Below, piece by piece: positions 1-64,000 of a stretch of DNA of 64,000 nucleotides. Every line of letters starts with the position of its first letter. Position 1 is the stretch's first letter. The position numbers were made by a program, and so were the translations under genes. The stretch comes from Massilia polaris (lineage in GTDB: Bacteria > Pseudomonadota > Gammaproteobacteria > Burkholderiales > Burkholderiaceae_D), in the NCBI RefSeq assembly GCF_012927275.1, contig NZ_JABBGG010000003.1, forward strand, positions 248,001 to 312,000, written 5' to 3'. The notes beneath the pieces were generated by a model. It did not search any database, was not told where the DNA came from, and saw only the letters and a list, made by a program, of their open reading frames with translations.

Positions 1-277
1 GGTACAGTCCCGTGCCGGAGCTGGCTAACGGCGCCAGCGCGGTGGCCGTCATCAGCGAAATGATCGCCATCGGCCCCACCGACTGGGTCATGCTGGAGCC
101 GAACAGCGCATACAGCAGCGACGGCAGGATGCTGGCATAAATGCCGACCACGGGCGGCAATCCGGCCACCAGTGCATACGCCATTCCCTGCGGGATCATC
201 ATCATGGCCACCACGATGCCGGCACTGATGTCCCCGGCCAGCATGGCGCGCCGGTAGCGCCTCAACCACTCAAGCAT
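1..277 (-). CDS. SulP-family anion (sulfate) permease, N-terminal part, cut by window edge
   Basis: The minus strand reads from an ATG at 277 with no stop to the window edge, giving about 92 residues that begin MLEWLRRYRRAMLAGDISAG. The stretch MMMIPQGMAYALVAGLPPVVG followed by GIYASILPSLLYALFGSS is the signature start of SulP transporters: the first two membrane spans with the conserved IPQGMAYA motif. SulP proteins are inner-membrane anion transporters (sulfate, bicarbonate and others), usually with a C-terminal STAS domain, which would lie outside the window. The substrate cannot be told from this part. The gene diverges from the short-chain dehydrogenase at 438, so the 160 bp between them should hold both promoters. 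Confidence 0.85.
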   Translation of the reverse strand, partial: MLEWLRRYRRAMLAGDISAGIVVAMMMIPQGMAYALVAGLPPVVGIYASILPSLLYALFGSSMTQSVGPMAIISLMTATALAPLASSGTGLY

Positions 278-437
278 GTATTCGTCCTGCTGCCAAAACC
301 GCAAGCCTATCACGGGGCCCGGAAAAATTTCTAATTTGCATGATTCCGTCGCGGGGAATCAACTATATGTGTGTAAGCGCACCGTCAAGCAGGCGCGCCG
401 CGCCAATACTTTCTCCGATACAGCCAAGGAGAAATCG

Positions 438-1430
438 ATGAGCGAACCGGATGAAACGGGCTTGAACTCGGCCGCCGAAGGCACTGCGGACAAGCAGCGC
501 GCAATCCAGAGCCGGCAGGACCAGAAGGACGCCGCCGGCCAGAAGGAAGAGAGCAAGGAGCCGGTACAGACGGGCAAACAGCAGAAACCGGTGCCGCCAA
601 TGCCGGAACAGCACCTGGTCAAGCCAGGTCTGGAGGCCGCGATGGAACTCAAGCCCCAGTTCATGGCCGAGGGCTACCACGGCAGCCGCAAGCTCGATGG
701 CAAGGTCGCGATCGTGACCGGCGGCGATTCGGGCATCGGCCGCGCCATCGCGGTCTTGTACGCGCGCGAAGGCGCCGACGTCGCGATCATGTACCTGAAC
801 GAACACGAAGACGCGAAAGAAACCAAACGCTGCGTCGAGGCCGAAGGCGCGCGCTGCGTGACGATATCCGGCGACGTCAAAGACATGGCATTCTGCAAGC
901 AGGCGGTCGAACAGGTCGTCAGGCACTTCGGCAAGCTGGACGTCCTGGTCAACAACGCCGCCTTCCAGGAACACGCGCAATCGCTGATGGACCTGACCGA
1001 GGAACGCTTCGACGAAACGATGCGCACCAATATCTATGGCTACTTCCACATGGTGAAGGCGGCCCTTCCCCACCTCAAGCGCGGCGCGGCGATCATCAAT
1101 AACGGCTCGGTGACGGGGCTGAAGGGCTCGAAGAACCTGCTCGACTACTCGGCCACCAAGGGCGCGATCCACGCGTTCACGATGTCGCTGGCGGCCAACC
1201 TGCTCGACCAGGGCATCCGCGTCAACGCGGTGGCGCCGGGCCCCGTATGGACGCCGCTGAACCCGGCCGACCAGTCGCCCGACAAGATCAAGGAATTCGG
1301 CAAGAGCACCGACATGAAACGGCCCGCGCAGCCGGACGAAATTTCGCCCGCCTTCGTGTTCCTCGCTTCGTCGGTCTGTTCGAGTTACATCAGCGGCATC
1401 GTGCTGCCGATCACAGGCAGCGTGGGCTGA
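438..1430 (+). CDS. SDR-family NAD(P)-dependent oxidoreductase
   Basis: A 330-residue classical short-chain dehydrogenase with an unusually long, Gln/Lys-rich, probably disordered N-terminal extension of about 85 residues. The cofactor motif TGGDSGIGRA lies at about 94-103, and the catalytic YSATK gives Tyr237 and Lys241. This layout matches the YghA/YhdG-like general-stress dehydrogenases, whose true substrate is mostly unknown. The open frame runs upstream to 276, but the ATG at 438 is preferred because AAGGAG (426-431) sits six bases before it. Ku starts 38 bp after the stop on the same strand, so this gene, Ku and the small membrane gene may form one transcript, perhaps a stress or stationary-phase unit (inference). 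Confidence 0.85.
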   Translation: MSEPDETGLNSAAEGTADKQRAIQSRQDQKDAAGQKEESKEPVQTGKQQKPVPPMPEQHLVKPGLEAAMELKPQFMAEGYHGSRKLDGKVAIVTGGDSGIGRAIAVLYAREGADVAIMYLNEHEDAKETKRCVEAEGARCVTISGDVKDMAFCKQAVEQVVRHFGKLDVLVNNAAFQEHAQSLMDLTEERFDETMRTNIYGYFHMVKAALPHLKRGAAIINNGSVTGLKGSKNLLDYSATKGAIHAFTMSLAANLLDQGIRVNAVAPGPVWTPLNPADQSPDKIKEFGKSTDMKRPAQPDEISPAFVFLASSVCSSYISGIVLPITGSVG

Positions 1431-1468
1431 TTTTTTTGAAGGACCGGCTCGCCGGCGAAAGGACGCAT

Positions 1469-2464
1469 ATGGCTCGCAGTTTATGGAAAGGCGCCATCAG
1501 CTTCGGGCTGGTGCACATCCCTGTCGAGATGTACCCGGCAGTGCAGAACCACACGCTGGACCTGACCATGCTCGACCGCCGCGACTTTTCCCCGGTCGGC
1601 TTCAAGCGCTACAACAAGAACAACCAGAAGGAAGTGAGCTGGGACGACATCGTCAAGGGCTATGAATACGCCAGCGGCGAGTACGTGGTGCTGTCGGACG
1701 AAGACCTGCGGCGCGCCAATCCCGAAGCCACGGGCACCATCGACATCCTGGCGTTCGTCGACGCCGGGCAGGTGCCGCTGCTGTTTTACGAACAGCCCTA
1801 CTACCTCGCGCCCGGCAAAGGCGGCGACAAGGTGTACGCGCTGCTGCGCGAAACGCTGCGCAAGGCTGGCAAGGTCGGCATCGCGCGCGTCGTCATCCGC
1901 GTCAAGCAGCACCTTGCAGCGCTGGTGTGCGTGGGCGACACCATTGTGCTGAACACGCTGCGCTACGCCGACGAAATCCGTGAGGCCGGCGAACTGAAGA
2001 TACCGGCATCGGACGCCAAGGCGGCCCAGCTGTCGGACAAGGAACTGAAAATGGCGATGGCGCTGGTCGAGGGCATGAGCGAGGAATGGCGTCCCGAGGA
2101 ATACCACGACACCTACCGCGAGGATGTGATGGCGCTGGTGGAGAAGAAAGTCGCCGCCAACGAAACCAAGGCCATCACCATGCCGGGCAAGGAGAAGGCT
2201 GCGCCGTCGTCGGGCAACGTGATCGACCTGGTCGCGCTGCTGCAGCAAAGTATCGGCAAGAAGCCGGGCAAGGCGGCGGCGAACGACGACGACGAGGAAA
2301 AAGAGGAGGAAGCAGCGCCAGCGCCGAAGACGCGCAAGGCGCCGGCCAAGTCTGCCTCCAAAACCGCTGCCAAGGCGGCTCCGCGCACGGCAGCCGCGAA
2401 ACCCAGGACCAGAGCCGCGCCCGCGGCCAAGGCAGCCGCACCGGCACGCCGGAAGTCTGCATAA
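1469..2464 (+). CDS. ku: Non-homologous end-joining DNA-binding protein Ku
   Basis: A 331-residue bacterial Ku beginning MARSLWKGAISFGLVHIPVE, the typical start of the family. Ku homodimers form a ring on broken double-strand ends and recruit LigD. The Ku core covers about residues 1-255. The last 75 or so residues are a Lys/Ala/Pro-rich low-complexity tail with an acidic patch, like the basic C-terminal extensions that bind DNA and help dimers thread inwards in other bacterial Ku proteins. The open frame extends upstream to 1247 inside the dehydrogenase gene, but the conserved start and an AAAGGA element (1458-1463) fix ATG 1469. LigD lies 1.5 kb away on the opposite strand, making a complete two-component end-joining system. 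Confidence 0.95.
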   Translation: MARSLWKGAISFGLVHIPVEMYPAVQNHTLDLTMLDRRDFSPVGFKRYNKNNQKEVSWDDIVKGYEYASGEYVVLSDEDLRRANPEATGTIDILAFVDAGQVPLLFYEQPYYLAPGKGGDKVYALLRETLRKAGKVGIARVVIRVKQHLAALVCVGDTIVLNTLRYADEIREAGELKIPASDAKAAQLSDKELKMAMALVEGMSEEWRPEEYHDTYREDVMALVEKKVAANETKAITMPGKEKAAPSSGNVIDLVALLQQSIGKKPGKAAANDDDEEKEEEAAPAPKTRKAPAKSASKTAAKAAPRTAAAKPRTRAAPAAKAAAPARRKSA

Positions 2465-2472
2465 GGAACTGA

Positions 2473-2727
2473 ATGGCAGAATTTTTCGCACTGCTCGAAT
2501 GGCCTGCCATGGCGATCAGCCTGGCCGCTGCGTATCTGTTGGCGTCACAGAAGCCGGAGAAGCGCATCATCGCGTTCTGGCTGCTCATTATCGGTAACGT
2601 CATGTGGATCGCGTGGGGATGGGGCGAGGATGCGTTGGCGCTGATCGCCCTGAATGTGGGGCTGATGGTGCTGAATGTGCGGGGAATCTTCAAGAACGAA
2701 CACAGCGCGGAAACCACGGCCGGCTAA
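2473..2727 (+). CDS. Small hydrophobic membrane protein, unknown function
   Basis: An 84-residue protein starting MAEFFALLEWPAMAIS, eight bases after the Ku stop, so almost certainly co-transcribed with it. It has about three hydrophobic segments: near 8-24, 32-50 (FWLLIIGNVMWIAWGWG) and 54-70 (ALIALNVGLMVLNVRG). Its shape is like half of a small transporter repeat or a YgjV/PnuC-type fold, but no diagnostic motif is visible and I assign no function. The GGAACTGA just before the ATG could act as a weak ribosome binding site. Its position behind ku is the only hint of a role. Confidence 0.6.
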   Translation: MAEFFALLEWPAMAISLAAAYLLASQKPEKRIIAFWLLIIGNVMWIAWGWGEDALALIALNVGLMVLNVRGIFKNEHSAETTAG

Positions 2728-2850
2728 CTCCGCGCGTCGGATTCCCTGTAGCGAGCGAAATCGGCAGAAAGGCGCGCAGGGCCAGTCAGGTGAATGCTGG
2801 CGTGCGCGCCATCCGTGTGCGAATTCATCGGCACCGGCGAGAGCGTTCCC

Positions 2851-3798
2851 TCATCGCGGATCGCGCCGCAGCGGACGCACGGAGCCGACCCGATCCCGCA
2901 GCCCATAGGAGTCCAGGTCGGGAGCGTTCCGGTCCAGCGTGACGCAGCGGCCGGCGAAGTTACTGCCTTCGCACAGCTCCCACTCCCCGCCTTCAATGGC
3001 TGCACTCTGCGCACGACTGCCATTTTCCGATAGATATTCCACCGCCCCCCTGAAAGTCGTGGCGGCTCCGCGATAGTCGGGCCGGTCGAACAGGACAAGC
3101 GACGTGTCGCCGCCTGACGGAGGAACGGGACGGGCGCGGGGGACCGGTCGCAGCGATGCTACACGCCCGCGCAAATTATGGACGCGGAGATCGGGCACGC
3201 TGTTGTTCAGGATGATGCACCGCCCCCGGTAGTTGGGGCGCTCGCAGAGCTCCCACACGCCTCGACCGATGGTCACGCTCTGCACACGCCGGGCGACATT
3301 CGGGACCGGCCCCTTGAAGTTGGACGGGCGGCCGCGGTAATTGGGTTGATCGAACAGAACAATGTACCAACCGCGCTGCGACCCTGCTCCGGGACCGTAG
3401 CCAGGAACATAAGGAGGAGCAGTTCCGGCGTCGGGAGGGAGGTATTCATCGCCAACCCGTCGTGCCGACGAAATCGTATCGTTCCAGGAACCCCGCTGCA
3501 GATCGCGTTCCTCGCCGGCAACGACAACACAGCGCCCCCTGTAAAACGCATCCTCGCACACTTCCCATCGCTCGCCGGGCTCCACCCTCAAGCTGGAAAT
3601 CGTGTCGTTGATACCGGACCGCCTCAGGTCGGGCTCGTCTTGACGGAAGGTTGCAATTGCGCCGCGAAAATTGACGTCGGTATAGACCGTTAGCCCCACG
3701 CCTCCTATCTCGCGTTGCTCCTGGGAAAAGCTCGGCACCGTTGTGCTTATGGCGACTAGTGCGAGCAGGGAATAGACAATCGAACTGATGGTTCTCAT
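2851..3798 (-). CDS. Secreted protein with three beta/gamma-crystallin domains
   Basis: A 315-residue protein with a Sec signal peptide (MRTISSIVYSLLALVAISTT, cleavage probably after about 26). Six Greek-key motifs follow, arranged as three two-motif domains at about 32-120, 140-225 and 230-312. The repeated elements are of the forms FYRGRC, NYRGR and WELCE, then an RVxSLRP-type end. The paired Cys in each domain (for example ELCERPNYRGRC) probably form disulfides, which fits an exported protein. Bacterial beta/gamma-crystallins often bind calcium, but I see only loose (D/N)(D/N)xS-like loops such as NDTISS. The ATG at 3798 is preferred over the upstream 3906 because it follows an AGAGGAGAA site and starts a clean signal peptide. 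It sits between ku and ligD; a link to repair is not implied. Confidence 0.8.
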   Translation of the reverse strand: MRTISSIVYSLLALVAISTTVPSFSQEQREIGGVGLTVYTDVNFRGAIATFRQDEPDLRRSGINDTISSLRVEPGERWEVCEDAFYRGRCVVVAGEERDLQRGSWNDTISSARRVGDEYLPPDAGTAPPYVPGYGPGAGSQRGWYIVLFDQPNYRGRPSNFKGPVPNVARRVQSVTIGRGVWELCERPNYRGRCIILNNSVPDLRVHNLRGRVASLRPVPRARPVPPSGGDTSLVLFDRPDYRGAATTFRGAVEYLSENGSRAQSAAIEGGEWELCEGSNFAGRCVTLDRNAPDLDSYGLRDRVGSVRPLRRDPR

Positions 3799-3915
3799 CG
3801 TTGTTCTCCTCTTGTTCTCTTGCTTGTTTTCCTTACGGTACAACAGGATCAGTTTGGCACAAAACCGGTGATTGTCCAGTTCTGTCCACGGGGCCGGAAA
3901 GGGCATCCTGGAGGT

Positions 3916-6447
3916 CTACTCAGTTACTTTGTACCCCATTTTTTTCATTGCCGCAGCCAGCGTTTTAGCACTCTTCGCATACGCGGCCCACGGCTCATTG
4001 CCGCGATCGAGCCTGGTGTGCGCGTTGTGCACGTTCCACTGGTCGCCGGCCTTGACCACACTCAACTCATCCCACGCCAGCGGCACCGAGATGCCCAGTC
4101 CCGGACGCACCCGCGCCGACCAGGCACACGCCGTCGTCGCTCCGCGTCCGTTGCGCAAATAGTCGATGAATATCTTGCCAACCCGGTTGCGCGGCCCGCT
4201 CTTGAACGCGAACCGGTCCGGCAACGTCATCGCCATGTGCTGCACGATCGCTTGCGAATAGTCCTTGACCGTGTCCCAGTCATACCCGCCCTTGATCGGC
4301 ACCACCACGTGCAGGCCTTTGCCGCCGCTGGTCTTGAGGAAGCCGGGCAGCCCGAGCTCGTCGAGGAAGGCGCGCATCAGTTGCGCGGCTTCCTGCATCG
4401 TCGGCCATTCCACGCCCTCGCCTGGGTCAAGGTCGAACACCATGCGGTTCGGCGTTTCATATGCCCTGCCGGTCGCGTTCTGCGTGTGGAACTCAACCAC
4501 GTTCCATTGCGCGGCCGAGAGTATCCCCCGGGCGCTGCCGACTTCCAGCATCGGCGGGTGGTCCGGGTCGAGCGCCTGGTCCATCTGCTTCATGCCGGGA
4601 AGCTTGCCGACTTCGGCGTGCTTCTGGAAAAACAGCTCCCCGCCCACGCCAGCAGGCGCCCGCACCAGCGATACCGGCCTGCCCTTCAGGTGCTCCATCA
4701 TCAGCGCACCCACCAGCGCGTAGTAGCGCACCAGTTCAATCTTGGTGGTGCCGCTTTGCGCGTCGATCACGCGGTCTGGATTGGTCACCTTGAGGCTGGC
4801 CGGCAGCTTGCCGGCCGGCGCCACCGGTTCAGTCGATTTCGATTGTGCGGCCATGGAGTCCTCCAGGTGTCTGGCTGTTTCGCGTTTGATCCCTTTGGCC
4901 GGCTTGTCGTCACGCAGGCCCTGGAAGACGGCGTGACGTACCGATCCGGTCCTGGTCCATTCGGCGAAACTCACTTCCGCGATCAGTTTGGGCTTGACCC
5001 AGTGCGGCTTGCGCCCGGCCACCGCTTTGGGCGGGAACGGACTCTTGTCCGTGTCGAGTGCTGCCAGCTGTTTCTTCAGCTCGCGCAAGGTCGCTTCATT
5101 GAAGCCGCTGCCTACATTGCCGGCGTACTGCAGCACGCCGTCCTTGTCGTACACGCCAAGCAGCAGCGAGCCGATACCGGTGCGCGAGCCTTGCGGGTCG
5201 GTGTAGCCGCCGACGACGAATTCCTGCCGCTGGCCGCATTTGAGCTTGATCCATTCGGGCGAGCGCCGTTCGACATAACGCGAGTCGCGCCGTTTGCCGA
5301 TAACGCCTTCCAGGCCCATCTTGCAAGCGGCGATGACCAGCTCCTGCGGATCGTTTCCGAATTCGGCGCTGAAGCGCACCATGTCGGAGGGCGCTTTCTC
5401 CAGCAGGGACTGCAGCATCGCGCGCCGCGCTTCCAGCGGCACTGCGCGCATGTCGTAGCTGTTGCAATATGGCGCATCAAACACGAAGTAAACGATTTCC
5501 GCCGTATTGGAACCGTCGAACGCCAGATGCAGCATGCCGAAGTTCGGTTTGCCGTTTTCGTCGTGGACGACGATCTCGCCGTCGTACCAGCCGTCGGGAA
5601 GCGTCATCGCGGCCAGCCCTTTCTGCAGGGTCGGCAGCTTGTGGGTCCAGTCGTGTCCATTCCGCGTAAACAGCCTGACCTGCTTTCCTTCCACGCGCGC
5701 CAGCAGCCGGTAGCCGTCGAACTTGATCTCGAATATCCAGTCTTCGGGCGTAGATGGAGGGCTGTCAACCAGCGTCGCCAGCTCGGGCGACAGCATGGAA
5801 GGCAGTGCGGCCTTGACCGCTTCAGGCTGCGCCTTTCCACGCGCGGGCTTTGCCGCCGTCGCCGGCCTTACTTTCGCCTTGCCGGCGCCGGGCATCGTCA
5901 GCGCCTTGACGCTGTCGGGCATTTCGTCGACCACCGAGAACTCCGTCGCCGGCCGCGCGTAGTCGTCCTTCTCCTTGATCAGCAACCAGGGCTCCTGTTT
6001 TTCACCCTTGCCCTTCATCCGAACCAGCACCCATTTGCCGTGCATTTTATGGCCATGGATTTCGAACTTGAGGTTGCCGCTTTCGTAGCCTTCATGCGGA
6101 TCGCCGAGCGGCTCCCACGTGCCCTTGTCCCAGATGATGACCTTGCCGGCGCCGTACTGCTTCTCAGGGATGGTGCCTTCGAAGTCCGAGTACGAGATCG
6201 GATGATCTTCGACGTGGACCGCCATCCGCTTGTCCTTGGTGTCGTAACTCGGGCCTTTGGGAACGGCCCAGCTTTTCATGGTGCCGTCCAGTTCCAGGCG
6301 GAAATCGTAGTGCAGGCGGCTTGCCCAGTGTTTCTGGATCACGAAGGTGAGCTTCCCCACCGCCACGTTGCCGCCCGCGGCAGGTTCCGACGTGATCGCG
6401 AAGTTGCGTTTGGCTTTGTACACCTTGAGCGGATCGGCGGTTGCCAT
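3916..6447 (-). CDS. ligD: Multifunctional ATP-dependent DNA ligase LigD (phosphoesterase-ligase-polymerase)
   Basis: An 843-residue enzyme with all three end-joining activities in the Pseudomonas-type order. The 3'-phosphoesterase domain is at about 10-165, with metal ligands His40, His46, Asp48 and His82 spaced exactly as in Pseudomonas LigD. The ligase nucleotidyltransferase and OB domains follow at about 215-525, with motif I EIKFDGYR and adenylated Lys242. The primase-polymerase domain is at about 548-843, with the catalytic pair Asp672/Asp674 in FDLDPG. Lys/Ala-rich linkers separate the domains. LigD trims, fills and seals double-strand breaks recruited by Ku. It converges with the ku transcript, with a crystallin-type gene between, and probably has its own promoter upstream of 6447. 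Confidence 0.95.
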   Translation of the reverse strand: MATADPLKVYKAKRNFAITSEPAAGGNVAVGKLTFVIQKHWASRLHYDFRLELDGTMKSWAVPKGPSYDTKDKRMAVHVEDHPISYSDFEGTIPEKQYGAGKVIIWDKGTWEPLGDPHEGYESGNLKFEIHGHKMHGKWVLVRMKGKGEKQEPWLLIKEKDDYARPATEFSVVDEMPDSVKALTMPGAGKAKVRPATAAKPARGKAQPEAVKAALPSMLSPELATLVDSPPSTPEDWIFEIKFDGYRLLARVEGKQVRLFTRNGHDWTHKLPTLQKGLAAMTLPDGWYDGEIVVHDENGKPNFGMLHLAFDGSNTAEIVYFVFDAPYCNSYDMRAVPLEARRAMLQSLLEKAPSDMVRFSAEFGNDPQELVIAACKMGLEGVIGKRRDSRYVERRSPEWIKLKCGQRQEFVVGGYTDPQGSRTGIGSLLLGVYDKDGVLQYAGNVGSGFNEATLRELKKQLAALDTDKSPFPPKAVAGRKPHWVKPKLIAEVSFAEWTRTGSVRHAVFQGLRDDKPAKGIKRETARHLEDSMAAQSKSTEPVAPAGKLPASLKVTNPDRVIDAQSGTTKIELVRYYALVGALMMEHLKGRPVSLVRAPAGVGGELFFQKHAEVGKLPGMKQMDQALDPDHPPMLEVGSARGILSAAQWNVVEFHTQNATGRAYETPNRMVFDLDPGEGVEWPTMQEAAQLMRAFLDELGLPGFLKTSGGKGLHVVVPIKGGYDWDTVKDYSQAIVQHMAMTLPDRFAFKSGPRNRVGKIFIDYLRNGRGATTACAWSARVRPGLGISVPLAWDELSVVKAGDQWNVHNAHTRLDRGNEPWAAYAKSAKTLAAAMKKMGYKVTE

Positions 6448-6507
6448 GGCCTGCCTTGTATTTGACGATATCGCCGAGTCTAGAATCCGCGCGCCGGGAA
6501 AACTGTA

Positions 6508-6519
6508 CGTTAGCTAACG
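6508..6519. promoter_or_regulatory. Perfect 12-bp palindrome CGTTAGCTAACG, possible operator
   Basis: CGTTAGCTAACG is a perfect inverted repeat in the 173-bp gap between the divergent ligD and 2-hydroxyacid dehydrogenase genes. It is AT-richer at its core than the surroundings and resembles dimeric repressor operators. It is 60 bp before the ligD start and about 100 bp before the dehydrogenase start. There is no matching regulator gene next to it, so its role is a guess. Confidence 0.3.
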
Positions 6520-6620
6520 GTTCGTCAGTGGTTGTCAAGTTAACGCGGTCTTAGCAGCCGCTGTCGAGTTGGTCTACAATCGGATGCGGTGCATATCGAA
6601 ACCCAGCCGGCAGAGGCCAC

Positions 6621-7565
6621 ATGGAAAAAATCGTTTTTCTCGACCGCGACAGCCTCGACGCCAACGTGCGCCGCCCCTCCTTTGAGCATGAGTGGAGCGA
6701 ATATCCGGGCACGACGCCCGCCGATGCCGCCATCCGCCTGCAAGACGCCACCATCGCCATCACCAACAAGGTCCCCCTGCGCGCCGCGGATATCGCGCGC
6801 CTGCCCGCACTGAAGATGGTCGCCGTAGCCGCCACCGGAACCGACAACGTCGACCTTGCCGCCTGCCGCGAACGCGGCATCGTGGTGTCGAACATCCGCA
6901 ACTACTCGCTGGTGTCGGTGCCCGAACATGTATTCACCCTGATCCTCGCGCTGCGCCGTAACCTGCTTGCTTATTCCGCCGACGTCGCGGCCGGGCGCTG
7001 GCAGGCGCAGGAACGCTTTTGCCTGCTCGACCATCCGATCGGCGACCTGGCGGGCAGCCGGATCGGCATCGTCGGTTATGGCGCGCTGGGGCACAAGGTG
7101 GCGCTGCTGGCGCGCGCGTTCGGCATGGAGGTGTGCGTGATGTCGCGCTCGCCGGTGTCGGACCCTGGCGCCACGGTGCTGCCGCTGCCCGAATTGCTGC
7201 GCAGCTGCGACATCGTCAGCCTGCACCTGCCGCTGAACGACCAGACCCGCAACATGATCGGCGCAGCGGAACTGGCCACGATGAAGCGCACTGCCCTCCT
7301 GATCAACACCGCGCGCGGCGGGCTGGTCGACGAGGCCGCGCTGGCTGCGGCATTGCGCGAAGGCGTGATCGGCGGCGCCGGCTTCGACGTGTTGAGCAAG
7401 GAGCCGCCGACGGCAGGCAACCCCCTGCTCGAACTGAACCTGCCGAACTTTATCCTGACGCCGCACGTCGCGTGGGCCAGCAGCGGCGCGATGCAAACGC
7501 TGGCCGACATGCTGATCGATAACATCGAAGCCTTCGCCGAAGGCGCGCCGATCAACGTCCTCTGA
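6621..7565 (+). CDS. D-2-hydroxyacid dehydrogenase (glycerate/hydroxypyruvate reductase-like)
   Basis: A 314-residue NAD(P)-dependent 2-hydroxyacid dehydrogenase. The Rossmann motif GYGALG is at 152-157, and the catalytic triad is Arg232 (NTARGG), Glu261 (KEPP) and His282 (TPHVAW). The family interconverts 2-keto acids and D-2-hydroxy acids such as hydroxypyruvate/glycerate or glyoxylate/glycolate; the exact substrate cannot be read from the sequence. The start follows an AGAGG site. It converges on the L-lactate dehydrogenase gene with a gap of only nine bases, which suggests but does not prove related hydroxyacid metabolism. Confidence 0.85.
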   Translation: MEKIVFLDRDSLDANVRRPSFEHEWSEYPGTTPADAAIRLQDATIAITNKVPLRAADIARLPALKMVAVAATGTDNVDLAACRERGIVVSNIRNYSLVSVPEHVFTLILALRRNLLAYSADVAAGRWQAQERFCLLDHPIGDLAGSRIGIVGYGALGHKVALLARAFGMEVCVMSRSPVSDPGATVLPLPELLRSCDIVSLHLPLNDQTRNMIGAAELATMKRTALLINTARGGLVDEAALAAALREGVIGGAGFDVLSKEPPTAGNPLLELNLPNFILTPHVAWASSGAMQTLADMLIDNIEAFAEGAPINVL

Positions 7566-7574
7566 CGGCGGCCC

Positions 7575-8735
7575 TTACCTGCAGCCTGGCGGGCAGGTCG
7601 ACGGCAACAGGATCCTCCGGTCGACGCGGGTGACGTCGCGCAGGCCGCAGAATGCCATCGTCAGGTCGAGTTCATTGCGGATGATCTCCAGGCAGCGCGT
7701 GACGCCCGCCTCGCCCATCGCGCCGAGCCCGTACAAGAACGGGCGGCCGATGTAGACCCCCTTGGCGCCCAGCGCCAGCGCGCGGATCACGTCCTGCCCC
7801 GAGCGGATGCCGCCGTCCATGTGCACTTCGATGCGCTGCCCCACTTCATCGACAATCGCCGGCAAGGCCTCGATGCTGGACTGCGCCCCATCGAGCTGGC
7901 GGCCGCCGTGGTTCGACACGATCAGCGCATCGGCGCCCGAGTCGGCGGCGAGGCGCGCATCTTCCGGGTCCATGATGCCCTTGATGATCAGTTTTCCGCC
8001 CCAGCGGCGTTTGATCCACTCGACATCGTCCCAAGACAGGGCCGGGTCGAACTGCTGCGAGGTCCAGGATGACAGCGACGACATGTCCGACACATCGCTG
8101 GCGTGGCCGACGATATTGCCGAAGCTGCGCCGCTGCGTGCCGAGCATACCCATGCACCAGCGCGGCTTGGTCATCAGGTTGAGGATGTTCGCCATCGTCA
8201 TCCTGGGCGGCGCCGTCATGCCGTTGCGGATGTCCTTGTGGCGCTGGCCCAGCACCTGCAGGTCGAGTGTCAGCACCAGCGCCGAGCAGCGCGCCACGCG
8301 TGCCCGTTCGATCAGGCGCTCGATGAAGGCGCGGTCGCGCATCACGTACAGCTGGAACCAGAACGGGCGCGTGGTGTTGGCCGCCACGTCCTCGATCGAG
8401 CAGATGCTCATGGTCGACAGCGTGAACGGCACGCCGAATTTCTCGGCGGCGCGCGCGGCAAGTATCTCGCCGTCGGCGTGCTGCATGCCGGTCAGGCCGG
8501 TCGGCGCAAGCGCCACCGGCATCGCGACATCCTCGCCGATCATCACGCTCCTGGTGCTGCGGTCGGCCAGGTTCACCGCGACCCGCTGGCGAAACTTAAT
8601 CTTCGCAAAGTCCTCGGTGTTGGCGCGGTAAGTCGACTCAGTCCACGACCCGGCATCGGCGTAATCGTAGAACATGCGCGGCACGCGCTTTTTTGCAAGC
8701 ACGCGCAAATCTTCAACTGTATTAATGATGGTCAT
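7575..8735 (-). CDS. lldD: FMN-dependent alpha-hydroxy-acid (L-lactate) dehydrogenase
   Basis: A 386-residue member of the FMN-dependent alpha-hydroxy-acid dehydrogenase family, which oxidises L-lactate to pyruvate and passes electrons to the quinone pool at the inner membrane. The start MTIINTVEDLRVLAKKRVPR and the segment YDYADAGSWTE are typical of LldD. The active-site motif SNHGGRQLD carries the proton-abstracting His276, and Lys252 (IIKG) should contact FMN. The length equals that of typical LldD (about 380-396). Other family members use glycolate or mandelate; lactate is preferred on overall similarity. It runs as a single gene, with its promoter presumably in the 230 bp before the tRNA unit. 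Confidence 0.85.
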   Translation of the reverse strand: MTIINTVEDLRVLAKKRVPRMFYDYADAGSWTESTYRANTEDFAKIKFRQRVAVNLADRSTRSVMIGEDVAMPVALAPTGLTGMQHADGEILAARAAEKFGVPFTLSTMSICSIEDVAANTTRPFWFQLYVMRDRAFIERLIERARVARCSALVLTLDLQVLGQRHKDIRNGMTAPPRMTMANILNLMTKPRWCMGMLGTQRRSFGNIVGHASDVSDMSSLSSWTSQQFDPALSWDDVEWIKRRWGGKLIIKGIMDPEDARLAADSGADALIVSNHGGRQLDGAQSSIEALPAIVDEVGQRIEVHMDGGIRSGQDVIRALALGAKGVYIGRPFLYGLGAMGEAGVTRCLEIIRNELDLTMAFCGLRDVTRVDRRILLPSTCPPGCR

Positions 8736-8930
8736 GCGGGCGTCCCGGGAGCTGGTTGTAAACAGGTTTCCTGTAATCTACCAGATGAGCCGGGCAAGCC
8801 GGAAAAATCGAATGCGAACTTTTGGCAACCGGCTCTGGACAAACTGCGGCCGTCCCCCTACAATGCTGCTTCTTCGGACGCGCAAGCCCGGAGGGCAACA
8901 GAGTTTAAGTGCTGAAGTAGAAATTAAAAC

Positions 8931-8959
8931 TTCCGCAAATAAAACGAAGCTGCTACAAT
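8931..8959 (+). promoter_or_regulatory. Putative promoter of first tRNA-Arg
   Basis: TACAAT (8954-8959) ends ten bases before the tRNA, with a poor -35 match TTCCGC (8931-8936) at 17-bp spacing. Weaker than the promoter of the second copy. Confidence 0.5.
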
Positions 8960-8969
8960 GCTTGCCTTC

Positions 8970-9046
8970 GCGGCTGTAGCTCAGCTGGATAGAGTACTTG
9001 GCTACGAACCAAGGGGTCGTGGGTTCAATTCCTGCCAGCCGCACCA
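8970..9046 (+). tRNA. tRNA-Arg (anticodon ACG), copy 1
   Basis: A 77-nt tRNA with encoded CCA. The acceptor stem pairs GCGGCTG with CAGCCGC. The anticodon stem CTTGG/CCAAG encloses loop CTACGAA, giving anticodon ACG (read as ICG), decoding CGN arginine codons. The T arm has the expected GTTCAATTC-type loop. An intrinsic terminator follows directly, so it is a single-gene transcript. Confidence 0.97.
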
Positions 9047-9056
9047 GAATCAGGTT

Positions 9057-9090
9057 AAAAGGCCTGGAGAGAAATCTCCAGGCCTTTTTT
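9057..9090 (+). terminator. Intrinsic terminator after tRNA-Arg copy 1
   Basis: The stem GGCCTGGAGA / TCTCCAGGCC closes a GAAA tetraloop, is extended by AAA/TTT, and ends in a run of six T. The A-tract before the stem may let it act on both strands. Confidence 0.95.
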
Positions 9091-9176
9091 CTTTTCTGAA
9101 ATCGAAACTCCGGGCTCCTGACCGTCAGCGATTATTCCGCAGGGGATGGCCAGAATAGACATGCCGGATGTACCCT

Positions 9177-9204
9177 TTGATATTTCTGAAACTGCTGCTA
9201 TAAT
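9177..9204 (+). promoter_or_regulatory. Sigma-70 promoter of second tRNA-Arg
   Basis: TTGATA (9177-9182) and a perfect TATAAT (9199-9204), spaced 16 bp, end ten bases before the second tRNA. Confidence 0.75.
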
Positions 9205-9214
9205 CTTGTCTTCG

Positions 9215-9291
9215 GCGGCTGTAGCTCAGCTGGATAGAGTACTTGGCTACGAACCAAGGGGTCGTGGGTTCAATTCCTGCCAGCCGCACCA
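9215..9291 (+). tRNA. tRNA-Arg (anticodon ACG), copy 2
   Basis: Identical in sequence to the copy at 8970, base for base over 77 nt including CCA. It has its own, stronger promoter and a near-identical terminator, so the two genes form separate tandem units about 245 bp apart, most likely from a local duplication that improves ICG-tRNA dosage for abundant CGC/CGT codons. Confidence 0.97.
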
Positions 9292-9303
9292 AGAATCAGG
9301 ACG

Positions 9304-9336
9304 AAAGGCCTGGAGAGAAATCTCCAGGCCTTTTTT
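9304..9336 (+). terminator. Intrinsic terminator after tRNA-Arg copy 2
   Basis: The same GGCCTGGAGA-GAAA-TCTCCAGGCC hairpin as after copy 1, followed by six T. Confidence 0.95.
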
Positions 9337-9731
9337 CTTTGCCTGTCCGTTTCGTCGATCGCTTTGAACGCTTCGATACCTCATCTGTTTGATTCTCCCC
9401 TGCCAATTCCCGGCAGCCAGGTCGGGTCGAGCAAACCCGGCCATAACGGCTGCCCCGGAACACCCGCCGTCTCGACGTAGGACCAGACCGACGAACAAAT
9501 GGCAATCCAGTCAATATTTTCAATTCAGCAATCTAAAACCGGCGCTTCCCCTATGGCGGCGCCCTCCGCGAATTGGGAAATGCAAATCAGTTTACATCTA
9601 GAAAACGTAACGACCGTCATGATTGAAACGCGCGTGCTGTCCGATTCCGAACGAGGCTTTGCTAAATTGAAGATCCCCGGTTCTCGATAAACCAAGCTGC
9701 AGGACGCGGCTGTATCTCTATGAGGTAACAA
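9337..9731. other. Intergenic stretch without a convincing gene
   Basis: About 395 bp between the second tRNA terminator and the PEP-CTERM gene. It turns AT-richer towards its right end, as expected for a promoter region. I see no ORF with a ribosome binding site or familiar residues, no clear sigma-54 GG-N10-GC element, and no strong hairpin apart from short GC palindromes. Confidence 0.6.
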
Positions 9732-10280
9732 ATGAAAAAGACGAAATCATTGGTAGCTGCATTCGTGTTTGCCACTGCGTCGCTCGGTTCCGGCGTGGCG
9801 CTTGCCCAGGCAGACATCAGCCAGCCGCCAGAGGCGCTGACCTTACTTGATGGCAGCGGCTTCTTTGGCGATTCCTTCGCCATGGACAACATGGGTGATA
9901 CCTTCTCCGACCACTTCACCTTCTCGGTAACGGAACTGCCGCACAACATCGACGCGATCATCTCGTCCATCAGCAGTTCGGCAAGCACCGGCCTCGACAT
10001 CACCGGCCTGTCGGTCTACAGCGAGGCTGGTACGCTGATCGCCAATGGCACTTCGCTGATGACCGGCATGAACGATGTCTGGACCTTGTCGACCGATAAC
10101 CTGGCTTTGGGTAATTACTACCTGCAGGTGAGCGGCGCCATGGTGTCGGATACGTCGGGCAGCTTCGGCGGTGCGGTGATGCTGGTACCTGTGCCAGAAC
10201 CAGAAACCTACGGCATGATGCTGGCAGGCCTGGGACTGGTCGGCTGGATGGCGCGCCGCCGCCAGAAGACGGCGGCCTGA
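9732..10280 (+). CDS. FxDxF-type PEP-CTERM exported protein
   Basis: A 182-residue protein with a Sec signal peptide (MKKTKSLVAAFVFATASLGS, cleaved near Ala-Gln-Ala at about 26). A beta-rich domain follows, then the PEP-CTERM sorting tail: VPEPETYGMMLAGLGL, a hydrophobic span and the basic end ARRRQ. Such proteins are cut and anchored by exosortase and are tied to exopolysaccharide or biofilm formation. The segment DTFSDHFTFSV resembles the F-x-D-x-F N-terminal signature of a subfamily common in Oxalobacteraceae. GAGGTAAC lies just before the ATG and a strong terminator follows, so it is monocistronic. No exosortase gene is in the window. Confidence 0.88.
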   Translation: MKKTKSLVAAFVFATASLGSGVALAQADISQPPEALTLLDGSGFFGDSFAMDNMGDTFSDHFTFSVTELPHNIDAIISSISSSASTGLDITGLSVYSEAGTLIANGTSLMTGMNDVWTLSTDNLALGNYYLQVSGAMVSDTSGSFGGAVMLVPVPEPETYGMMLAGLGLVGWMARRRQKTAA

Positions 10281-10300
10281 GCTGCACGCTCCGGTACTTT

Positions 10301-10327
10301 AAAGGGAAGCCTTGCGCTTCCCTTTTT
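10301..10327 (+). terminator. Intrinsic terminator after the PEP-CTERM gene
   Basis: The stem AAAGGGAAG / CTTCCCTTT with loop CCTTGCG is followed by further T. The A/T ends make it bidirectional, so it may also end the kinase transcript arriving from the right. Confidence 0.85.
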
Positions 10328-10333
10328 CGTCGG

Positions 10334-12226
10334 TCAGCCCCTTACCTTCTTGATCAGGCTGCGGTTGCTCAGGATTTCCTCGATCTGTTCGAAGCGCACC
10401 GGCTTGACCATGTGATGGTCGAATCCGGCCTCGAACGCCAGCTGGCGGTCCTTCTCCTGCCCCCATCCCGTCACCGCGACGAGCAGCGTGATCGAGCCGC
10501 ACGGCAGCTTGCGGATGCCGCGCGCCAGGTCGTAGCCCGACATCTTCGGCAGGCCGATGTCGAGGAAGGCGTAGTCGGGACAGAAGCGCGCCGCGGCCGT
10601 CAGCGCGTCGGGGCCATTGTGCGTGATCACCACGCTGTGGCCCATGGCCGACAGCAGTGCGCCGATGCTGTTGACGAAGTCGACGTTATCGTCGGCCAGC
10701 AGGATGCGGTAGTTTTCCGCGCTGATGTAGGCGGCGGGCGTGCTTTTGGTCGGCATTTCCGGTTCGACGACGATCGGCAGGCGCACCGTGAACTCGCTGC
10801 CGCGCCCGACGCCGCCGCCGCTCGCCTCGATCGTACCGCCATGCAGCTCGACCAGGCGGCGCGCCAGCGACAGCCCGACGCCGAGGCCCGCATTGGTGCG
10901 CTCCAGCGTCGAATCGACCTGCACGAACATCTCGAATACATGGTCGAGCATTTCGGGCGCGATGCCGATGCCGTTGTCGGCCACGCACACGGTCAGGATC
11001 TTGTCCTCGACCCGCGCGGTGAGGCTGACCCGCCCTCCCCGGTTGGTGTATTTGGCGGCGTTATTGAGCAGGTTCGACAGGATCTGCGCCAGCCGCGTCC
11101 CATCGCCGTGCAGGAACACCGGACGGTCCGGCAAATCGATCACCAGTTCATGGCCATGCAATTCGATGTACGAGCGCACCACTTCCAGCGCATCGTTGAC
11201 GACCGCCTTCAGTTCGACCCGCCCCATCTTGATGGCGAACTTGCCGGTGTTAATGCGCGACACGTCCAGCAGGTCGTCGACCAGCCTGACCATCTGGCGC
11301 AACTGGCGTTCCATGATGTCGGTGGCGCGCTGGGTGGCCTGGGCGTCGCCGCTGCGGATGCGCAAGATGTCGAGCCCGGTGCGGATCGGCGCCAGCGGGT
11401 TGCGCAGTTCATGCGCCAGCGTCGCCAGGAATTCGTCCTTGCGGCGGTCGGCCAGCAGCAGCGCCTGCTCGGCCCGGTGCCTGACCTGCATTTCGTGCTC
11501 CAGGGTCAGGTTCGCTTCCTGCAGGGCGTGTGAGCGGCGGCCGATCTCGGCCAGCATGTCGTTGAACGCCGCCACCAGCACGCCGATTTCGCCGCGTTCA
11601 TGGCCCGGCACGCGCAGGCTGAAGTCGCGCCGCTGCATCACCTCGCGGGCGACATTGGTCACCGCCTGCAGCGGCGTGGTGATGCCCGTCTGCAGCCGCG
11701 ACGCCACCAGCGCCGCGATCGCCAGCGCTGCCAGCATCACCGCGCCGAGGATCATGCCGTAATCGAGCATGCGGTCGACCAGCGCATAGCGCGCACGCAG
11801 GTAGACGGTGCCGAGCAGTTCGCCGTTCTCGATGATGTTGTGATACACCACCAGTTCACCGCGCTCGATGCTGTAGCCGGGCCGCCCCGGACGGGCCGGA
11901 TAGCTTGGCTCGCGCGATTGCTGGGTGTAGGCGGCAAAGCGGGTGCCGGCCGCCGTGTAGATGGCGCCCGACAGGATCTGCGGCCGGACCTTCAGCACCG
12001 CCAGGTTCTTCTGCGCCGCACTGCTGTCGTTGAACGCCAGCGCGGGCGCGCTGACGCTGGCCATGATGTCGGCCTGGGTCATCAGGTCGTCGACCCAGTA
12101 TTGCTGGAACGTCCGCAGGTCGTACACCAGCATCGCCATCGATGCCGCCAGCAGCGCCACCAGCGTGGTGGACACTGCCATGATGATGAGTTTGCTGCGA
12201 ACGGAGCCAGTATCGTGTTGCATCAC
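10334..12226 (-). CDS. Membrane hybrid sensor histidine kinase (CHASE8-like, HAMP, HisKA, HATPase, REC)
   Basis: A 630-residue hybrid kinase. Transmembrane helices at about 13-35 and 157-178 flank a periplasmic segment that resembles the CHASE8 sensor domain, including an APALAFND motif at about 60-67. HAMP follows at 179-232, then HisKA with phospho-acceptor His272 (ATLAHELRNPL), an HATPase domain with DNGIGIA and GLGVGLSLA boxes, and a C-terminal receiver with Asp in YAFLDIGLP. Its start overlaps the end of the YfiR-like gene by four bases (ATGA-type). CHASE8 and YfiR proteins pair in diguanylate-cyclase control systems (YfiBNR), so here the periplasmic partner may feed a kinase rather than a cyclase (inference). 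Confidence 0.85.
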   Translation of the reverse strand: MMQHDTGSVRSKLIIMAVSTTLVALLAASMAMLVYDLRTFQQYWVDDLMTQADIMASVSAPALAFNDSSAAQKNLAVLKVRPQILSGAIYTAAGTRFAAYTQQSREPSYPARPGRPGYSIERGELVVYHNIIENGELLGTVYLRARYALVDRMLDYGMILGAVMLAALAIAALVASRLQTGITTPLQAVTNVAREVMQRRDFSLRVPGHERGEIGVLVAAFNDMLAEIGRRSHALQEANLTLEHEMQVRHRAEQALLLADRRKDEFLATLAHELRNPLAPIRTGLDILRIRSGDAQATQRATDIMERQLRQMVRLVDDLLDVSRINTGKFAIKMGRVELKAVVNDALEVVRSYIELHGHELVIDLPDRPVFLHGDGTRLAQILSNLLNNAAKYTNRGGRVSLTARVEDKILTVCVADNGIGIAPEMLDHVFEMFVQVDSTLERTNAGLGVGLSLARRLVELHGGTIEASGGGVGRGSEFTVRLPIVVEPEMPTKSTPAAYISAENYRILLADDNVDFVNSIGALLSAMGHSVVITHNGPDALTAAARFCPDYAFLDIGLPKMSGYDLARGIRKLPCGSITLLVAVTGWGQEKDRQLAFEAGFDHHMVKPVRFEQIEEILSNRSLIKKVRG

Positions 12227-12813
12227 GGTGCGCCCTTGTGCACATGGTTCGCGACGGTCAGGAGGCGCGAGCTAAGTTTGATCTTGTTCTTGTCGGCCGC
12301 GTCGAGCGACACGTCGAAGCGCACGCGCTCCGCGACAATCAGGAAATTGATGACGCTGCCGTACTGGAGGCCGTTCTCGGCCTCGGTCACGATCAGCAAC
12401 GGGGCCTGCTGGCCGGGTCGCGCCAGGCGCGCCAGCTGTCCTGCATCGCTGCCGCCGACGAACAGCAGGTGCAGCCCGTCCGGCGCATCGCTGTCGCGCA
12501 GCGTGCGCACGAGCACCGGACGCCGGTTGACGGTGCGGCCGGCAACCAGGCGCATCAGGTCGCGCGCCATGTCGTCTGCGCCAGCCACGCCGATCACCAG
12601 CGGCGCCGCAGGGTCGGCAAAGGCCGAGGCAGGAAATTCGGTAAACATCAGGAACTTATAGAGGAACGCCGCTTTGACACTGCGCTCCAGCCCGGCCCCG
12701 CCGCCGTCCGCATGGGCCGCGCCGTGGCCGAGCGCAGCCGCGGCAAGCGCCAGCAGGCCCGCCAGCACGCGGCGGCGCGGCAGCTTTGCAACGGGTGGGC
12801 GGGACACGAACAT
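12223..12813 (-). CDS. YfiR-family (DUF4154) periplasmic protein
   Basis: A 196-residue exported protein. Residues 1-36 form a signal peptide with an RRR stretch before the hydrophobic core (RRRVLAGLLALAAAALG), possibly Tat-compatible. The body carries DUF4154/YfiR features: SVKAAFLYKFLMFTEFPASA near the start, LLFVG in the middle, and a C-terminal INFLIVAERVRFDVSLDAAD with KLSSRLLTVA. YfiR-like proteins sit in the periplasm and repress a membrane-bound CHASE8 partner. The gene overlaps the downstream kinase by four bases, so the pair is translationally coupled and probably one signalling unit. A possible 33-codon ORF just upstream lacks a ribosome binding site. Confidence 0.82.
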   Translation of the reverse strand: MFVSRPPVAKLPRRRVLAGLLALAAAALGHGAAHADGGGAGLERSVKAAFLYKFLMFTEFPASAFADPAAPLVIGVAGADDMARDLMRLVAGRTVNRRPVLVRTLRDSDAPDGLHLLFVGGSDAGQLARLARPGQQAPLLIVTEAENGLQYGSVINFLIVAERVRFDVSLDAADKNKIKLSSRLLTVANHVHKGAP

Positions 12814-13039
12814 GAGCTAGGCGCGCGCGTACGTCATGGCCGGCGCCATCGCCGGCCCGGTGAACCGCTGCCCGGCCGGACGGGGCATCGGAGGGGTGAT
12901 CGTTTGTTTGTCACTCATGCTTGCTATCGTAGAACATTTTCTGGACTGCACAAAGCGGTGCATGAGACTGCAAGTAGTTGGTCGTCGTTATTTTTCCGGT
13001 TGACACCGGGACGGCCCGGCATCCTTGACGCCGCGCCGG

Positions 13040-13270
13040 CTATCCCAGGCCGAATTCGGCCGCGGCCTTGGCCGCCCACAGGGCCTCATTGTAGCTGGCA
13101 TACGGCCGGTCGTAGCTGTCGACTGTGCCGTCTTTATCGACGAAACTGGTCCACCATCCCTCCGGTGTGACAGCGATGGCGATGTCGCCGCCCTTGCAGT
13201 AGTCGGCGATCGTTTCGCCCGCCTCGAGCACGACGATATTCACCTTCCGGTGGCACACGACGCTCGCCAT
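13040..13270 (-). CDS. Small conserved-looking hypothetical protein
   Basis: A 76-residue protein beginning MASVVCHRKVNIVVLEAGET and rich in aromatic residues at its centre (EGWWTSFVDKDG, then SYDRPYASYNEALWAAKAAA). The ATG at 13270 is chosen over the one at 13291 because GAGGAGG lies seven bases before it. The second half looks like a small beta-hairpin followed by an alanine-rich helix, as in single-domain DUFs that predict no catalytic site. No function is assigned. It is transcribed away from the sRNA candidate at 13369, so the roughly 100 bp between them may hold divergent promoters. Confidence 0.6.
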   Translation of the reverse strand: MASVVCHRKVNIVVLEAGETIADYCKGGDIAIAVTPEGWWTSFVDKDGTVDSYDRPYASYNEALWAAKAAAEFGLG

Positions 13271-13337
13271 TTTGCCTCCTCGATGTATCAATCCGTCAAG
13301 TATACAGATGTCTGATAACCGATATCACAAACAATCA

Positions 13338-13367
13338 TTGGCACTCAATGTTGCCATGCGGCATTAT
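13338..13367 (+). promoter_or_regulatory. Putative promoter of the small RNA
   Basis: TTGGCA (13338-13343), an 18-bp spacer and CATTAT (13362-13367), placed just before the structured RNA. Confidence 0.45.
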
Positions 13368-13368
13368 T

Positions 13369-13433
13369 GCACCTGTCTCCTCTATTCTCCTCCAAGAATA
13401 GATTCAGCCCGCTCACTGTAGCGGGTTTTTTTT
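13369..13433 (+). ncRNA. Small RNA resembling the betaproteobacterial toxic small RNA
   Basis: A roughly 65-nt transcript candidate. First comes a pyrimidine-rich 5' part with CTCCTC. Then a hairpin CTATTCT / AGAATAG presents CCTCC in its loop. A terminator hairpin CCCGCT / AGCGGG with eight T ends it. The exposed CCTCC copies are anti-Shine-Dalgarno sequences, the hallmark described for the betaproteobacterial toxic sRNA found among DNA fragments that cannot be cloned in E. coli. The match is from memory of that family; the hairpins, T-run and upstream promoter are seen directly. It lies next to the IS66 remnant and the accessory island. Confidence 0.65.
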
Positions 13434-13466
13434 GGCTATGTCCCCGGTAAGTGTTGAACACCTCGT

Positions 13467-13827
13467 GTAAGCGGCCAACCGCGCCACCTTCCATCTGCAC
13501 CTAGGCCTGTGTAGAGTTCGCGAACGGTAGCAGCGAGTCGATTTTGCTGTTCGGGCAGGTAGGGAGTTTTTCGAGTGTGTCGGCAAGCCAGCATGCGTGG
13601 CGAACAGGCTCTGGATGGCAGCGGCATGGCGACCCGCCCGTTCGGAGCCAGCGAACAGCCAGTTCTTCTTGCTGAGGGCGATGGGGCGGATCGCATTCTC
13701 GACCGGGTTGTTATCGATGGGCAGGCTGCCGGACCTGGCATAGCGCTGCAGCGCTGGCCATCGTTTGAGCGCATGTTCGATGGCCTTGGCCGTGCCGCTG
13801 GATCGGGCCTGACGGCGCGGCCTAGGT
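13467..13827 (-). pseudogene. IS66-family transposase (TnpC) 3' remnant with terminal repeat
   Basis: The minus strand from about 13827 encodes SGTAKAIEHALKRWPALQ, then SLPIDNNPVENAIRPIALS and KKNWLFAGSERAGRHAAAIQ, the conserved end of the IS66 DDE transposase (the ENAIRPIALSKKNW block). After QSLFATHA the frame shifts by a small deletion, and the true C-terminus DTLEKLPTCPNSKIDSLLPF, ending in STQA, continues in another frame to a stop near 13505. The element ends at GTAAGCGGCC (13467), matching the GTAA-type IS66 terminal repeat. The N-terminal two thirds, the accessory tnpA/tnpB genes and the other end are missing. Nothing recognisable lies from 13828 to 14060. Confidence 0.85.
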
Positions 13828-14060
13828 AACCAATTTCAGCATCGTGCCCGGCCCAATTCCCCAGGCGTTCCCATATGGCGGCCAAGTGCTGCGCATTAGC
13901 CTGGATTAGGAGCGAGAAACATCGTTCACGCAACGCCCACTCATGCCGGTGGGCGTTGTCATTTCCTGGATTCGTAGTGCTCGCGCCCGGTCTCGGCTCA
14001 CAGCCAAACAAGCCGCAATCCGCGGCGAATCCGCGCCAAAACGCCACAATAATGGCTGCG

Positions 14061-15164
14061 CTAAGGCGCTGGGTTGGCACGCACCTTTCTCACGATCGCA
14101 TCGCACCATTCCGAAAAGACTTGCTTCAGATGTCCCTTGCGCATCTCAGTTACGTTACCTAATCCCCAAATCGCCAGAGCCGAGCTTCCTACCACAACAA
14201 GGGCCTGCGCATTCACGTTAAGGTGGCCGTCGGTCACGACAGTGGCGAACTGCAGTAGCGGATAGTGCAATAAATAGATTGCGAAGGTATAGGCAGCTCC
14301 TTTTTGTACAGCCGCCCCGAACTTCTGGGCCAACCACGTAAACCTCGGCGCAATCGAAATAAAACCGACTAAATGCAATGTCATGAGTATGCCGACGATG
14401 TAGCAGTATAAGAACCGTTTTGACGTCCCGAGAAGTTCAAGATCCTTGCCAAATATTGCCAGCGACCAATCGAACAATCGGGAATGTGCATCGACATACT
14501 GCAAGCCAACATAGGCGACGGTCGAGACGATTACCAGAGTCCAGCCAATAAATGCCGTCGGCTTGCGGTCTCGCGTCATGAAGTAGGCTCCCACTCCGAG
14601 GAGCCAGACAGGCAGTAAGAGCAGGACTTTTGGCCCGCTGATCAGGCAGGCAATCGTAACGCCAACGTACTTGACCACTGCACTACGGGGATAATACGCA
14701 GCAGCAAATATCACGTAATACCATGCCTCATACCCGAGTGACCAGAACGGGATATTGCTCAGAGGTCGAGTCGTACCAAACCACAGTTCATTAACAAAAA
14801 GTAAATTGGCAGCGATGCGCCAAACTGGATCGTTCAATAGCCCTTCGTACGGCGCCGGATTAATCATCGCACCGCTGACATCGAGCACAGCTGTAAGTAA
14901 TAGTGCCGGAACCACAACGCTATATAGCCTGGCGGCCCTGCTTGTTAAATAGGAGGTCAGCGTTAAATCGCGAACTTGCGACACGTACGCAATGACAAAG
15001 CCGGACAGTACGAAGAAAGTGGTAACCGCGTCGCCACCCAGTCCCGCAAAGCGCCAGAGAATAGGGAACCCATGTGGCAAGATGTAATGTGCGTGCACGA
15101 TGAAAACTGCCGCCGCGGCTAATAATCGGATCAGATCGAGGTAAGTGGAGACGGCTTTGTTCAT
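14061..15164 (-). CDS. Acyltransferase 3 family membrane protein
   Basis: A 367-residue integral membrane protein. Its start MNKAVSTYLDLIRLLAAAAV and the early HAHYILPHG and GGDAVTTFFVLSGFVIAY motifs are those of the acyltransferase-3 (OafA/NodX-like) family, which O-acetylates or succinylates surface sugars at the inner membrane. About ten hydrophobic segments fill the rest. Base composition is clearly AT-richer than the flanking genes, which with the adjacent IS66 remnant points to horizontal transfer. No glycosyltransferases lie next to it, so the acceptor polysaccharide is unknown. It appears intact and monocistronic. Confidence 0.82.
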   Translation of the reverse strand: MNKAVSTYLDLIRLLAAAAVFIVHAHYILPHGFPILWRFAGLGGDAVTTFFVLSGFVIAYVSQVRDLTLTSYLTSRAARLYSVVVPALLLTAVLDVSGAMINPAPYEGLLNDPVWRIAANLLFVNELWFGTTRPLSNIPFWSLGYEAWYYVIFAAAYYPRSAVVKYVGVTIACLISGPKVLLLLPVWLLGVGAYFMTRDRKPTAFIGWTLVIVSTVAYVGLQYVDAHSRLFDWSLAIFGKDLELLGTSKRFLYCYIVGILMTLHLVGFISIAPRFTWLAQKFGAAVQKGAAYTFAIYLLHYPLLQFATVVTDGHLNVNAQALVVVGSSALAIWGLGNVTEMRKGHLKQVFSEWCDAIVRKVRANPAP

Positions 15165-15524
15165 TTTTCCCGCGCTATCAAAAATTCAATGGACTGAATA
15201 TGCCTTGAAGTGGACTCAAGTGTCAAGACGCGCCCGTCACAGGCGCGTAAATCGCCGACCTTTCATCGTATTCGGGTGAATCGTGAAAATAGGCAGTTCT
15301 GATGGTGGAGCCACGTTACCTCCTCGCACCTTCGCGAAATATCGTTTTCAGCTTAAATTAAACCAGATGTAGTCATATTTATCCCCATGGCTTTACCCGG
15401 CCAAAAAAGCCTGCCCCTTATGAACCGATCCCGTGCCGCTCCCGTGCTCGTGCCTGAGGCCGCGACCAAATCTCGGCACTCACCCCGCGCCCTGCTGACC
15501 CGGTGCTCCGTGCCGTGCCCTGCG
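15165..15524. other. AT-rich intergenic stretch of the accessory island
   Basis: About 360 bp upstream of the acyltransferase and downstream of a broken ORF. It has no ORF with a credible start and no RNA-like structure that I can see. The part near 15180-15350 should hold the acyltransferase promoter. Confidence 0.5.
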
Positions 15525-15812
15525 TTATTTCTTTTTTGAGAAACAGGTAATTCCTTCACCGTCCAGGCAAATTTTTTGTGAGTGGCCTTCAATTTTAGCC
15601 AACCAATAGCCATTGCCCGCCTGCGGTTCAATACCAGCCCACACGATCCCAGAAAAGAGAATTGAGCGGCCAGTGTCATCCTCGACTTTCCAGCGCCCTC
15701 GAATCTCATCGACACGCATGCCAGGATACCCAACGCTAAGTGAGTAGTCGCCCCCAGCGTGCATTGTCAGCGTGTTGGACGTCCCGCCTGTGCGGTTTCG
15801 GCCTTCCACCAC
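15525..15812 (-). pseudogene. Hypothetical protein, probably 5'-truncated or frameshifted
   Basis: A 95-codon frame opening only at GTG and containing a compact, plausible beta-rich sequence: GGDYSLSVGYPGMRVDEIRG, then RWKVEDD, GYWLAKIEG and CLDGEGITCFSKKK. Just upstream, another frame reads NATGGNYLGGLAPTIQIGGG before running out, as if one longer protein had been frameshifted near 15812. The two Cys near the end (ICLDGEGITC) could form a disulfide. I do not recognise the family; the G-x-W-x-V-x-D pattern recalls lipocalin-like or copper-resistance-type small beta domains. It sits next to the toxin-immunity pair and may be a relic of another cargo gene. Confidence 0.45.
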
Positions 15813-15907
15813 CTATCTGGATTGTGGGGGCAAGGCCTCCGAGATAGTTCCCACCGGTCGCATTGCTTGCCGAATTAAGTCTTGTACTTTACTGCAGCAG
15901 CGTCTTG

Positions 15908-16156
15908 CTAAATGAGAACAAGACTTGGAGGACCTCCACCTTGTAGTTCACTCTCTGGATAAATCAATTCCCAAAATCTGCCGTCACTCGGGTCTTGGTA
16001 AAGCGTATCCCACCCGCTCTGATCGTGACCAAACTTTCCTAAATAGCCATTCGCCAAGTCAAGAATTCTTTGATTCGCCTCATCACCAACAATTTTTCCT
16101 TGTGGAAAGATGTTATGTCCCGTAATGATCGTTTCATTTGGTTCTATTTTCTTCAT
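15908..16156 (-). CDS. Imm27-family immunity protein
   Basis: An 82-residue cytoplasmic protein. The pattern MKKIEPNETIITGHNIF, then KIVGDEANQRILDLANGYLG, GWDTLYQDPSDGRFWELIYP and the closing GGGPPSL matches the Imm27 immunity family of polymorphic-toxin systems, including the invariant DP-DGR-WE-YP core. Its ATG overlaps the toxin stop codon (ATGA), the usual translational coupling of a toxin tail with its cognate immunity gene. It should neutralise that toxin by direct binding (family knowledge). The gene is intact although its toxin partner is only a tail. Confidence 0.82.
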   Translation of the reverse strand: MKKIEPNETIITGHNIFPQGKIVGDEANQRILDLANGYLGKFGHDQSGWDTLYQDPSDGRFWELIYPESELQGGGPPSLVLI

Positions 16157-16524
16157 CGTACTGTCCTAATAATTGAGTCCAGAGGAAGTGATTGATTTGG
16201 AACCACGAATTCTCTTGCTCCTCGCAGCGTCCGACCACCTCCAATAAATCCAGGGGCCGACCTAAAAACTGGGGACGCCATGCCAGATTGCGGCGTCGGA
16301 AATTCAATGACTCGGAATCCTGTCGGACTCGACGGAATGGTCAATCGTTCAGCAATCTGCGCAGCATTCAATCCGAGAATGTCATCAGCAGCCGTCACAA
16401 ACACGTCGGCGGCTCCAGGTCTTCCTCGGCTAATTACTGCCGTCCTTACGGTAAAAGGCCGAGAACGCCAAGTCGCATGCCAGGGTGGTGTCTTGAATAT
16501 TTTTTCTAGTGCAGGAGAAAGCAT
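16153..16524 (-). CDS. Orphan polymorphic-toxin C-terminal domain
   Basis: The frame has 123 codons, but only about residues 30-123 look like protein: DVFVTAADDILGLNAAQIAE, then RLTIPSSPTGFRVIEFPTPQ, GMASPVFRSAPGFIGGG and GAREFVVP. This resembles toxin tips carried at the ends of RHS/CDI/T6SS effectors (a toxin-10-like type, from memory; activity unknown). The first 30 codons overlap the preceding gene in another frame, so the real start may be GTG at 16404, eight bases after GGAG, or the module may be a relic that lost its delivery region. The stop overlaps the Imm27 start. No RHS, two-partner or VgrG part is visible here. Confidence 0.6.
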   Translation of the reverse strand: MLSPALEKIFKTPPWHATWRSRPFTVRTAVISRGRPGAADVFVTAADDILGLNAAQIAERLTIPSSPTGFRVIEFPTPQSGMASPVFRSAPGFIGGGRTLRGAREFVVPNQSLPLDSIIRTVR

Positions 16525-16975
16525 CCAACGATACGTCGCCTACGCTGGAATGGACTTGATCAACAAACCTGCGAATCGTCGAGTACGTGCCGGTGGCGGT
16601 AAACGCCGCGCGATAACGCAAATAAGGCTGAGCAGCGCCCGCCTCGAGACTAAAAGTAACTTCGGCGAGCGGAAGATTTGTTTCAAGGGCGACATTGCTT
16701 AAGACCTGCAAAACCTGGGCACTATTGAAAGGCCGCAAGGTTTCTTGAAGCACTGGGGGCGCTTCTTGCGGATTCGATTTCCGCGCGCCCTGAACTGTCA
16801 ATGTCCGGTTGAGCGCTTCCGACGCAATTGCGGCGGTATTAGCGGAAGCAAAGGCAATCATCGCCACAACGCAAAACACTGACGCCAGGCTAACCGATAT
16901 GCATAAAGCTGGCTGGCTTCGTATCACCTTGTGCAATTGGAACGAAAAAACGCGCAGCAGGTGTGCATCAATCAT
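16430..16975 (-). CDS. Membrane-anchored PilO/GspM-like protein, orphan
   Basis: A 181-residue protein with a short cytoplasmic N-terminus and one transmembrane helix (about 25-48, CISVSLASVFCVVAMIAFAS). A periplasmic domain follows with a ferredoxin-like look: PYLRYRAAFTATGTYSTIRR, then FVDQVHSSVGDVSLDAFSC and CDLAFSAFYRK. This is the topology of type IV pilus PilO or type II secretion GspM-b proteins, which scaffold the inner-membrane assembly platform. None of the usual neighbours (PilM/N/P, GspL) is here, so it is displaced or a remnant. Its last codons overlap the toxin-tail frame, which suggests a recombination joint at about 16430. Two Cys near the end may form a disulfide. Confidence 0.5.
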   Translation of the reverse strand: MIDAHLLRVFSFQLHKVIRSQPALCISVSLASVFCVVAMIAFASANTAAIASEALNRTLTVQGARKSNPQEAPPVLQETLRPFNSAQVLQVLSNVALETNLPLAEVTFSLEAGAAQPYLRYRAAFTATGTYSTIRRFVDQVHSSVGDVSLDAFSCTRKNIQDTTLACDLAFSAFYRKDGSN

Positions 16976-17481
16976 GTTCTATCTCGTCCGGCCTTTACCC
17001 GACAAGAACGGGGAAAGGGACTGCTTTGCGCAACGCAGGTGATGCGTAAAACCTATATCAGCACTACGGAAACCAAGATATTCGATAAGAAATTTCCTCG
17101 AGAAATTCTTATATTGAGAGCAAGTGTATTGACTGTGTTCAACAATGTCAACAGTTCAATCCTGATACTTGAAACGGCACGGTTAGCGGCCACGCGATAG
17201 CACAAGCACGAGCTATATTCGGCCGACAAGGTTGATTACTGCAGGGCCGCCGCCGGCAGCCCTGGATGGATTGATAACGCCATTCAGATGCATTGCCACC
17301 GTACCTCTCAGCGAAGCTGATTAGGGAGGATGCTAGTGGAAGCGCATTCCACACTTAACCGTGCCATAGCCTTTTCTTGTCCATTTCAAGCCGCGCGCAC
17401 GCACGGCATGGCGAATCGGCAAGATCGCGGTGGTTTGGTGTAGGATTCGTTGGTTCTTTCCCTCTCCTAACTATATTACTC
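16976..17481. other. Junction between accessory island and core genes, no gene seen
   Basis: About 500 bp of mixed composition. The left part (to about 17190) is AT-rich and probably holds the promoter of the PilO/GspM-like gene. The TTGACTGTGTTCAACA / TGTCAACAGTTCAA stretch at 17129-17158 forms a partial inverted repeat. The right part returns to high GC. Short ORFs here have no ribosome binding site and no familiar residues. Confidence 0.5.
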
Positions 17482-18321
17482 ATGAGACAGGCTTCTCCGT
17501 CAGAACTGGCCACGGGTGCAGCAGCAACCGCCACCTGCGATTGGCAAGCCACCCAGCTCGGCGCCCGCGCCGGCTGGCCCTACGCGCTCAGGCTGAGCGT
17601 CGACATCCTGCTGAACACGCCGCTGCCGATGCTGCTCGCCTGGGGCGACGGCCCGGTGGTGGTGTTTAACGATGCGTACGGCCGGTTGGCCGGCGCCATC
17701 GCTCCTGGCGCACGCGCTGGCGCGCCAACGGCCCCGCTGGACGCCTGCCCTGACGCCTGGCAGCGCGCCCGCGCCGGCGAAACGGTCCGGCTCGCGCGCC
17801 AGGTGATTACATTCAGTCATGCTGACGGGGACCACCAGCAGGCCTTCGATGTCCGGCTGACCCCGCTACGCGACGAGCACGACGCGGTGGCCGGCGTGCT
17901 GTGCGCGCTGGGCGACTGCGCGATCGATGAGGGCGAAGCGGTCGGCACGGCGCCGCCTGGGCGGCTGCGCATCCTGGTGGTGGAGGACAATCTCGATTCG
18001 CAGTACCTGGTGTGCGAAATGCTCAAGGCCTTCGGCCATCACGCCGACGGCGTCGGCGACGCCGAAGCCGCGCTCGGCATGCTGGACGCCGCCGGCTACG
18101 ACGTGCTGTTCTCCGACGTGAGCCTGCCGGGCATGTCCGGCGTCGAACTGGCGCGCCAGGGCCTGCTGCTGCAGCCGTCGATGCATATCATCTTCGCGTC
18201 GGGCTATGGCGACGCGCTGCTGCGCCACCTGTCCTTCCCGTTTGTGTCGCTCCAGAAACCGTACGAGATGGAGCAGCTGCAGGGCACGCTCGACGAACTG
18301 GCGCGCCGGCTCGGCCGCTGA
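17482..18321 (+). CDS. PAS-like domain plus receiver protein (stand-alone response regulator)
   Basis: A 279-residue soluble protein. The N-terminal half (about 10-150) resembles the first PAS domain of many Oxalobacteraceae sensor kinases: TQLGARAGWPYALRLSVDIL, then a LPMLLAWGDGPVVVFNDAYG core. The C-terminal half is a receiver, RILVVEDNLDSQYLVCEMLK, with phospho-acceptor Asp in VLFSDVSLPGMSG and Lys in SLQKPYE. There is no output domain, so it probably relays phosphate or is read by binding. ATG 17482 is chosen because translation from the upstream frame start gives no domain residues. A 130-bp gap separates it from the MetE-like and kinase genes, its likely partners. Confidence 0.75.
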   Translation: MRQASPSELATGAAATATCDWQATQLGARAGWPYALRLSVDILLNTPLPMLLAWGDGPVVVFNDAYGRLAGAIAPGARAGAPTAPLDACPDAWQRARAGETVRLARQVITFSHADGDHQQAFDVRLTPLRDEHDAVAGVLCALGDCAIDEGEAVGTAPPGRLRILVVEDNLDSQYLVCEMLKAFGHHADGVGDAEAALGMLDAAGYDVLFSDVSLPGMSGVELARQGLLLQPSMHIIFASGYGDALLRHLSFPFVSLQKPYEMEQLQGTLDELARRLGR

Positions 18322-18450
18322 GGTGCGGCCGGCCAACGGTGTGCAACAATCACAATGCGCTGGGCTAGAATCGGTCTCGGTCCTGCCTCGTGCACAGAGC
18401 CGGCCTATCCACGCGCATGCGACACGGCATGACAGCCAGGCGCCAGACAA

Positions 18451-19518
18451 ATGATGATCCCGACCGAGCCCATCGGCAGCATTCCACGCCCGCCAGAACT
18501 CGTTGCCGCGCTCAAGGCCGGCGATGTCGGCGGCGAACAGCTCGAACACCTGTACGAAGAGGCGGTGCGCGATACCGTGCTGCGCTTCGGGGCGACCGGT
18601 TCGCCGGTGATCACCGATGGCGAGCAGCGCAAGTTCCATAATTTCTGGACCTACCCGGTGCATGGCGCCAGCAATACCGAACCCGACGGTTTCCAGATTC
18701 CGTTCGCCGCCGGCCACATCCGCCGCATGCCGCGGCTGGCGCGCGCGCCGTTCCGCTACCAGCGCTATGCCGACGACTTCCTGGCGATGGCGCAGCGCTT
18801 CGCCAGCGTGCCGGTCAAGCAGGCGGTGATCTCGCCGTCGGCGCTGTCGCTGATGTATCCGCCCGAAGGCCTGCCCGGCTACTCGCGCGACCAGTTCCTG
18901 GCCGACCTGCTCGCTGAGCATGAAACCGAAATCCGCCGCTGCCTCGCGCGTGGCGCCTGGAAGGTGCAGGTCGACTTGACCGAAGGCCGGCTGGCCGTCA
19001 AGCTCGACCCGAGCGGCGGCCTGCTGACCAGCTTCATCGACCTCAACAACCTGGCGCTGGGCCGCTTCAGCGATGCCGAGCGCCAGCGGATCGGCGTGCA
19101 CACCTGCCCCGGCGCCGACCGCGATTCGCCCCACAGCCAGGATGTCGATTACGCCGACCTGCTGCCCAGCCTGTTCAACCTGAAGGCCGGCAACTTCTAC
19201 GTCGCGTTGGCCGGCGAGCCCGATCGGGTGCGCGTACTGAAGCTCATCCGCCAGAACATGAAGCCAGGCCAGCGCGTGTTTGTCGGCGTCACCGCGCCGA
19301 TCGACCCGGCCATCGAGACGCCCGAACTGGTACGCGATCGCGTGCTGCAGGCGGCCGAATACCTCCCGCTGGACCAGCTCGGCACCACCGACGACTGCGG
19401 CTTCGCACCGTTCTGCGACGACCTGTCGACCACCCGCGACACCGCCTTTGCCAAGATCCGCGCGCGGGTCGAAGGCACCGCGCTGGCCGCCGCCATCCTG
19501 GAAGGACGCACGCAGTGA
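18451..19518 (+). CDS. MetE C-terminal-like cobalamin-independent methyltransferase
   Basis: A 355-residue protein similar to the C-terminal catalytic barrel of cobalamin-independent methionine synthase, as in the stand-alone MetE-like/YxjG group. It shows the start PTEPIGSIPRP, the DGEQRKF segment, the zinc-binding GVHTCPG pair (His and Cys) and a late Cys in TDDCGFAPFCDD. It has only one barrel against about 750 residues for full MetE, so it probably transfers methyl groups between small molecules, with homocysteine as likely acceptor (family inference). Its stop overlaps the GTG start of the next gene, a large hybrid kinase: an unusual enzyme-sensor pairing. Confidence 0.78.
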   Translation: MMIPTEPIGSIPRPPELVAALKAGDVGGEQLEHLYEEAVRDTVLRFGATGSPVITDGEQRKFHNFWTYPVHGASNTEPDGFQIPFAAGHIRRMPRLARAPFRYQRYADDFLAMAQRFASVPVKQAVISPSALSLMYPPEGLPGYSRDQFLADLLAEHETEIRRCLARGAWKVQVDLTEGRLAVKLDPSGGLLTSFIDLNNLALGRFSDAERQRIGVHTCPGADRDSPHSQDVDYADLLPSLFNLKAGNFYVALAGEPDRVRVLKLIRQNMKPGQRVFVGVTAPIDPAIETPELVRDRVLQAAEYLPLDQLGTTDDCGFAPFCDDLSTTRDTAFAKIRARVEGTALAAAILEGRTQ

Positions 19519-22505
19519 GCGCGGACGGCGACGACGAACTCGAACAGATGCGTTCGGTCGCGATGCAGAACGCCAGCAGCGTGCTGCACGCGCGCCAGCG
19601 CGCCGAGCAGGAGCTGATCGAGGCCAAGGGCGCGCTGCGCGCCGCCAACGACCGCATGGAACGCATGCTGGAAAGCCTGACCGACGGTTTCTGCGCGGTC
19701 GGGCGCGACTGGCGCATCAGCTACATCAACGCGCGCGCACTGCAGCTGCTGGGGCCGCTCGACAAGACGCGCGACACCCTGGTCGGCCAGGTGATTTGGG
19801 AAGCCTTCCCCGAGCTGCAGGGCAGCGCGCTCGACAAGCAATGCCGGCGCGCGATGGCGACCCACCGCACCCAGGCCTTTGAATATTACTACCCGCAGCT
19901 GCGCACCTGGTTCGACCTGCGCGCCTACCCATCGCCGGACGGCCTGACGGTGTACTTCCAGGACATCACGCGGCGCAAGGCCGACGAACAGGCCCTCAAG
20001 GACGGCAACAGCCGCCTGCAGGTGGCGCTCGCCGCCGGGCGCCTGGGCGACTGGCGCTGGGATGCGACCACCAACACGGTCAGCTTCGGCCAGCGCGCCG
20101 CCGACATTTTTTCGCTGCCGCCGAAAATCCCGCTCGACATGGCGCAGGTGGTCGCCCGCGTCAACCGAGAGGACCGCGCCAAGACCCGAGCGGCACTGCT
20201 GGGCGCGTTCTCCCAGCAGCGCGACCTCGACATTGAATTCCGCCTCGGCGCCGGCCCCGGCCAGCGCTGGATCGCCGCCGTCGGCCGGGTCGACCTCGAC
20301 AAGGTCAACGGCGTGCTCGGCATGGTCGGCGTGGTGCACGACATCAGCACCCGCAAGAGCGCCGAGGACGCGCTGCGCCAGAGCGAGGAAATGATGCGCG
20401 CGCTGGCCAACTCGATTCCCCAGCTGGCCTGGATGGCCGAACAGAACGGCGCGATCGTCTGGTTCAACGAGCGCTGGTACGACTACACCGGAACCACCCC
20501 GGAGCAGATGGTCGGATGGGGCTGGCAATCGGTGCACGACCCGGACGTGCTGCCCCAGGTCCTGCAGCGCTGGAACGAGTCGATCGCCACCGGCAAGCCG
20601 TTCGACATGGAATTCCCGATCCGCGGCGCCGACGGCGAGTATCGCTGGTTCCTGACCCGGGTCAACGCCGTGCGCGACCGCGACGGCAAGGTGCTCAGCT
20701 GGTTCGGCACCAACACCGACGTCGACCAGGTCAAGCGGGTCGAGCAGGCGCTGCGCGAGGAATCGAACGTGCTCGAACTGCTCAACAGCACGGGCGCCGC
20801 CCTCGCCTCCCAGCGCGACCTGCGCTCGCTGTTGCAGACCGTCACCGACGCCGCCACCGGGGTCAGCGGCGCGCGCTTCGGCGCCTTCTTCTACCACGGC
20901 AAGGACGCCGACGGCGACCTGTTCACCCTGTACGCGCTGGCCGGCGCCACCCCCGACGAGTTCGAGCGCTTCGGCTATCCGCGCGCCACGCCGCTGTTCG
21001 GACCCAGCCTGCGCGGCGAGGGCGTGGTGCGCTCCGACGACATCACGCGCGACCCGCGCTATGGCGCCAACAGCCCGCACTTCGGGGTGCCGGAAGGCCA
21101 TCCATCGGTGCGCAGCTACCTGGCCGTGCCGGTCATCGCGCGCAGCGGCGAGGTGCTCGGCAGCATGTTCTTCGGCCATCCCGAGCCGGGCATCTTCACC
21201 GAACGCACCGAGCGCATCGTCGGCGGCATCGCGGCCCAGGCCGCCGTGGCGATCGACAACACCCGCCTGTACGAAGCGGCCCGCCATGCCGCCGAAGAGC
21301 GCAAGGTGCTGCTGGAGAGCGAACGCTCGGCGCGTGCCGAGGCCGAACGCACCAGCCAGATGAAGGATGAATTCCTGGCCACCCTGTCGCACGAACTGCG
21401 CACCCCGCTGTCGGCGATCCTGGGCTGGGCCCAGGTGCTGCGGCGCGGCTCACGCAACGCTGAAGACCTGCAGCGCGGCCTGCAGACCATCGAACGCAAC
21501 GCGCGCGCCCAGGCCCAGCTGATCGAGGACCTGCTCGACATGAGCCGCATCACCTCGGGCAAGGTGCTGCTCGACATGCAGGCGGTGCACCCGTCGGTGT
21601 TCATCGACGCGGCCATCGAAACGGTGCGCCCGGCCGCCGACGCCAAGAACATCCGGCTGGAAAAAGACTACCACCCCGATGCCGGCCTCATCGCCGGCGA
21701 CCCGGGCCGGCTGCAGCAGGTGATCTGGAACCTGCTGTCGAACGCCATCAAGTTCACCCCGCGCGACGGCCTGGTGCGGATCGAGGTGACGCCGGCCGAC
21801 GGCCATATCGAGATCAGCGTGGCCGACACCGGCGCCGGCATCCAGCCGGAATTTATCAGCCATGTGTTCGAACGGTTCCGCCAGGCCGACGCCTCGACCA
21901 CCCGCCGCCACGGCGGCCTCGGGCTCGGGCTGGCGATCGTCAAGCACCTGATCGAGCAGCATGGCGGCACCGTCGGCGTCGACAGCGAAGGGGAGGACCA
22001 CGGCGCGCGCTTCACGATCCGGCTGCCGGCCGCCGCGCTGCAGCCGGCGCCGGCGCGCGCCGACCGCGTCGCCTTCAGCCCGCTGCCGCCGCACACGCCG
22101 GAGCTCCTGCTGCGCGATCTGTCGGGGGTTCATGTGCTGGTCGTCGACGACGAACCTGACGCGCGCGACCTGATCAGGCGTATATTGTCGGATTGCAATG
22201 CCAGTGTCGCGACCGCGGGCAGCGCCAGCGCCGCGCTGGCGGCCTTCCGCGAGACCCGGCCGGACGTGCTGGTGACCGACCTGGGCATGCCGGACGTGGA
22301 TGGCTTTGAACTGCTGGCACGGGTGCGGTCGCTCGGCCCGGCCGCGGGCGGCGACCTGCCGGCGATCGCCCTGACCGCCTTCGCCCGCTCGGAAGACCGG
22401 ATCAGGGCGCTGGAGTCCGGATTCCGGGCGCATATCGCCAAACCGGTCGAGCCAAGCGAGCTGATTGCGATCGTCGCATCGATCGTCGCGCGCCGGCCCG
22501 GCTGA
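19515..22505 (+). CDS. Soluble hybrid histidine kinase (PAS-PAS-PAS-GAF-HisKA-HATPase-REC)
   Basis: A 996-residue cytoplasmic hybrid kinase starting at a GTG that overlaps the MetE-like stop. Three PAS domains span about 40-150, 165-285 and 290-410. A GAF domain follows at 420-590, with the pattern GVVRSDDITRDPRYG common in light- or ligand-sensing kinases. HisKA comes next (FLATLSHELRTPLSAILGWA, His in SHELRTP), then an HATPase with NAIKFTPRDG and GLGLGLAIV, and a C-terminal receiver with Asp in LVTDLGMPDVDG. No membrane segment is visible. Together with the PAS-receiver protein at 17482 it could form a phosphorelay. The ligand is unknown. Confidence 0.87.
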   Translation: MSADGDDELEQMRSVAMQNASSVLHARQRAEQELIEAKGALRAANDRMERMLESLTDGFCAVGRDWRISYINARALQLLGPLDKTRDTLVGQVIWEAFPELQGSALDKQCRRAMATHRTQAFEYYYPQLRTWFDLRAYPSPDGLTVYFQDITRRKADEQALKDGNSRLQVALAAGRLGDWRWDATTNTVSFGQRAADIFSLPPKIPLDMAQVVARVNREDRAKTRAALLGAFSQQRDLDIEFRLGAGPGQRWIAAVGRVDLDKVNGVLGMVGVVHDISTRKSAEDALRQSEEMMRALANSIPQLAWMAEQNGAIVWFNERWYDYTGTTPEQMVGWGWQSVHDPDVLPQVLQRWNESIATGKPFDMEFPIRGADGEYRWFLTRVNAVRDRDGKVLSWFGTNTDVDQVKRVEQALREESNVLELLNSTGAALASQRDLRSLLQTVTDAATGVSGARFGAFFYHGKDADGDLFTLYALAGATPDEFERFGYPRATPLFGPSLRGEGVVRSDDITRDPRYGANSPHFGVPEGHPSVRSYLAVPVIARSGEVLGSMFFGHPEPGIFTERTERIVGGIAAQAAVAIDNTRLYEAARHAAEERKVLLESERSARAEAERTSQMKDEFLATLSHELRTPLSAILGWAQVLRRGSRNAEDLQRGLQTIERNARAQAQLIEDLLDMSRITSGKVLLDMQAVHPSVFIDAAIETVRPAADAKNIRLEKDYHPDAGLIAGDPGRLQQVIWNLLSNAIKFTPRDGLVRIEVTPADGHIEISVADTGAGIQPEFISHVFERFRQADASTTRRHGGLGLGLAIVKHLIEQHGGTVGVDSEGEDHGARFTIRLPAAALQPAPARADRVAFSPLPPHTPELLLRDLSGVHVLVVDDEPDARDLIRRILSDCNASVATAGSASAALAAFRETRPDVLVTDLGMPDVDGFELLARVRSLGPAAGGDLPAIALTAFARSEDRIRALESGFRAHIAKPVEPSELIAIVASIVARRPG

Positions 22506-22654
22506 CCCGTAAGAACACTATTCAGGCTCCTACCGCGACACGCGGCGCTGTCCTACAAGAAAGTTTCGACCATTTGCTACACTACGTGAGCTGTGGAACC
22601 TGATGTTCCCGTAGTGCCACCGCCGCCGGTTTGGGGCTTTTACCGAGATCACGC

Positions 22655-23638
22655 ATGCCGAGCCGCGACGACATTCTTAACGCCAAAATACTGGTAGTTG
22701 ACGATTCTTCAGACAATATCGAATTGATGGAAGAGATATTGCGCGAGGAAGGATATACCGGCGTCAGCTCGACCATGCTCCCGGAACAGGTGTGCCCGCT
22801 GCACCGCCAGCACAACTACGACATCATCCTGCTCGACCTGCAAATGCCGGGACTGAACGGCTTCCAGGTCATGAAAGGCCTGAAGGAAATCGAGAAAGGC
22901 GGCTACCTGCCGGTACTCGCCCTCACCGCCCAGCCGAGTTTCAAGATCGCCGCCCTGGAAGCGGGCGCGCGCGACTTCATCAGCAAGCCGTTCGACCTGC
23001 TCGAAGTGCACAAGCGCATCCACAACATGCTGGAAGTACGCCTGCTGTACAAGGAGTTGGCCCAATACAGCAAGACCCAGCAGGAACTGGCGCTGCATGA
23101 CGCGCTGACCGGGCTGCCTAACCGCCGCCTGCTGGAAGACCGCATCGAAACCACCCTCCAGCACGCCAGCCGCAACCATCACAAGGCGGCCATCATGTAC
23201 CTGGACCTCGATGGCTTCAAGGCGATCAACGATACTTATGGCCACGCCTACGGCGATGAAGTGCTGAAGATCGTCGCCCAGCGCCTGCTGGCCACGTCGC
23301 GCAAGGAAGACACGGTCGCGCGCCTCGGCGGCGACGAATTCATGGTCGTGCTGGGTGAAGTCAACGGCCTGGCCGACGCCCAGGGACCGGCGGCCAAGCT
23401 GGTCGAGGCGGTGTCCGAGCCGTTCTTCATCAACGACCTGACCCTGCGCCTGTCGACCAGTATCGGCATCAGCATCTATCCGGACGACGCCGAATCGGTC
23501 GAAGCGCTGATCAGCATCGCCGATTACGCGCTGTACGAAGCCAAGCGTGGCGGCAAGAACCGCTTCTGCGCCACCTCCGCCTCCCCGGCCCAGATGGTGC
23601 CGCCCTCAAAGCTTGAACTGGTTCCGCTCAGCCGTTAA
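22655..23638 (+). CDS. Receiver-GGDEF diguanylate cyclase (PleD/WspR-like)
   Basis: A 327-residue response regulator. The receiver domain (about 8-125) has Asp in IILLDLQMPGLNG. The GGDEF domain (about 160-318) has an intact active site, ARLGGDEFMVVLGE. Five residues before GGDEF stands RKED, an RxxD inhibitory site, so product feedback is expected. It makes cyclic di-GMP when phosphorylated, probably by one of the neighbouring kinases. ATG 22655 is preferred to the upstream TTG at 22631 since domain residues begin right after it, although neither has a strong ribosome binding site. The tail YEAKRGGKNRF is partly duplicated just downstream at 23717. Confidence 0.88.
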   Translation: MPSRDDILNAKILVVDDSSDNIELMEEILREEGYTGVSSTMLPEQVCPLHRQHNYDIILLDLQMPGLNGFQVMKGLKEIEKGGYLPVLALTAQPSFKIAALEAGARDFISKPFDLLEVHKRIHNMLEVRLLYKELAQYSKTQQELALHDALTGLPNRRLLEDRIETTLQHASRNHHKAAIMYLDLDGFKAINDTYGHAYGDEVLKIVAQRLLATSRKEDTVARLGGDEFMVVLGEVNGLADAQGPAAKLVEAVSEPFFINDLTLRLSTSIGISIYPDDAESVEALISIADYALYEAKRGGKNRFCATSASPAQMVPPSKLELVPLSR

Positions 23639-23708
23639 GGCGGAACCTGAGGTACCTTAGGGCGGCAGCAGCGCTGCGTCCGCCGCGGCCATGACTGCAT
23701 GCCCAGCC

Positions 23709-23770
23709 CATGCCGAGCACGAAGCCAAGCGCGGCGGCCAGAACCGTTTCGGCGCCACTTCCGCAGGGTT
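23709..23770 (+). pseudogene. Remnant of a duplicated GGDEF-domain tail
   Basis: In the plus frame this reads HEAKRGGQNRFGATSAG, closely matching YEAKRGGKNRFCATSAS at the end of the cyclase about 180 bp upstream, and the bases also match. It is a relic of a second GGDEF gene end or a partial tandem duplication, with no start, no domain before it, and a frame that runs into unrelated sequence. Confidence 0.6.
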
Positions 23771-23779
23771 CGCAGATAT

Positions 23780-23806
23780 AAAAAAAGGCTGCCAGTTTGC
23801 AGCCTT
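23780..23806 (-). terminator. Intrinsic terminator for the minus-strand small Cys protein
   Basis: Read on the minus strand, AAGGCTGC / GCAGCCTT with a short loop is followed by seven T. It lies 18 bp after the stop of the gene at 23824. Confidence 0.85.
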
Positions 23807-23823
23807 CATTACGTCAGAACATA

Positions 23824-24548
<725 letters not shown>

Positions 24549-26171
24549 GTGCCCAAAATAGAGAAACCCAAGGTCCTGGTTGTCAATGACGACGCGGCCA
24601 GTCTCCTTGCACTGACAAGCTTGCTTGATCAATGGGCTGAAGAATCGAATTACGAGGTCCTGGGCGCGCGTTCCGGGCAGGACGCCCTGCGCCAAGTGCT
24701 GCTGCACGATTTCGCGGTGATTCTGCTGGACGTGAACATGCCCGGCATGGACGGGTTTGAAACCGCCGAGGCGATCCACCAGCGCGCGCGCTCGGCCGAC
24801 ATCCCGATCATCTTCGTCACCGCTTTCCTGGCCGACGAGATCGACCGCCTCAAGGCCTACCAGCGCGGCGCGGCCGACTTCATGTTCACCCCGGTAATCC
24901 CGCAGATCCGCGTTCCTCGATTTCGCGCGTCAGGCGTTTGTTGGTCGCGGTCAGCTCGGTGGTGCGCTGCGACAGCTTATGGGCCTGGCGGCGCAGTTCT
25001 TCGTTCTTGGTGGCCAGGGTGACGAACACCTGCACCTTGGCGACGCCAGGCGGCCGAGCGCAAGAGCCACGCCAAGGACGAATTCCTGGCGATGCTGGGC
25101 CATGAACTGCGCAACCCGCTGTCGGCCATCAGCAGCGCCGCCTCGCTGATCGGGCTGGCCGGCGCCGGCCCCGACACGGTCGGGCGCGCCAAAATGATCA
25201 TCCAGCGCCAGAGCCAGCACTTGTCGCGCATCGTCGACGACCTGCTCGACCTGTCGCGCGCGATGTCGGGCAAGATCCTGCTGGCGCGCCAGGCGACCGA
25301 CGTGTCGACGCTGGTCGGCGCGTGCCTGGAGACCTTCCGCGCCACCGGCCGCACCGGAAACTATTCGCTCAACGTCAACCTGGCCCCGTGCTGGGTCGAC
25401 GGCGATCCTACCCGGCTCGAGCAGATCGCCAGCAACCTGATCGACAACGCGCTCAAATACACGCCGCCCGGCGGCACCATCGGCATCCTGATCGCCGAAG
25501 ACGGCGACGAGGTCGTGCTGACCGTCAGCGACTCGGGCGTCGGCATCTCGCCGGAACTGCTGCCGCACGTGTTCGACGTGTTCGTGCAGGGCGCCATCAC
25601 GATCGACCGCGCCCAGGGCGGCCTTGGCATCGGCCTGGCGCTGGTGCGGCGGCTGGTCGAACTGCACGGCGGCAGCGTCAGCGCGCGCAGCGACGGCGCT
25701 GCGGCCGGCAGCACCTTCGAGATCCGCCTGCCGCGCGCGCTGCCGCTCCAGCTTGCGCAAGACGGCCTGGATCGCGCCGCCCCGGCCGGCAAGCCAACCG
25801 TGCTGCTCATCGAGGATAACGACGACGGCCGCGAAATGATGGCCACCATGCTCGACGCCTACGGTTACGCGGTCAGCTATGCCGCCGATGGCGTGCAGGG
25901 CGTGGAAATGGCATCCAACAATGCGCCGGACGTCGCCCTGGTCGACATCGGCCTGCCCGGCATCGACGGTTACGAAGTAGCGCGCCGCCTGCGCATGGAC
26001 CCCGCCACCCGCGGCGTGAAATTGATCGCCCTGACCGGTTACGGCCTGGCCGAAGACCAGCGCCGCGTGCTGGAAGCCGGCTTTGACCTGCACCTGGTCA
26101 AGCCGGTCGGCATCGACCAGCTGCTCGAAGCCATCGGCAGCTGGGACCCGCTGGCGGCTGCGGCCAAATAA
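24549..26171 (+). pseudogene. Receiver-HisKA-HATPase-receiver kinase gene broken by an internal inversion
   Basis: The first part starts at GTG 24549 after GCAGGA and encodes a receiver (KPKVLVVNDDAASLLALTSL, with Asp in VILLDVNMPGMDG) up to FMFTPVIPQI at 24908. It then runs into foreign residues and stops at 25022. The second part resumes in the same frame at about 25050 with AAERKSHAKDEFLAMLGHEL (HisKA), an HATPase, and a final receiver (Asp in ALVDIGLPGIDG) ending at 26171. The missing linker is present between them on the opposite strand. Flipping 24909-25047 restores one stop-free frame of about 540 codons. As it stands, only a lone receiver is made, plus perhaps a kinase fragment from ATG 25092. 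Confidence 0.85.
24909..25047 (-). other. Inverted linker segment inside the receiver-kinase gene
   Basis: On the minus strand this reads VAKVQVFVTLATKNEELRRQ, then AHKLSQRTTELTATNKRLTR and EIEER. This is a coiled-coil linker of the type that normally joins FMFTPVIPQI to the HisKA segment KSHAKDEFLAML in this kinase class. Boundaries are approximate (a few bases either side). I see no long flanking inverted repeats, only GC-rich microhomology. Confidence 0.85.
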
Positions 26172-26251
26172 GGCGGTTGCGGCCGGGCCGCGGCTGGCGC
26201 CGGGGCGGCGCCAGCTGTTGTATGATTTTTGAAACTTTCACAGGGCGACCG

Positions 26252-27034
26252 ATGACAGCACCGTCAACACACACCTCCGGCAGCCAGGCCGAGCGTTCGC
26301 TGGCCGAGCCTGGTCTGGCCGAGCCTGACCTGGCCGGACGCAATGGCGACCTGGCGGAGCTGCTTGGCCACCTGACGACCTGCTGGGATGACGAGCGCCG
26401 CCTGCTGGCGCGCAAGCTGCACGACAACCTTGGCTCGTCGATGACGGCGCTGACGATGCACCTGGCGCTGCTGGCGCAGCAGCTGCCGGCCGAGAAGGCG
26501 CTGCAGGACCGCGCCGCCCAGATGAAGCAGCTGCTGGCCGACATCATCAACACCAACCGCGACATGCAGCTGGCCCTGTGGAACGACAAGCTGGAGTTCC
26601 TCGGCATCAAGGCCGCACTGCGCGAGCTGGTCGCCGAATTCAACGCCGCACAGGGCATCGCCGCGCGTATCAGCCTGCCCGACGAAGACCCGAGCTATAC
26701 CCGTGAACAAGGGGTCGCGCTGCTGCGCTGCGTCGAGGAAGGGCTGCGCAATATCGCCGCCCACGCCGGCGCGACCGAAGTCGATGTGATTTTGGATGAC
26801 AACGGCGAGGAAGTGATGCTGACCGTGCGCGACAACGGCGTCGGCCCGGGCGCCGCCGACCGCGCCGGGGCGGCCGGCTGCCACGGCCTGCGCCTGCTGC
26901 GTGAACGCGCCGCCTGGCTCGGCGGCGAGCTGCGCCTGGCCGCCGCCGAAGGCAAGGGTTCGCTGCTCACCGTGGTCCTGCCGAAGCAGGTCGCGCCACT
27001 CAGTGGAGCTTCACCAGCGGCGTCGAGCGTTTGA
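26252..27034 (+). CDS. NarL-class sensor histidine kinase (HisKA_3-like), soluble
   Basis: A 260-residue kinase without membrane segments. The phospho-acceptor block is LLARKLHDNLGSSMTALTMH, typical of dimerisation domains in the NarX/DegS class, followed by a compact HATPase with EGLRNIAAHAGAT (N-box), DNGVGPG and HGLRLLRERAAWLGG. ATG 26252 is chosen since CAGGGCGACCG precedes it and the residues before carry no domain. No LuxR-type regulator is adjacent, so its partner is elsewhere. The last 35 bp overlap the convergent NADH dehydrogenase gene, so the two transcripts are antisense there. It follows the broken kinase gene by 80 bp and may share its promoter. Confidence 0.8.
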   Translation: MTAPSTHTSGSQAERSLAEPGLAEPDLAGRNGDLAELLGHLTTCWDDERRLLARKLHDNLGSSMTALTMHLALLAQQLPAEKALQDRAAQMKQLLADIINTNRDMQLALWNDKLEFLGIKAALRELVAEFNAAQGIAARISLPDEDPSYTREQGVALLRCVEEGLRNIAAHAGATEVDVILDDNGEEVMLTVRDNGVGPGAADRAGAAGCHGLRLLRERAAWLGGELRLAAAEGKGSLLTVVLPKQVAPLSGASPAASSV

Positions 27035-28298
27035 TCAGGAAGCGCGCCAGCGCCAGCACGCCGGTTCGCATCGCCCCCAGGATGGCGCGGTGATGCAGCA
27101 GGTGCAGGCTGACATACATGGTCCGGGCGAACAAGCCTTCGACGAACCAGCTCAATCCCTTTAACGATCCCATCAGGCTGCCCACCGTCGTGGTCTGGCC
27201 GAACGACACCAGCGAACCATAATCCCGGTACAGGTAAGGCTTGCCGCGCGGCGCCTTGCCGGCCGCGGCGCGCGCGAAGCTATCGAGCAGGAAGTCGGCC
27301 TGCTGGTGCGCGGCCTGGGCGCGCGGCGGCACCGGCTTGCCGGCGCCATCGACGCAGGCGGCGCAATCGCCCATCGCATACACGCCCGCCACGCCGCGCA
27401 CCGCCAGGTACTCGTCGACCTCGATCTGGCCGCCCTTGTTGACCGGCAGGCCCAGCGTGGACAGGAACTCCGGCGCGCGGATGCCGGCCGCCCACACGCA
27501 CAGGTCGGCCGGATAGGTGTTGCCTTCCTTGTCGGTGACCTTGCCGGCATCGATCGCGGTAACCCGGCAGTCGGTGACGACCCCGATGCCGCGCTCGCCC
27601 AGCAGCCGGTGGGCCGCGGCCGACACCCGTTCGGGCAGCGGCGCCAGGATGCGCGGCGCGCCTTCGAGCAAGGTGATGCGCACATCGCGGCCCGGCTGCA
27701 GGTGCTGGAAGCCGTACGACGCGTACACCCAGCTGGCCTCGCGCAGTTCGGCCGCCAGCTCGACGCCGGTGGCGCCGCCGCCGATGATCACGACATCGAG
27801 GCCGCCGGGGCGGTCGTCCGCTATTTGGTGTTCGGTGACGGCCAGCAGCTTGAGCAGGGTCAGGCGGAAACGCTCGGCGTCTTCGGTGGCATTCAGGGAG
27901 ATGGTGTGTTCGTTGGCGCCGGGCACCCCGAAGTAATTCGAGACGCTGCCGACCGCGACGACCAGCTGCGCATAGCTGACCGCGCGCTCGGGAAGGACCT
28001 GCTCGCCGGCCAGCGTGGCGATCGGGCCGACCTTGATGGTTTTTTCCGATGCGTCCAGCCCGGTCATGGCGCCGTACAGGAAAGTGAAGCCGTTGTCGTG
28101 CGCCAGCATCTGGTACGACAGGCCTTCCTGGTGCACGTCGAGCGTGCCGGCCGCCACCTCATGCAGCGAGGGCTTCCAGATGTGAAACAGGCGGCTGTCG
28201 ACCAGCATCACCTTCGAAGGGCCCAGCTTGCGCCCCAGCTTGCAGGCCAGCTCAAGTCCGCCGGCCCCACCGCCCACGATCACGATTTCGCCCCGCAA
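27000..28298 (-). CDS. ndh: Type II NADH dehydrogenase (NAD(P)/FAD oxidoreductase)
   Basis: A 432-residue flavoprotein. The FAD-binding motif VIVGGGAGGLELACKLG lies near the start and the NAD-binding VVIIGGGATGVELAAELREA at about 170. The YAMGDCAA motif near residue 305 binds FAD, and CVWAAGIRAPE precedes it. The last 50 residues include hydrophobic stretches that could attach it to the inner membrane, as in Ndh enzymes that pass electrons from NADH to quinone without pumping protons. The length matches the family (about 430). It overlaps the convergent kinase end by 35 bp. A related ferredoxin or sulfide-quinone reductase is less likely, given the lack of their Cys residues. Confidence 0.87.
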   Translation of the reverse strand: MRGEIVIVGGGAGGLELACKLGRKLGPSKVMLVDSRLFHIWKPSLHEVAAGTLDVHQEGLSYQMLAHDNGFTFLYGAMTGLDASEKTIKVGPIATLAGEQVLPERAVSYAQLVVAVGSVSNYFGVPGANEHTISLNATEDAERFRLTLLKLLAVTEHQIADDRPGGLDVVIIGGGATGVELAAELREASWVYASYGFQHLQPGRDVRITLLEGAPRILAPLPERVSAAAHRLLGERGIGVVTDCRVTAIDAGKVTDKEGNTYPADLCVWAAGIRAPEFLSTLGLPVNKGGQIEVDEYLAVRGVAGVYAMGDCAACVDGAGKPVPPRAQAAHQQADFLLDSFARAAAGKAPRGKPYLYRDYGSLVSFGQTTTVGSLMGSLKGLSWFVEGLFARTMYVSLHLLHHRAILGAMRTGVLALARFLIKRSTPLVKLH

Positions 28299-28362
28299 GT
28301 GCTTCTCCCGGTTGTAAATTTAACACCAGTCTAGCATGCGTGACGGTTGTGCTGCGTGAGGG

Positions 28363-28821
28363 TCAGTGCTTGTCCTTGCCGTGGTGCTTGTCCTTGCCGT
28401 GGTGCTTGTCCTTGCCATGGCCGTTGTCGTGGTCGCGGCCATGGTCGTCACGGTCGCGGCGGCCGTCGCCACGGTGGGACTCGCGGTACACCACGGTTTC
28501 GCGTACGCGCGGTGCGTAGCTGTTGGCGTACCAGTCGTCGCGCACGAACAGCACGCGCTGGCCGCAGGCGTCATATTTGCGGCAGTGCTTCGCCCAGTTC
28601 TTGCGGTGGCCTGGCGGCACGCGCAGGTAGACCGGGTCGGCGCGGTAGCGCGCTTCGCGTTCGATGATCACGGGCTGGGTGACATACACGCGGGGACGAA
28701 GGTCGACGCTGTCGATGCGTCCGTAGAAGCCCGGATCGCCGATGCTGATGTTGACGTCGATCTGGGCCAGTGCCGGTACGGCGGCCGCGCACAGGGTGGC
28801 GGCGATGAGCAGTTTTTTCAT
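28363..28821 (-). CDS. Secreted protein with His/Lys/Asp-rich repeat tail (paralog 1)
   Basis: A 152-residue protein with a signal peptide (MKKLLIAATLCAAAVPALAQ, cut after about Ala19). A conserved core of about 100 residues follows, with DVNISIGDPGFYGRID, PVYLRVPPGHRKNWAKHCRK, YDACG and VLFVRDDWYANSYAPRVR; two Cys could pair. The tail is a low-complexity D/H/G/K run ending in three GKDKHH-type repeats, likely to bind divalent metals or polyanions (inference). The same core is in the gene at 28947, so they are tandem paralogs. Family: small periplasmic proteins common in Oxalobacteraceae; no function known to me. Confidence 0.75.
   Translation of the reverse strand: MKKLLIAATLCAAAVPALAQIDVNISIGDPGFYGRIDSVDLRPRVYVTQPVIIEREARYRADPVYLRVPPGHRKNWAKHCRKYDACGQRVLFVRDDWYANSYAPRVRETVVYRESHRGDGRRDRDDHGRDHDNGHGKDKHHGKDKHHGKDKH
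28366..28419. repeat. Three tandem copies of an 18-bp repeat
   Basis: The unit GTGCTTGTCCTTGCCGTG occurs three times in line (28366-28383, 28384-28401, 28402-28419, the last with one change). It encodes the GKDKHH repeats of the minus-strand protein and may vary in number by slippage without shifting frame. Confidence 0.9.
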
Positions 28822-28946
28822 GATTGCCTCTAGTTCTCAATGGTCGGCCGGGCACATGCCCGATCCATGCATTGAAGTTTAGCAGAAGCAACATTTAGAA
28901 CTGTGCGCCAGCGCACCCCCGTAACAACAGTTACACATGTCCCGGA

Positions 28947-29501
28947 TCAGTCGCGGTCACGTCCGTGGCCGCGGCCATGGCCCTTGTCGTGGTGCTTGTC
29001 ATGGTGCTTGCCCTTGCCGTGATCGCGGTCGTTGCGGTCATGGCGGTCGTCGCGGTCACGGCGGCCGTGGTGGTGGTCGCGGTCGCGGTACACCACTTTC
29101 TGCACTACATAAGGCCGCGGCGCATCGCGGTAGACCACGTGTTCGACGACCGGACGCGGACGGTCGCGGTAGACCTTGCGCACACGCGGGGCATAGGTGT
29201 CGGAATACCAGTCATCGCGCACGAACAGCACCGGCACGCCGCAGGCGTCATAACGGTTGCACCACTGGCGCCAGTGCCGGCGGTGCTTCAGCGGTGCGCG
29301 CACGTAGACCGGCTCCTGGTGGTAGCGCACGCGCTCGATGATGACCGGCTGGTGGATGTACACCGGCGGTGGCGCGTAGCCGCGGTTGTCGATCATGCCG
29401 AAGAAGCCAGGGTCGCCGATGTTGATGCTGACGCGGGTTTCGGCGAAGGCCGGAGCGGCGGCTGCAGCCAACAGTGCTGCGCCAATCAGGAATTTCTTCA
29501 T
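28947..29501 (-). CDS. Secreted protein with His/Asp/Arg-rich tail (paralog 2)
   Basis: A 184-residue paralog of the protein at 28363. It has a signal peptide (MKKFLIGAALLAAAAAPAFA), a shared core (RVSINIGDPGFFGMID, HQPVIIERV, YVRAPLKHRRHWRQWCNRYD, VLFVRDDWYSDTYAPRVRK), an extra middle section with repeated VVYRD and RPRPV elements, and a long D/H/R/K-rich tail of about 50 residues. Core identity is around half by eye. The 125-bp gap between the two genes could allow one transcript. The tail resembles metal- or polyphosphate-binding low-complexity segments; the function is unknown. Confidence 0.75.
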   Translation of the reverse strand: MKKFLIGAALLAAAAAPAFAETRVSINIGDPGFFGMIDNRGYAPPPVYIHQPVIIERVRYHQEPVYVRAPLKHRRHWRQWCNRYDACGVPVLFVRDDWYSDTYAPRVRKVYRDRPRPVVEHVVYRDAPRPYVVQKVVYRDRDHHHGRRDRDDRHDRNDRDHGKGKHHDKHHDKGHGRGHGRDRD

Positions 29502-29601
29502 ATGTCCTCCTTGTGGAAGGCGGGAAGCCGCCAGTTATTTGAAGCGATATTACCCGATCAAAAACTGGTTCCCGTGCGGCCTTACACCTTCGTAACAAGA
29601 C

Positions 29602-30369
29602 TTACATATTCTTGAACAATGTCATGAATGGCTGACTGACCGACAATGTTTCCGGCCGTGTGCGCAGTTTGACGATGCCGCGGCCCGACTCGTCGCGCGC
29701 CACCGAAGCGATCGCCTTCAGGTTGACGATGGTCGAGCGGTGGATCTGCTTGAAGATGTTCGGGTCCAGCACGTCGAGCAGCTCGCGGATGGGTTTGCGC
29801 AGCAGCGACTCGCCCTGCTGCGTCATCACCACCGTGTACTTGCTGTCGGACTGGAAGTAGGCGACGTCGTCGACCATGATCAGGCGCGTCTCGGCGCCGG
29901 AACTGGCGGTCAGCCACACCAGCGGCGGCTGGCGCGATGCGGCCGGCAGCGCGCGGCCCAGTTGTTCCAGCAAGGCCGCCAGCTGGGCCGGATCGGCGCC
30001 GGCCGGGGCGCGCTGCTTCAGGCGCGCCACCGTGGCCAGCAGGCGCTCGCGCGCCACCGGCTTGAGCAGGTAGTCGACCGCACCGCGCTCGAACGCGTCG
30101 ACCGCGTACTGGTCATAGGCGGTGACGAACACCACCCGGGTATGCGGGCTGGCTTCGGCCAGCGCCGTGGCAACCTCCAGCCCGGTCAGGCCCGGCATGC
30201 GGATGTCGAGGAAGGCGACCTCCGGCTGGTGCGCCGCGATCGCTTCGAGCGCCGAGCCGCCATCCTCGCAGGCCGCCACCACCTCGAGCTCGGGCCAGGC
30301 CTCGGCCAGCATTCCGAGCAGGGATTCGCGCAGCAAGGCTTCGTCTTCGGCCACCACGCACTTAGTCAT
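29602..30369 (-). CDS. LytTR-family response regulator
   Basis: A 255-residue regulator. The receiver (MTKCVVAEDEALLRESLLGM, phospho-Asp in VAFLDIRMPGLTG, Lys in YLLKPV) occupies 1-120. A C-terminal LytTR DNA-binding domain occupies about 150-255, with VAYFQSDSKYTVVMT and KQIHRSTIVNLKAI. LytTR regulators such as AlgR or LytR bind direct repeats near promoters. The frame extends further upstream, but ATG 30369 is chosen because it overlaps the end of the LytS-like kinase gene by eight bases, giving translational coupling, and starts the receiver exactly. Confidence 0.9.
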   Translation of the reverse strand: MTKCVVAEDEALLRESLLGMLAEAWPELEVVAACEDGGSALEAIAAHQPEVAFLDIRMPGLTGLEVATALAEASPHTRVVFVTAYDQYAVDAFERGAVDYLLKPVARERLLATVARLKQRAPAGADPAQLAALLEQLGRALPAASRQPPLVWLTASSGAETRLIMVDDVAYFQSDSKYTVVMTQQGESLLRKPIRELLDVLDPNIFKQIHRSTIVNLKAIASVARDESGRGIVKLRTRPETLSVSQPFMTLFKNM

Positions 30370-31585
30370 GTCCGTCTCCGGCGATGGCTGGGTAAGGAAC
30401 GGTGATCGTCGCCGCCACGCCGCTTGGAAAATTCGCCACGATCGCGAACGACGCGGCGTTGCCGTAGGCCAGGCGCAGGCGCTCGCGCACATTGCGCAAG
30501 CCGATGCCGGTGCCGCCGCCCTCGGCCGAGAAGCCGCGGCCATCGTCGGCCACCGTCACCGCCACGCCCTGCTCCACCGCGCGCGCCAGGATCCACACGG
30601 TGCCGCCGCCCGGCTTCGGCTCGAGGCCGTGCTTGATCGCGTTCTCCACCAGGGTCTGCAGCATCATGGTCGGGAACGGCACCGCCAGCAGCGGCTCGGG
30701 AATATCGATCGACAGGCTCAGGCTGGGACCCATGCGGATCTTCAGGATGTCGAGGTAAGCGCGGGCGCGCGCCAGCTCCTCGCCGAGGGTCGACGGCAGG
30801 TCCTCGGTGCGCGGCATCGACTGGCGCAGGTACATGATCAGGTTGCCGAGCATCTGGTCGGCCCGGGCCGGATCGCTGCGGGTCAGGATCTGGGCGCTGG
30901 CCAGGGTGTTGTACAGGAAGTGCGGCTCGACCTGGGCGTGCAGCAGGCTCAGTTTGGCGACGGTCAGCTCCTTCTCGGTGACGGTCTCGCGCACCGACAC
31001 CTGCTCCATGCGGCGGCGCTCGGCGACACGGCGCGAGATCGCGCGGCTGATCGCCTCGGCGGTCTCTAAATTGGTACCGAAGTCGACCAGGAACCAGTCG
31101 GTCCAGGCGAGGCGCTGCGGCTCGCAGATCACGGTGACGCTGCCGGCGTCGCCGTTGGGCGTGACCGTCACCAGCACCTGGTTGATACGGGCGCGCAGAT
31201 CCCAAGGATCGGAGCGTTTCAGTTTGGCGCGCACCTGCAGGCTGTCGCGGGCGCTCTCGATATCCTCGACGCCGGGCAGTTCGCGGATCGCCGCCTCGAC
31301 CATGTCGAACGCCGCGCCAGCTTCGAACGGCACCTCGATCTGGCGGCGCTGGCGGTTGGCAAGGGTGGCGCTATTGACGCTGCCGGCGATCAGGCGTACC
31401 CGGCGAAGGTGCGAAAACGCGCTGTTAAAGATCACGAACAGCAGCACCAGCGCAAGGGTAAAGAAGAAGCCGCCGCGCGAATCGTCGGCATCGCCGAGGA
31501 AGGCCTCGTTGATGAAGATAACGATCGCCAGGTACGACGCCATCCACACGATCGCCAGGCGGAGAATAAAGAAGGTATTGGTCAT
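30362..31585 (-). CDS. LytS/AlgZ-like sensor histidine kinase
   Basis: A 407-residue kinase with two N-terminal transmembrane helices (about 8-30 and 38-58) and a cytoplasmic linker domain. The His_kinase block has the conserved VEPHFLYNTLASAQILTR (phospho-His in EPHFLYN), followed by an HATPase with VENAIKHGLEPKPGG and GIGLRNVRERL. This class pairs with LytTR regulators, and the partner gene follows with an overlap. The pair may control exported or cell-surface functions; the two secreted paralogs downstream are possible targets (inference). Confidence 0.9.
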   Translation of the reverse strand: MTNTFFILRLAIVWMASYLAIVIFINEAFLGDADDSRGGFFFTLALVLLFVIFNSAFSHLRRVRLIAGSVNSATLANRQRRQIEVPFEAGAAFDMVEAAIRELPGVEDIESARDSLQVRAKLKRSDPWDLRARINQVLVTVTPNGDAGSVTVICEPQRLAWTDWFLVDFGTNLETAEAISRAISRRVAERRRMEQVSVRETVTEKELTVAKLSLLHAQVEPHFLYNTLASAQILTRSDPARADQMLGNLIMYLRQSMPRTEDLPSTLGEELARARAYLDILKIRMGPSLSLSIDIPEPLLAVPFPTMMLQTLVENAIKHGLEPKPGGGTVWILARAVEQGVAVTVADDGRGFSAEGGGTGIGLRNVRERLRLAYGNAASFAIVANFPSGVAATITVPYPAIAGDGHD

Positions 31586-31699
31586 GATGGGTTTCCAGGT
31601 TCTGATTGGCCTGACTACAGGTTAGCAAAGGTACCTTGAGCAACGCTGGCCTAAGCGACGAAACCCAGAAAGCGGCGACGAAACCCCGAAAGTTGCGCG

Positions 31700-31755
31700 A
31701 ATCGGGGACAGGCCACGATTTTGGAAGCTTCCAGAATGGTGTTCTGTCCCCGATT
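31700..31755. repeat. REP-like long imperfect palindrome
   Basis: AATCGGGGACAG at the left end pairs with CTGTCCCCGATT at the right, and a perfect core GGAAGCTTCC lies between, with several mismatches in each arm. The CGGGGACAG / CTGTCCCCG ends are of the type seen in intergenic REP elements mobilised by RAYT transposases in related genomes (from memory). It sits between the LytS-like and DUF885 genes, may fold into a long hairpin in RNA and could attenuate transcription on either strand. Confidence 0.75.
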
Positions 31756-31777
31756 TCGGAACATTACCCTACCGCAT

Positions 31778-33610
31778 TTAGCGCTGGGAGGCGATCCATT
31801 CGTCGATCAGCTTGGCGAGCACGTCCATCGGCACCGAGCCGGAACGCAGGACGACGTCGTGGAAGCCGGGCAGCGAGAATTTCGGGCCGAGTTCGGCCTT
31901 GGCCTTGTCGCGCAGCTCGAGGATGCGCAGCATGCCGAGCATGTAGGCGTTGGCCTGCCCCGGCCAGACGATGTAGCGCTCGACTTCCGATGGCTTCAGG
32001 CCGTAGTCGATCGCTTGCTGGCGCGTCCAGCCCTTGCTGTGCAGCCCGGTGTCGACCACCAGCCGGCGCGCGCGGAACAGCTCTGAACCCAGCGCGCCCA
32101 GCAGCCCGGGGATGTCGCCTTCGTACCAGCCCTCTTCCACCGCCAGCCGCTCGGTATACAGCGCCCAGCCTTCCGAGTGCGCGCTGCCGCCGCCAAAGAT
32201 GCGCATGGTGCGGAACTTCGGCAGGCCTTGCAGTTCCTGCTGGATCGCCAGCTGGAAGTGGTGGCCAGGGACGGCTTCGTGATAAGCCAGGCTGCGCATG
32301 CGGATCATGTCGTACACCGGCCCGCGCAGCGGTACCCAGAAGATGCCCGGACGGCTGCCATCCGGTGCCGGCAGGCTGTAGTGCGCCGAGGCGCTGCCTT
32401 CGGTCAGCGGCGGCTCGCGCCGCACGTCGACCGGCGACTTCGGCATCAGGTTGAACAGCTTGGTGGAGCGCTGTTCGGCGTCGCGCACCATCGCGTTGTA
32501 GCGCTTGATGATTTCCGGGCGCGGGTCAGGCTCGGCCGGCAGCTGGAAGGTCTTGTCGAGCGCGCGCATGCGTTCTTCGATGCTGCCTTCGGCGAAGCCC
32601 AGCGTGCGCAGGTGCTTGTCCATCTGGCCTTCGAGGCGCGCCACTTCGCGCAGGCCGATCTGGTGGATCTCGGCCGCCTGCAGTGTGGTGCCGGTGAAAT
32701 TGGCCAGGGCCTGGCTGTACGCCGCCGCGCCATTCGGCAGGCGGTCGATGCCGGCGGCGTCGCCGGTCTTCGGATGGACCTGGGCGAGGAAGCCGCGCGT
32801 GCGTTCATAGGCCGGACGGATCTTGCCGGCGACGATGGCGGTCGCGCTGGCGATCGCCGCCGCGCGTGCCGGCGGCGTCAGGTCCGCCAGCTTTGCGCTG
32901 CGCTCGGCCAGCGAGGTGACCAGCACGTTCTGCCCGGGCGCCGGCGTGAGGAAGGCGTCGACCTGCCCTTGCGCGCGCTCGAGGATGAAGCGCGGCGGTG
33001 TCAAGCTGCGCTCGGCGGCGCTGCGCGCGCGGGCGGTGGCTTCGTCCAGCCGGGCGCCGACCTGGTCCAGCCGCGCCAGGTAGCTGTCGACGTCGGCGGC
33101 GTTGCGGACCGGGTGGGTCTCGGTCATGAAGGTGACCAGCGAGATGTGCGCGCCGCTGAACTGCGAGAACACGAAGGCGTGGTCTTCGAAAGGCTCGTTG
33201 GCGACCGTGTTGGCCAGCGACCAGCGCATGGTCTGGGCCGAAATGCGCTGGTTGGCGTCGAGCTTGCCCGCCAGGAAACGGTCGAGGCGGGTAATGCCGT
33301 TGCGCGCCATCACCAGGTACTTCTGGCGATGCGCCTTTGTCTGCGGGGCCAGCTGGCGGTCCAGCGCCTGCTGCTCGGCGCCGCTGAAGTATTGCGACCC
33401 GGTGGCGCGTTCGGGCGACAGCCGCACCCAGTCGGCCGAGAACTTGTCGGCCCAGGTGTCGAAGGCCGCGTTGCGCTGCTCGGCGCCGGCTGCTGCGACG
33501 GTGGCCGGGGCGGCGACCGGCGCAGGCTGGGCCAGCGCGCCGGAGGCGAACAGGAATGGGGTGAGAAGCGCGAGGGTAATCTTCGAGGCGCGACGATAAT
33601 CAACTGGCAT
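31778..33610 (-). CDS. DUF885 family exported protein (putative metallopeptidase-like)
   Basis: A 610-residue protein with a signal peptide (PVDYRRASKITLALLTPFLF through ALAQP, about 30 residues). DUF885 proteins are distant zinc-metallopeptidase relatives; here the helical segment YHEAVPGHHFQLAIQQEL has an HE-x4-HH pattern, and a second Glu/His segment (GGGSAHSEGWALYTERLAV) follows about 40 residues later, as expected for the metal site. ATG 33610 is preferred over the upstream frame start at 33673, which adds an Arg/His-rich stretch before the signal. The substrate is unknown. It is a single gene flanked by a REP-like palindrome downstream. Confidence 0.82.
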   Translation of the reverse strand: MPVDYRRASKITLALLTPFLFASGALAQPAPVAAPATVAAAGAEQRNAAFDTWADKFSADWVRLSPERATGSQYFSGAEQQALDRQLAPQTKAHRQKYLVMARNGITRLDRFLAGKLDANQRISAQTMRWSLANTVANEPFEDHAFVFSQFSGAHISLVTFMTETHPVRNAADVDSYLARLDQVGARLDEATARARSAAERSLTPPRFILERAQGQVDAFLTPAPGQNVLVTSLAERSAKLADLTPPARAAAIASATAIVAGKIRPAYERTRGFLAQVHPKTGDAAGIDRLPNGAAAYSQALANFTGTTLQAAEIHQIGLREVARLEGQMDKHLRTLGFAEGSIEERMRALDKTFQLPAEPDPRPEIIKRYNAMVRDAEQRSTKLFNLMPKSPVDVRREPPLTEGSASAHYSLPAPDGSRPGIFWVPLRGPVYDMIRMRSLAYHEAVPGHHFQLAIQQELQGLPKFRTMRIFGGGSAHSEGWALYTERLAVEEGWYEGDIPGLLGALGSELFRARRLVVDTGLHSKGWTRQQAIDYGLKPSEVERYIVWPGQANAYMLGMLRILELRDKAKAELGPKFSLPGFHDVVLRSGSVPMDVLAKLIDEWIASQR

Positions 33611-33787
33611 GCAAGGTCTCCGTATTCGTGAATGGCAGGCGCTGCGCGCTCTTGCCGCGTGAGAATCTATCACGGATCAATGCTGCAAACCAGAACGATA
33701 TGGCCGCATTGCATAGTGTAAAGACGCCAGCCGCCGCGCCGCATTTACCAAAAAGGCACTATGATGGCGTTGTAAAGGGGGAGCCCA

Positions 33788-33916
33788 ATGAACTTTCGCC
33801 TCAAGGCTATCGCCGCCCTCGCCTGTCTGTTGTCCCTTGCCGCGTGCAAGGACAGGCATGAACCGCTTAAGCCGACCGTAATCACACCGCATTTCGCCAT
33901 CGCCTGGCACGCCTGA
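33788..33916 (+). CDS. Tiny lipoprotein (42 residues)
   Basis: Starts MNFRLKAIAALACLLSLAAC, a complete lipoprotein signal with lipobox LAAC and acceptor Cys20, followed by only 22 residues (KDRHEPLKPTVITPHFAIAW, then HA). A strong AGGGGGAG site lies just upstream. After cleavage it would be a 23-residue lipid-anchored peptide. Function unknown; it may be an entericidin-like or lysis-type small lipoprotein, but no sequence hallmark supports that. It lies between the divergent DUF885 gene and the helicase gene. Confidence 0.6.
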   Translation: MNFRLKAIAALACLLSLAACKDRHEPLKPTVITPHFAIAWHA

Positions 33917-34084
33917 CGCCGGCACCGGCGGCCGGGGCCTTCGCACCCGCCGGCAGCCGGCCAGAGCCCGTTCGCCCTGCGCTCGGCCTATCCTCAACGT
34001 CTGCGATTTCATCATTATGGCTGGCGGCCAGGCATAACAAGGTAAACTGTCGCCCTGTTTCCCATTGCTGCAAGGTACCCCCAC

Positions 34085-35335
34085 ATGTCGTTTGCTTCGC
34101 TCGGTCTGATCGACCCACTGCTGCGCACCCTCGAAACGCTGGACTACAAGACGCCGACCCCGGTGCAGACCCAGGCCATTCCCGCCGTGCTGGCCGGGCG
34201 CGACGTCATGGCCGCGGCGCAGACCGGCACCGGCAAGACCGCCGGCTTCGCGCTGCCGCTGCTGCAGCGCCTGACGATGGAAGGCCCGCAGGTGGGCAGC
34301 AACTGCGTGCGCGCGCTGGTGCTGGTGCCGACCCGCGAACTGGCCGAGCAGGTCCACGAAAGCTTCCGCGCCTACGGCGCCAGCCTGCCGCTGCGCACGA
34401 TGGTTGCCTACGGCGGCGTCAGCATCAATCCGCAGATGATGAAGCTGCGCAAAGGCGTCGACGTGATGGTCGCCACGCCCGGCCGCCTGCTCGACCTGCA
34501 CAGCCAGAACGCCGTCAAATTCAATGAGCTGATCACGCTGGTGCTGGATGAAGCCGACCGCATGCTCGACCTGGGCTTTTCGCGCGAACTCGACGCCATC
34601 TTCATGGCCTTGCCGAAGAAGCGCCAGACCTTGCTGTTCTCGGCCACCTTCTCGGACCCGATCCGCACCATGGCCGGCAAGCTGTTGAACGATCCGGTCT
34701 CGCTCGAAGCCTCGCCGCGCAACACCACGGTCACGAAGATCCGCCAGTGGGCGGTACCGTGCGATAAGAAGCGCAAGCCGGAACTGTTCCTGCACCTGCT
34801 GAAGAAGAACCGCTGGGGCCAGGTGCTGGTCTTCGTCAAGACCCGCCACGGCGTCGAGGAGCTGGTCACGCAGCTGGCCGCGGGCGGCATTGCCGCCGAC
34901 TCGATCCATGGCGACAAGCCGCAGCCTGCACGCCTGCGCGCGCTCGACCGCTTCAAGGCCGGCGACGTGAAGATCCTGGTCGCCACCGATGTCGCCGCGC
35001 GCGGCCTCGATATCGACGACCTGCCGCACGTGGTCAACTTCGACCTGCCGATCGTGGCCGAAGACTACATCCACCGCACTGGCCGAACGGGCCGCGCGGG
35101 CGCGTCGGGCGAAGCGGTGTCGCTGGTGTGCGCCGACGAGGTGCGCCAGCTGGCCGCGATCGAGACACTGACCAGGCAAACGCTGGAGCGCATCGAGGAA
35201 CCGGGCTTCGAGCCGGACCACCGGGTGCCGGTCACCAACGCCGCCGGCGACGTGGTGAAAAAGCCGAAGAAACCGAAGAAGCGCAAAGACCAGGCGATCG
35301 TTACCGAAGACGTCCGCTTCAGGCCGCGCTCCTGA
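34085..35335 (+). CDS. rhlE: DEAD-box RNA helicase, RhlE-like
   Basis: A 416-residue ATP-dependent RNA helicase. It has a Q motif (YKTPTPVQTQAIPA), Walker A AQTGTGKT at 45-52, PTRELAEQ, TPGRLLD, DEAD at 155-158, the SAT box (LLFSATF), and the C-terminal VATDVAARGLDIDDLPHVVN and HRTGRTGRAG motifs. The short basic tail KKPKKPKKRKDQ is typical of RhlE proteins that act in ribosome assembly, RNA turnover and cold adaptation. The length fits RhlE without the long extensions of DbpA or CsdA. It is probably followed by the P-type ATPase on the same transcript (46-bp gap). Confidence 0.88.
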   Translation: MSFASLGLIDPLLRTLETLDYKTPTPVQTQAIPAVLAGRDVMAAAQTGTGKTAGFALPLLQRLTMEGPQVGSNCVRALVLVPTRELAEQVHESFRAYGASLPLRTMVAYGGVSINPQMMKLRKGVDVMVATPGRLLDLHSQNAVKFNELITLVLDEADRMLDLGFSRELDAIFMALPKKRQTLLFSATFSDPIRTMAGKLLNDPVSLEASPRNTTVTKIRQWAVPCDKKRKPELFLHLLKKNRWGQVLVFVKTRHGVEELVTQLAAGGIAADSIHGDKPQPARLRALDRFKAGDVKILVATDVAARGLDIDDLPHVVNFDLPIVAEDYIHRTGRTGRAGASGEAVSLVCADEVRQLAAIETLTRQTLERIEEPGFEPDHRVPVTNAAGDVVKKPKKPKKRKDQAIVTEDVRFRPRS

Positions 35336-35381
35336 TATCATTCATGCATTGCCTGCGAGGGCATGCGATGAAGGGCGTGAC

Positions 35382-37898
35382 ATGGCGTCGATTCCCGGAC
35401 ACACAGGCCTGAGCAGCTCCGAAGCGGCCGAGCGGCTGCAGCGCAGCGGTCCGAACGCCCTGCCCGGCGGCGCCCGCCGCACCTGGCGCCATATCGCGCT
35501 CGACGCCGCGCGCGAACCGATGTTCCTGCTGCTGGTGGGCGGCGGCCTGCTCTATCTGGTCCTCGGCGACCTGCTCGAGGGCGCATTCCTGTTTGCCATG
35601 GTGCTGGTCACGATCGGCATGACGCTCTACCAGGAAGGCAAGACCGAGCGCGCGCTCGACGCCCTGCGCGACCTCGGAAGCCCGCGCGCGCTGGTGCTGC
35701 GCGACGGCGCCCCGGTCCACATCGACAGCCGCGGCGTGGTGCCCGGCGACGTGCTGGTGCTGTCCGAAGGCGACCGGGTACCGGCCGACGGCGTGCTGTT
35801 CGAAGGCGCCGAAGTGCAGGCCGACGAATCGCTGCTGACAGGCGAGTCGGCGGCGGTGTCGAAGCGGCCGGGCACGGCGCCGGACCCGTTGCCGCGCCCC
35901 GGCGGCGACGACACCCCCCTGCTCTATTCCGGCACGCTGCTGGTTCACGGCCACGGCCTGGTGCTGGTCACGGCCACCGGCGCGGCGGCCGAAATCGGCC
36001 GCATCGGCCAGGCACTGGCGCAGATCGCTCCGGAGCGCTCGCCGCTGCAGAAGCAGACCGCGCGCCTGGTCGCCATCTTCGCCGCGGTGGGGGCGGCCAT
36101 GAGCCTGCTGCTGGTGCTGTTGTACGGACTGCGCAGCGGCGACTGGCTGGAGTCGCTGCTGGCCGGCATCGCGCTGGCGATGTCGATGCTGCCGGAAGAA
36201 TTCCCGGTGGTGCTGACCGTCTTCCCCGCCCTTGGCGCGTGGCGGCTGGCGCGCGCCAATGTGCTAACGCGCCGCCTCGCGGCGATCGAAACGCTGGGCG
36301 CGACCTCGGTGCTGTGCGTCGACAAGACCGGCACCCTGACAGAGAACCGGATGCGCGTGCACTCGCTGTTCGCCGACGGCGTGGTGCACGCGCTGGACGG
36401 CGCGCCGCTGCCCGGCCACCTGCATGAACTGGCGCGCCGCGCGGTGCTGGCCAGTGCGGCCGCACCGTTCGATCCGATGGAAAAAGCCCTGCACGAACTG
36501 GCGGTGGCGCCGATCCCCGGCCTGGCGCTGGCGCGCGAGTATCCGCTGTCGCCTGCGCTGCGCGCGATGACGCAGGCGTGGCGGCAGCCGGGCCAGGCCG
36601 GCTACATCGTCGCCGCCAAGGGCGCACCGGAAGCGATATTGTCGCTGTGCGCGCTCGACGGCGCCGCCGCCGACGCGGTGCGTGCCGCCACCGACCAGAT
36701 GGCGCTCGGAGGCCTGCGGGTGCTTGGCGTGGCCAGCGCCGACTGGGCCGGCGAGCTGCCCGCCGCGCAGCACGGGTTCGCGTTTTCGTTTGTCGGGCTG
36801 GTCGCGCTGGCCGATCCGCTGCGCGCCGACATTCCCGATGCGGTGGCGGCGTGCCGCGCGGCCGGCGTGCGCATCGTGATGATCACCGGCGACTATCCAG
36901 CGACGGCAGCGGCGATCGCCGCCCAGGCCGGCATCGATACCGGCAAGGTGGTCAGCGGCGACACGCTCGACGGCATGGATGACGGCCAGCTGCGCGAGCA
37001 CCTGCGCGGCGCCGGCGTGTGCGCCCGGATCGCGCCGGACCAGAAGCTGCGCATCGTGCAGGCCCTCAAGGAAGGCGGCGCGATCGTCGGCATGACCGGA
37101 GACGGCGTCAACGACGCCCCGGCACTGCGCGCCGCCCACGTCGGCATCGCAATGGGCAAGCGCGGCACCGACGTCGCGCGCGAAGCGGCCGCGCTGGTGC
37201 TGCTGGACGACCGTTTCAGCTCGATCGTGCAGGCGGTGCGCCTTGGCCGCCAGATTTTCCAGAACATGCAGAAGTCGATGAGCTATATCCTCGGCGTGCA
37301 CGTGACGGTGGCCGGCATGGCGCTGGTGCCGGTGCTGCTCGGGTGGCCGGTGCTGCTGTACCCGATGCACATCGTCTTCCTTGAACTGATGATCGATCCG
37401 GCCTGCGCGCTGGCGTTCGAAAACGAGCCGGCCGAGGCGCGCATCATGACGACGCCGCCACGCGATCCGAAGGCGCCGCTGTTCGGCGGCTGGACGGTGA
37501 CGTGGGCCGCACTGGTCGGGCTGGGCAGCCTGGTGGCGGTGCTGGCCGCGTATGGGTGGGCGGTCCGGCACATGCCCGAAGACCAGGCGCGCGCCTTCGG
37601 CTTCGCCGCGCTGGTGGCGGCCAACATCGCCCAGATCTTCGCCAACCGCTCGCATACGCGCAGTATGCTGCAGGGACTGCAAACCACCAACCGGCTGGTG
37701 TGGATCGTCGCCGGGGTGGCGCTCGCCATGCTGCTGGTGTCAATCTACCAACCGCTGCTGGCCGGCCTGTTCCGCTTCACCGCGCCAGCACCGGGCGACC
37801 TCGCCGCGGCCGTGGGAATCGGCCTTGCCAGCATTGTGTGGTTCGAAGCGCTCAAACTGTTGCGTAAGCCCCATACTGGTGCGGCAGCAGCGGGGTAG
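35382..37898 (+). CDS. P-type cation-translocating ATPase (Ca2+/Mg2+-type, PacL-like)
   Basis: An 838-residue inner-membrane ATPase of the P2 type. The actuator domain has LLTGESAAV at about 151-159, and the helix-4 motif PEEFP (271-275) replaces the CPx of heavy-metal pumps. The phosphorylated Asp314 is in DKTGTLT. The hinge TGDGVNDAPAL and six to ten membrane helices complete it. PEEFP/PEGLP-type pumps move Ca2+, Mg2+ or other cations; the ion cannot be fixed here. ATG 35382 is chosen over the upstream frame start, as GAAGGGCG precedes it. No metal-binding CxxC domain is present, which argues against copper or zinc. Confidence 0.85.
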   Translation: MASIPGHTGLSSSEAAERLQRSGPNALPGGARRTWRHIALDAAREPMFLLLVGGGLLYLVLGDLLEGAFLFAMVLVTIGMTLYQEGKTERALDALRDLGSPRALVLRDGAPVHIDSRGVVPGDVLVLSEGDRVPADGVLFEGAEVQADESLLTGESAAVSKRPGTAPDPLPRPGGDDTPLLYSGTLLVHGHGLVLVTATGAAAEIGRIGQALAQIAPERSPLQKQTARLVAIFAAVGAAMSLLLVLLYGLRSGDWLESLLAGIALAMSMLPEEFPVVLTVFPALGAWRLARANVLTRRLAAIETLGATSVLCVDKTGTLTENRMRVHSLFADGVVHALDGAPLPGHLHELARRAVLASAAAPFDPMEKALHELAVAPIPGLALAREYPLSPALRAMTQAWRQPGQAGYIVAAKGAPEAILSLCALDGAAADAVRAATDQMALGGLRVLGVASADWAGELPAAQHGFAFSFVGLVALADPLRADIPDAVAACRAAGVRIVMITGDYPATAAAIAAQAGIDTGKVVSGDTLDGMDDGQLREHLRGAGVCARIAPDQKLRIVQALKEGGAIVGMTGDGVNDAPALRAAHVGIAMGKRGTDVAREAAALVLLDDRFSSIVQAVRLGRQIFQNMQKSMSYILGVHVTVAGMALVPVLLGWPVLLYPMHIVFLELMIDPACALAFENEPAEARIMTTPPRDPKAPLFGGWTVTWAALVGLGSLVAVLAAYGWAVRHMPEDQARAFGFAALVAANIAQIFANRSHTRSMLQGLQTTNRLVWIVAGVALAMLLVSIYQPLLAGLFRFTAPAPGDLAAAVGIGLASIVWFEALKLLRKPHTGAAAAG

Positions 37899-37958
37899 AC
37901 TGCCCCGCATTGCGGTTCACGATCTATAATGACCAGCACTATCCTTACGGAAGTTTCC

Positions 37959-38723
37959 ATGCCACAACCCCTTAGCTACGTTGCCGCACCGATCACCGTT
38001 GGCGCGCTGAAAGCCAGCTGCGCCGGGTGCAGCATGCACCAGCTATGCCTTCCGATGGGACTCGACGACGAGGACATCACCCGCCTCGACCAGATCATCG
38101 GCAAGCGCCGCCGGCTGGTGCGCGACGAGCGTCTTTACCAGATGGGTGAACCGTTCCGCAACCTGTACGCGATCCGTTTCGGGCATTTCAAGACCTATCA
38201 GGTCAACGCGGCGGGCGAACAGCAGATCACCGGCTTCCAGATGGCCGGCGAACTGCTCGGCATGGACGCGATCAGCGGCGACCATCATCAGTGCGATGCG
38301 GTGGCGCTGGAAGACAGCGAGGTGTGCGAGATCCCGTTCGCGCGGCTGGAAGAACTGTTTGGCCAGGTGCCTACGCTGCTGCGCCACTTCCACCGCATCA
38401 TGAGCCAGGAAATCACGCGCGAACAAAACGTCATGCTCCTGCTCGGGAACATGCGCGCTGAGCAGCGCTTCGCGGTTTTCCTGATCAACCTGTCGGCCCG
38501 CTACGCGGCGCGCGGCTACTCGCCCACCAGCTTCCAGCTGCGCATGTCGCGCGAAGACATTGGCAACTACCTCGGCCTGACTATCGAAAGCGTCAGCCGC
38601 CTGCTGTCGCGCTTCAAGAAGCAAGGCTGGATCGCGGTCGACAAGCGCGAGGTCACCCTGCTCGAAGCAGCCCACCTGAAGGCGCTGGCCGCCGGCACCG
38701 AGGTGTGCAGCCCGATGAACTGA
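37959..38723 (+). CDS. fnr: Fnr-type oxygen-sensing transcriptional regulator
   Basis: A 254-residue Crp/Fnr regulator. The N-terminal cluster CAGCSMHQLC gives Cys21, Cys24 and Cys30, and with central Cys112 this is the [4Fe-4S] ligand set of true Fnr/Anr. A cyclic-nucleotide-type beta-barrel follows, and then a helix-turn-helix with recognition helix IESVSRLLSRFKKQGW; the E-x2-SR signature predicts TTGAT-N4-ATCAA sites. Exactly such boxes lie upstream of ccoN, the chemoreceptor gene and the acyl-CoA synthetase, so it probably controls them under low oxygen. ATG 37959 is chosen over 37929 because CGGAAG stands just before it. It converges on the cco operon end. Confidence 0.93.
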   Translation: MPQPLSYVAAPITVGALKASCAGCSMHQLCLPMGLDDEDITRLDQIIGKRRRLVRDERLYQMGEPFRNLYAIRFGHFKTYQVNAAGEQQITGFQMAGELLGMDAISGDHHQCDAVALEDSEVCEIPFARLEELFGQVPTLLRHFHRIMSQEITREQNVMLLLGNMRAEQRFAVFLINLSARYAARGYSPTSFQLRMSREDIGNYLGLTIESVSRLLSRFKKQGWIAVDKREVTLLEAAHLKALAAGTEVCSPMN

Positions 38724-38733
38724 GCGAGTTGCC

Positions 38734-38976
38734 TCAGATCCGCGGGTTGTGATCGCCGGGCACGGCAACCAGGTAGCAGGTCAGCATGCTGGCGAGTGCA
38801 CCCAGCGACCAGAACCCGAAGAAACCCGCCGTGTACACGGCCATGGGGCTCATCAGCCCGGCCCTGGGCAGCTGGCCCGGATCGAACACGGAAAAGAACA
38901 GGCCCTCGGCCAGCATCGCCGCGATAAACGACGGCCACAGCACCACCATCGACAGCTTCAGCATCCCCTTCCTCAT
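38734..38976 (-). CDS. Small membrane protein at the end of the cco-fixH operon
   Basis: An 80-residue protein (MRKGMLKLSMVVLWPSFIAA...) with two hydrophobic helices, about 9-30 and 44-72, joined by a short loop. Its start overlaps the fixH stop by four bases (ATGA), so it is translationally coupled to the oxidase-assembly operon. I do not know a family name, but its place makes an accessory role in cbb3 oxidase assembly or stability plausible. It ends 11 bp from the convergent fnr gene. Confidence 0.7.
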   Translation of the reverse strand: MRKGMLKLSMVVLWPSFIAAMLAEGLFFSVFDPGQLPRAGLMSPMAVYTAGFFGFWSLGALASMLTCYLVAVPGDHNPRI

Positions 38977-39506
38977 TTCGCGGCCTCCAGGTCGGCGTGC
39001 AGATCCAGAGCGCGCTGCTGCGGCCATTGCCACGTTCCGGCCAGCCGCCAGTCGCCCTTCGGCCCTTCCACCACCACGCGCCAGCGCGCCTGCTCCAGCA
39101 GCGGCAGCGCTGCGCTGAAGCGCCCGCCGGGTCCCGGCACGGCTTCGATCACCATGTCCTTGTGCGGCTGGGTGGAGTGCGCGAGGCGGATGCGGAACGG
39201 CGTGGCCATCGGCTGGCCCAAGCTGGTCAGCGTTCCTTCCAGCGCACCGGCAGCCGGATCGTGGCGCGCCGAGAACGCCAGCTGCATGCTGCTTGCCACC
39301 TTGTCGCGCCGCAGGTCCTGGTTGATCGCCTTGCCCTTCTTGTAGTAGTCGTCCACGACGACGGCGTCTTCGCGGGTCACGGCAAGGTAGCCGGTGATGG
39401 CGCCGGCCACCAGTACCAGTGCGGGACCGAGCATCAGCAGCCACGGCCAGCGGTGCGTGTACCAGGGCCGGCGCGCGCCTGCCTGCTCGTTCGGGTTAAG
39501 CTTCAT
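38973..39506 (-). CDS. fixH: FixH family protein, cbb3 oxidase assembly
   Basis: A 177-residue membrane protein. It has a short basic N-terminus, one transmembrane helix (about 18-42, RWPWLLMLGPALVLVAGAIT), the conserved VVDDYYKKGKAINQDLRRD after it, and a periplasmic beta domain (LALEGTL-like turns, GTWQWP). FixH proteins sit in the fixGHIS/ccoGHIS assembly set of cytochrome cbb3 oxidase and are thought to help copper insertion or complex maturation. It lies 15 bp behind ccoG and overlaps the small membrane gene that follows. Confidence 0.85.
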   Translation of the reverse strand: MKLNPNEQAGARRPWYTHRWPWLLMLGPALVLVAGAITGYLAVTREDAVVVDDYYKKGKAINQDLRRDKVASSMQLAFSARHDPAAGALEGTLTSLGQPMATPFRIRLAHSTQPHKDMVIEAVPGPGGRFSAALPLLEQARWRVVVEGPKGDWRLAGTWQWPQQRALDLHADLEAAK

Positions 39507-39521
39507 CGAATTCTCCTGGGG

Positions 39522-40895
39522 TTATTTCGGCACGAGGAACACGGCCTTTTCTTCGACACGCAGGGACGGGTCGTCGAGCGCTTCGATGGCGAACGCGATC
39601 GGGTTCGAACCCCGCTTGCCGGTGGCGTGGTCGATCCGCACCAGCACAGGCACTGCGCGCGTGGTGGCGCCATCGATGCGCGCTTCAGCAGGCGTTTCGA
39701 GCCGGATGGTGTCGATGCCCGATACCGAGATGCGGAAGGTATGCGCCTGTTCCGAGGTGTTCATCACCTGCAGGCGGTAGACATTCTCGATCATGCCGTC
39801 GTCGATTTCGCGCCCCATTGCGCCGCGGTCGCGGATCACGTCCAGCATCAAAGGCGTGCGCATGGCCAGCGTGGTAAAGAAGGCGATCACGATCAGCGCC
39901 AGCAAGCCGGTGTAGACCAGCACACGGGGGCGCAGCACCCGTGCCGTGATCTCGCGCGTGACCCAGCGCTTCTGCATCGCGTGTTCGGTCGAATAGCGGA
40001 TCAGGCCAGGCGGCAGGCCGACCTTGTCCATCACCGAATTGCAGGCGTCCACGCACGCCGCGCAGCCGATGCACTCGTACTGCAGTCCGTTGCGGATGTC
40101 GATGCCGGCCGGGCACACCTGCACGCACATGCTGCAGTCGATGCAGTCGCCCTTCGCCCTGGCGCCGCGCGGCTCGCCGCGTGCGCTGTCGTAGGTGACG
40201 ATCAGTGTGTCCTTGTCGAACATCGAGCTCTGGAAGCGCGCGTACGGGCACATGTACTTGCACACCTGCTCGCGCAGCCAGCCGGCGTTGCCGTAGGTGG
40301 CGAACGAATAGAACAGCACCCAAAAGGATTCCCATGGTCCCAGCGCGAATACTGCGATGGACCCGAGCAAGGTGTCGATCGGCGTGAAGTAGCCGACGAA
40401 GGTAATGCCGGTCCACAGCGCCAGCGCGCCCCATGCCAGGTGCTTGGCCGCCTTTTTCGCCACCTTCCCCGCCGTCCACGGCTGGCGGTCGAGCCGGATG
40501 CGGGCGCTGCGCGCGCCTTCGATTTTGCGCTCGATCCACATGAACACTTCGGTGTACACGGTCTGCGGACAGGCGAAGCCGCACCACACGCGCCCCGCCA
40601 CTGCGGTCACCAGGAACAACAGGTAGGCGCTGATGATCAGGAGCGCGGCCAGGTAGATGAAGTCCTGAGGCCACAGCACCAGCCCGAAGATGTGGAACTT
40701 GCGCGCGCCGAGGTCGAACAGCACCGCCTGGCGGCCGTTCCATTGCAGCCATGGCAGGCCGTAGAACACCAGCTGCGTGATCCACACGCAGGCCCAGCGC
40801 AAGGCCGCATAGCGGCCCTTCGCTTCGCGCGGGTAGATTTCCTCGCGCGCCGCATACATCCGGATCACATGCTCGGCGGGTGCTGCGCCTTTCAT
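39522..40895 (-). CDS. ccoG: cbb3 oxidase accessory protein CcoG (FixG), iron-sulfur
   Basis: A 457-residue inner-membrane iron-sulfur protein. It has about five membrane helices and two 4Fe-4S clusters of the ferredoxin type: CIDCSMCVQVCPAGID, then CIGCAACVDACNSVMD. The conserved GRVWCGFACPQTVYTEVFMW segment precedes them, and a C-terminal immunoglobulin-like domain ends it. CcoG reduces Cu(II) for delivery to the CcoN copper centre. Its ATG overlaps the ccoP stop by four bases, so it belongs to the ccoNOQP transcript. Confidence 0.93.
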   Translation of the reverse strand: MKGAAPAEHVIRMYAAREEIYPREAKGRYAALRWACVWITQLVFYGLPWLQWNGRQAVLFDLGARKFHIFGLVLWPQDFIYLAALLIISAYLLFLVTAVAGRVWCGFACPQTVYTEVFMWIERKIEGARSARIRLDRQPWTAGKVAKKAAKHLAWGALALWTGITFVGYFTPIDTLLGSIAVFALGPWESFWVLFYSFATYGNAGWLREQVCKYMCPYARFQSSMFDKDTLIVTYDSARGEPRGARAKGDCIDCSMCVQVCPAGIDIRNGLQYECIGCAACVDACNSVMDKVGLPPGLIRYSTEHAMQKRWVTREITARVLRPRVLVYTGLLALIVIAFFTTLAMRTPLMLDVIRDRGAMGREIDDGMIENVYRLQVMNTSEQAHTFRISVSGIDTIRLETPAEARIDGATTRAVPVLVRIDHATGKRGSNPIAFAIEALDDPSLRVEEKAVFLVPK

Positions 40896-41830
40896 TTTTG
40901 CGCCAGTTCAGACTTGTTTGCGCGCGCCGGGTTCGACAGGCTCCAGACATAGGCCGCCAGTACGTGCACCTTCGGTTCGCCGAGGAAGTCGTTAAAGGCC
41001 GGCATGCTGTTCGACCTGCCCTTGCGGATGGTTTCCACGATCGTCTCGGCACTGCCGCCGTACAGCCACACCTTGTCGGCCAGGTTCGGCGCGCCCAGCA
41101 TCGGGTTGCCGGTACCGCCGGCGCCGTGGCAGGCGATGCAGGCTGAGAACTTGCCCTTGCCGAACGCCGTCTTGATCGGATCGGCCGTCGAACCGGACAG
41201 GCTCTTGACGTAGTGGGCGACGTTCTCGATGTCCTTCTCCGAGCCGACCGCCGCGCCCATCGGCGGCATGTGGCCGGCGCGGCCCTGCATGATGGTTGCC
41301 TTGATCACCGACGGCTCGCCCCCGTACAGCCAGTCGCCGTCGGTCAGGTTCGGAAAGCCCTTGGCGCCGCGCGCGTCCGAGCCGTGGCACTGGGCACAGT
41401 AAGTCAGGAACAGGCGTTCGCCGATGGCGTTGGCCTGCGGGTCGGCGGCCACCGCCACCAGGTCCTGGCTGGCGTACTTTGCAAACAGCGGGCCGTATTC
41501 GGCCTGCGCCAGTTTCAGCTCCTGCTTGTATTCGCCGCTGGACTGCCAGCCAAGCTTGCCGACGTTGCTTCCCAGGCCCGGATACAGCACCAGGTACACC
41601 AGCGCGAATACGATAGTGATGTAGAACAGCCACATCCACCAGCGCGGCATCGGCGTATTCAGCTCGGTCAGGTCGTCGTCCCATATGTGCCCGGTGGTGC
41701 CGACCGCTTCGTCCTTCGACCTGACCTTGTGGACCGACTGCGACCACAGCAGGATGCCGCAGCCGAGGATGGACAGGATCGTGATGAGCGAGATGTACAG
41801 GTCCCAGAACCCGCTGGTGAAATCAGCCAT
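40892..41830 (-). CDS. ccoP: Cytochrome cbb3 oxidase subunit III, diheme CcoP
   Basis: A 312-residue subunit with one or two N-terminal membrane helices and two periplasmic c-type heme domains: CAQCH in the first, CIACH in the second, with Met ligands likely in MPPMGAAVG and SMPAFND. It feeds electrons from cytochrome c towards CcoO and CcoN. The frame extends upstream, but the ATG at 41830 (MADFTSGF) is preferred over 41836 since GGAG lies seven bases before it. It overlaps the end of ccoQ by eight bases and the start of ccoG by four. Confidence 0.93.
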   Translation of the reverse strand: MADFTSGFWDLYISLITILSILGCGILLWSQSVHKVRSKDEAVGTTGHIWDDDLTELNTPMPRWWMWLFYITIVFALVYLVLYPGLGSNVGKLGWQSSGEYKQELKLAQAEYGPLFAKYASQDLVAVAADPQANAIGERLFLTYCAQCHGSDARGAKGFPNLTDGDWLYGGEPSVIKATIMQGRAGHMPPMGAAVGSEKDIENVAHYVKSLSGSTADPIKTAFGKGKFSACIACHGAGGTGNPMLGAPNLADKVWLYGGSAETIVETIRKGRSNSMPAFNDFLGEPKVHVLAAYVWSLSNPARANKSELAQK

Positions 41831-42011
41831 GGCCATTCTCCCGTGCGTGCATGTCGTCCGCTTCGGCGTCGGCAAACGGCAGCGCCGCCTGGGCGTCGAA
41901 GTCGCGGCCCCGGTTGAGGACAAAGGTCCACAGCAAAATGCCGAGGAAGGTGGTGAAGCTGATCACCGTCATTACGCTGCTTGCGCTGTCAAAAATCTGT
42001 TCGAGTGCCAT
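41823..42011 (-). CDS. ccoQ: cbb3 oxidase small subunit CcoQ
   Basis: A 62-residue single-span protein (helix about 14-32) with an acidic C-terminus. It is placed directly behind ccoO (one base gap) and overlaps ccoP, the standard ccoNOQP order. CcoQ stabilises the assembled oxidase. Confidence 0.85.
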   Translation of the reverse strand: MALEQIFDSASSVMTVISFTTFLGILLWTFVLNRGRDFDAQAALPFADAEADDMHARENGHG

Positions 42012-42012
42012 G

Positions 42013-42627
42013 TCAGTTCCTAGTCTTGATCTGGGTGCCGAGGCCTTGCAGGTAGGCGATCAGCGCATCCTGTTCGGTCTTGTCCGCCAGCTGCGCCGGG
42101 CCGGCCGCGATTTCTTCGTCGGTGTACGGCACGCCGAGCGTCTTCATCGCGCGCATCTTGGCCGTCACGTCCGCTGGCACCAGCTGGGCGTTGGCCAGCC
42201 ACGGATACGACGGCATGTTCGACTCGGGCACCAGGTCGCGCGGGTTGTCGAGGTGGGCGCGGTGCCATTCGTCGCTGTAGCGGCCGCCCACGCGCGCCAG
42301 GTCCGGGCCGGTGCGCTTCGAGCCCCACTGGAACGGATGGTCGTAGACGAATTCGCCGGCGACCGAGTAGTGGCCATAGCGTTCGGTCTCGGCGCGGAAC
42401 GGACGGATCATCTGCGAGTGGCAGTTGTAGCAGCCTTCGCGGATGTAGACGTCGCGCCCGACCAGCCGCAGCGGCGAGTATGGTTTCAGGCCGGCGACCG
42501 GCTCGGTGGTCGACTTCTGGAAGAACAGCGGGACGATCTCGACGAGGCCGCCGATCGAAATGACCAGCACCACCAGCCCGATCAGCAGCCATGGATTCTT
42601 CTCGATCCACTCGTGGGAAAATTTCAT
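42013..42627 (-). CDS. ccoO: cbb3 oxidase subunit II, monoheme CcoO
   Basis: A 204-residue membrane-anchored cytochrome c. One N-terminal helix (about 12-34) is followed by the single heme motif [15 protein letters not shown], the typical [20 protein letters not shown] segment and the C-terminal [15 protein letters not shown]. It takes electrons from CcoP. It sits 18 bp behind ccoN and one base before ccoQ. Confidence 0.95.
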
Positions 42628-42645
42628 GGAAAAGCTCCTGCGGTT

Positions 42646-44073
42646 TTAAGCGTGAATTGGGGTAAGCGCCGGGATGCGGGCGTCGACGCTGACGGTGTCG
42701 CGCATCGTCATCCAGGTGTTCCAGGCCATGACCAGCATGCCCGACAGGTACAGCAGGCCGCCGCCGAAACGGATCACGTAGTACGGATAGGTCGCCTTGA
42801 CGCCTTCGACGAAGGTATAGGTCAGGGTGCCGTCCGGGTTCACCGCGCGCCACATCAGGCCCTGCATCACGCCGGCGATCCACATCGAGGCGATATACAG
42901 GACGATGCCGATGGTCGCTACCCAGAAATGCAGGTCGATCAGGCGGGTGCTGTACATCGCGGTCTTGCCGGCCAGGCGCGGGATCAGGTAGTAGATCGAA
43001 CCCATCGTGATGAAGCCAACCCAGCCAAGCGCGCCGGCGTGGACGTGGGCGATGCCCCAGTCGGTGTAGTGCGACAGCGAGTTGATGGTCTTGATCGACA
43101 TCATCGGGCCTTCGAAAGTGGCCATGCCGTAGAACGACAGCGAGACGATCAGGAACTTCAGGATCGGGTCGGAGCGCAGCTTGTGCCAGGCGCCCGACAG
43201 CGTCATGATCCCGTTGATCATGCCGCCCCACGACGGCGCCAGCAGGATCAGCGAAAACACCATGCCGATCGACTGGGTCCAGTCAGGCAGCGCGGTGTAG
43301 TGCAGGTGGTGCGGGCCGGCCCACATGTAGGTGAAGATCAGCGCCCAGAAGTGGACGATCGACAGGCGGTACGAGTACACAGGGCGCTCGGCCTGTTTCG
43401 GAATGAAGTAATACACCATGCCCAGATAGCCGGCGGTCAGGATGAAGCCGACCGCATTGTGGCCGTACCACCACTGGATCATCGCGTCCTGCACGCCGGA
43501 GTAGACCGAGTACGACTTCATCGCCGACACCGGGATCACCGCTCCGTTCACCACGTGCAGCACGGCGACCGCCAGGATGTAGGCGCCGAAGAACCAGTTG
43601 GCGACGTAGATGTGCTTGACCTTGCGCTTGAGGAGCGTGCCGAAGAAGACCACGGCATAAGCGACCCAGACCACGGTGATCAGGATGGCGATCGGCCATT
43701 CGAGTTCCGCGTATTCCTTGCCGCGCGTGAAGCCCATCGGCAGCGAGATGGTGGCGGCGACCAGCACGGCCTGCCAGCCCCAGAACGTGAATGCGGCCAG
43801 CTTGTCCGAGAACAGGCGCACCTGGCAGGTACGCTGCACAACATAGTACGAGGTGGCGAACAGGCCGCAAATGCCGAACGCGAAAATCACGGCGTTGGTG
43901 TGCAGCGGGCGCAGGCGGCCGTAGGTCAGCCACGGCGTGTCGAAGTTCAGCGACGGCCACGCCAGCTGGGCTGCGATGACGACGCCCATCAGCATCCCGA
44001 TCACGCCCCAGACGACGGTGGCGATCGTGAACTGCCGGACGACCTTGTAGTTGTAATTTAGACCTGTGTCCAA
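42646..44073 (-). CDS. ccoN: cbb3-type cytochrome c oxidase catalytic subunit CcoN
   Basis: A 475-residue integral membrane heme-copper oxidase (type C) with about 12 helices. It starts [38 protein letters not shown] carries the Tyr and His of the active site, and the later [17 protein letters not shown] helix holds further His ligands. It reduces oxygen to water with very high affinity. An Fnr box (TTGATGTGAATCAA) is centred about 75 bp before its start, supporting micro-oxic induction. First gene of ccoNOQP. Confidence 0.96.
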
Positions 44074-44141
44074 AATGCTTCTCCTGGATTTGCGATGTGT
44101 GATGACAGACTGAAGTTTGGATTTCTGGAGTTCAAAAATCC

Positions 44142-44155
44142 TTGATGTGAATCAA
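44142..44155. promoter_or_regulatory. Fnr box upstream of ccoN
   Basis: TTGAT-GTGA-ATCAA, a perfect match to the Fnr/Anr consensus, in the gap between ccoS and ccoN. Its centre is about 75 bp upstream of the ccoN start, a distance compatible with class II activation at about -41.5 and a short leader. Confidence 0.88.
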
Positions 44156-44166
44156 AATCGACCAGA

Positions 44167-44328
44167 TCAGTGCGTGCCGGGCGAATTTGAATCGTCGTCG
44201 TGGAGGATGCGCAGCGCCGGGCCATCGAGGTCGTCGAACTGGCCGCTGTCGGACGCCCCGAAAAAGATCCAGACCGCGACCGCGACGACGATCACGCTGA
44301 GGGGAATGAGGAGGAACAGCGCTTCCAT
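44167..44328 (-). CDS. ccoS: cbb3 oxidase assembly protein CcoS
   Basis: A 53-residue protein (MEALFLLIPLSVIVVAVAVW) with one transmembrane helix at 4-23. The conserved FFGASDSGQFDDLDGPALRI-type block follows, then a short acidic tail. CcoS is needed for cofactor insertion into CcoN. Its start lies two bases after the ccoI stop. Confidence 0.9.
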   Translation of the reverse strand: MEALFLLIPLSVIVVAVAVWIFFGASDSGQFDDLDGPALRILHDDDSNSPGTH

Positions 44329-44330
44329 TT

Positions 44331-46718
44331 TCAGTTTTTCGCGCGCCGCAGGCGCAGGGCGTTGATGACGACCACGGCAGACGACAGCGACATGCCGACG
44401 CCGGCCATCCATGGGTTGAGCAATCCGAATGCGGCGGCGGGAATCGCCACCACGTTGTAGGCGCTGGCCCACCACAGGTTCTGCCGTATCACTGCCAGCG
44501 TGCGCGCGGCCGTATCGGCAGCGTCGCCCAGTGCGGCCAGCCGGCCGCCAAGCAGCACACAGTCGGCGTGGAGCTGCGCGAGCGCCGCCCCGCCGCCCAT
44601 CGCGAACGACACGTCTGCCGCCGACAGCACCGCGGCGTCATTGATGCCATCACCGACCATCGCCACCACGGCGCCGCCGGCCTGCAGGTCCTGCACGAAG
44701 GCCAGCTTGTCGGCCGGGAGCTGCGCGCCGATCGCGCGTCCGATTCCCAGCTCGGCTGCAATCCTCGCGGTGACGTCCTGCTGGTCGCCGCTTAACAGGA
44801 TGACCTCCTTGCCGGCACGCTGGAACTGGCGCACCAGCGCGAGCGCGTCCCCGCGCAGCGCATCGGCCAGGTCGAAGCGCGCCATGATGCCGTCTTCGTC
44901 GCCCAGGTACACGGCGGTCATTCCGGCGGCCGTCGATTCGGACAAGGGGCCGCTGATTGCAGCGACGAACGATGCGCGCCCGAGCCGGTGCAAGCGGCCT
45001 TCCACGCGACCTTCAATCCCCTGCCCCACCACGCTGGCCACGTCTTGCGCGTACAGCGGCGGCGCTTCATTGGCAGCGCGGATCGCCGCGCCGAGCGGAT
45101 GTGCGCTCGACTGCTCCAGCGCGGCCGCCACCTGGAAGCAGCGTTCCCGGTCGGCGCCGCGGAACACCCCGACATGGCGCAGAACCGGCTTGCCCTCGGT
45201 GAGCGTGCCGGTCTTGTCGAAGATGATGTGGGTGGCGCGATGCAGCGTTTCCAGCACATGCGGCCGGACCACCAGCACGCCGCGGCGCACCAGCAAATCG
45301 GTGGCCGCCGCAAGCGCCGTCGGCGTGGCCAGCGACAGCGCACACGGGCACGACACCACCAGCACCGCAATCGCGACTTCCCACGCACGGGTGGGGTCCG
45401 TCAATTGCCAGCCGATGAATACAAGCACGGCCAGCAACAGCAGCGCCGCCACGAACCATGCGGCGACCTTGTCGGCCCAGAGCGCCAACTGGGGCTTTCC
45501 CTGCCCGGCCCGTTCGACCATTGCCACCAGGCGCGACAAGGTGCTGTCGCGCGCGCCGCGCACCACCCTGACCACAACCGCCTGGCCCGCATTGACTGCG
45601 CCGCCGGGAACCCCGTCGCCCACTTTCCGTTCCTGCGGGCGGCTCTCTCCGGTCAGCAGCGCCAGGTCAAGCTCGGTGACGCCGTCGACAATCACGCCGT
45701 CCGCGGCTAGCGCCTCGCCGGGACGGACCAGGATGATGTCGCCTTCGCACAGTTGCGAGGCCGCGACGATTTCCGTCTCACGTGCGCCGGGATAGCCCGG
45801 CATGCGCAGCGCCGATGCGGGCAGCGCATGCTGGAGTTTTTCCAGCGCCTGCGCGGCCTTGCGTCGCGCCACCAGCTCGAGGTAGCGGCTGGCCAGCAGC
45901 AGGAAGATGAACATCGTGACCGTGTCGAACCAGACGTCGCCCTGCCCGCGCAGCACCGACCAGACGCTGCCCGCGAACGCCGCGCCGATGCCGAGTGCGA
46001 CCGGCACGTCCATGCCCGGCATGCCCTGCTTCAGGTTGTTCCATGCGCCGCGGAAGAACGGCTGCGCCGAATACAACACCGCAGGAAGCGTCAACAGGAG
46101 CGAGGCCCAGTGCATCAGCGCCATCATGTCGGCGTCCATGGTGCCGTCGGTGGCGAGGTAGACGGGGACCGCATACATCATCACCTGCATCATCGACAGG
46201 CCGGCGATGAACAGCTGGCGGAACAGTTTCTTGCGCGCTTTTTCGAGCTGTTCCCCGTGGCGCGCACGATCGTAGGGCCAGGCCGTATAGCCCACCTGGC
46301 GCAGCGCCTTCAGGATGTCGCTCGGTTTGCACGTGCCTGCGTCCCATTGCACCGACAGCCGTTCGGTCGTGACGTTCATGTAGGCAGACTGCACGCCCGG
46401 CACGCGCGCCACGCTGCGCTCGATCAGCCAGACGCAGGCCGCGCAGCGCATTCCTTCAACCGAGAACACAGCATCGGCTTTGGCGGCGTCGTCGTACAGT
46501 GCGAGTTCGGCTGGCATGTCGCTGCCCCGTGCACCAAATTCGGTTCGGGAGGTGTAGTAGTCAGCGCAGCCCGCGTCGACGATGCCTTGCGCGACAGCGG
46601 CGCAGCCAGGACAGCACATTGGGTGGTCGATACCGTCGATGGCCACCTCCCAGCGGCTGCCCGGCGCAACCGGCAAGCCGCAATGGAAGCAATCTGCAGC
46701 GGCGGGGACAGCGCTCAT
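44331..46718 (-). CDS. ccoI: Copper P1B-type ATPase CcoI (FixI-like)
   Basis: A 795-residue heavy-metal pump. The N-terminus has a Cys-rich cap (CFHCG, then CCPGCA) and one HMA domain with GMRCAACVWLIE (Cys92/95). The membrane CPC motif is in VVSCPCALSLATP, followed by DKTGTLT and the GDGINDAAVL hinge. CcoI moves copper out of the cytoplasm for CcoN assembly. The frame runs far upstream, but ATG 46718 is chosen because it overlaps the stop of the TauE/SafE-like gene (ATGA) and starts the Cys cap. Confidence 0.92.
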   Translation of the reverse strand: MSAVPAAADCFHCGLPVAPGSRWEVAIDGIDHPMCCPGCAAVAQGIVDAGCADYYTSRTEFGARGSDMPAELALYDDAAKADAVFSVEGMRCAACVWLIERSVARVPGVQSAYMNVTTERLSVQWDAGTCKPSDILKALRQVGYTAWPYDRARHGEQLEKARKKLFRQLFIAGLSMMQVMMYAVPVYLATDGTMDADMMALMHWASLLLTLPAVLYSAQPFFRGAWNNLKQGMPGMDVPVALGIGAAFAGSVWSVLRGQGDVWFDTVTMFIFLLLASRYLELVARRKAAQALEKLQHALPASALRMPGYPGARETEIVAASQLCEGDIILVRPGEALAADGVIVDGVTELDLALLTGESRPQERKVGDGVPGGAVNAGQAVVVRVVRGARDSTLSRLVAMVERAGQGKPQLALWADKVAAWFVAALLLLAVLVFIGWQLTDPTRAWEVAIAVLVVSCPCALSLATPTALAAATDLLVRRGVLVVRPHVLETLHRATHIIFDKTGTLTEGKPVLRHVGVFRGADRERCFQVAAALEQSSAHPLGAAIRAANEAPPLYAQDVASVVGQGIEGRVEGRLHRLGRASFVAAISGPLSESTAAGMTAVYLGDEDGIMARFDLADALRGDALALVRQFQRAGKEVILLSGDQQDVTARIAAELGIGRAIGAQLPADKLAFVQDLQAGGAVVAMVGDGINDAAVLSAADVSFAMGGGAALAQLHADCVLLGGRLAALGDAADTAARTLAVIRQNLWWASAYNVVAIPAAAFGLLNPWMAGVGMSLSSAVVVINALRLRRAKN

Positions 46719-47464
46719 GCGGCGGCTCCGGGAATGCAGAACAGGTCGAGCCAGTGCGCGTGCGTGCCGGCGGCTGCGCGAGCGATACCGAGCAGGCCGA
46801 AGCCGAGCACCAGCAGGCCGGCCGCGATGCGCACCGGGCGCCGCTGGATTGCCATCCGCAGGCGCCCGCCCGCCACGCCCATCGCCATCAGCATCGGCAA
46901 GGTGCCGAGGCCGAAAGCCAGCATCACGGCGGCGCCGGAAGCCGCCGAGCCGCTCAGCATCGCGGTCACCAGCACGCTGTACACCATCCCGCACGGCAGC
47001 CAGCCCCACAGCGCTCCCAGGCCGAACAGTTTGACCGGACCGTCCAGCGGCTGCAGCCGCGCGGTCAGCGGCTTCAGCCGCCGCCACAGGCTGTTGCCAA
47101 GCGTTTCTACGCGGGCCAGGCCGCGCCACGCATCCATCAGGTACAGGCCAAGCGCGACGAGCATCAGGTTGGCGAGCCAGTAGCCGCCGACCTGGAACGT
47201 GCCAAGGCCGCCGAGGGCACGCGCACCGTTGGCGACGCCTCCCGCGATCGCGCCGGCCAGCATGTAGCTGCCAAGGCGCCCTGCGTTATAGGAAAGCATT
47301 CGGGCAGGTGCCGGGGCAGACCGGGTCGCCACCGGGACCGGAAATGCGCGCGCGGCCGGAGGCACCATCGAGAATGCACTGACGATCCCGCCGCACATGC
47401 CTGCGCAGTGGACGCTGCCGAACAGCCCGATCAGGAAGACCGGGAACAGGCTGATGCCTTGCAT
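46715..47464 (-). CDS. TauE/SafE (DsbD-like) membrane protein linked to cbb3 assembly
   Basis: A 249-residue protein with about six hydrophobic helices. The start MQGISLFPVFLIGLFGSVHC, followed by AGMCGGIVSAFSM, matches the sulfite-exporter TauE/SafE-like family close to DsbD/CcdA proteins, with the conserved HCAGMCGG Cys pair and a later WGWLPCGMVYSVL. Such genes are common in beta- and gammaproteobacterial cco clusters, where copper or thiol transfer is suspected. It starts ten bases before the hemN stop and overlaps ccoI, so hemN, this gene, ccoI and ccoS form one operon. Confidence 0.83.
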   Translation of the reverse strand: MQGISLFPVFLIGLFGSVHCAGMCGGIVSAFSMVPPAARAFPVPVATRSAPAPARMLSYNAGRLGSYMLAGAIAGGVANGARALGGLGTFQVGGYWLANLMLVALGLYLMDAWRGLARVETLGNSLWRRLKPLTARLQPLDGPVKLFGLGALWGWLPCGMVYSVLVTAMLSGSAASGAAVMLAFGLGTLPMLMAMGVAGGRLRMAIQRRPVRIAAGLLVLGFGLLGIARAAAGTHAHWLDLFCIPGAAA

Positions 47465-47474
47465 TGGAATCCCG

Positions 47475-48884
47475 TCAGATGGTCTTGGAGTAGCGCGCGA
47501 TTTGCGGCGCGGACGTGAGGTAGCGGTCGAACACCATGCAGATATTGCGGATCAGCAGGCGGCCCTTGGGGGTCACTGTCAGCCAGTCCGCGCCCACCGT
47601 CAGCAATCCGTCGCCCGCCAGCGCTTTCAGACGCGCCAGCTCCGGGCCGAAATAGCCGCCGAAGTCGATCGGGTAAGCCTGCTCGATCGCCTGCACCGAC
47701 AGCTCGAAATTGCACATCAGCGTCTGGATGATCGTGCGCCGCAACGCGTCGTCCATCGACAGCCGCGCGCCGCGCACCACGGGCAGCTCGTTCTTGTCCA
47801 ACGCGTCGTAATAGGCGTCGAGCGTCTTGACGTTCTGGCTGTAGGTCGCGCCCACCGAACCAATGGCGGAAACGCCGCACGCGACCAGGTCTGCTTCCGC
47901 GTGGGTCGAGTAGCCCTGGAAGTTGCGGTGCAGGCGGCCCTGCTGCTGCGCCACGGCGAGATCGTCGCCAGGGCGCGCGAAGTGGTCCATGCCGATGTAG
48001 GTGTAGCCCGCATCGGCCAGGCGGCGGATGCACAGCGCCAGCATGTCGAGGCGCGCGTCGGCGCTTGGCATGTCTTCGTCGAGGATGCGGCGCTGCGCCT
48101 TGAACAGGTGCGGCAGGTGCGCGTAATTGTAGATCGCGATGCGGTCAGGGTTGGCCGCGATGACCTTGGCCAGTGTCTGCGCCATGCTGATGACGTTCTG
48201 CTTCGGCAGGCCGTAGATCAGGTCGATGCTCACCGAGCGGAAACCGGCGCTGCGCGCGGCATCGATGATGGCGCGGGTCTCTTCTTCGGGCTGCACGCGG
48301 TTGACGGCGCGCTGTACGTCAGGGTCGAAGTCCTGCACGCCCAGGCTGACGCGGTTGAAGCCCTGGCGGCGCAGGCTGTGCACGCGCTCCGGCGTCACTG
48401 TGCGCGGATCGATCTCGATCGAATATTCACCATCGGCGTCGGGCGCGAGCTGGAACCAGTGGCGCACGTGCTGCATCAGGTCGCCCATCTGCTCGTCCGA
48501 CAGGTAGGTCGGCGTGCCGCCGCCCAGGTGCAGCTGCTCGACATGGTTCATTCCCGCGAACAGGCGACCCTGCATCTCGATCTCGCGTTTCAGGTAGCTG
48601 AGATAGGTGACGGCCTTGTCGCGCTTCCTGGTGACGACCTTGTTGCAGGCGCAATAGTAGCAAACGGTGTCGCAGAACGGGATATGCAGGTACAGCGACA
48701 GCGGCTTGGCCGCCCCGCGCGTGCGCAGCCCGGCCACTGCCTGCAGGTAGTCGCGGTAGCCGAAGCTCTCGCTGAACCGGTCGGCGGTCGGATACGAGGT
48801 GTAGCGCGGGCCCGACTGGTTCAGCTTGCGGATGAGGGCGCCGTCGAACTCGACGGTGCGGACGGCAGCTGCGGATACGTTCAT
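47475..48884 (-). CDS. hemN: Oxygen-independent coproporphyrinogen III oxidase
   Basis: A 469-residue radical SAM enzyme. The cluster motif is HIPFCDTVCYYCACNK (C-x3-C-x2-C), preceded by PRYTSYPTADRF, and GGGTPTYLSD follows. HemN makes protoporphyrinogen IX without oxygen, needed for heme of the cbb3 oxidase. Its length and the C-terminal domain (about 380-469) fit true HemN rather than HemW. A degenerate Fnr box lies about 65 bp before the start, so low-oxygen induction is likely. Confidence 0.94.
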   Translation of the reverse strand: MNVSAAAVRTVEFDGALIRKLNQSGPRYTSYPTADRFSESFGYRDYLQAVAGLRTRGAAKPLSLYLHIPFCDTVCYYCACNKVVTRKRDKAVTYLSYLKREIEMQGRLFAGMNHVEQLHLGGGTPTYLSDEQMGDLMQHVRHWFQLAPDADGEYSIEIDPRTVTPERVHSLRRQGFNRVSLGVQDFDPDVQRAVNRVQPEEETRAIIDAARSAGFRSVSIDLIYGLPKQNVISMAQTLAKVIAANPDRIAIYNYAHLPHLFKAQRRILDEDMPSADARLDMLALCIRRLADAGYTYIGMDHFARPGDDLAVAQQQGRLHRNFQGYSTHAEADLVACGVSAIGSVGATYSQNVKTLDAYYDALDKNELPVVRGARLSMDDALRRTIIQTLMCNFELSVQAIEQAYPIDFGGYFGPELARLKALAGDGLLTVGADWLTVTPKGRLLIRNICMVFDRYLTSAPQIARYSKTI

Positions 48885-48942
48885 TGTTATGCTCCAAACC
48901 TGACTATATGAAGCAGTTTATTGATCAGCACCCATAAAATCT

Positions 48943-48956
48943 TTGCGGTGGATCAA
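48943..48956. promoter_or_regulatory. Degenerate Fnr box upstream of hemN
   Basis: TTGCG-GTGG-ATCAA, two mismatches from TTGAT-N4-ATCAA, centred about 65 bp upstream of the hemN start and overlapping the last codons of the chemoreceptor gene. Confidence 0.55.
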
Positions 48957-50524
48957 AAACGGCCGAGTCGCTTTGCGGCACCGCCGAAGTGAAAGACCGA
49001 CAAGGCTTGAACCAGTCCCGCCGCCTGTTCCGCGACGTTCGACGATGCCGCAGCCGACTGTTCGACCAGCGCGGCGTTCTGCTGCGTGATCGCACCGAGT
49101 TCGGCGACGGCCTGGTTGACCTGGCCGATGGTGCTGCGCTGTTCCAGGCTGGCGCGCTTGATCCCGGCCATGATGGCGGTCGCGCGTTCGACCGACTCCA
49201 GCACGCCGCTCATGGTGCCGCCTGCTTCGCCGACCAGCGCATTGCCGTGGCGGACCTTGTGGACCGAATCGTCGATCAGGTGTTTGATCTCCTTCGCGGC
49301 GCCGGCCGAGCGCTGGGCCAGGCTGCGCACTTCTCCCGCCACCACGGCGAAGCCCCTGCCCTGTTCACCGGCGCGTGCCGCTTCGACCGCAGCGTTCAGC
49401 GCGAGGATATTGGTCTGGAAGGCGATGCCGTCGATGAGGCCAATGATGTCGACGATTTTTTTGGCCGACGCGCTGATCTGCCCCATGGTGTCGCCAACCC
49501 GGTCGACCGCCTTGCCGCCCTGGCTGGCGATGGCCGCTGCGGCCACCACGCAGTCGTCGGCGCGCACTGCGCTGTCCGTGTTGTCGCCCACCGTGACGCC
49601 GAACTGCACCATGCTGGTCGCGGTCTCCTCGAGGCTCGCTGCCTGCGCCGCCGTGCGTTCGGCCAGGTCCTGGTTGCCGATCGCGATCTCGCGGGTGGCG
49701 ATTTCGATTGAGTCGACATTGGTGCGGACGTCGCCGATGATGGCGCGCAGGTTCAGGCCGACCTGGCGCAGGGCCGCCAGCAGCTGGCCCATCTCGCCGC
49801 CCGCACTGGCATCCACGGTGGCCGACAGGTCGCCGCCAGCCAGCGCATTGGCGGCGTCGATCGCTTTGCCCAGCGGCGCCGCTACAGACGCCGCCAGCAT
49901 GCGCCAGACGGCCAAATCAAGCGCGATGCCGGCAAGCGCAAGCCAGGTGGTCCAGCCACCCTGCCCGCCCACGGCAAGCGCCGCGAGCAGCGCCGCCATG
50001 GTCCCCATCGCAATCCCGATGCGTGCGCCAAGCGACGCTTCGCGCAAGGCGCGCAGGCGGGCAATCCGGCCGGTGCGCACCACCGCGCCGCGGTGCACCG
50101 CCAGGCCCTCGGCCTTGCCCTGCCTGAAGCGCTGGTAAATCGCGCCGGCAGCGGCCACCTGCTCGCGGCCTGGCTTGGTGCGGACCGACATGTAGCCGAC
50201 CGTGCGGCCTTGCTCCTTGATCGGGGTGACGTTCGCCAGTACCCAGTAGAAGTTACCGTTTTTGCAGCGGTTTTTGACCACGCCGGTCCACGGGCGGCCC
50301 TCCTTCAGCGTGTCCCACAGGTCGGCGAAGGCTTCTGGCGGCATGTCCGGGTGGCGCACGATGTTGTGCGGCTTGCCGAGCAGTTCGTCTTGCGAGTAGC
50401 CGCAGACTTCGACAAAGCACGGATTGCAATAGGTGATTTTGCCCTTGATATCGGTCTTGGAGACAAGCGACTGGCCATCGCGCAATTCATGTTCGATGCC
50501 GGTGACGGGCAGATTGGTACGCAC
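48953..50524 (-). CDS. Aer-like PAS-containing methyl-accepting chemotaxis protein
   Basis: A 523-residue chemoreceptor. An N-terminal PAS domain at about 15-115 ([20 protein letters not shown], then [20 protein letters not shown]) is of the Aer redox-sensing kind. A hydrophobic segment follows at about 175-215, then a signalling domain with the canonical hairpin [20 protein letters not shown] and [18 protein letters not shown]. No periplasmic ligand domain is present, so it senses from inside, probably oxygen or redox state through FAD or heme (family inference). A perfect Fnr box 73 bp before its start ties it to oxygen limitation. Confidence 0.88.
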
Positions 50525-50590
50525 TACACTCTCCTGTTGCCATATAGCATTAAAAGAGTGCAGTGTAGTGGCGCGGAGCCGTCGAAATCC

Positions 50591-50604
50591 TTGATCTACA
50601 TCAA
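50591..50604. promoter_or_regulatory. Fnr box upstream of the Aer-like chemoreceptor
   Basis: TTGAT-CTAC-ATCAA, perfect half-sites, centred 73 bp upstream of the chemoreceptor start and just beyond the stop of the acyl-CoA synthetase gene. Confidence 0.85.
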
Positions 50605-50609
50605 CTTTA

Positions 50610-53291
50610 CTAGTCTAGCGGCAAGCTCAGGTGGACCGAATCCTCGGCAGGATTCGGCGTAACGACGAAGCCCAGCTTGCGTACCAGCTTGATGACGCGG
50701 GTGTTCTGCGGCAGCGCTTCGCCGACGATTTCGCGGGTGCCGCGCTTGCGGCAATAGGCGATCAGCTTCTCCATCAAAATGCGCCCGAGGCCGTGGCCCT
50801 TCAGGTCGGAGCGCACCGTGACTGCAAACTCGGCCTGGATATTGTCCGGATCGGCCACCACCCGCGCCACGCCCAGGGTCTGCTCGCCGCCGCCGGGCAA
50901 GGCGCGGGTCGCGACGAAGGCCATTTCGCGGTCGTAGTCGATCTGGGTGAACCGGGCCAGCTGCGACGGCTGCAGTTCGCGCACCCGCACGAACATCCGG
51001 TAGCGCACGTCGTCCGGCGTCAGCGCCGCGAAAAATTCCAGGTGCGCGGGGCCGTCCTCGGGACGGATTGGCCGCAGCAGTACCGCTTCGCCATTCCAGT
51101 CGATCTGCTCCTCCAGTTCGGCCGGATACGGGCGGATCGCCAGCCGGTCCAGCGCGCAGGCGGTATGGTCGGCCAGTTCGACCCGGATGCGGGCGTCGAG
51201 TGCGATCACGCCGTCGCTGTCGGCCAGCAGCGGATTGATGTCCAGTTCGGCCAGTTCGGGGATGTCGGCGACCAGTTGCGACACCTGCATCAGCACCCGC
51301 ACGATGGCGTCGATGTCGGCTGGCGGCCGGTTGCGGTAGCCGGCCAGCAGCCTGGCAACGCGCGTGCGCGACACCATATCGCGCGCCAGCACCGCGTTCA
51401 GCGGCGGCAGCCCGACCGCATGGTCGGCCGTGACTTCGACCGCGACGCCGCCCTGGCCGAACAGGATCACCGGCCCGAATACCGGATCGCTGGCCACGCC
51501 GACAATCAGTTCATGCGCCTGCGGCCGGCGCGCCATGCTTTGCACGGTGAACCCTTCGAGACGCGCGCCGGGTTTGAGCTGGCCGAGCCGGCGCAGCATG
51601 CGCCCGGCGGCGGCGCGCACCGCCTCTTCGCTGTCGAGGTCGAGCGCCACCCCGCCAACATCCGATTTGTGGGTGATGTCGGGCGACAGGATCTTGACCG
51701 CGACCGGGAAGCCGATCGCGCTGGCCGCCTGCACCGCCGCGTCGACGTCGGCGGCGGTGCGGGTTGCCACCACCGGGATGCCGTAGGCGTCGAGCACCGC
51801 CTTCGCTTCGGGCTCGGTCAGCATCGAACGGCCCGCGGCAAGCACTGCGCGCACCACGCCTGCCGCGGCCGCCCTGCCCTCGGCCACGTTCACCGATACC
51901 GCGGGCGGCACCTGCATCAGCAGGTCCTGGTTGCGCCGGTACTGGGCGATCTGCATGAAGGCGCTGATCGCCTCCTCGGGCGTGTCGTAAGCGGCAATCC
52001 CGGCGGCGGAGAAGATGCGGCGCGCTTCGGCCACGCCGTCGCCGCCCAGCCAGCAGCCCAGCACGTTGCGCGACGCGGCAGTGGCCAGCGGCGCCACCGC
52101 GCGCGCGATATCGGCGCTTGGGACGATGGCGGTCGGTGCATGGATGAACAGCACGGCGTCGTTGTCCGGGTCCTTCAGCAGCACGTCGAGCGTGTCGCAG
52201 TATCGCCCGGCCGGCGCGTCGCCGATGATGTCGACCGGGTTGGCGTGCGACCAGGTCGGCGGCAGCACGGCGTCGAGGCTGGCGAGGGTTGCGGGGCTGA
52301 GCGCCGCCAGCTTGCCGCCGGCGGCGGCAAGCGCGTCAGCCGCCATCACGCCAGGCCCGCCGCCGTTGGTCATGATGGCGAGGCGTTCGCCGCCGCGCGT
52401 ACGCGCTCGCGCCAGCGTTTCGACGGCGGCGAACATGTCCTCGGTGGTGAACACGCGCAGCATGCCGGCGCGGCGGATCGCCGCGTCATACACATCGTCG
52501 GATCCCGCCAGCGCGCCCGTGTGCGAGGCCGCGGCGCGCGCTCCCTCGGGCATGCGGCCCGCCTTCAGCACCAGCACCGGCTTGCTGCGCGCCGCCGCGC
52601 GCGCCGCCGACATGAACTTGCGCGCGTGCCGCACATCTTCCATGTACATCAGAATCGACGTGGTCTCGGCATCGCTTGCCAGGTAGTCGAGCACGTCGCC
52701 GAAGTCGACGTCGGCGCTTTCGCCGAGCGAGATGAACTTGGAAAAGCCGATCCCGCGCGACCGCGCCCAGTCCAGCACCGCCGTCACCATGCCGCCCGAC
52801 TGCGACACGAAAGCGATCCGTCCCGGACTGGCGTCGGAATGGGCGAAGCTGGCGTTCAGGCCGATCCCGGGCACCAGCAGGCCGACGCAGTTGGGGCCGA
52901 GCAGGCGCAGCACGTAAGGCCGGGCCGCATCGAGCGCGGCATCTTTCAGCGTGCGCCCGTCGGCGCCGGTATGCGCGCCCATGCCCGCGCTGAGGATGAT
53001 CGCCGCGCGCGTTCCGGCAGCGCCCAACTGGCGCACGATGCCGGGCACCGTCTGCGCTGGCGTGCAGATGATGGCCAGGCCGGGCGCTTCAGGCAGCGCG
53101 TCGACGCCGGAATAAGTGCGCAGTCCGCACAGCGTGTCGTATTTGGGATTAACCGGGTAGACCGGTCCCTTGAATCCGCCCGCCAGGACGTTGCGCAGCA
53201 CCGTCGCGCCGACGCTATGCGGCCTGATCGAAGCGCCGATGACGGCCACCGAATGGGGCGCAAACAGGTGCTCCAGGTTCCTCACGCTCAT
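50610..53291 (-). CDS. ADP-forming acyl-CoA synthetase fused to GNAT acetyltransferase
   Basis: An 893-residue bifunctional protein. A CoA-binding domain comes first ([20 protein letters not shown]), then a succinyl-CoA-ligase-like domain with the phospho-His region [17 protein letters not shown], an ATP-grasp domain at about 480-690 and a C-terminal GNAT domain at about 725-880 ([20 protein letters not shown], then [20 protein letters not shown]). This is the Pat-type lysine acetyltransferase layout that controls acyl-CoA synthetases, or an ADP-forming acetate-CoA ligase. Whether the ligase half is active is unclear. The start at 53291 is about 34 bp from an Fnr box. The remaining N-terminal frame has no domain residues. 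Confidence 0.83.
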
Positions 53292-53318
53292 TCTCGGCGC
53301 CTTCTTATTTTTGCTTAA

Positions 53319-53332
53319 TTGATGTGCATCAA
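53319..53332. promoter_or_regulatory. Fnr box in the divergent synthetase/Usp promoter
   Basis: TTGAT-GTGC-ATCAA, perfect half-sites between the divergent acyl-CoA synthetase (start 53291) and universal stress protein (start 53437) genes. It is close enough to serve either; the spacing to the Usp gene (111 bp) fits an activator with a longer leader. Confidence 0.85.
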
Positions 53333-53436
53333 AAACAACAGAAACAGGCCTTGCCTTTGGCAATCCCTGCTGGACGCAGGTGTCTGCGCGACCTAACCTA
53401 CAGTAACACACGCCATTTCAAGCGAAAGGATTCCCC

Positions 53437-54273
53437 ATGTCGTACCAAACGATACTCGTCCACGCCGACCAGTCGCGCCACGCGGACGAACGCGTGCGTG
53501 TCGCCGCCCGCCTCGCGCTGGCCGAGGGCGCCCACCTGGTGGGCACGGCGATGACGGGCATTTCGCGCTACCTGTACCAGGACAGCAGCATCGACCTGAC
53601 CCGCACCGTGGTGGCGATGCACATGGACGCACTCTACCAGCGCGCCAGCGACTCGCTCGCACGCTTCGAGGAGCTGGCTGCGGCGGTTGGCGTGCCGACC
53701 TGCGAGCGCCGCCTGGTTGACGACGAGCCCGAGGGCGGGCTGGCGATGCAGTCGCGCTACGCCGACGTGGTGGTGGTCAGCCAGACCGACCCGGACGACA
53801 TTGCTGCGCGGCTGACGCCGCGGCTGCCCGGATACGTCATGCTCAACAGCGCGCGGCCGGTGCTGGTGGTGCCCTACGCCGGCGTTTTCGAAACGATCGG
53901 CGACAACGTGCTGGTCGCCTGGGACGCCAGCATGGAGGCGACGCGCGCCGTCACCAACGCCATCCCGATGCTCAAGCGCGCGCGCCACGTGACGATTGCG
54001 GTATTCAATCCCAGCCCGTTCGACGCCCATGGCGAACAGCCGGGCGCCGACATCGCGCTGTACCTGGCGCGCCACGGCGTCAATATCGAGGTGTCGCTGC
54101 AGCAGTCGGGCATCGACGCCGGCAACGCGATGCTGTCGATGGCGGCCGACCGCAACTGCGACCTGATCGTCATGGGCGGCTACGGCCATGCGCGCTTCCG
54201 CGAGATGCTGCTCGGCGGCGCCACCGAGACCGTGCTCAGGACGATGACGGTGCCGGTACTGATGTCGCATTAG
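53437..54273 (+). CDS. Universal stress protein, tandem UspA domains
   Basis: A 278-residue protein with two UspA folds, about 1-140 and 155-278. The second ends in the ATP-binding signature MGGYGHARFREMLLGGATET (G-x2-G-x9-G-[ST]), and the first is degenerate at this site (MLNSARPVLVVPY). Start after AAAGGATTCCCC. Usp proteins help cells survive low oxygen and growth arrest; the Fnr box at 53319 fits that role. Followed nine bases later by another usp gene. Confidence 0.88.
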   Translation: MSYQTILVHADQSRHADERVRVAARLALAEGAHLVGTAMTGISRYLYQDSSIDLTRTVVAMHMDALYQRASDSLARFEELAAAVGVPTCERRLVDDEPEGGLAMQSRYADVVVVSQTDPDDIAARLTPRLPGYVMLNSARPVLVVPYAGVFETIGDNVLVAWDASMEATRAVTNAIPMLKRARHVTIAVFNPSPFDAHGEQPGADIALYLARHGVNIEVSLQQSGIDAGNAMLSMAADRNCDLIVMGGYGHARFREMLLGGATETVLRTMTVPVLMSH

Positions 54274-54282
54274 GGGGCGGCC

Positions 54283-54737
54283 ATGTTCAAGACAATCCTG
54301 GTGCCGACCGACGGCTCCGACATCTCGCAGCAGGCGGTGGCGGCGGCGATCGACTACGCGCGCTGCTGCGGCGCCGCCATCGTCGCGCTGTCGGTGGCCG
54401 AGCCGTATCCGGTGGTGCCGGTGGTCGACGGCGCGCTGGTGATCGATCCTGGCCTCGACAGCCGCGAACTGCAGGCGCAGGCGCGCGAACGGGTCGACCG
54501 GATCGCCGCCGCAGCCGCGGCAGCCGGCGTGCCGTGCACCACGCTGGTGGCGCTGTCGTTCCACCCGCATGAGGAAATCATCGCGGCGGCGGCGCAGCAT
54601 CATTGCGATGTGATCTTCATGGCCTCGCACGGCCGCCGCGGACTGGGACGCCTGCTGGCCGGCAGCGAGACCCAGAAGGTGCTGGCCTATGCGCAGGCGC
54701 CGGTGCTGGTGTTCCGCCCGCCCCTCGCCGAACGCAT

Positions 54738-54741
<4 letters not shown>
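54283..54741 (+). CDS. Universal stress protein, single UspA domain
   Basis: A 152-residue UspA protein beginning MFKTILVPTDGSDISQQAVA with the nucleotide-binding end MASHGRRGLGRLLAGSETQK. It lies nine bases after the tandem-Usp gene, so the two share a transcript. Its stop overlaps the convergent hybrid kinase stop by four bases. Confidence 0.9.
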
Positions 54742-58715
<3,974 letters not shown>

Positions 58716-58876
58716 GTGCGCCGTGCCGATAGCGGTGGAGGAAAAGGTTACCACAGGCATCCGACGGCGCGCGAACTGTTGTATGCAGGCGACTAAACAG
58801 CTGGCCTGGCTCAAGGATGCGCGCACGGCTGCGCGCGCCATGGTGCTCAACCGCGAAGGCGGATAGACTGGTGCAT

Positions 58877-59719
58877 ATGAACAATTCCAGAAAAGTCGCC
58901 AGCATCGCCGGCATCGCCAGCGTGCTGTGGGTCGGTTTGACCGCCGCGATCGCCGCCAGCCAGCGCCGGCTGGTGTTCAATCCGACCATCAAGCGCGAAG
59001 TGCCGAGCCCGCGCAGCAGCGGCCACCGCACGCGCCTGGTGAGCTTGCGCACCAGCGACGGCACCAAGCTGTCCGGCTGGCTGATGACGCCGGCCGTGGT
59101 CGGGCCGCGTCCGGCGGTGGTGTATTTCGGCGGCCGCTCCGAGGAAGTGTCATGGGTGGCGCGCGACGCCGGCAAGCTGTTCCCCGGCATGACGGTGCTG
59201 GCCGTGAATTACCGCGGCTACGGCGACTCGCAGGGCGACCCGGCGGAAAACCATATGGTCGAAGACGGCTGCATGCTGTACGACTGGCTTGCCGCGCGCA
59301 GCCGTGTCGACCAGGCCCGCATCGCCGTGGTCGGCCGCAGCCTCGGTTCCGGCGTGGCGGTGCAGGTCGCGCTGCAGCGCCCGGTGCAGTCGGTGGTACT
59401 GATCACGCCTTACGATTCGATCCTGGCGATCGCCCAGCGCCGCTTCCGCGCGATGCCGGTCAGCTTCGTGCTGCGCCACCGCTTCGAGTCGATCAAGTAT
59501 GCCGCCGAACTGAAGGCGCCCACCTACGTGGTGCGCGCGGCCAGCGACGACGTGGTGCCGCATTCGCACACCGACCTGCTGGTGTCCAAGCTGGGCAAGC
59601 TGCACCTGGACGAAATCATCCCCGATTCCGACCACTTCAACATCCCCTACCTGGCGGCCACCCAGGACAAGATCGCCGGCTTCCTCAGCACCCAGTTCGC
59701 GCAGCCGCGCGTGAGCTAG
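58877..59719 (+). CDS. Membrane-anchored alpha/beta hydrolase
   Basis: A 280-residue hydrolase. An N-terminal hydrophobic segment (about 8-27, VASIAGIASVLWVGLTAAIA) anchors or exports it. The alpha/beta fold follows with oxyanion region NYRGYGDSQGDP and nucleophile elbow VVGRSLGSGVAVQ. The acid and base Asp/His are probably in ASDDVVPHSHTD and DSDHFNIPYL. It belongs to the broad YfhR/ABHD13-type esterases with unknown substrate. ATG 58877 is preferred over the frame start at 58817. It converges with the cyclase gene, overlapping its stop by four bases. Confidence 0.8.
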   Translation: MNNSRKVASIAGIASVLWVGLTAAIAASQRRLVFNPTIKREVPSPRSSGHRTRLVSLRTSDGTKLSGWLMTPAVVGPRPAVVYFGGRSEEVSWVARDAGKLFPGMTVLAVNYRGYGDSQGDPAENHMVEDGCMLYDWLAARSRVDQARIAVVGRSLGSGVAVQVALQRPVQSVVLITPYDSILAIAQRRFRAMPVSFVLRHRFESIKYAAELKAPTYVVRAASDDVVPHSHTDLLVSKLGKLHLDEIIPDSDHFNIPYLAATQDKIAGFLSTQFAQPRVS

Positions 59720-61002
59720 GCGCCGGCAAAGAAGTGATAGCGATTGCGGCCCGCGTTCTTGGCCGCGTACATGGCCGCGTCGGCGCGGCGCAGCAGTTCG
59801 TCGGGACTGGCGGCGTCGCCCGGATACAGCGTGATGCCGATGCTGGCCGAAATGCGCGCTTCCCCCGCCTGCAGCACGAATGGCTTTTCGATCTCCGCCA
59901 GCATTTTCGCGCACAGCGCGTCGACCTTGGCCGGCTGCGTCACTTCGGTCAGCACCACCGTGAATTCGTCGCCGCCGAGCCGCGCCACGGTGTCGGTATC
60001 GCGCACGCACGCGCTGATGCGGTGCGCGACTTCCTGCAGCAACTGGTCGCCGGCTTCATGTCCGAGCCGGTCGTTGACGTCCTTGAAGCCATCCAGGTCG
60101 AGGTACAGCAGCGCCAGCGGCAGCCCGGTGCGGGCCGAGTGCTTGACCTCGTGTTCGATCCGCTCACGGAACAGGCTGCGGTTCGGCAGGCCGGTCAGGT
60201 AGTCGTAATTGGCGCTGCGCCGGATCCGGTCTTCGACCTCCTTGCGTTCGGTGATGTCGCGCGCGGTTCCCGCCACCGCCTCGCTGCGGCCGTGCGGATC
60301 GAGCACCGGCACCAGCAGGTATTCATAGGTCTTGTAGCGGCCGGGCGCGAGCGTGAAGGTCAGTTCGCCGCGATGGGTGGCCTGGGCGCGCAGCACATGC
60401 GCCACGTGCATCTCGATCTCGGGGGCGAAGGTCGTGGCCAGCGCGAAGAAGTCGGAACCCGGCAGCTGGTCGGCCTCGACCCGCATATGCGTGGCAAACG
60501 CCCGGTTGGCGTAGATGATGCGCCCGGCCGGGTCGATGATGAAGGCCAGGTCGGGTGAACTCGACAGCAGCGCGTCGAACAGCCGCGACTGGTAGTCGCG
60601 CAGCGCCGAGTAGCGCGCCAGCGAATCGGCGACGGCCTGGTCGATCGCCTCGTTGAAGCGGGTGATGTCTTCGGCGGCGTCGCTGCAGTCCTCGCGCTCG
60701 GTCCACAGCGTCAGCACGGCGGCGCGCAGCGCGCGGAACTCGGCGACCGCATCGTTGACCGAAAATCCCTGCGCCAGCCGCACCGCGCCGTGGTGCGACG
60801 CGTGGCTTTCGACGGCCTCGCCCGGGTCGGCGCCGCCTTGCTCACGTTCGACGTAGAGGGCGATCACCTCCAGCATGCCGCGCGCGTGGTCGCGCAGGGC
60901 GACGGCGTCGAGCTCGCGCGCCGACGCCAGCTGCCTGGCATGGCGCTCCCATTCATCGAGGATGGGCTCGATGCCGGAGCGGATGAACTGCGCCAGTTTC
61001 AT
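59716..61002 (-). CDS. RsbRD-PAS-GGDEF diguanylate cyclase
   Basis: A 428-residue soluble cyclase. An N-terminal helical RsbRD-like domain (about 1-145, MKLAQFIRSGIEPILDEWER) is followed by a PAS domain at about 145-265 (DLAFIIDPAGRIIYANRAFA) and GGDEF at 270-425, with TVARLGGDEFTVVL intact and an RxxD inhibitory site (RDTD) five residues before. Predicted active and product-inhibited. ATG 61002 follows GAGGTCAGC. The RsbRD domain normally belongs to stressosome proteins, so stress or light cues may feed c-di-GMP here (inference). Confidence 0.85.
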   Translation of the reverse strand: MKLAQFIRSGIEPILDEWERHARQLASARELDAVALRDHARGMLEVIALYVEREQGGADPGEAVESHASHHGAVRLAQGFSVNDAVAEFRALRAAVLTLWTEREDCSDAAEDITRFNEAIDQAVADSLARYSALRDYQSRLFDALLSSSPDLAFIIDPAGRIIYANRAFATHMRVEADQLPGSDFFALATTFAPEIEMHVAHVLRAQATHRGELTFTLAPGRYKTYEYLLVPVLDPHGRSEAVAGTARDITERKEVEDRIRRSANYDYLTGLPNRSLFRERIEHEVKHSARTGLPLALLYLDLDGFKDVNDRLGHEAGDQLLQEVAHRISACVRDTDTVARLGGDEFTVVLTEVTQPAKVDALCAKMLAEIEKPFVLQAGEARISASIGITLYPGDAASPDELLRRADAAMYAAKNAGRNRYHFFAGA

Positions 61003-61250
61003 GCTGACCTCGCCATTCTTACCGGAGTGCGGCGCAGCTGCGTTCGAACCCAGCCGTATCGCATGACCGCCCGGCATGATGCAAAAAGACGGCCGCAGCC
61101 GTTGCAGCGTCCTACACGTACGCCTCCATTACTCCTACTTTAAACCCAATTTCAATCACTTACCATAATCTCTGCTACGTGAAACCCTGCGCCACAGTTG
61201 AACTAACGGGGCCGGCAGCGAGAAAAAGTTAAACGAAACGGGAGAGCAAG

Positions 61251-61571
61251 ATGGCAAAGATTAATCAAGGCGGCAACAAGGGTCCCAACCAGCAGTCGGG
61301 TGGCATCCAGGACGGCGGCCGCGGCAACAAACAGAGCGACACCAGCAAGCGCGGCTTCGCTTCGATGGATCCTGACAAGCAGCGTGCCATCGCCTCCCAG
61401 GGCGGCCGCGCCGCCCACGCTTCCGGCAACGCCCACGAATTCACCTCGCAGGAGGCGCGCGAGGCTGGCAAGCTCAGCCACGGTGGCGGCAACCGCCAGA
61501 GCGGCACCAGCGATTCCGGCGGCAAGGCAGGCGGCGGCAACCAAGGCGGATCCGGCGCCGGTTCGCGCTGA
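61251..61571 (+). CDS. KGG-repeat general stress protein
   Basis: A 106-residue hydrophilic, glycine-rich protein. The KGG-family element RGFASMDPDKQRAIASQGGR is followed by AAHASGNAHEFTSQEAREAG. N- and C-terminal tails are Gly/Gln/Asn/Ser-rich and disordered. This is the YciG/con-10 family, induced in desiccation, stationary phase or sporulation in other organisms. The start follows a GGGAGAG site. Single gene. Confidence 0.85.
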   Translation: MAKINQGGNKGPNQQSGGIQDGGRGNKQSDTSKRGFASMDPDKQRAIASQGGRAAHASGNAHEFTSQEAREAGKLSHGGGNRQSGTSDSGGKAGGGNQGGSGAGSR

Positions 61572-61639
61572 TCGCTTCGCGCCCCCGGCCATGCATGGCG
61601 CGCCCGCCGGCATGGCTGTGGCCGCTGCAGCGGCGGTCA

Positions 61640-64000
61640 TCACGCCACCATGCGCGCTGCCGAATGCAGCGACGCCAGCAGTTCGAACAGGCTGACCGTG
61701 TCGGCCGGCTTGACGAAGTAATGGTCGAATCCGGCGGCCATCGCGCTGTCGCGGTCGTACCTGCTCGAATAGCCGGTCAGCGCCACCAAGGTCGCCTGTC
61801 CCGATTCGGCGCGCAGGCGCCGCGCCAGCTCGTTGCCGTCCATGCCGGGCAGCCCGATGTCGAGCAGGCAGGCGTGCGGCGCGAAGTGGGCCGCCTCCTC
61901 CAGCGCGCGCACCGCGTCGTGCTCGATCATGACCAGGTAACCGGCCTGGCGCAGCAGCAGCGCCATCGCATTGGCGGCCTCCTCGTTATCGTCCACCACC
62001 AGCACGCGCAAGGCAGTGCGGCCAGGCTGGCTGCCGGGCTCGCCGTCGTGGCCCGGCCGGGCGGCCAGGTGGCGCGGCAAATAAACCGAGAAGGTGCTGC
62101 CGGCATCCTTGCCGTCGCTGACGACAGTCACGTGGCCGTCGTGCAGCGTGACCAGGCTGCGCACCAGCGCCAGCCCCAGCCCCAGCCCGCCTTGCGAGCG
62201 GTCCGGCGAACGCTTGTGCTGGGTGAACAATTCGAAGACATGCGGCAGCAGGTCGGCGCCGATGCCGATGCCGTTGTCGCGCACGTGGATCTCCAGCGCG
62301 CCCGCGTGCACGACCACGTCGAGCGCAATGCACCCGCCGGGCGGCGTGTACTTGGACGCATTGTGCAGCAGGTTGGTCAGCACCTGGACCAGCCGTTTGC
62401 GGTCGCCCCACACCACCACCTCACCCTCCTCCGGCGCCTGCACCGTGATGCGGTGGCCGCGCTCCTGGATCAACGGCAGGGTCTGCTCGAGCGATTCCAG
62501 CACGACCTGGTGCAGGTCGAGGATGTCCTTTTCCAGCACCACCAGGCCGGTATTGACGCGCGACACATCCAGCAGGTCGTTGATCAGGCTGTTCATGTGG
62601 TTGACCTGGCGCTCGATGATGACGCTCGACTGCCTGACCCGCGCGACATTGTCGGGCGCCATGCCGAGCAGATGGGCGGCCGCACGGATCGGCGCCAGCG
62701 GGTTGCGCAGCTCGTGCGACAGCATCGCCAGGAATTCGTCCTTGTGGCGGCTGGCCTCGCGCAGCGATTCCTCGGCGCGCTTGCGCGCGGTGACGTCGAT
62801 CGACACGCCGCGGATCCAGCGCGGCACCCCGCCCGCATCGGCCACCACGGTGCCGTACACTTGCAGCCAGACCAGCTCGCCGCTGTCCGGGCGCACCAGC
62901 CGGATGATGTCGCCGTAGGTGCCACTTCGCGCCAGTGCGCCCCGGCGCGCCTGGTCCAGGCGCTTCATGTCCTCGGGCACGACCGCGCCCCAGACCTGGT
63001 GCATATTGGTCCAGTTGGCGCCGAACAGTTCCGGCGCATTTTCCGAAAAGATGACCTCATTGGTGGCCAGGATCCAGTCCCACACCACCATCCGCGCCAC
63101 TTTCATGCCCTCGCGCAGGCGCAGCTCGCTGCATTCGAGGGCCTGCTTGGCGAGGACGCGCTCGGTGACGTCGAAGCCTTCGACGAAAATGCCGCTGACT
63201 TCGGCGCCGGTGAAGATCGGCTGGTACACGAAATCGCAGTACACCGGGGTCATCGGGGCCCCGGCGGTTTTGTGCAGCAACAGCGTCACATCGCTCGCGG
63301 CAAACGGCTTGCCCGACTGGTACACGCCATCGAGCAGTTCGTAGAAGCCCTGTCCCGCGACTTCGGGCAAGGCCTCGCGCACGGTTTTTCCGATCAGTTC
63401 GCGGTCGCCGATAAAGCGCGCATAGGCGGCATTGGCGAATTCGTACACCAGGTCCGGCCCGCGCAGGATGCACATGAATCCGGGCGCCTGCTGGAACAAG
63501 GCGCGCAGGCGTTCGCCTTCCGACGCATGCTGCCGGTCCAGCGCCTGTTCGGCCTCGATCAGTTGCGCCGCCTGCCGCGCTTCAAGGTGCTGCGCCTGCT
63601 CGCGCTGGGCGATCTGCTCGGTCAGCGCATGGTTGACCTGTTCCAGCTCGGCCTTGGCGTTGTGCTGGGCGGTGACGTCGTTACAGACCACCAGCACGCC
63701 ATGGACGCCATCGTTGTCCTCGACCGGGCTGTAGCCGTAGGTCCACCAGACCTCCTCGCGCTTGCCGTTGCGGGTGACGGGCACCAGCTGGTCTTCGTTC
63801 CAGGTCGCGCCTTTGCCGTCCATGACGAATTCGATCTGCGGGCCGATGATCGGCCAGATCTCTTCCCAGCACTCGCGCCCGGGCTGGCCCAAGGCACCCG
63901 GATGGCGCTCCGGCCCCATCGTGCGCGAATAGGCGTCGTTGTAGAACTGGACGAGGTCGGGTCCCCACCACAGGAACATCGGGTGGCTGGAGGAGAGCAT
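61640..64000 (-). CDS. PAS hybrid histidine kinase, N-terminus cut by window edge
   Basis: A kinase of at least 786 residues. PAS domains cover about 1-400 (the first with HPMFLWWGPDLVQFYNDAYS, the family shared with the protein at 17482). HisKA follows with FLAMLSHELRNPLAPIRAAA, then HATPase (NASKYTPPGG, GLGLGLALV) and a receiver with Asp in CLLDIGLPGMDG and Lys in FVKPAD. The frame is open to the last base; the ATG at 64000 is coincidental and the true start lies outside. Soluble as far as seen. No partner regulator is in view. Confidence 0.85.
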   Translation of the reverse strand: MLSSSHPMFLWWGPDLVQFYNDAYSRTMGPERHPGALGQPGRECWEEIWPIIGPQIEFVMDGKGATWNEDQLVPVTRNGKREEVWWTYGYSPVEDNDGVHGVLVVCNDVTAQHNAKAELEQVNHALTEQIAQREQAQHLEARQAAQLIEAEQALDRQHASEGERLRALFQQAPGFMCILRGPDLVYEFANAAYARFIGDRELIGKTVREALPEVAGQGFYELLDGVYQSGKPFAASDVTLLLHKTAGAPMTPVYCDFVYQPIFTGAEVSGIFVEGFDVTERVLAKQALECSELRLREGMKVARMVVWDWILATNEVIFSENAPELFGANWTNMHQVWGAVVPEDMKRLDQARRGALARSGTYGDIIRLVRPDSGELVWLQVYGTVVADAGGVPRWIRGVSIDVTARKRAEESLREASRHKDEFLAMLSHELRNPLAPIRAAAHLLGMAPDNVARVRQSSVIIERQVNHMNSLINDLLDVSRVNTGLVVLEKDILDLHQVVLESLEQTLPLIQERGHRITVQAPEEGEVVVWGDRKRLVQVLTNLLHNASKYTPPGGCIALDVVVHAGALEIHVRDNGIGIGADLLPHVFELFTQHKRSPDRSQGGLGLGLALVRSLVTLHDGHVTVVSDGKDAGSTFSVYLPRHLAARPGHDGEPGSQPGRTALRVLVVDDNEEAANAMALLLRQAGYLVMIEHDAVRALEEAAHFAPHACLLDIGLPGMDGNELARRLRAESGQATLVALTGYSSRYDRDSAMAAGFDHYFVKPADTVSLFELLASLHSAARMVA

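Follow-up and report, generated by a model that had tools for sequence, protein, structure and literature searches.

An in-place inversion of the linker in a hybrid histidine kinase gene of Massilia polaris, probably a one-off microinversion

Examination of a 64,000-nucleotide stretch of the Massilia polaris genome (contig NZ_JABBGG010000003.1, positions 248,001 to 312,000; hereafter the window) revealed a hybrid histidine kinase gene at 24549-26171, with the architecture REC-linker-HisKA-HATPase-REC, in which the linker lies on the wrong strand. A real, one-off microinversion produced by end joining or by template switch is, in our judgement, the probable explanation; a conserved gene would then have been knocked out by a single, recent and lossy event of 133 bp. 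That the cellular DNA of the strain really carries the inversion, as well as the route by which it arose, we infer from the deposited sequence and its comparison with relatives.

An earlier note on this DNA had proposed that the linker is inverted in place within a receiver-kinase gene, and this reading held. Positions 24910-25042 match the opposite strand of the related genome G003 with 92% identity (E 2.4e-48). Compared with the locus of Massilia agrisoli MAHUQ-52 (L038), the nearest named relative, the segment agrees at 122 of 133 bases when inverted vs 31 of 133 when read forward, a match which is far beyond chance. The extent given in the note, 139 bp (24909-25047), was correct as to the inversion and incorrect as to its limits, the actual segment being 133 bp long (Table 1). 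Translated from the minus strand, 24910-25044 gives a linker of 45 residues, which reads VAKVQVFVTLATKNEELRRQAHKLSQRTTELTATNKRLTREIEER and, judged by reading, looks like a coiled coil.

All Pfam domains of a four-domain hybrid kinase are present in the window, and the inversion cuts the frame that should join them. The remainder of the kinase gene is intact, as the note had also stated: 25050-26168 is an open frame, and no decay is visible elsewhere in the gene. Downstream of the TGA that closes the receiver frame, the first in-frame ATG lies at 25092, within HisKA and just ahead of the histidine of the HELRNP stretch, presumably the phosphate acceptor. The predicted product is a lone receiver of 157 residues, including a foreign tail of 37 residues, with no coupled kinase; a restart at the ATG would probably yield an inactive kinase devoid of the linker and of the HisKA start. 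The domain order is that of hybrid histidine kinases with N- and C-terminal receivers. Unlike in those proteins, the linker is inverted here, so that receiver and kinase are not co-translated, whereas the relatives keep one frame, as established by placing receiver, linker and kinase in each of them (the Pfam run covered the window only).

The gene stands in a run of signalling genes (19515-27034 of the window) composed of a PAS-GAF hybrid kinase, a receiver-GGDEF gene, the broken hybrid kinase and a HisKA_3-type kinase. Further along, two adjacent open frames on the minus strand (28363-28821 and 28947-29501) start alike (MKKLLI... and MKKFLI...) and have tails with many His, Lys, Asp and Gly residues; judged by reading, they resemble exported proteins encoded in tandem.

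Table 1. Features of the broken kinase gene and end-joining genes in the window (positions are those of the window).
Feature	Position	Strand	Remarks
Ku domain	1499-2053	+	in frame 1247-2464
LigD	3916-6447	-	phosphoesterase, ligase and polymerase domains
N-terminal receiver domain (REC)	24549-24908	+	GTG start at 24549; Pfam PF00072, E 2.7e-20
Left joint	between 24909 and 24910	.	4 bp of the relatives (TGCG in the three nearest) absent
Inverted segment	24910-25042	-	linker-encoding; 133 bp
TGA stop ending the receiver frame	25020-25022	+	within the inverted segment
ACGC	25043-25046	+	second copy at 24910-24913 (GCGT); right joint at 25042/25043
HisKA, HATPase_c and C-terminal receiver	25050-26171	+	Pfam PF00512, E 7e-16; PF02518, E 3.9e-29; PF00072, E 3e-22

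Comparison with relatives indicates which order is the usual one. The linker is in the strand and frame of the kinase in all 96 relative loci that allowed receiver, linker and kinase to be located, and the window copy (L001) is the sole locus with the linker on the opposite strand. The earlier note had considered that the inverted order might be a stable state shared by orthologues; it was observed in none of the 96. Receiver and kinase lie equally far apart in the window and in every one of these loci, and the 133-bp segment matches each of them better inverted than forward, the weakest case being 86 vs 36. The set consists of 16 loci from a search of 60 relatives and 80 from the best 80 of 148 named relatives; the two groups overlap in genomes, and the 96 loci represent at least 80 but fewer than 96 genomes. 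Besides these 96 and the window's own copy, the comparison of 117 loci took in 20 that were omitted, either lacking a linker match or failing the kinase filter. One of these, L017, belongs to genome G006, in which the DNA matches are in the normal order. In the same-genus genome G013, which is 81% complete, a close match to the kinase gene was not found (best E 1.4e-42).

In M. agrisoli, the kinase is 92% and the receiver (24549-24908) 98% identical to those of the window, and the linker is identical at 44 of 44 residues, this 100% identity covering residues 2-45. Genome G003 has a joint sequence identical to that of M. agrisoli, and one of its contigs is collinear with most of the window, the order being broken by gaps and by the inverted segment. 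A paralog as the source of the inverted piece was rejected, the 44 residues matching the linker of the orthologue in L038. Among the kinase loci L002-L008 of the strain's own genome, five (L002, L004, L005, L006 and L008) have no linker match near the kinase.

The joints are not clean. The three nearest relatives read ATCC TGCG CGCCAAGG ... ACGC CAGG, and the window reads ATCC GCGTTCC ... CCTTGGCG ACGCCAGG. Judged against these three relatives rather than against the strain's own ancestor, the window lacks 4 bp at the left joint and carries 4 bp twice at the right one, which leaves the spacing between receiver and kinase unchanged; the match between a 4-bp loss and a 4-bp gain may be a coincidence. 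In the same comparison, no base is common to both sides of either joint. No Ns occur at either of them. The segment is an in-place reverse complement between collinear flanks and, confined to a single lineage, it resembles the microinversions and template-switch mutations treated in PMC8755829 and PMC7954356, both of which deal with primate genomes. The definite microinversions of PMC8755829 are 17-33 nt long and flanked by inverted repeats; the present one differs from them in being 133 bp long, bacterial and without such repeats, and in having lost 4 bp and gained 4.

The earlier note had also raised the idea of an on/off switch, that is, a reversible, recombinase-driven inversion within the gene that uncouples the receiver from its kinase. 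Several observations could be read in this way: the genome contains family matches to serine recombinases (4) and tyrosine recombinases (10, of which 9 are over the cut-off), a switch would be expected to show a recent flip without decay, and the segment lies between the arms of an exact 11-bp inverted repeat (24788-24798 and 25051-25061). The left arm of this repeat, however, stops 111 bp short of the left joint, so that the pair would flip a larger piece. Among the 25 longest of 37 inverted pairs, the others are imperfect, shorter or off the two joints. The note was right that long inverted repeats are absent: the longest exact inverted repeat between the sequences close to the two joints measures 6 bp. 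By contrast, invertons carry flanking inverted repeats of 10-40 nt according to PMC11892184, and no such repeats occur at the two ends of the segment. Arms of 10-26 bp at the joints were scored against 1000 random placements of two points separated by 133 bp within the window, on the present sequence and not the ancestral one; between 768 and 949 of these placements reached the observed score, the figure for the best 10-bp arms being 949. No link was found between the serine and tyrosine recombinase matches and the inversion site.

The joints themselves also argue against a switch. Loss and duplication of 4 bp relative to the three nearest relatives are not what conservative, reversible joints would leave. 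At the left joint, the residue after PQ[I/V/M] is leucine in all 96 relatives; its codon is partly lost in the window, so that a simple flip back would not, on this reading of the bases, restore the usual protein. Intragenic invertons, reportedly described by Chanin et al. in Nature in 2024, are said to be inversions of coding sequence that alter or truncate the protein. The present case shares with them its position within coding sequence and differs in its joints, which are lossy and without fitting inverted repeats. The inverted state was found in none of the relative loci. A reversible switch is not supported, and we regard it as very improbable. Equally far-fetched in our estimation is a recombination independent of long inverted repeats which would flip the linker in part of the population and give a free receiver beside a silent kinase.

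The substitutions in the gene bear on the age of the event. Relative to M. agrisoli, the linker has dN 0 and dS 0.43, with 11 codons that differ synonymously, the receiver dN 0.011 and dS 0.46, and the kinase dN 0.048 and dS 0.39. Over the three pieces, 28 synonymous and 8 nonsynonymous changes fall on the branch of the window and 37 and 7 on that of M. agrisoli; M. soli and M. cavernae served as the outgroups, and a site was counted only if the two agreed. Nonsynonymous changes thus make up 8/36 on the branch of the window vs 7/44 on the other, a slightly higher share which is too small a difference to be taken as decay. Branch counts and dN/dS figures together point to a kinase gene constrained through most of the divergence. 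An old pseudogene was rejected on the low dN and the branch counts. The identity of the linker at 44 of 44 residues despite 11 synonymous codons, with no clear excess of amino-acid changes, indicates that the flip is recent, and the suggestion of a recent event made in the earlier note is thereby borne out.

A recent and unique change is also what a library or assembly error would look like. The strain would then have the normal order, and the deposited sequence would contain a chimeric or misplaced short piece. The absence of gene decay agrees with such an artefact, as does the fact that the case comes from a single draft assembly of 30 contigs and is unique both against the 96 relative loci and in some 400 kb of scanned DNA. 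That scan set contig 23 of the strain (387 kb) and 200 kb of its contig 1 against two contigs of G003, of which 400 kb and 198 kb were used, and tested 26,777 windows of 40 bases near collinear blocks (16,955 + 9,822). Besides the present locus, a single weak window, on contig 1 near 570506, favoured the reverse complement (score 17 vs 8). This second candidate was rejected as a microinversion: the place (about 10506 in L175) is a GC-rich, perfect 12-bp hairpin, which mimics an inversion in such a scan. The joints tell against an artefact. Exact repeats of at least 7 bp linking their near flanks in inverted order are absent, which would leave an overlap-based assembler with little to misjoin on; the sequence has no Ns there; and a chimeric read would need to outnumber the normal ones. 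We consider an artefact unlikely, though clearly less so than a switch.

A real microinversion remains the preferred reading, and two routes to it can be proposed. In bacterial end joining, Ku and LigD seal breaks at joints with little or no homology and with small losses or fill-ins. Both proteins are encoded in the window (Table 1), which makes this route possible, and the joints are of the low-homology kind with small losses and fill-ins, a feature which is not specific to end joining. The two genes, a bacterial end-joining set, face each other, with an open frame (2851-3906, minus strand) between them. A search of 10 further genomes of the genus detected Ku in all 10, which is evidence of end-joining capacity only. 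In the proposed sequence of events, two staggered breaks would release a short fragment, which would turn round before Ku/LigD end joining sealed the joints; if the overhangs were filled in at one end and trimmed back at the other, 4 bp would be doubled and 4 bp lost.

The other route is a double template switch at one fork, in which the polymerase would leave after 24909, copy 133 nt of the other strand and return at 25043. It fits the joints almost as well as end joining does. The geometry of the joints agrees with it, and the four-point model of short-range template switching yields a reverse-complement patch of this kind in PMC7954356, where local template switches are also said to be seen in both eukaryotic and prokaryotic replication. 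The segment is nevertheless long beside the 17-33 nt of the definite, invariably repeat-flanked microinversions in PMC8755829, and neither joint shares a base. A short construct combining the ancestral flanks of both joints showed no folding advantage over shuffled sequences (z 0.45), and neither did a hairpin with a 5-bp stem in the ancestral left joint. Template switching is the main rival of end joining and less likely than not, its likelihood being part of that of a real microinversion rather than additional to it. With no base common to the joints, we lean slightly to end joining.

If confirmed, the locus would provide a cleanly resolved example, in a bacterium, of a microinversion that exceeds 100 bp and lacks fitting repeats at its flanks. 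Although no claim to a first description is made for its size, it would be a useful case on the question of end joining versus template switching as a source of such changes. If the inversion is real, the strain would also be without a kinase that its relatives have kept, which would be relevant to those who use it as the reference of the species.
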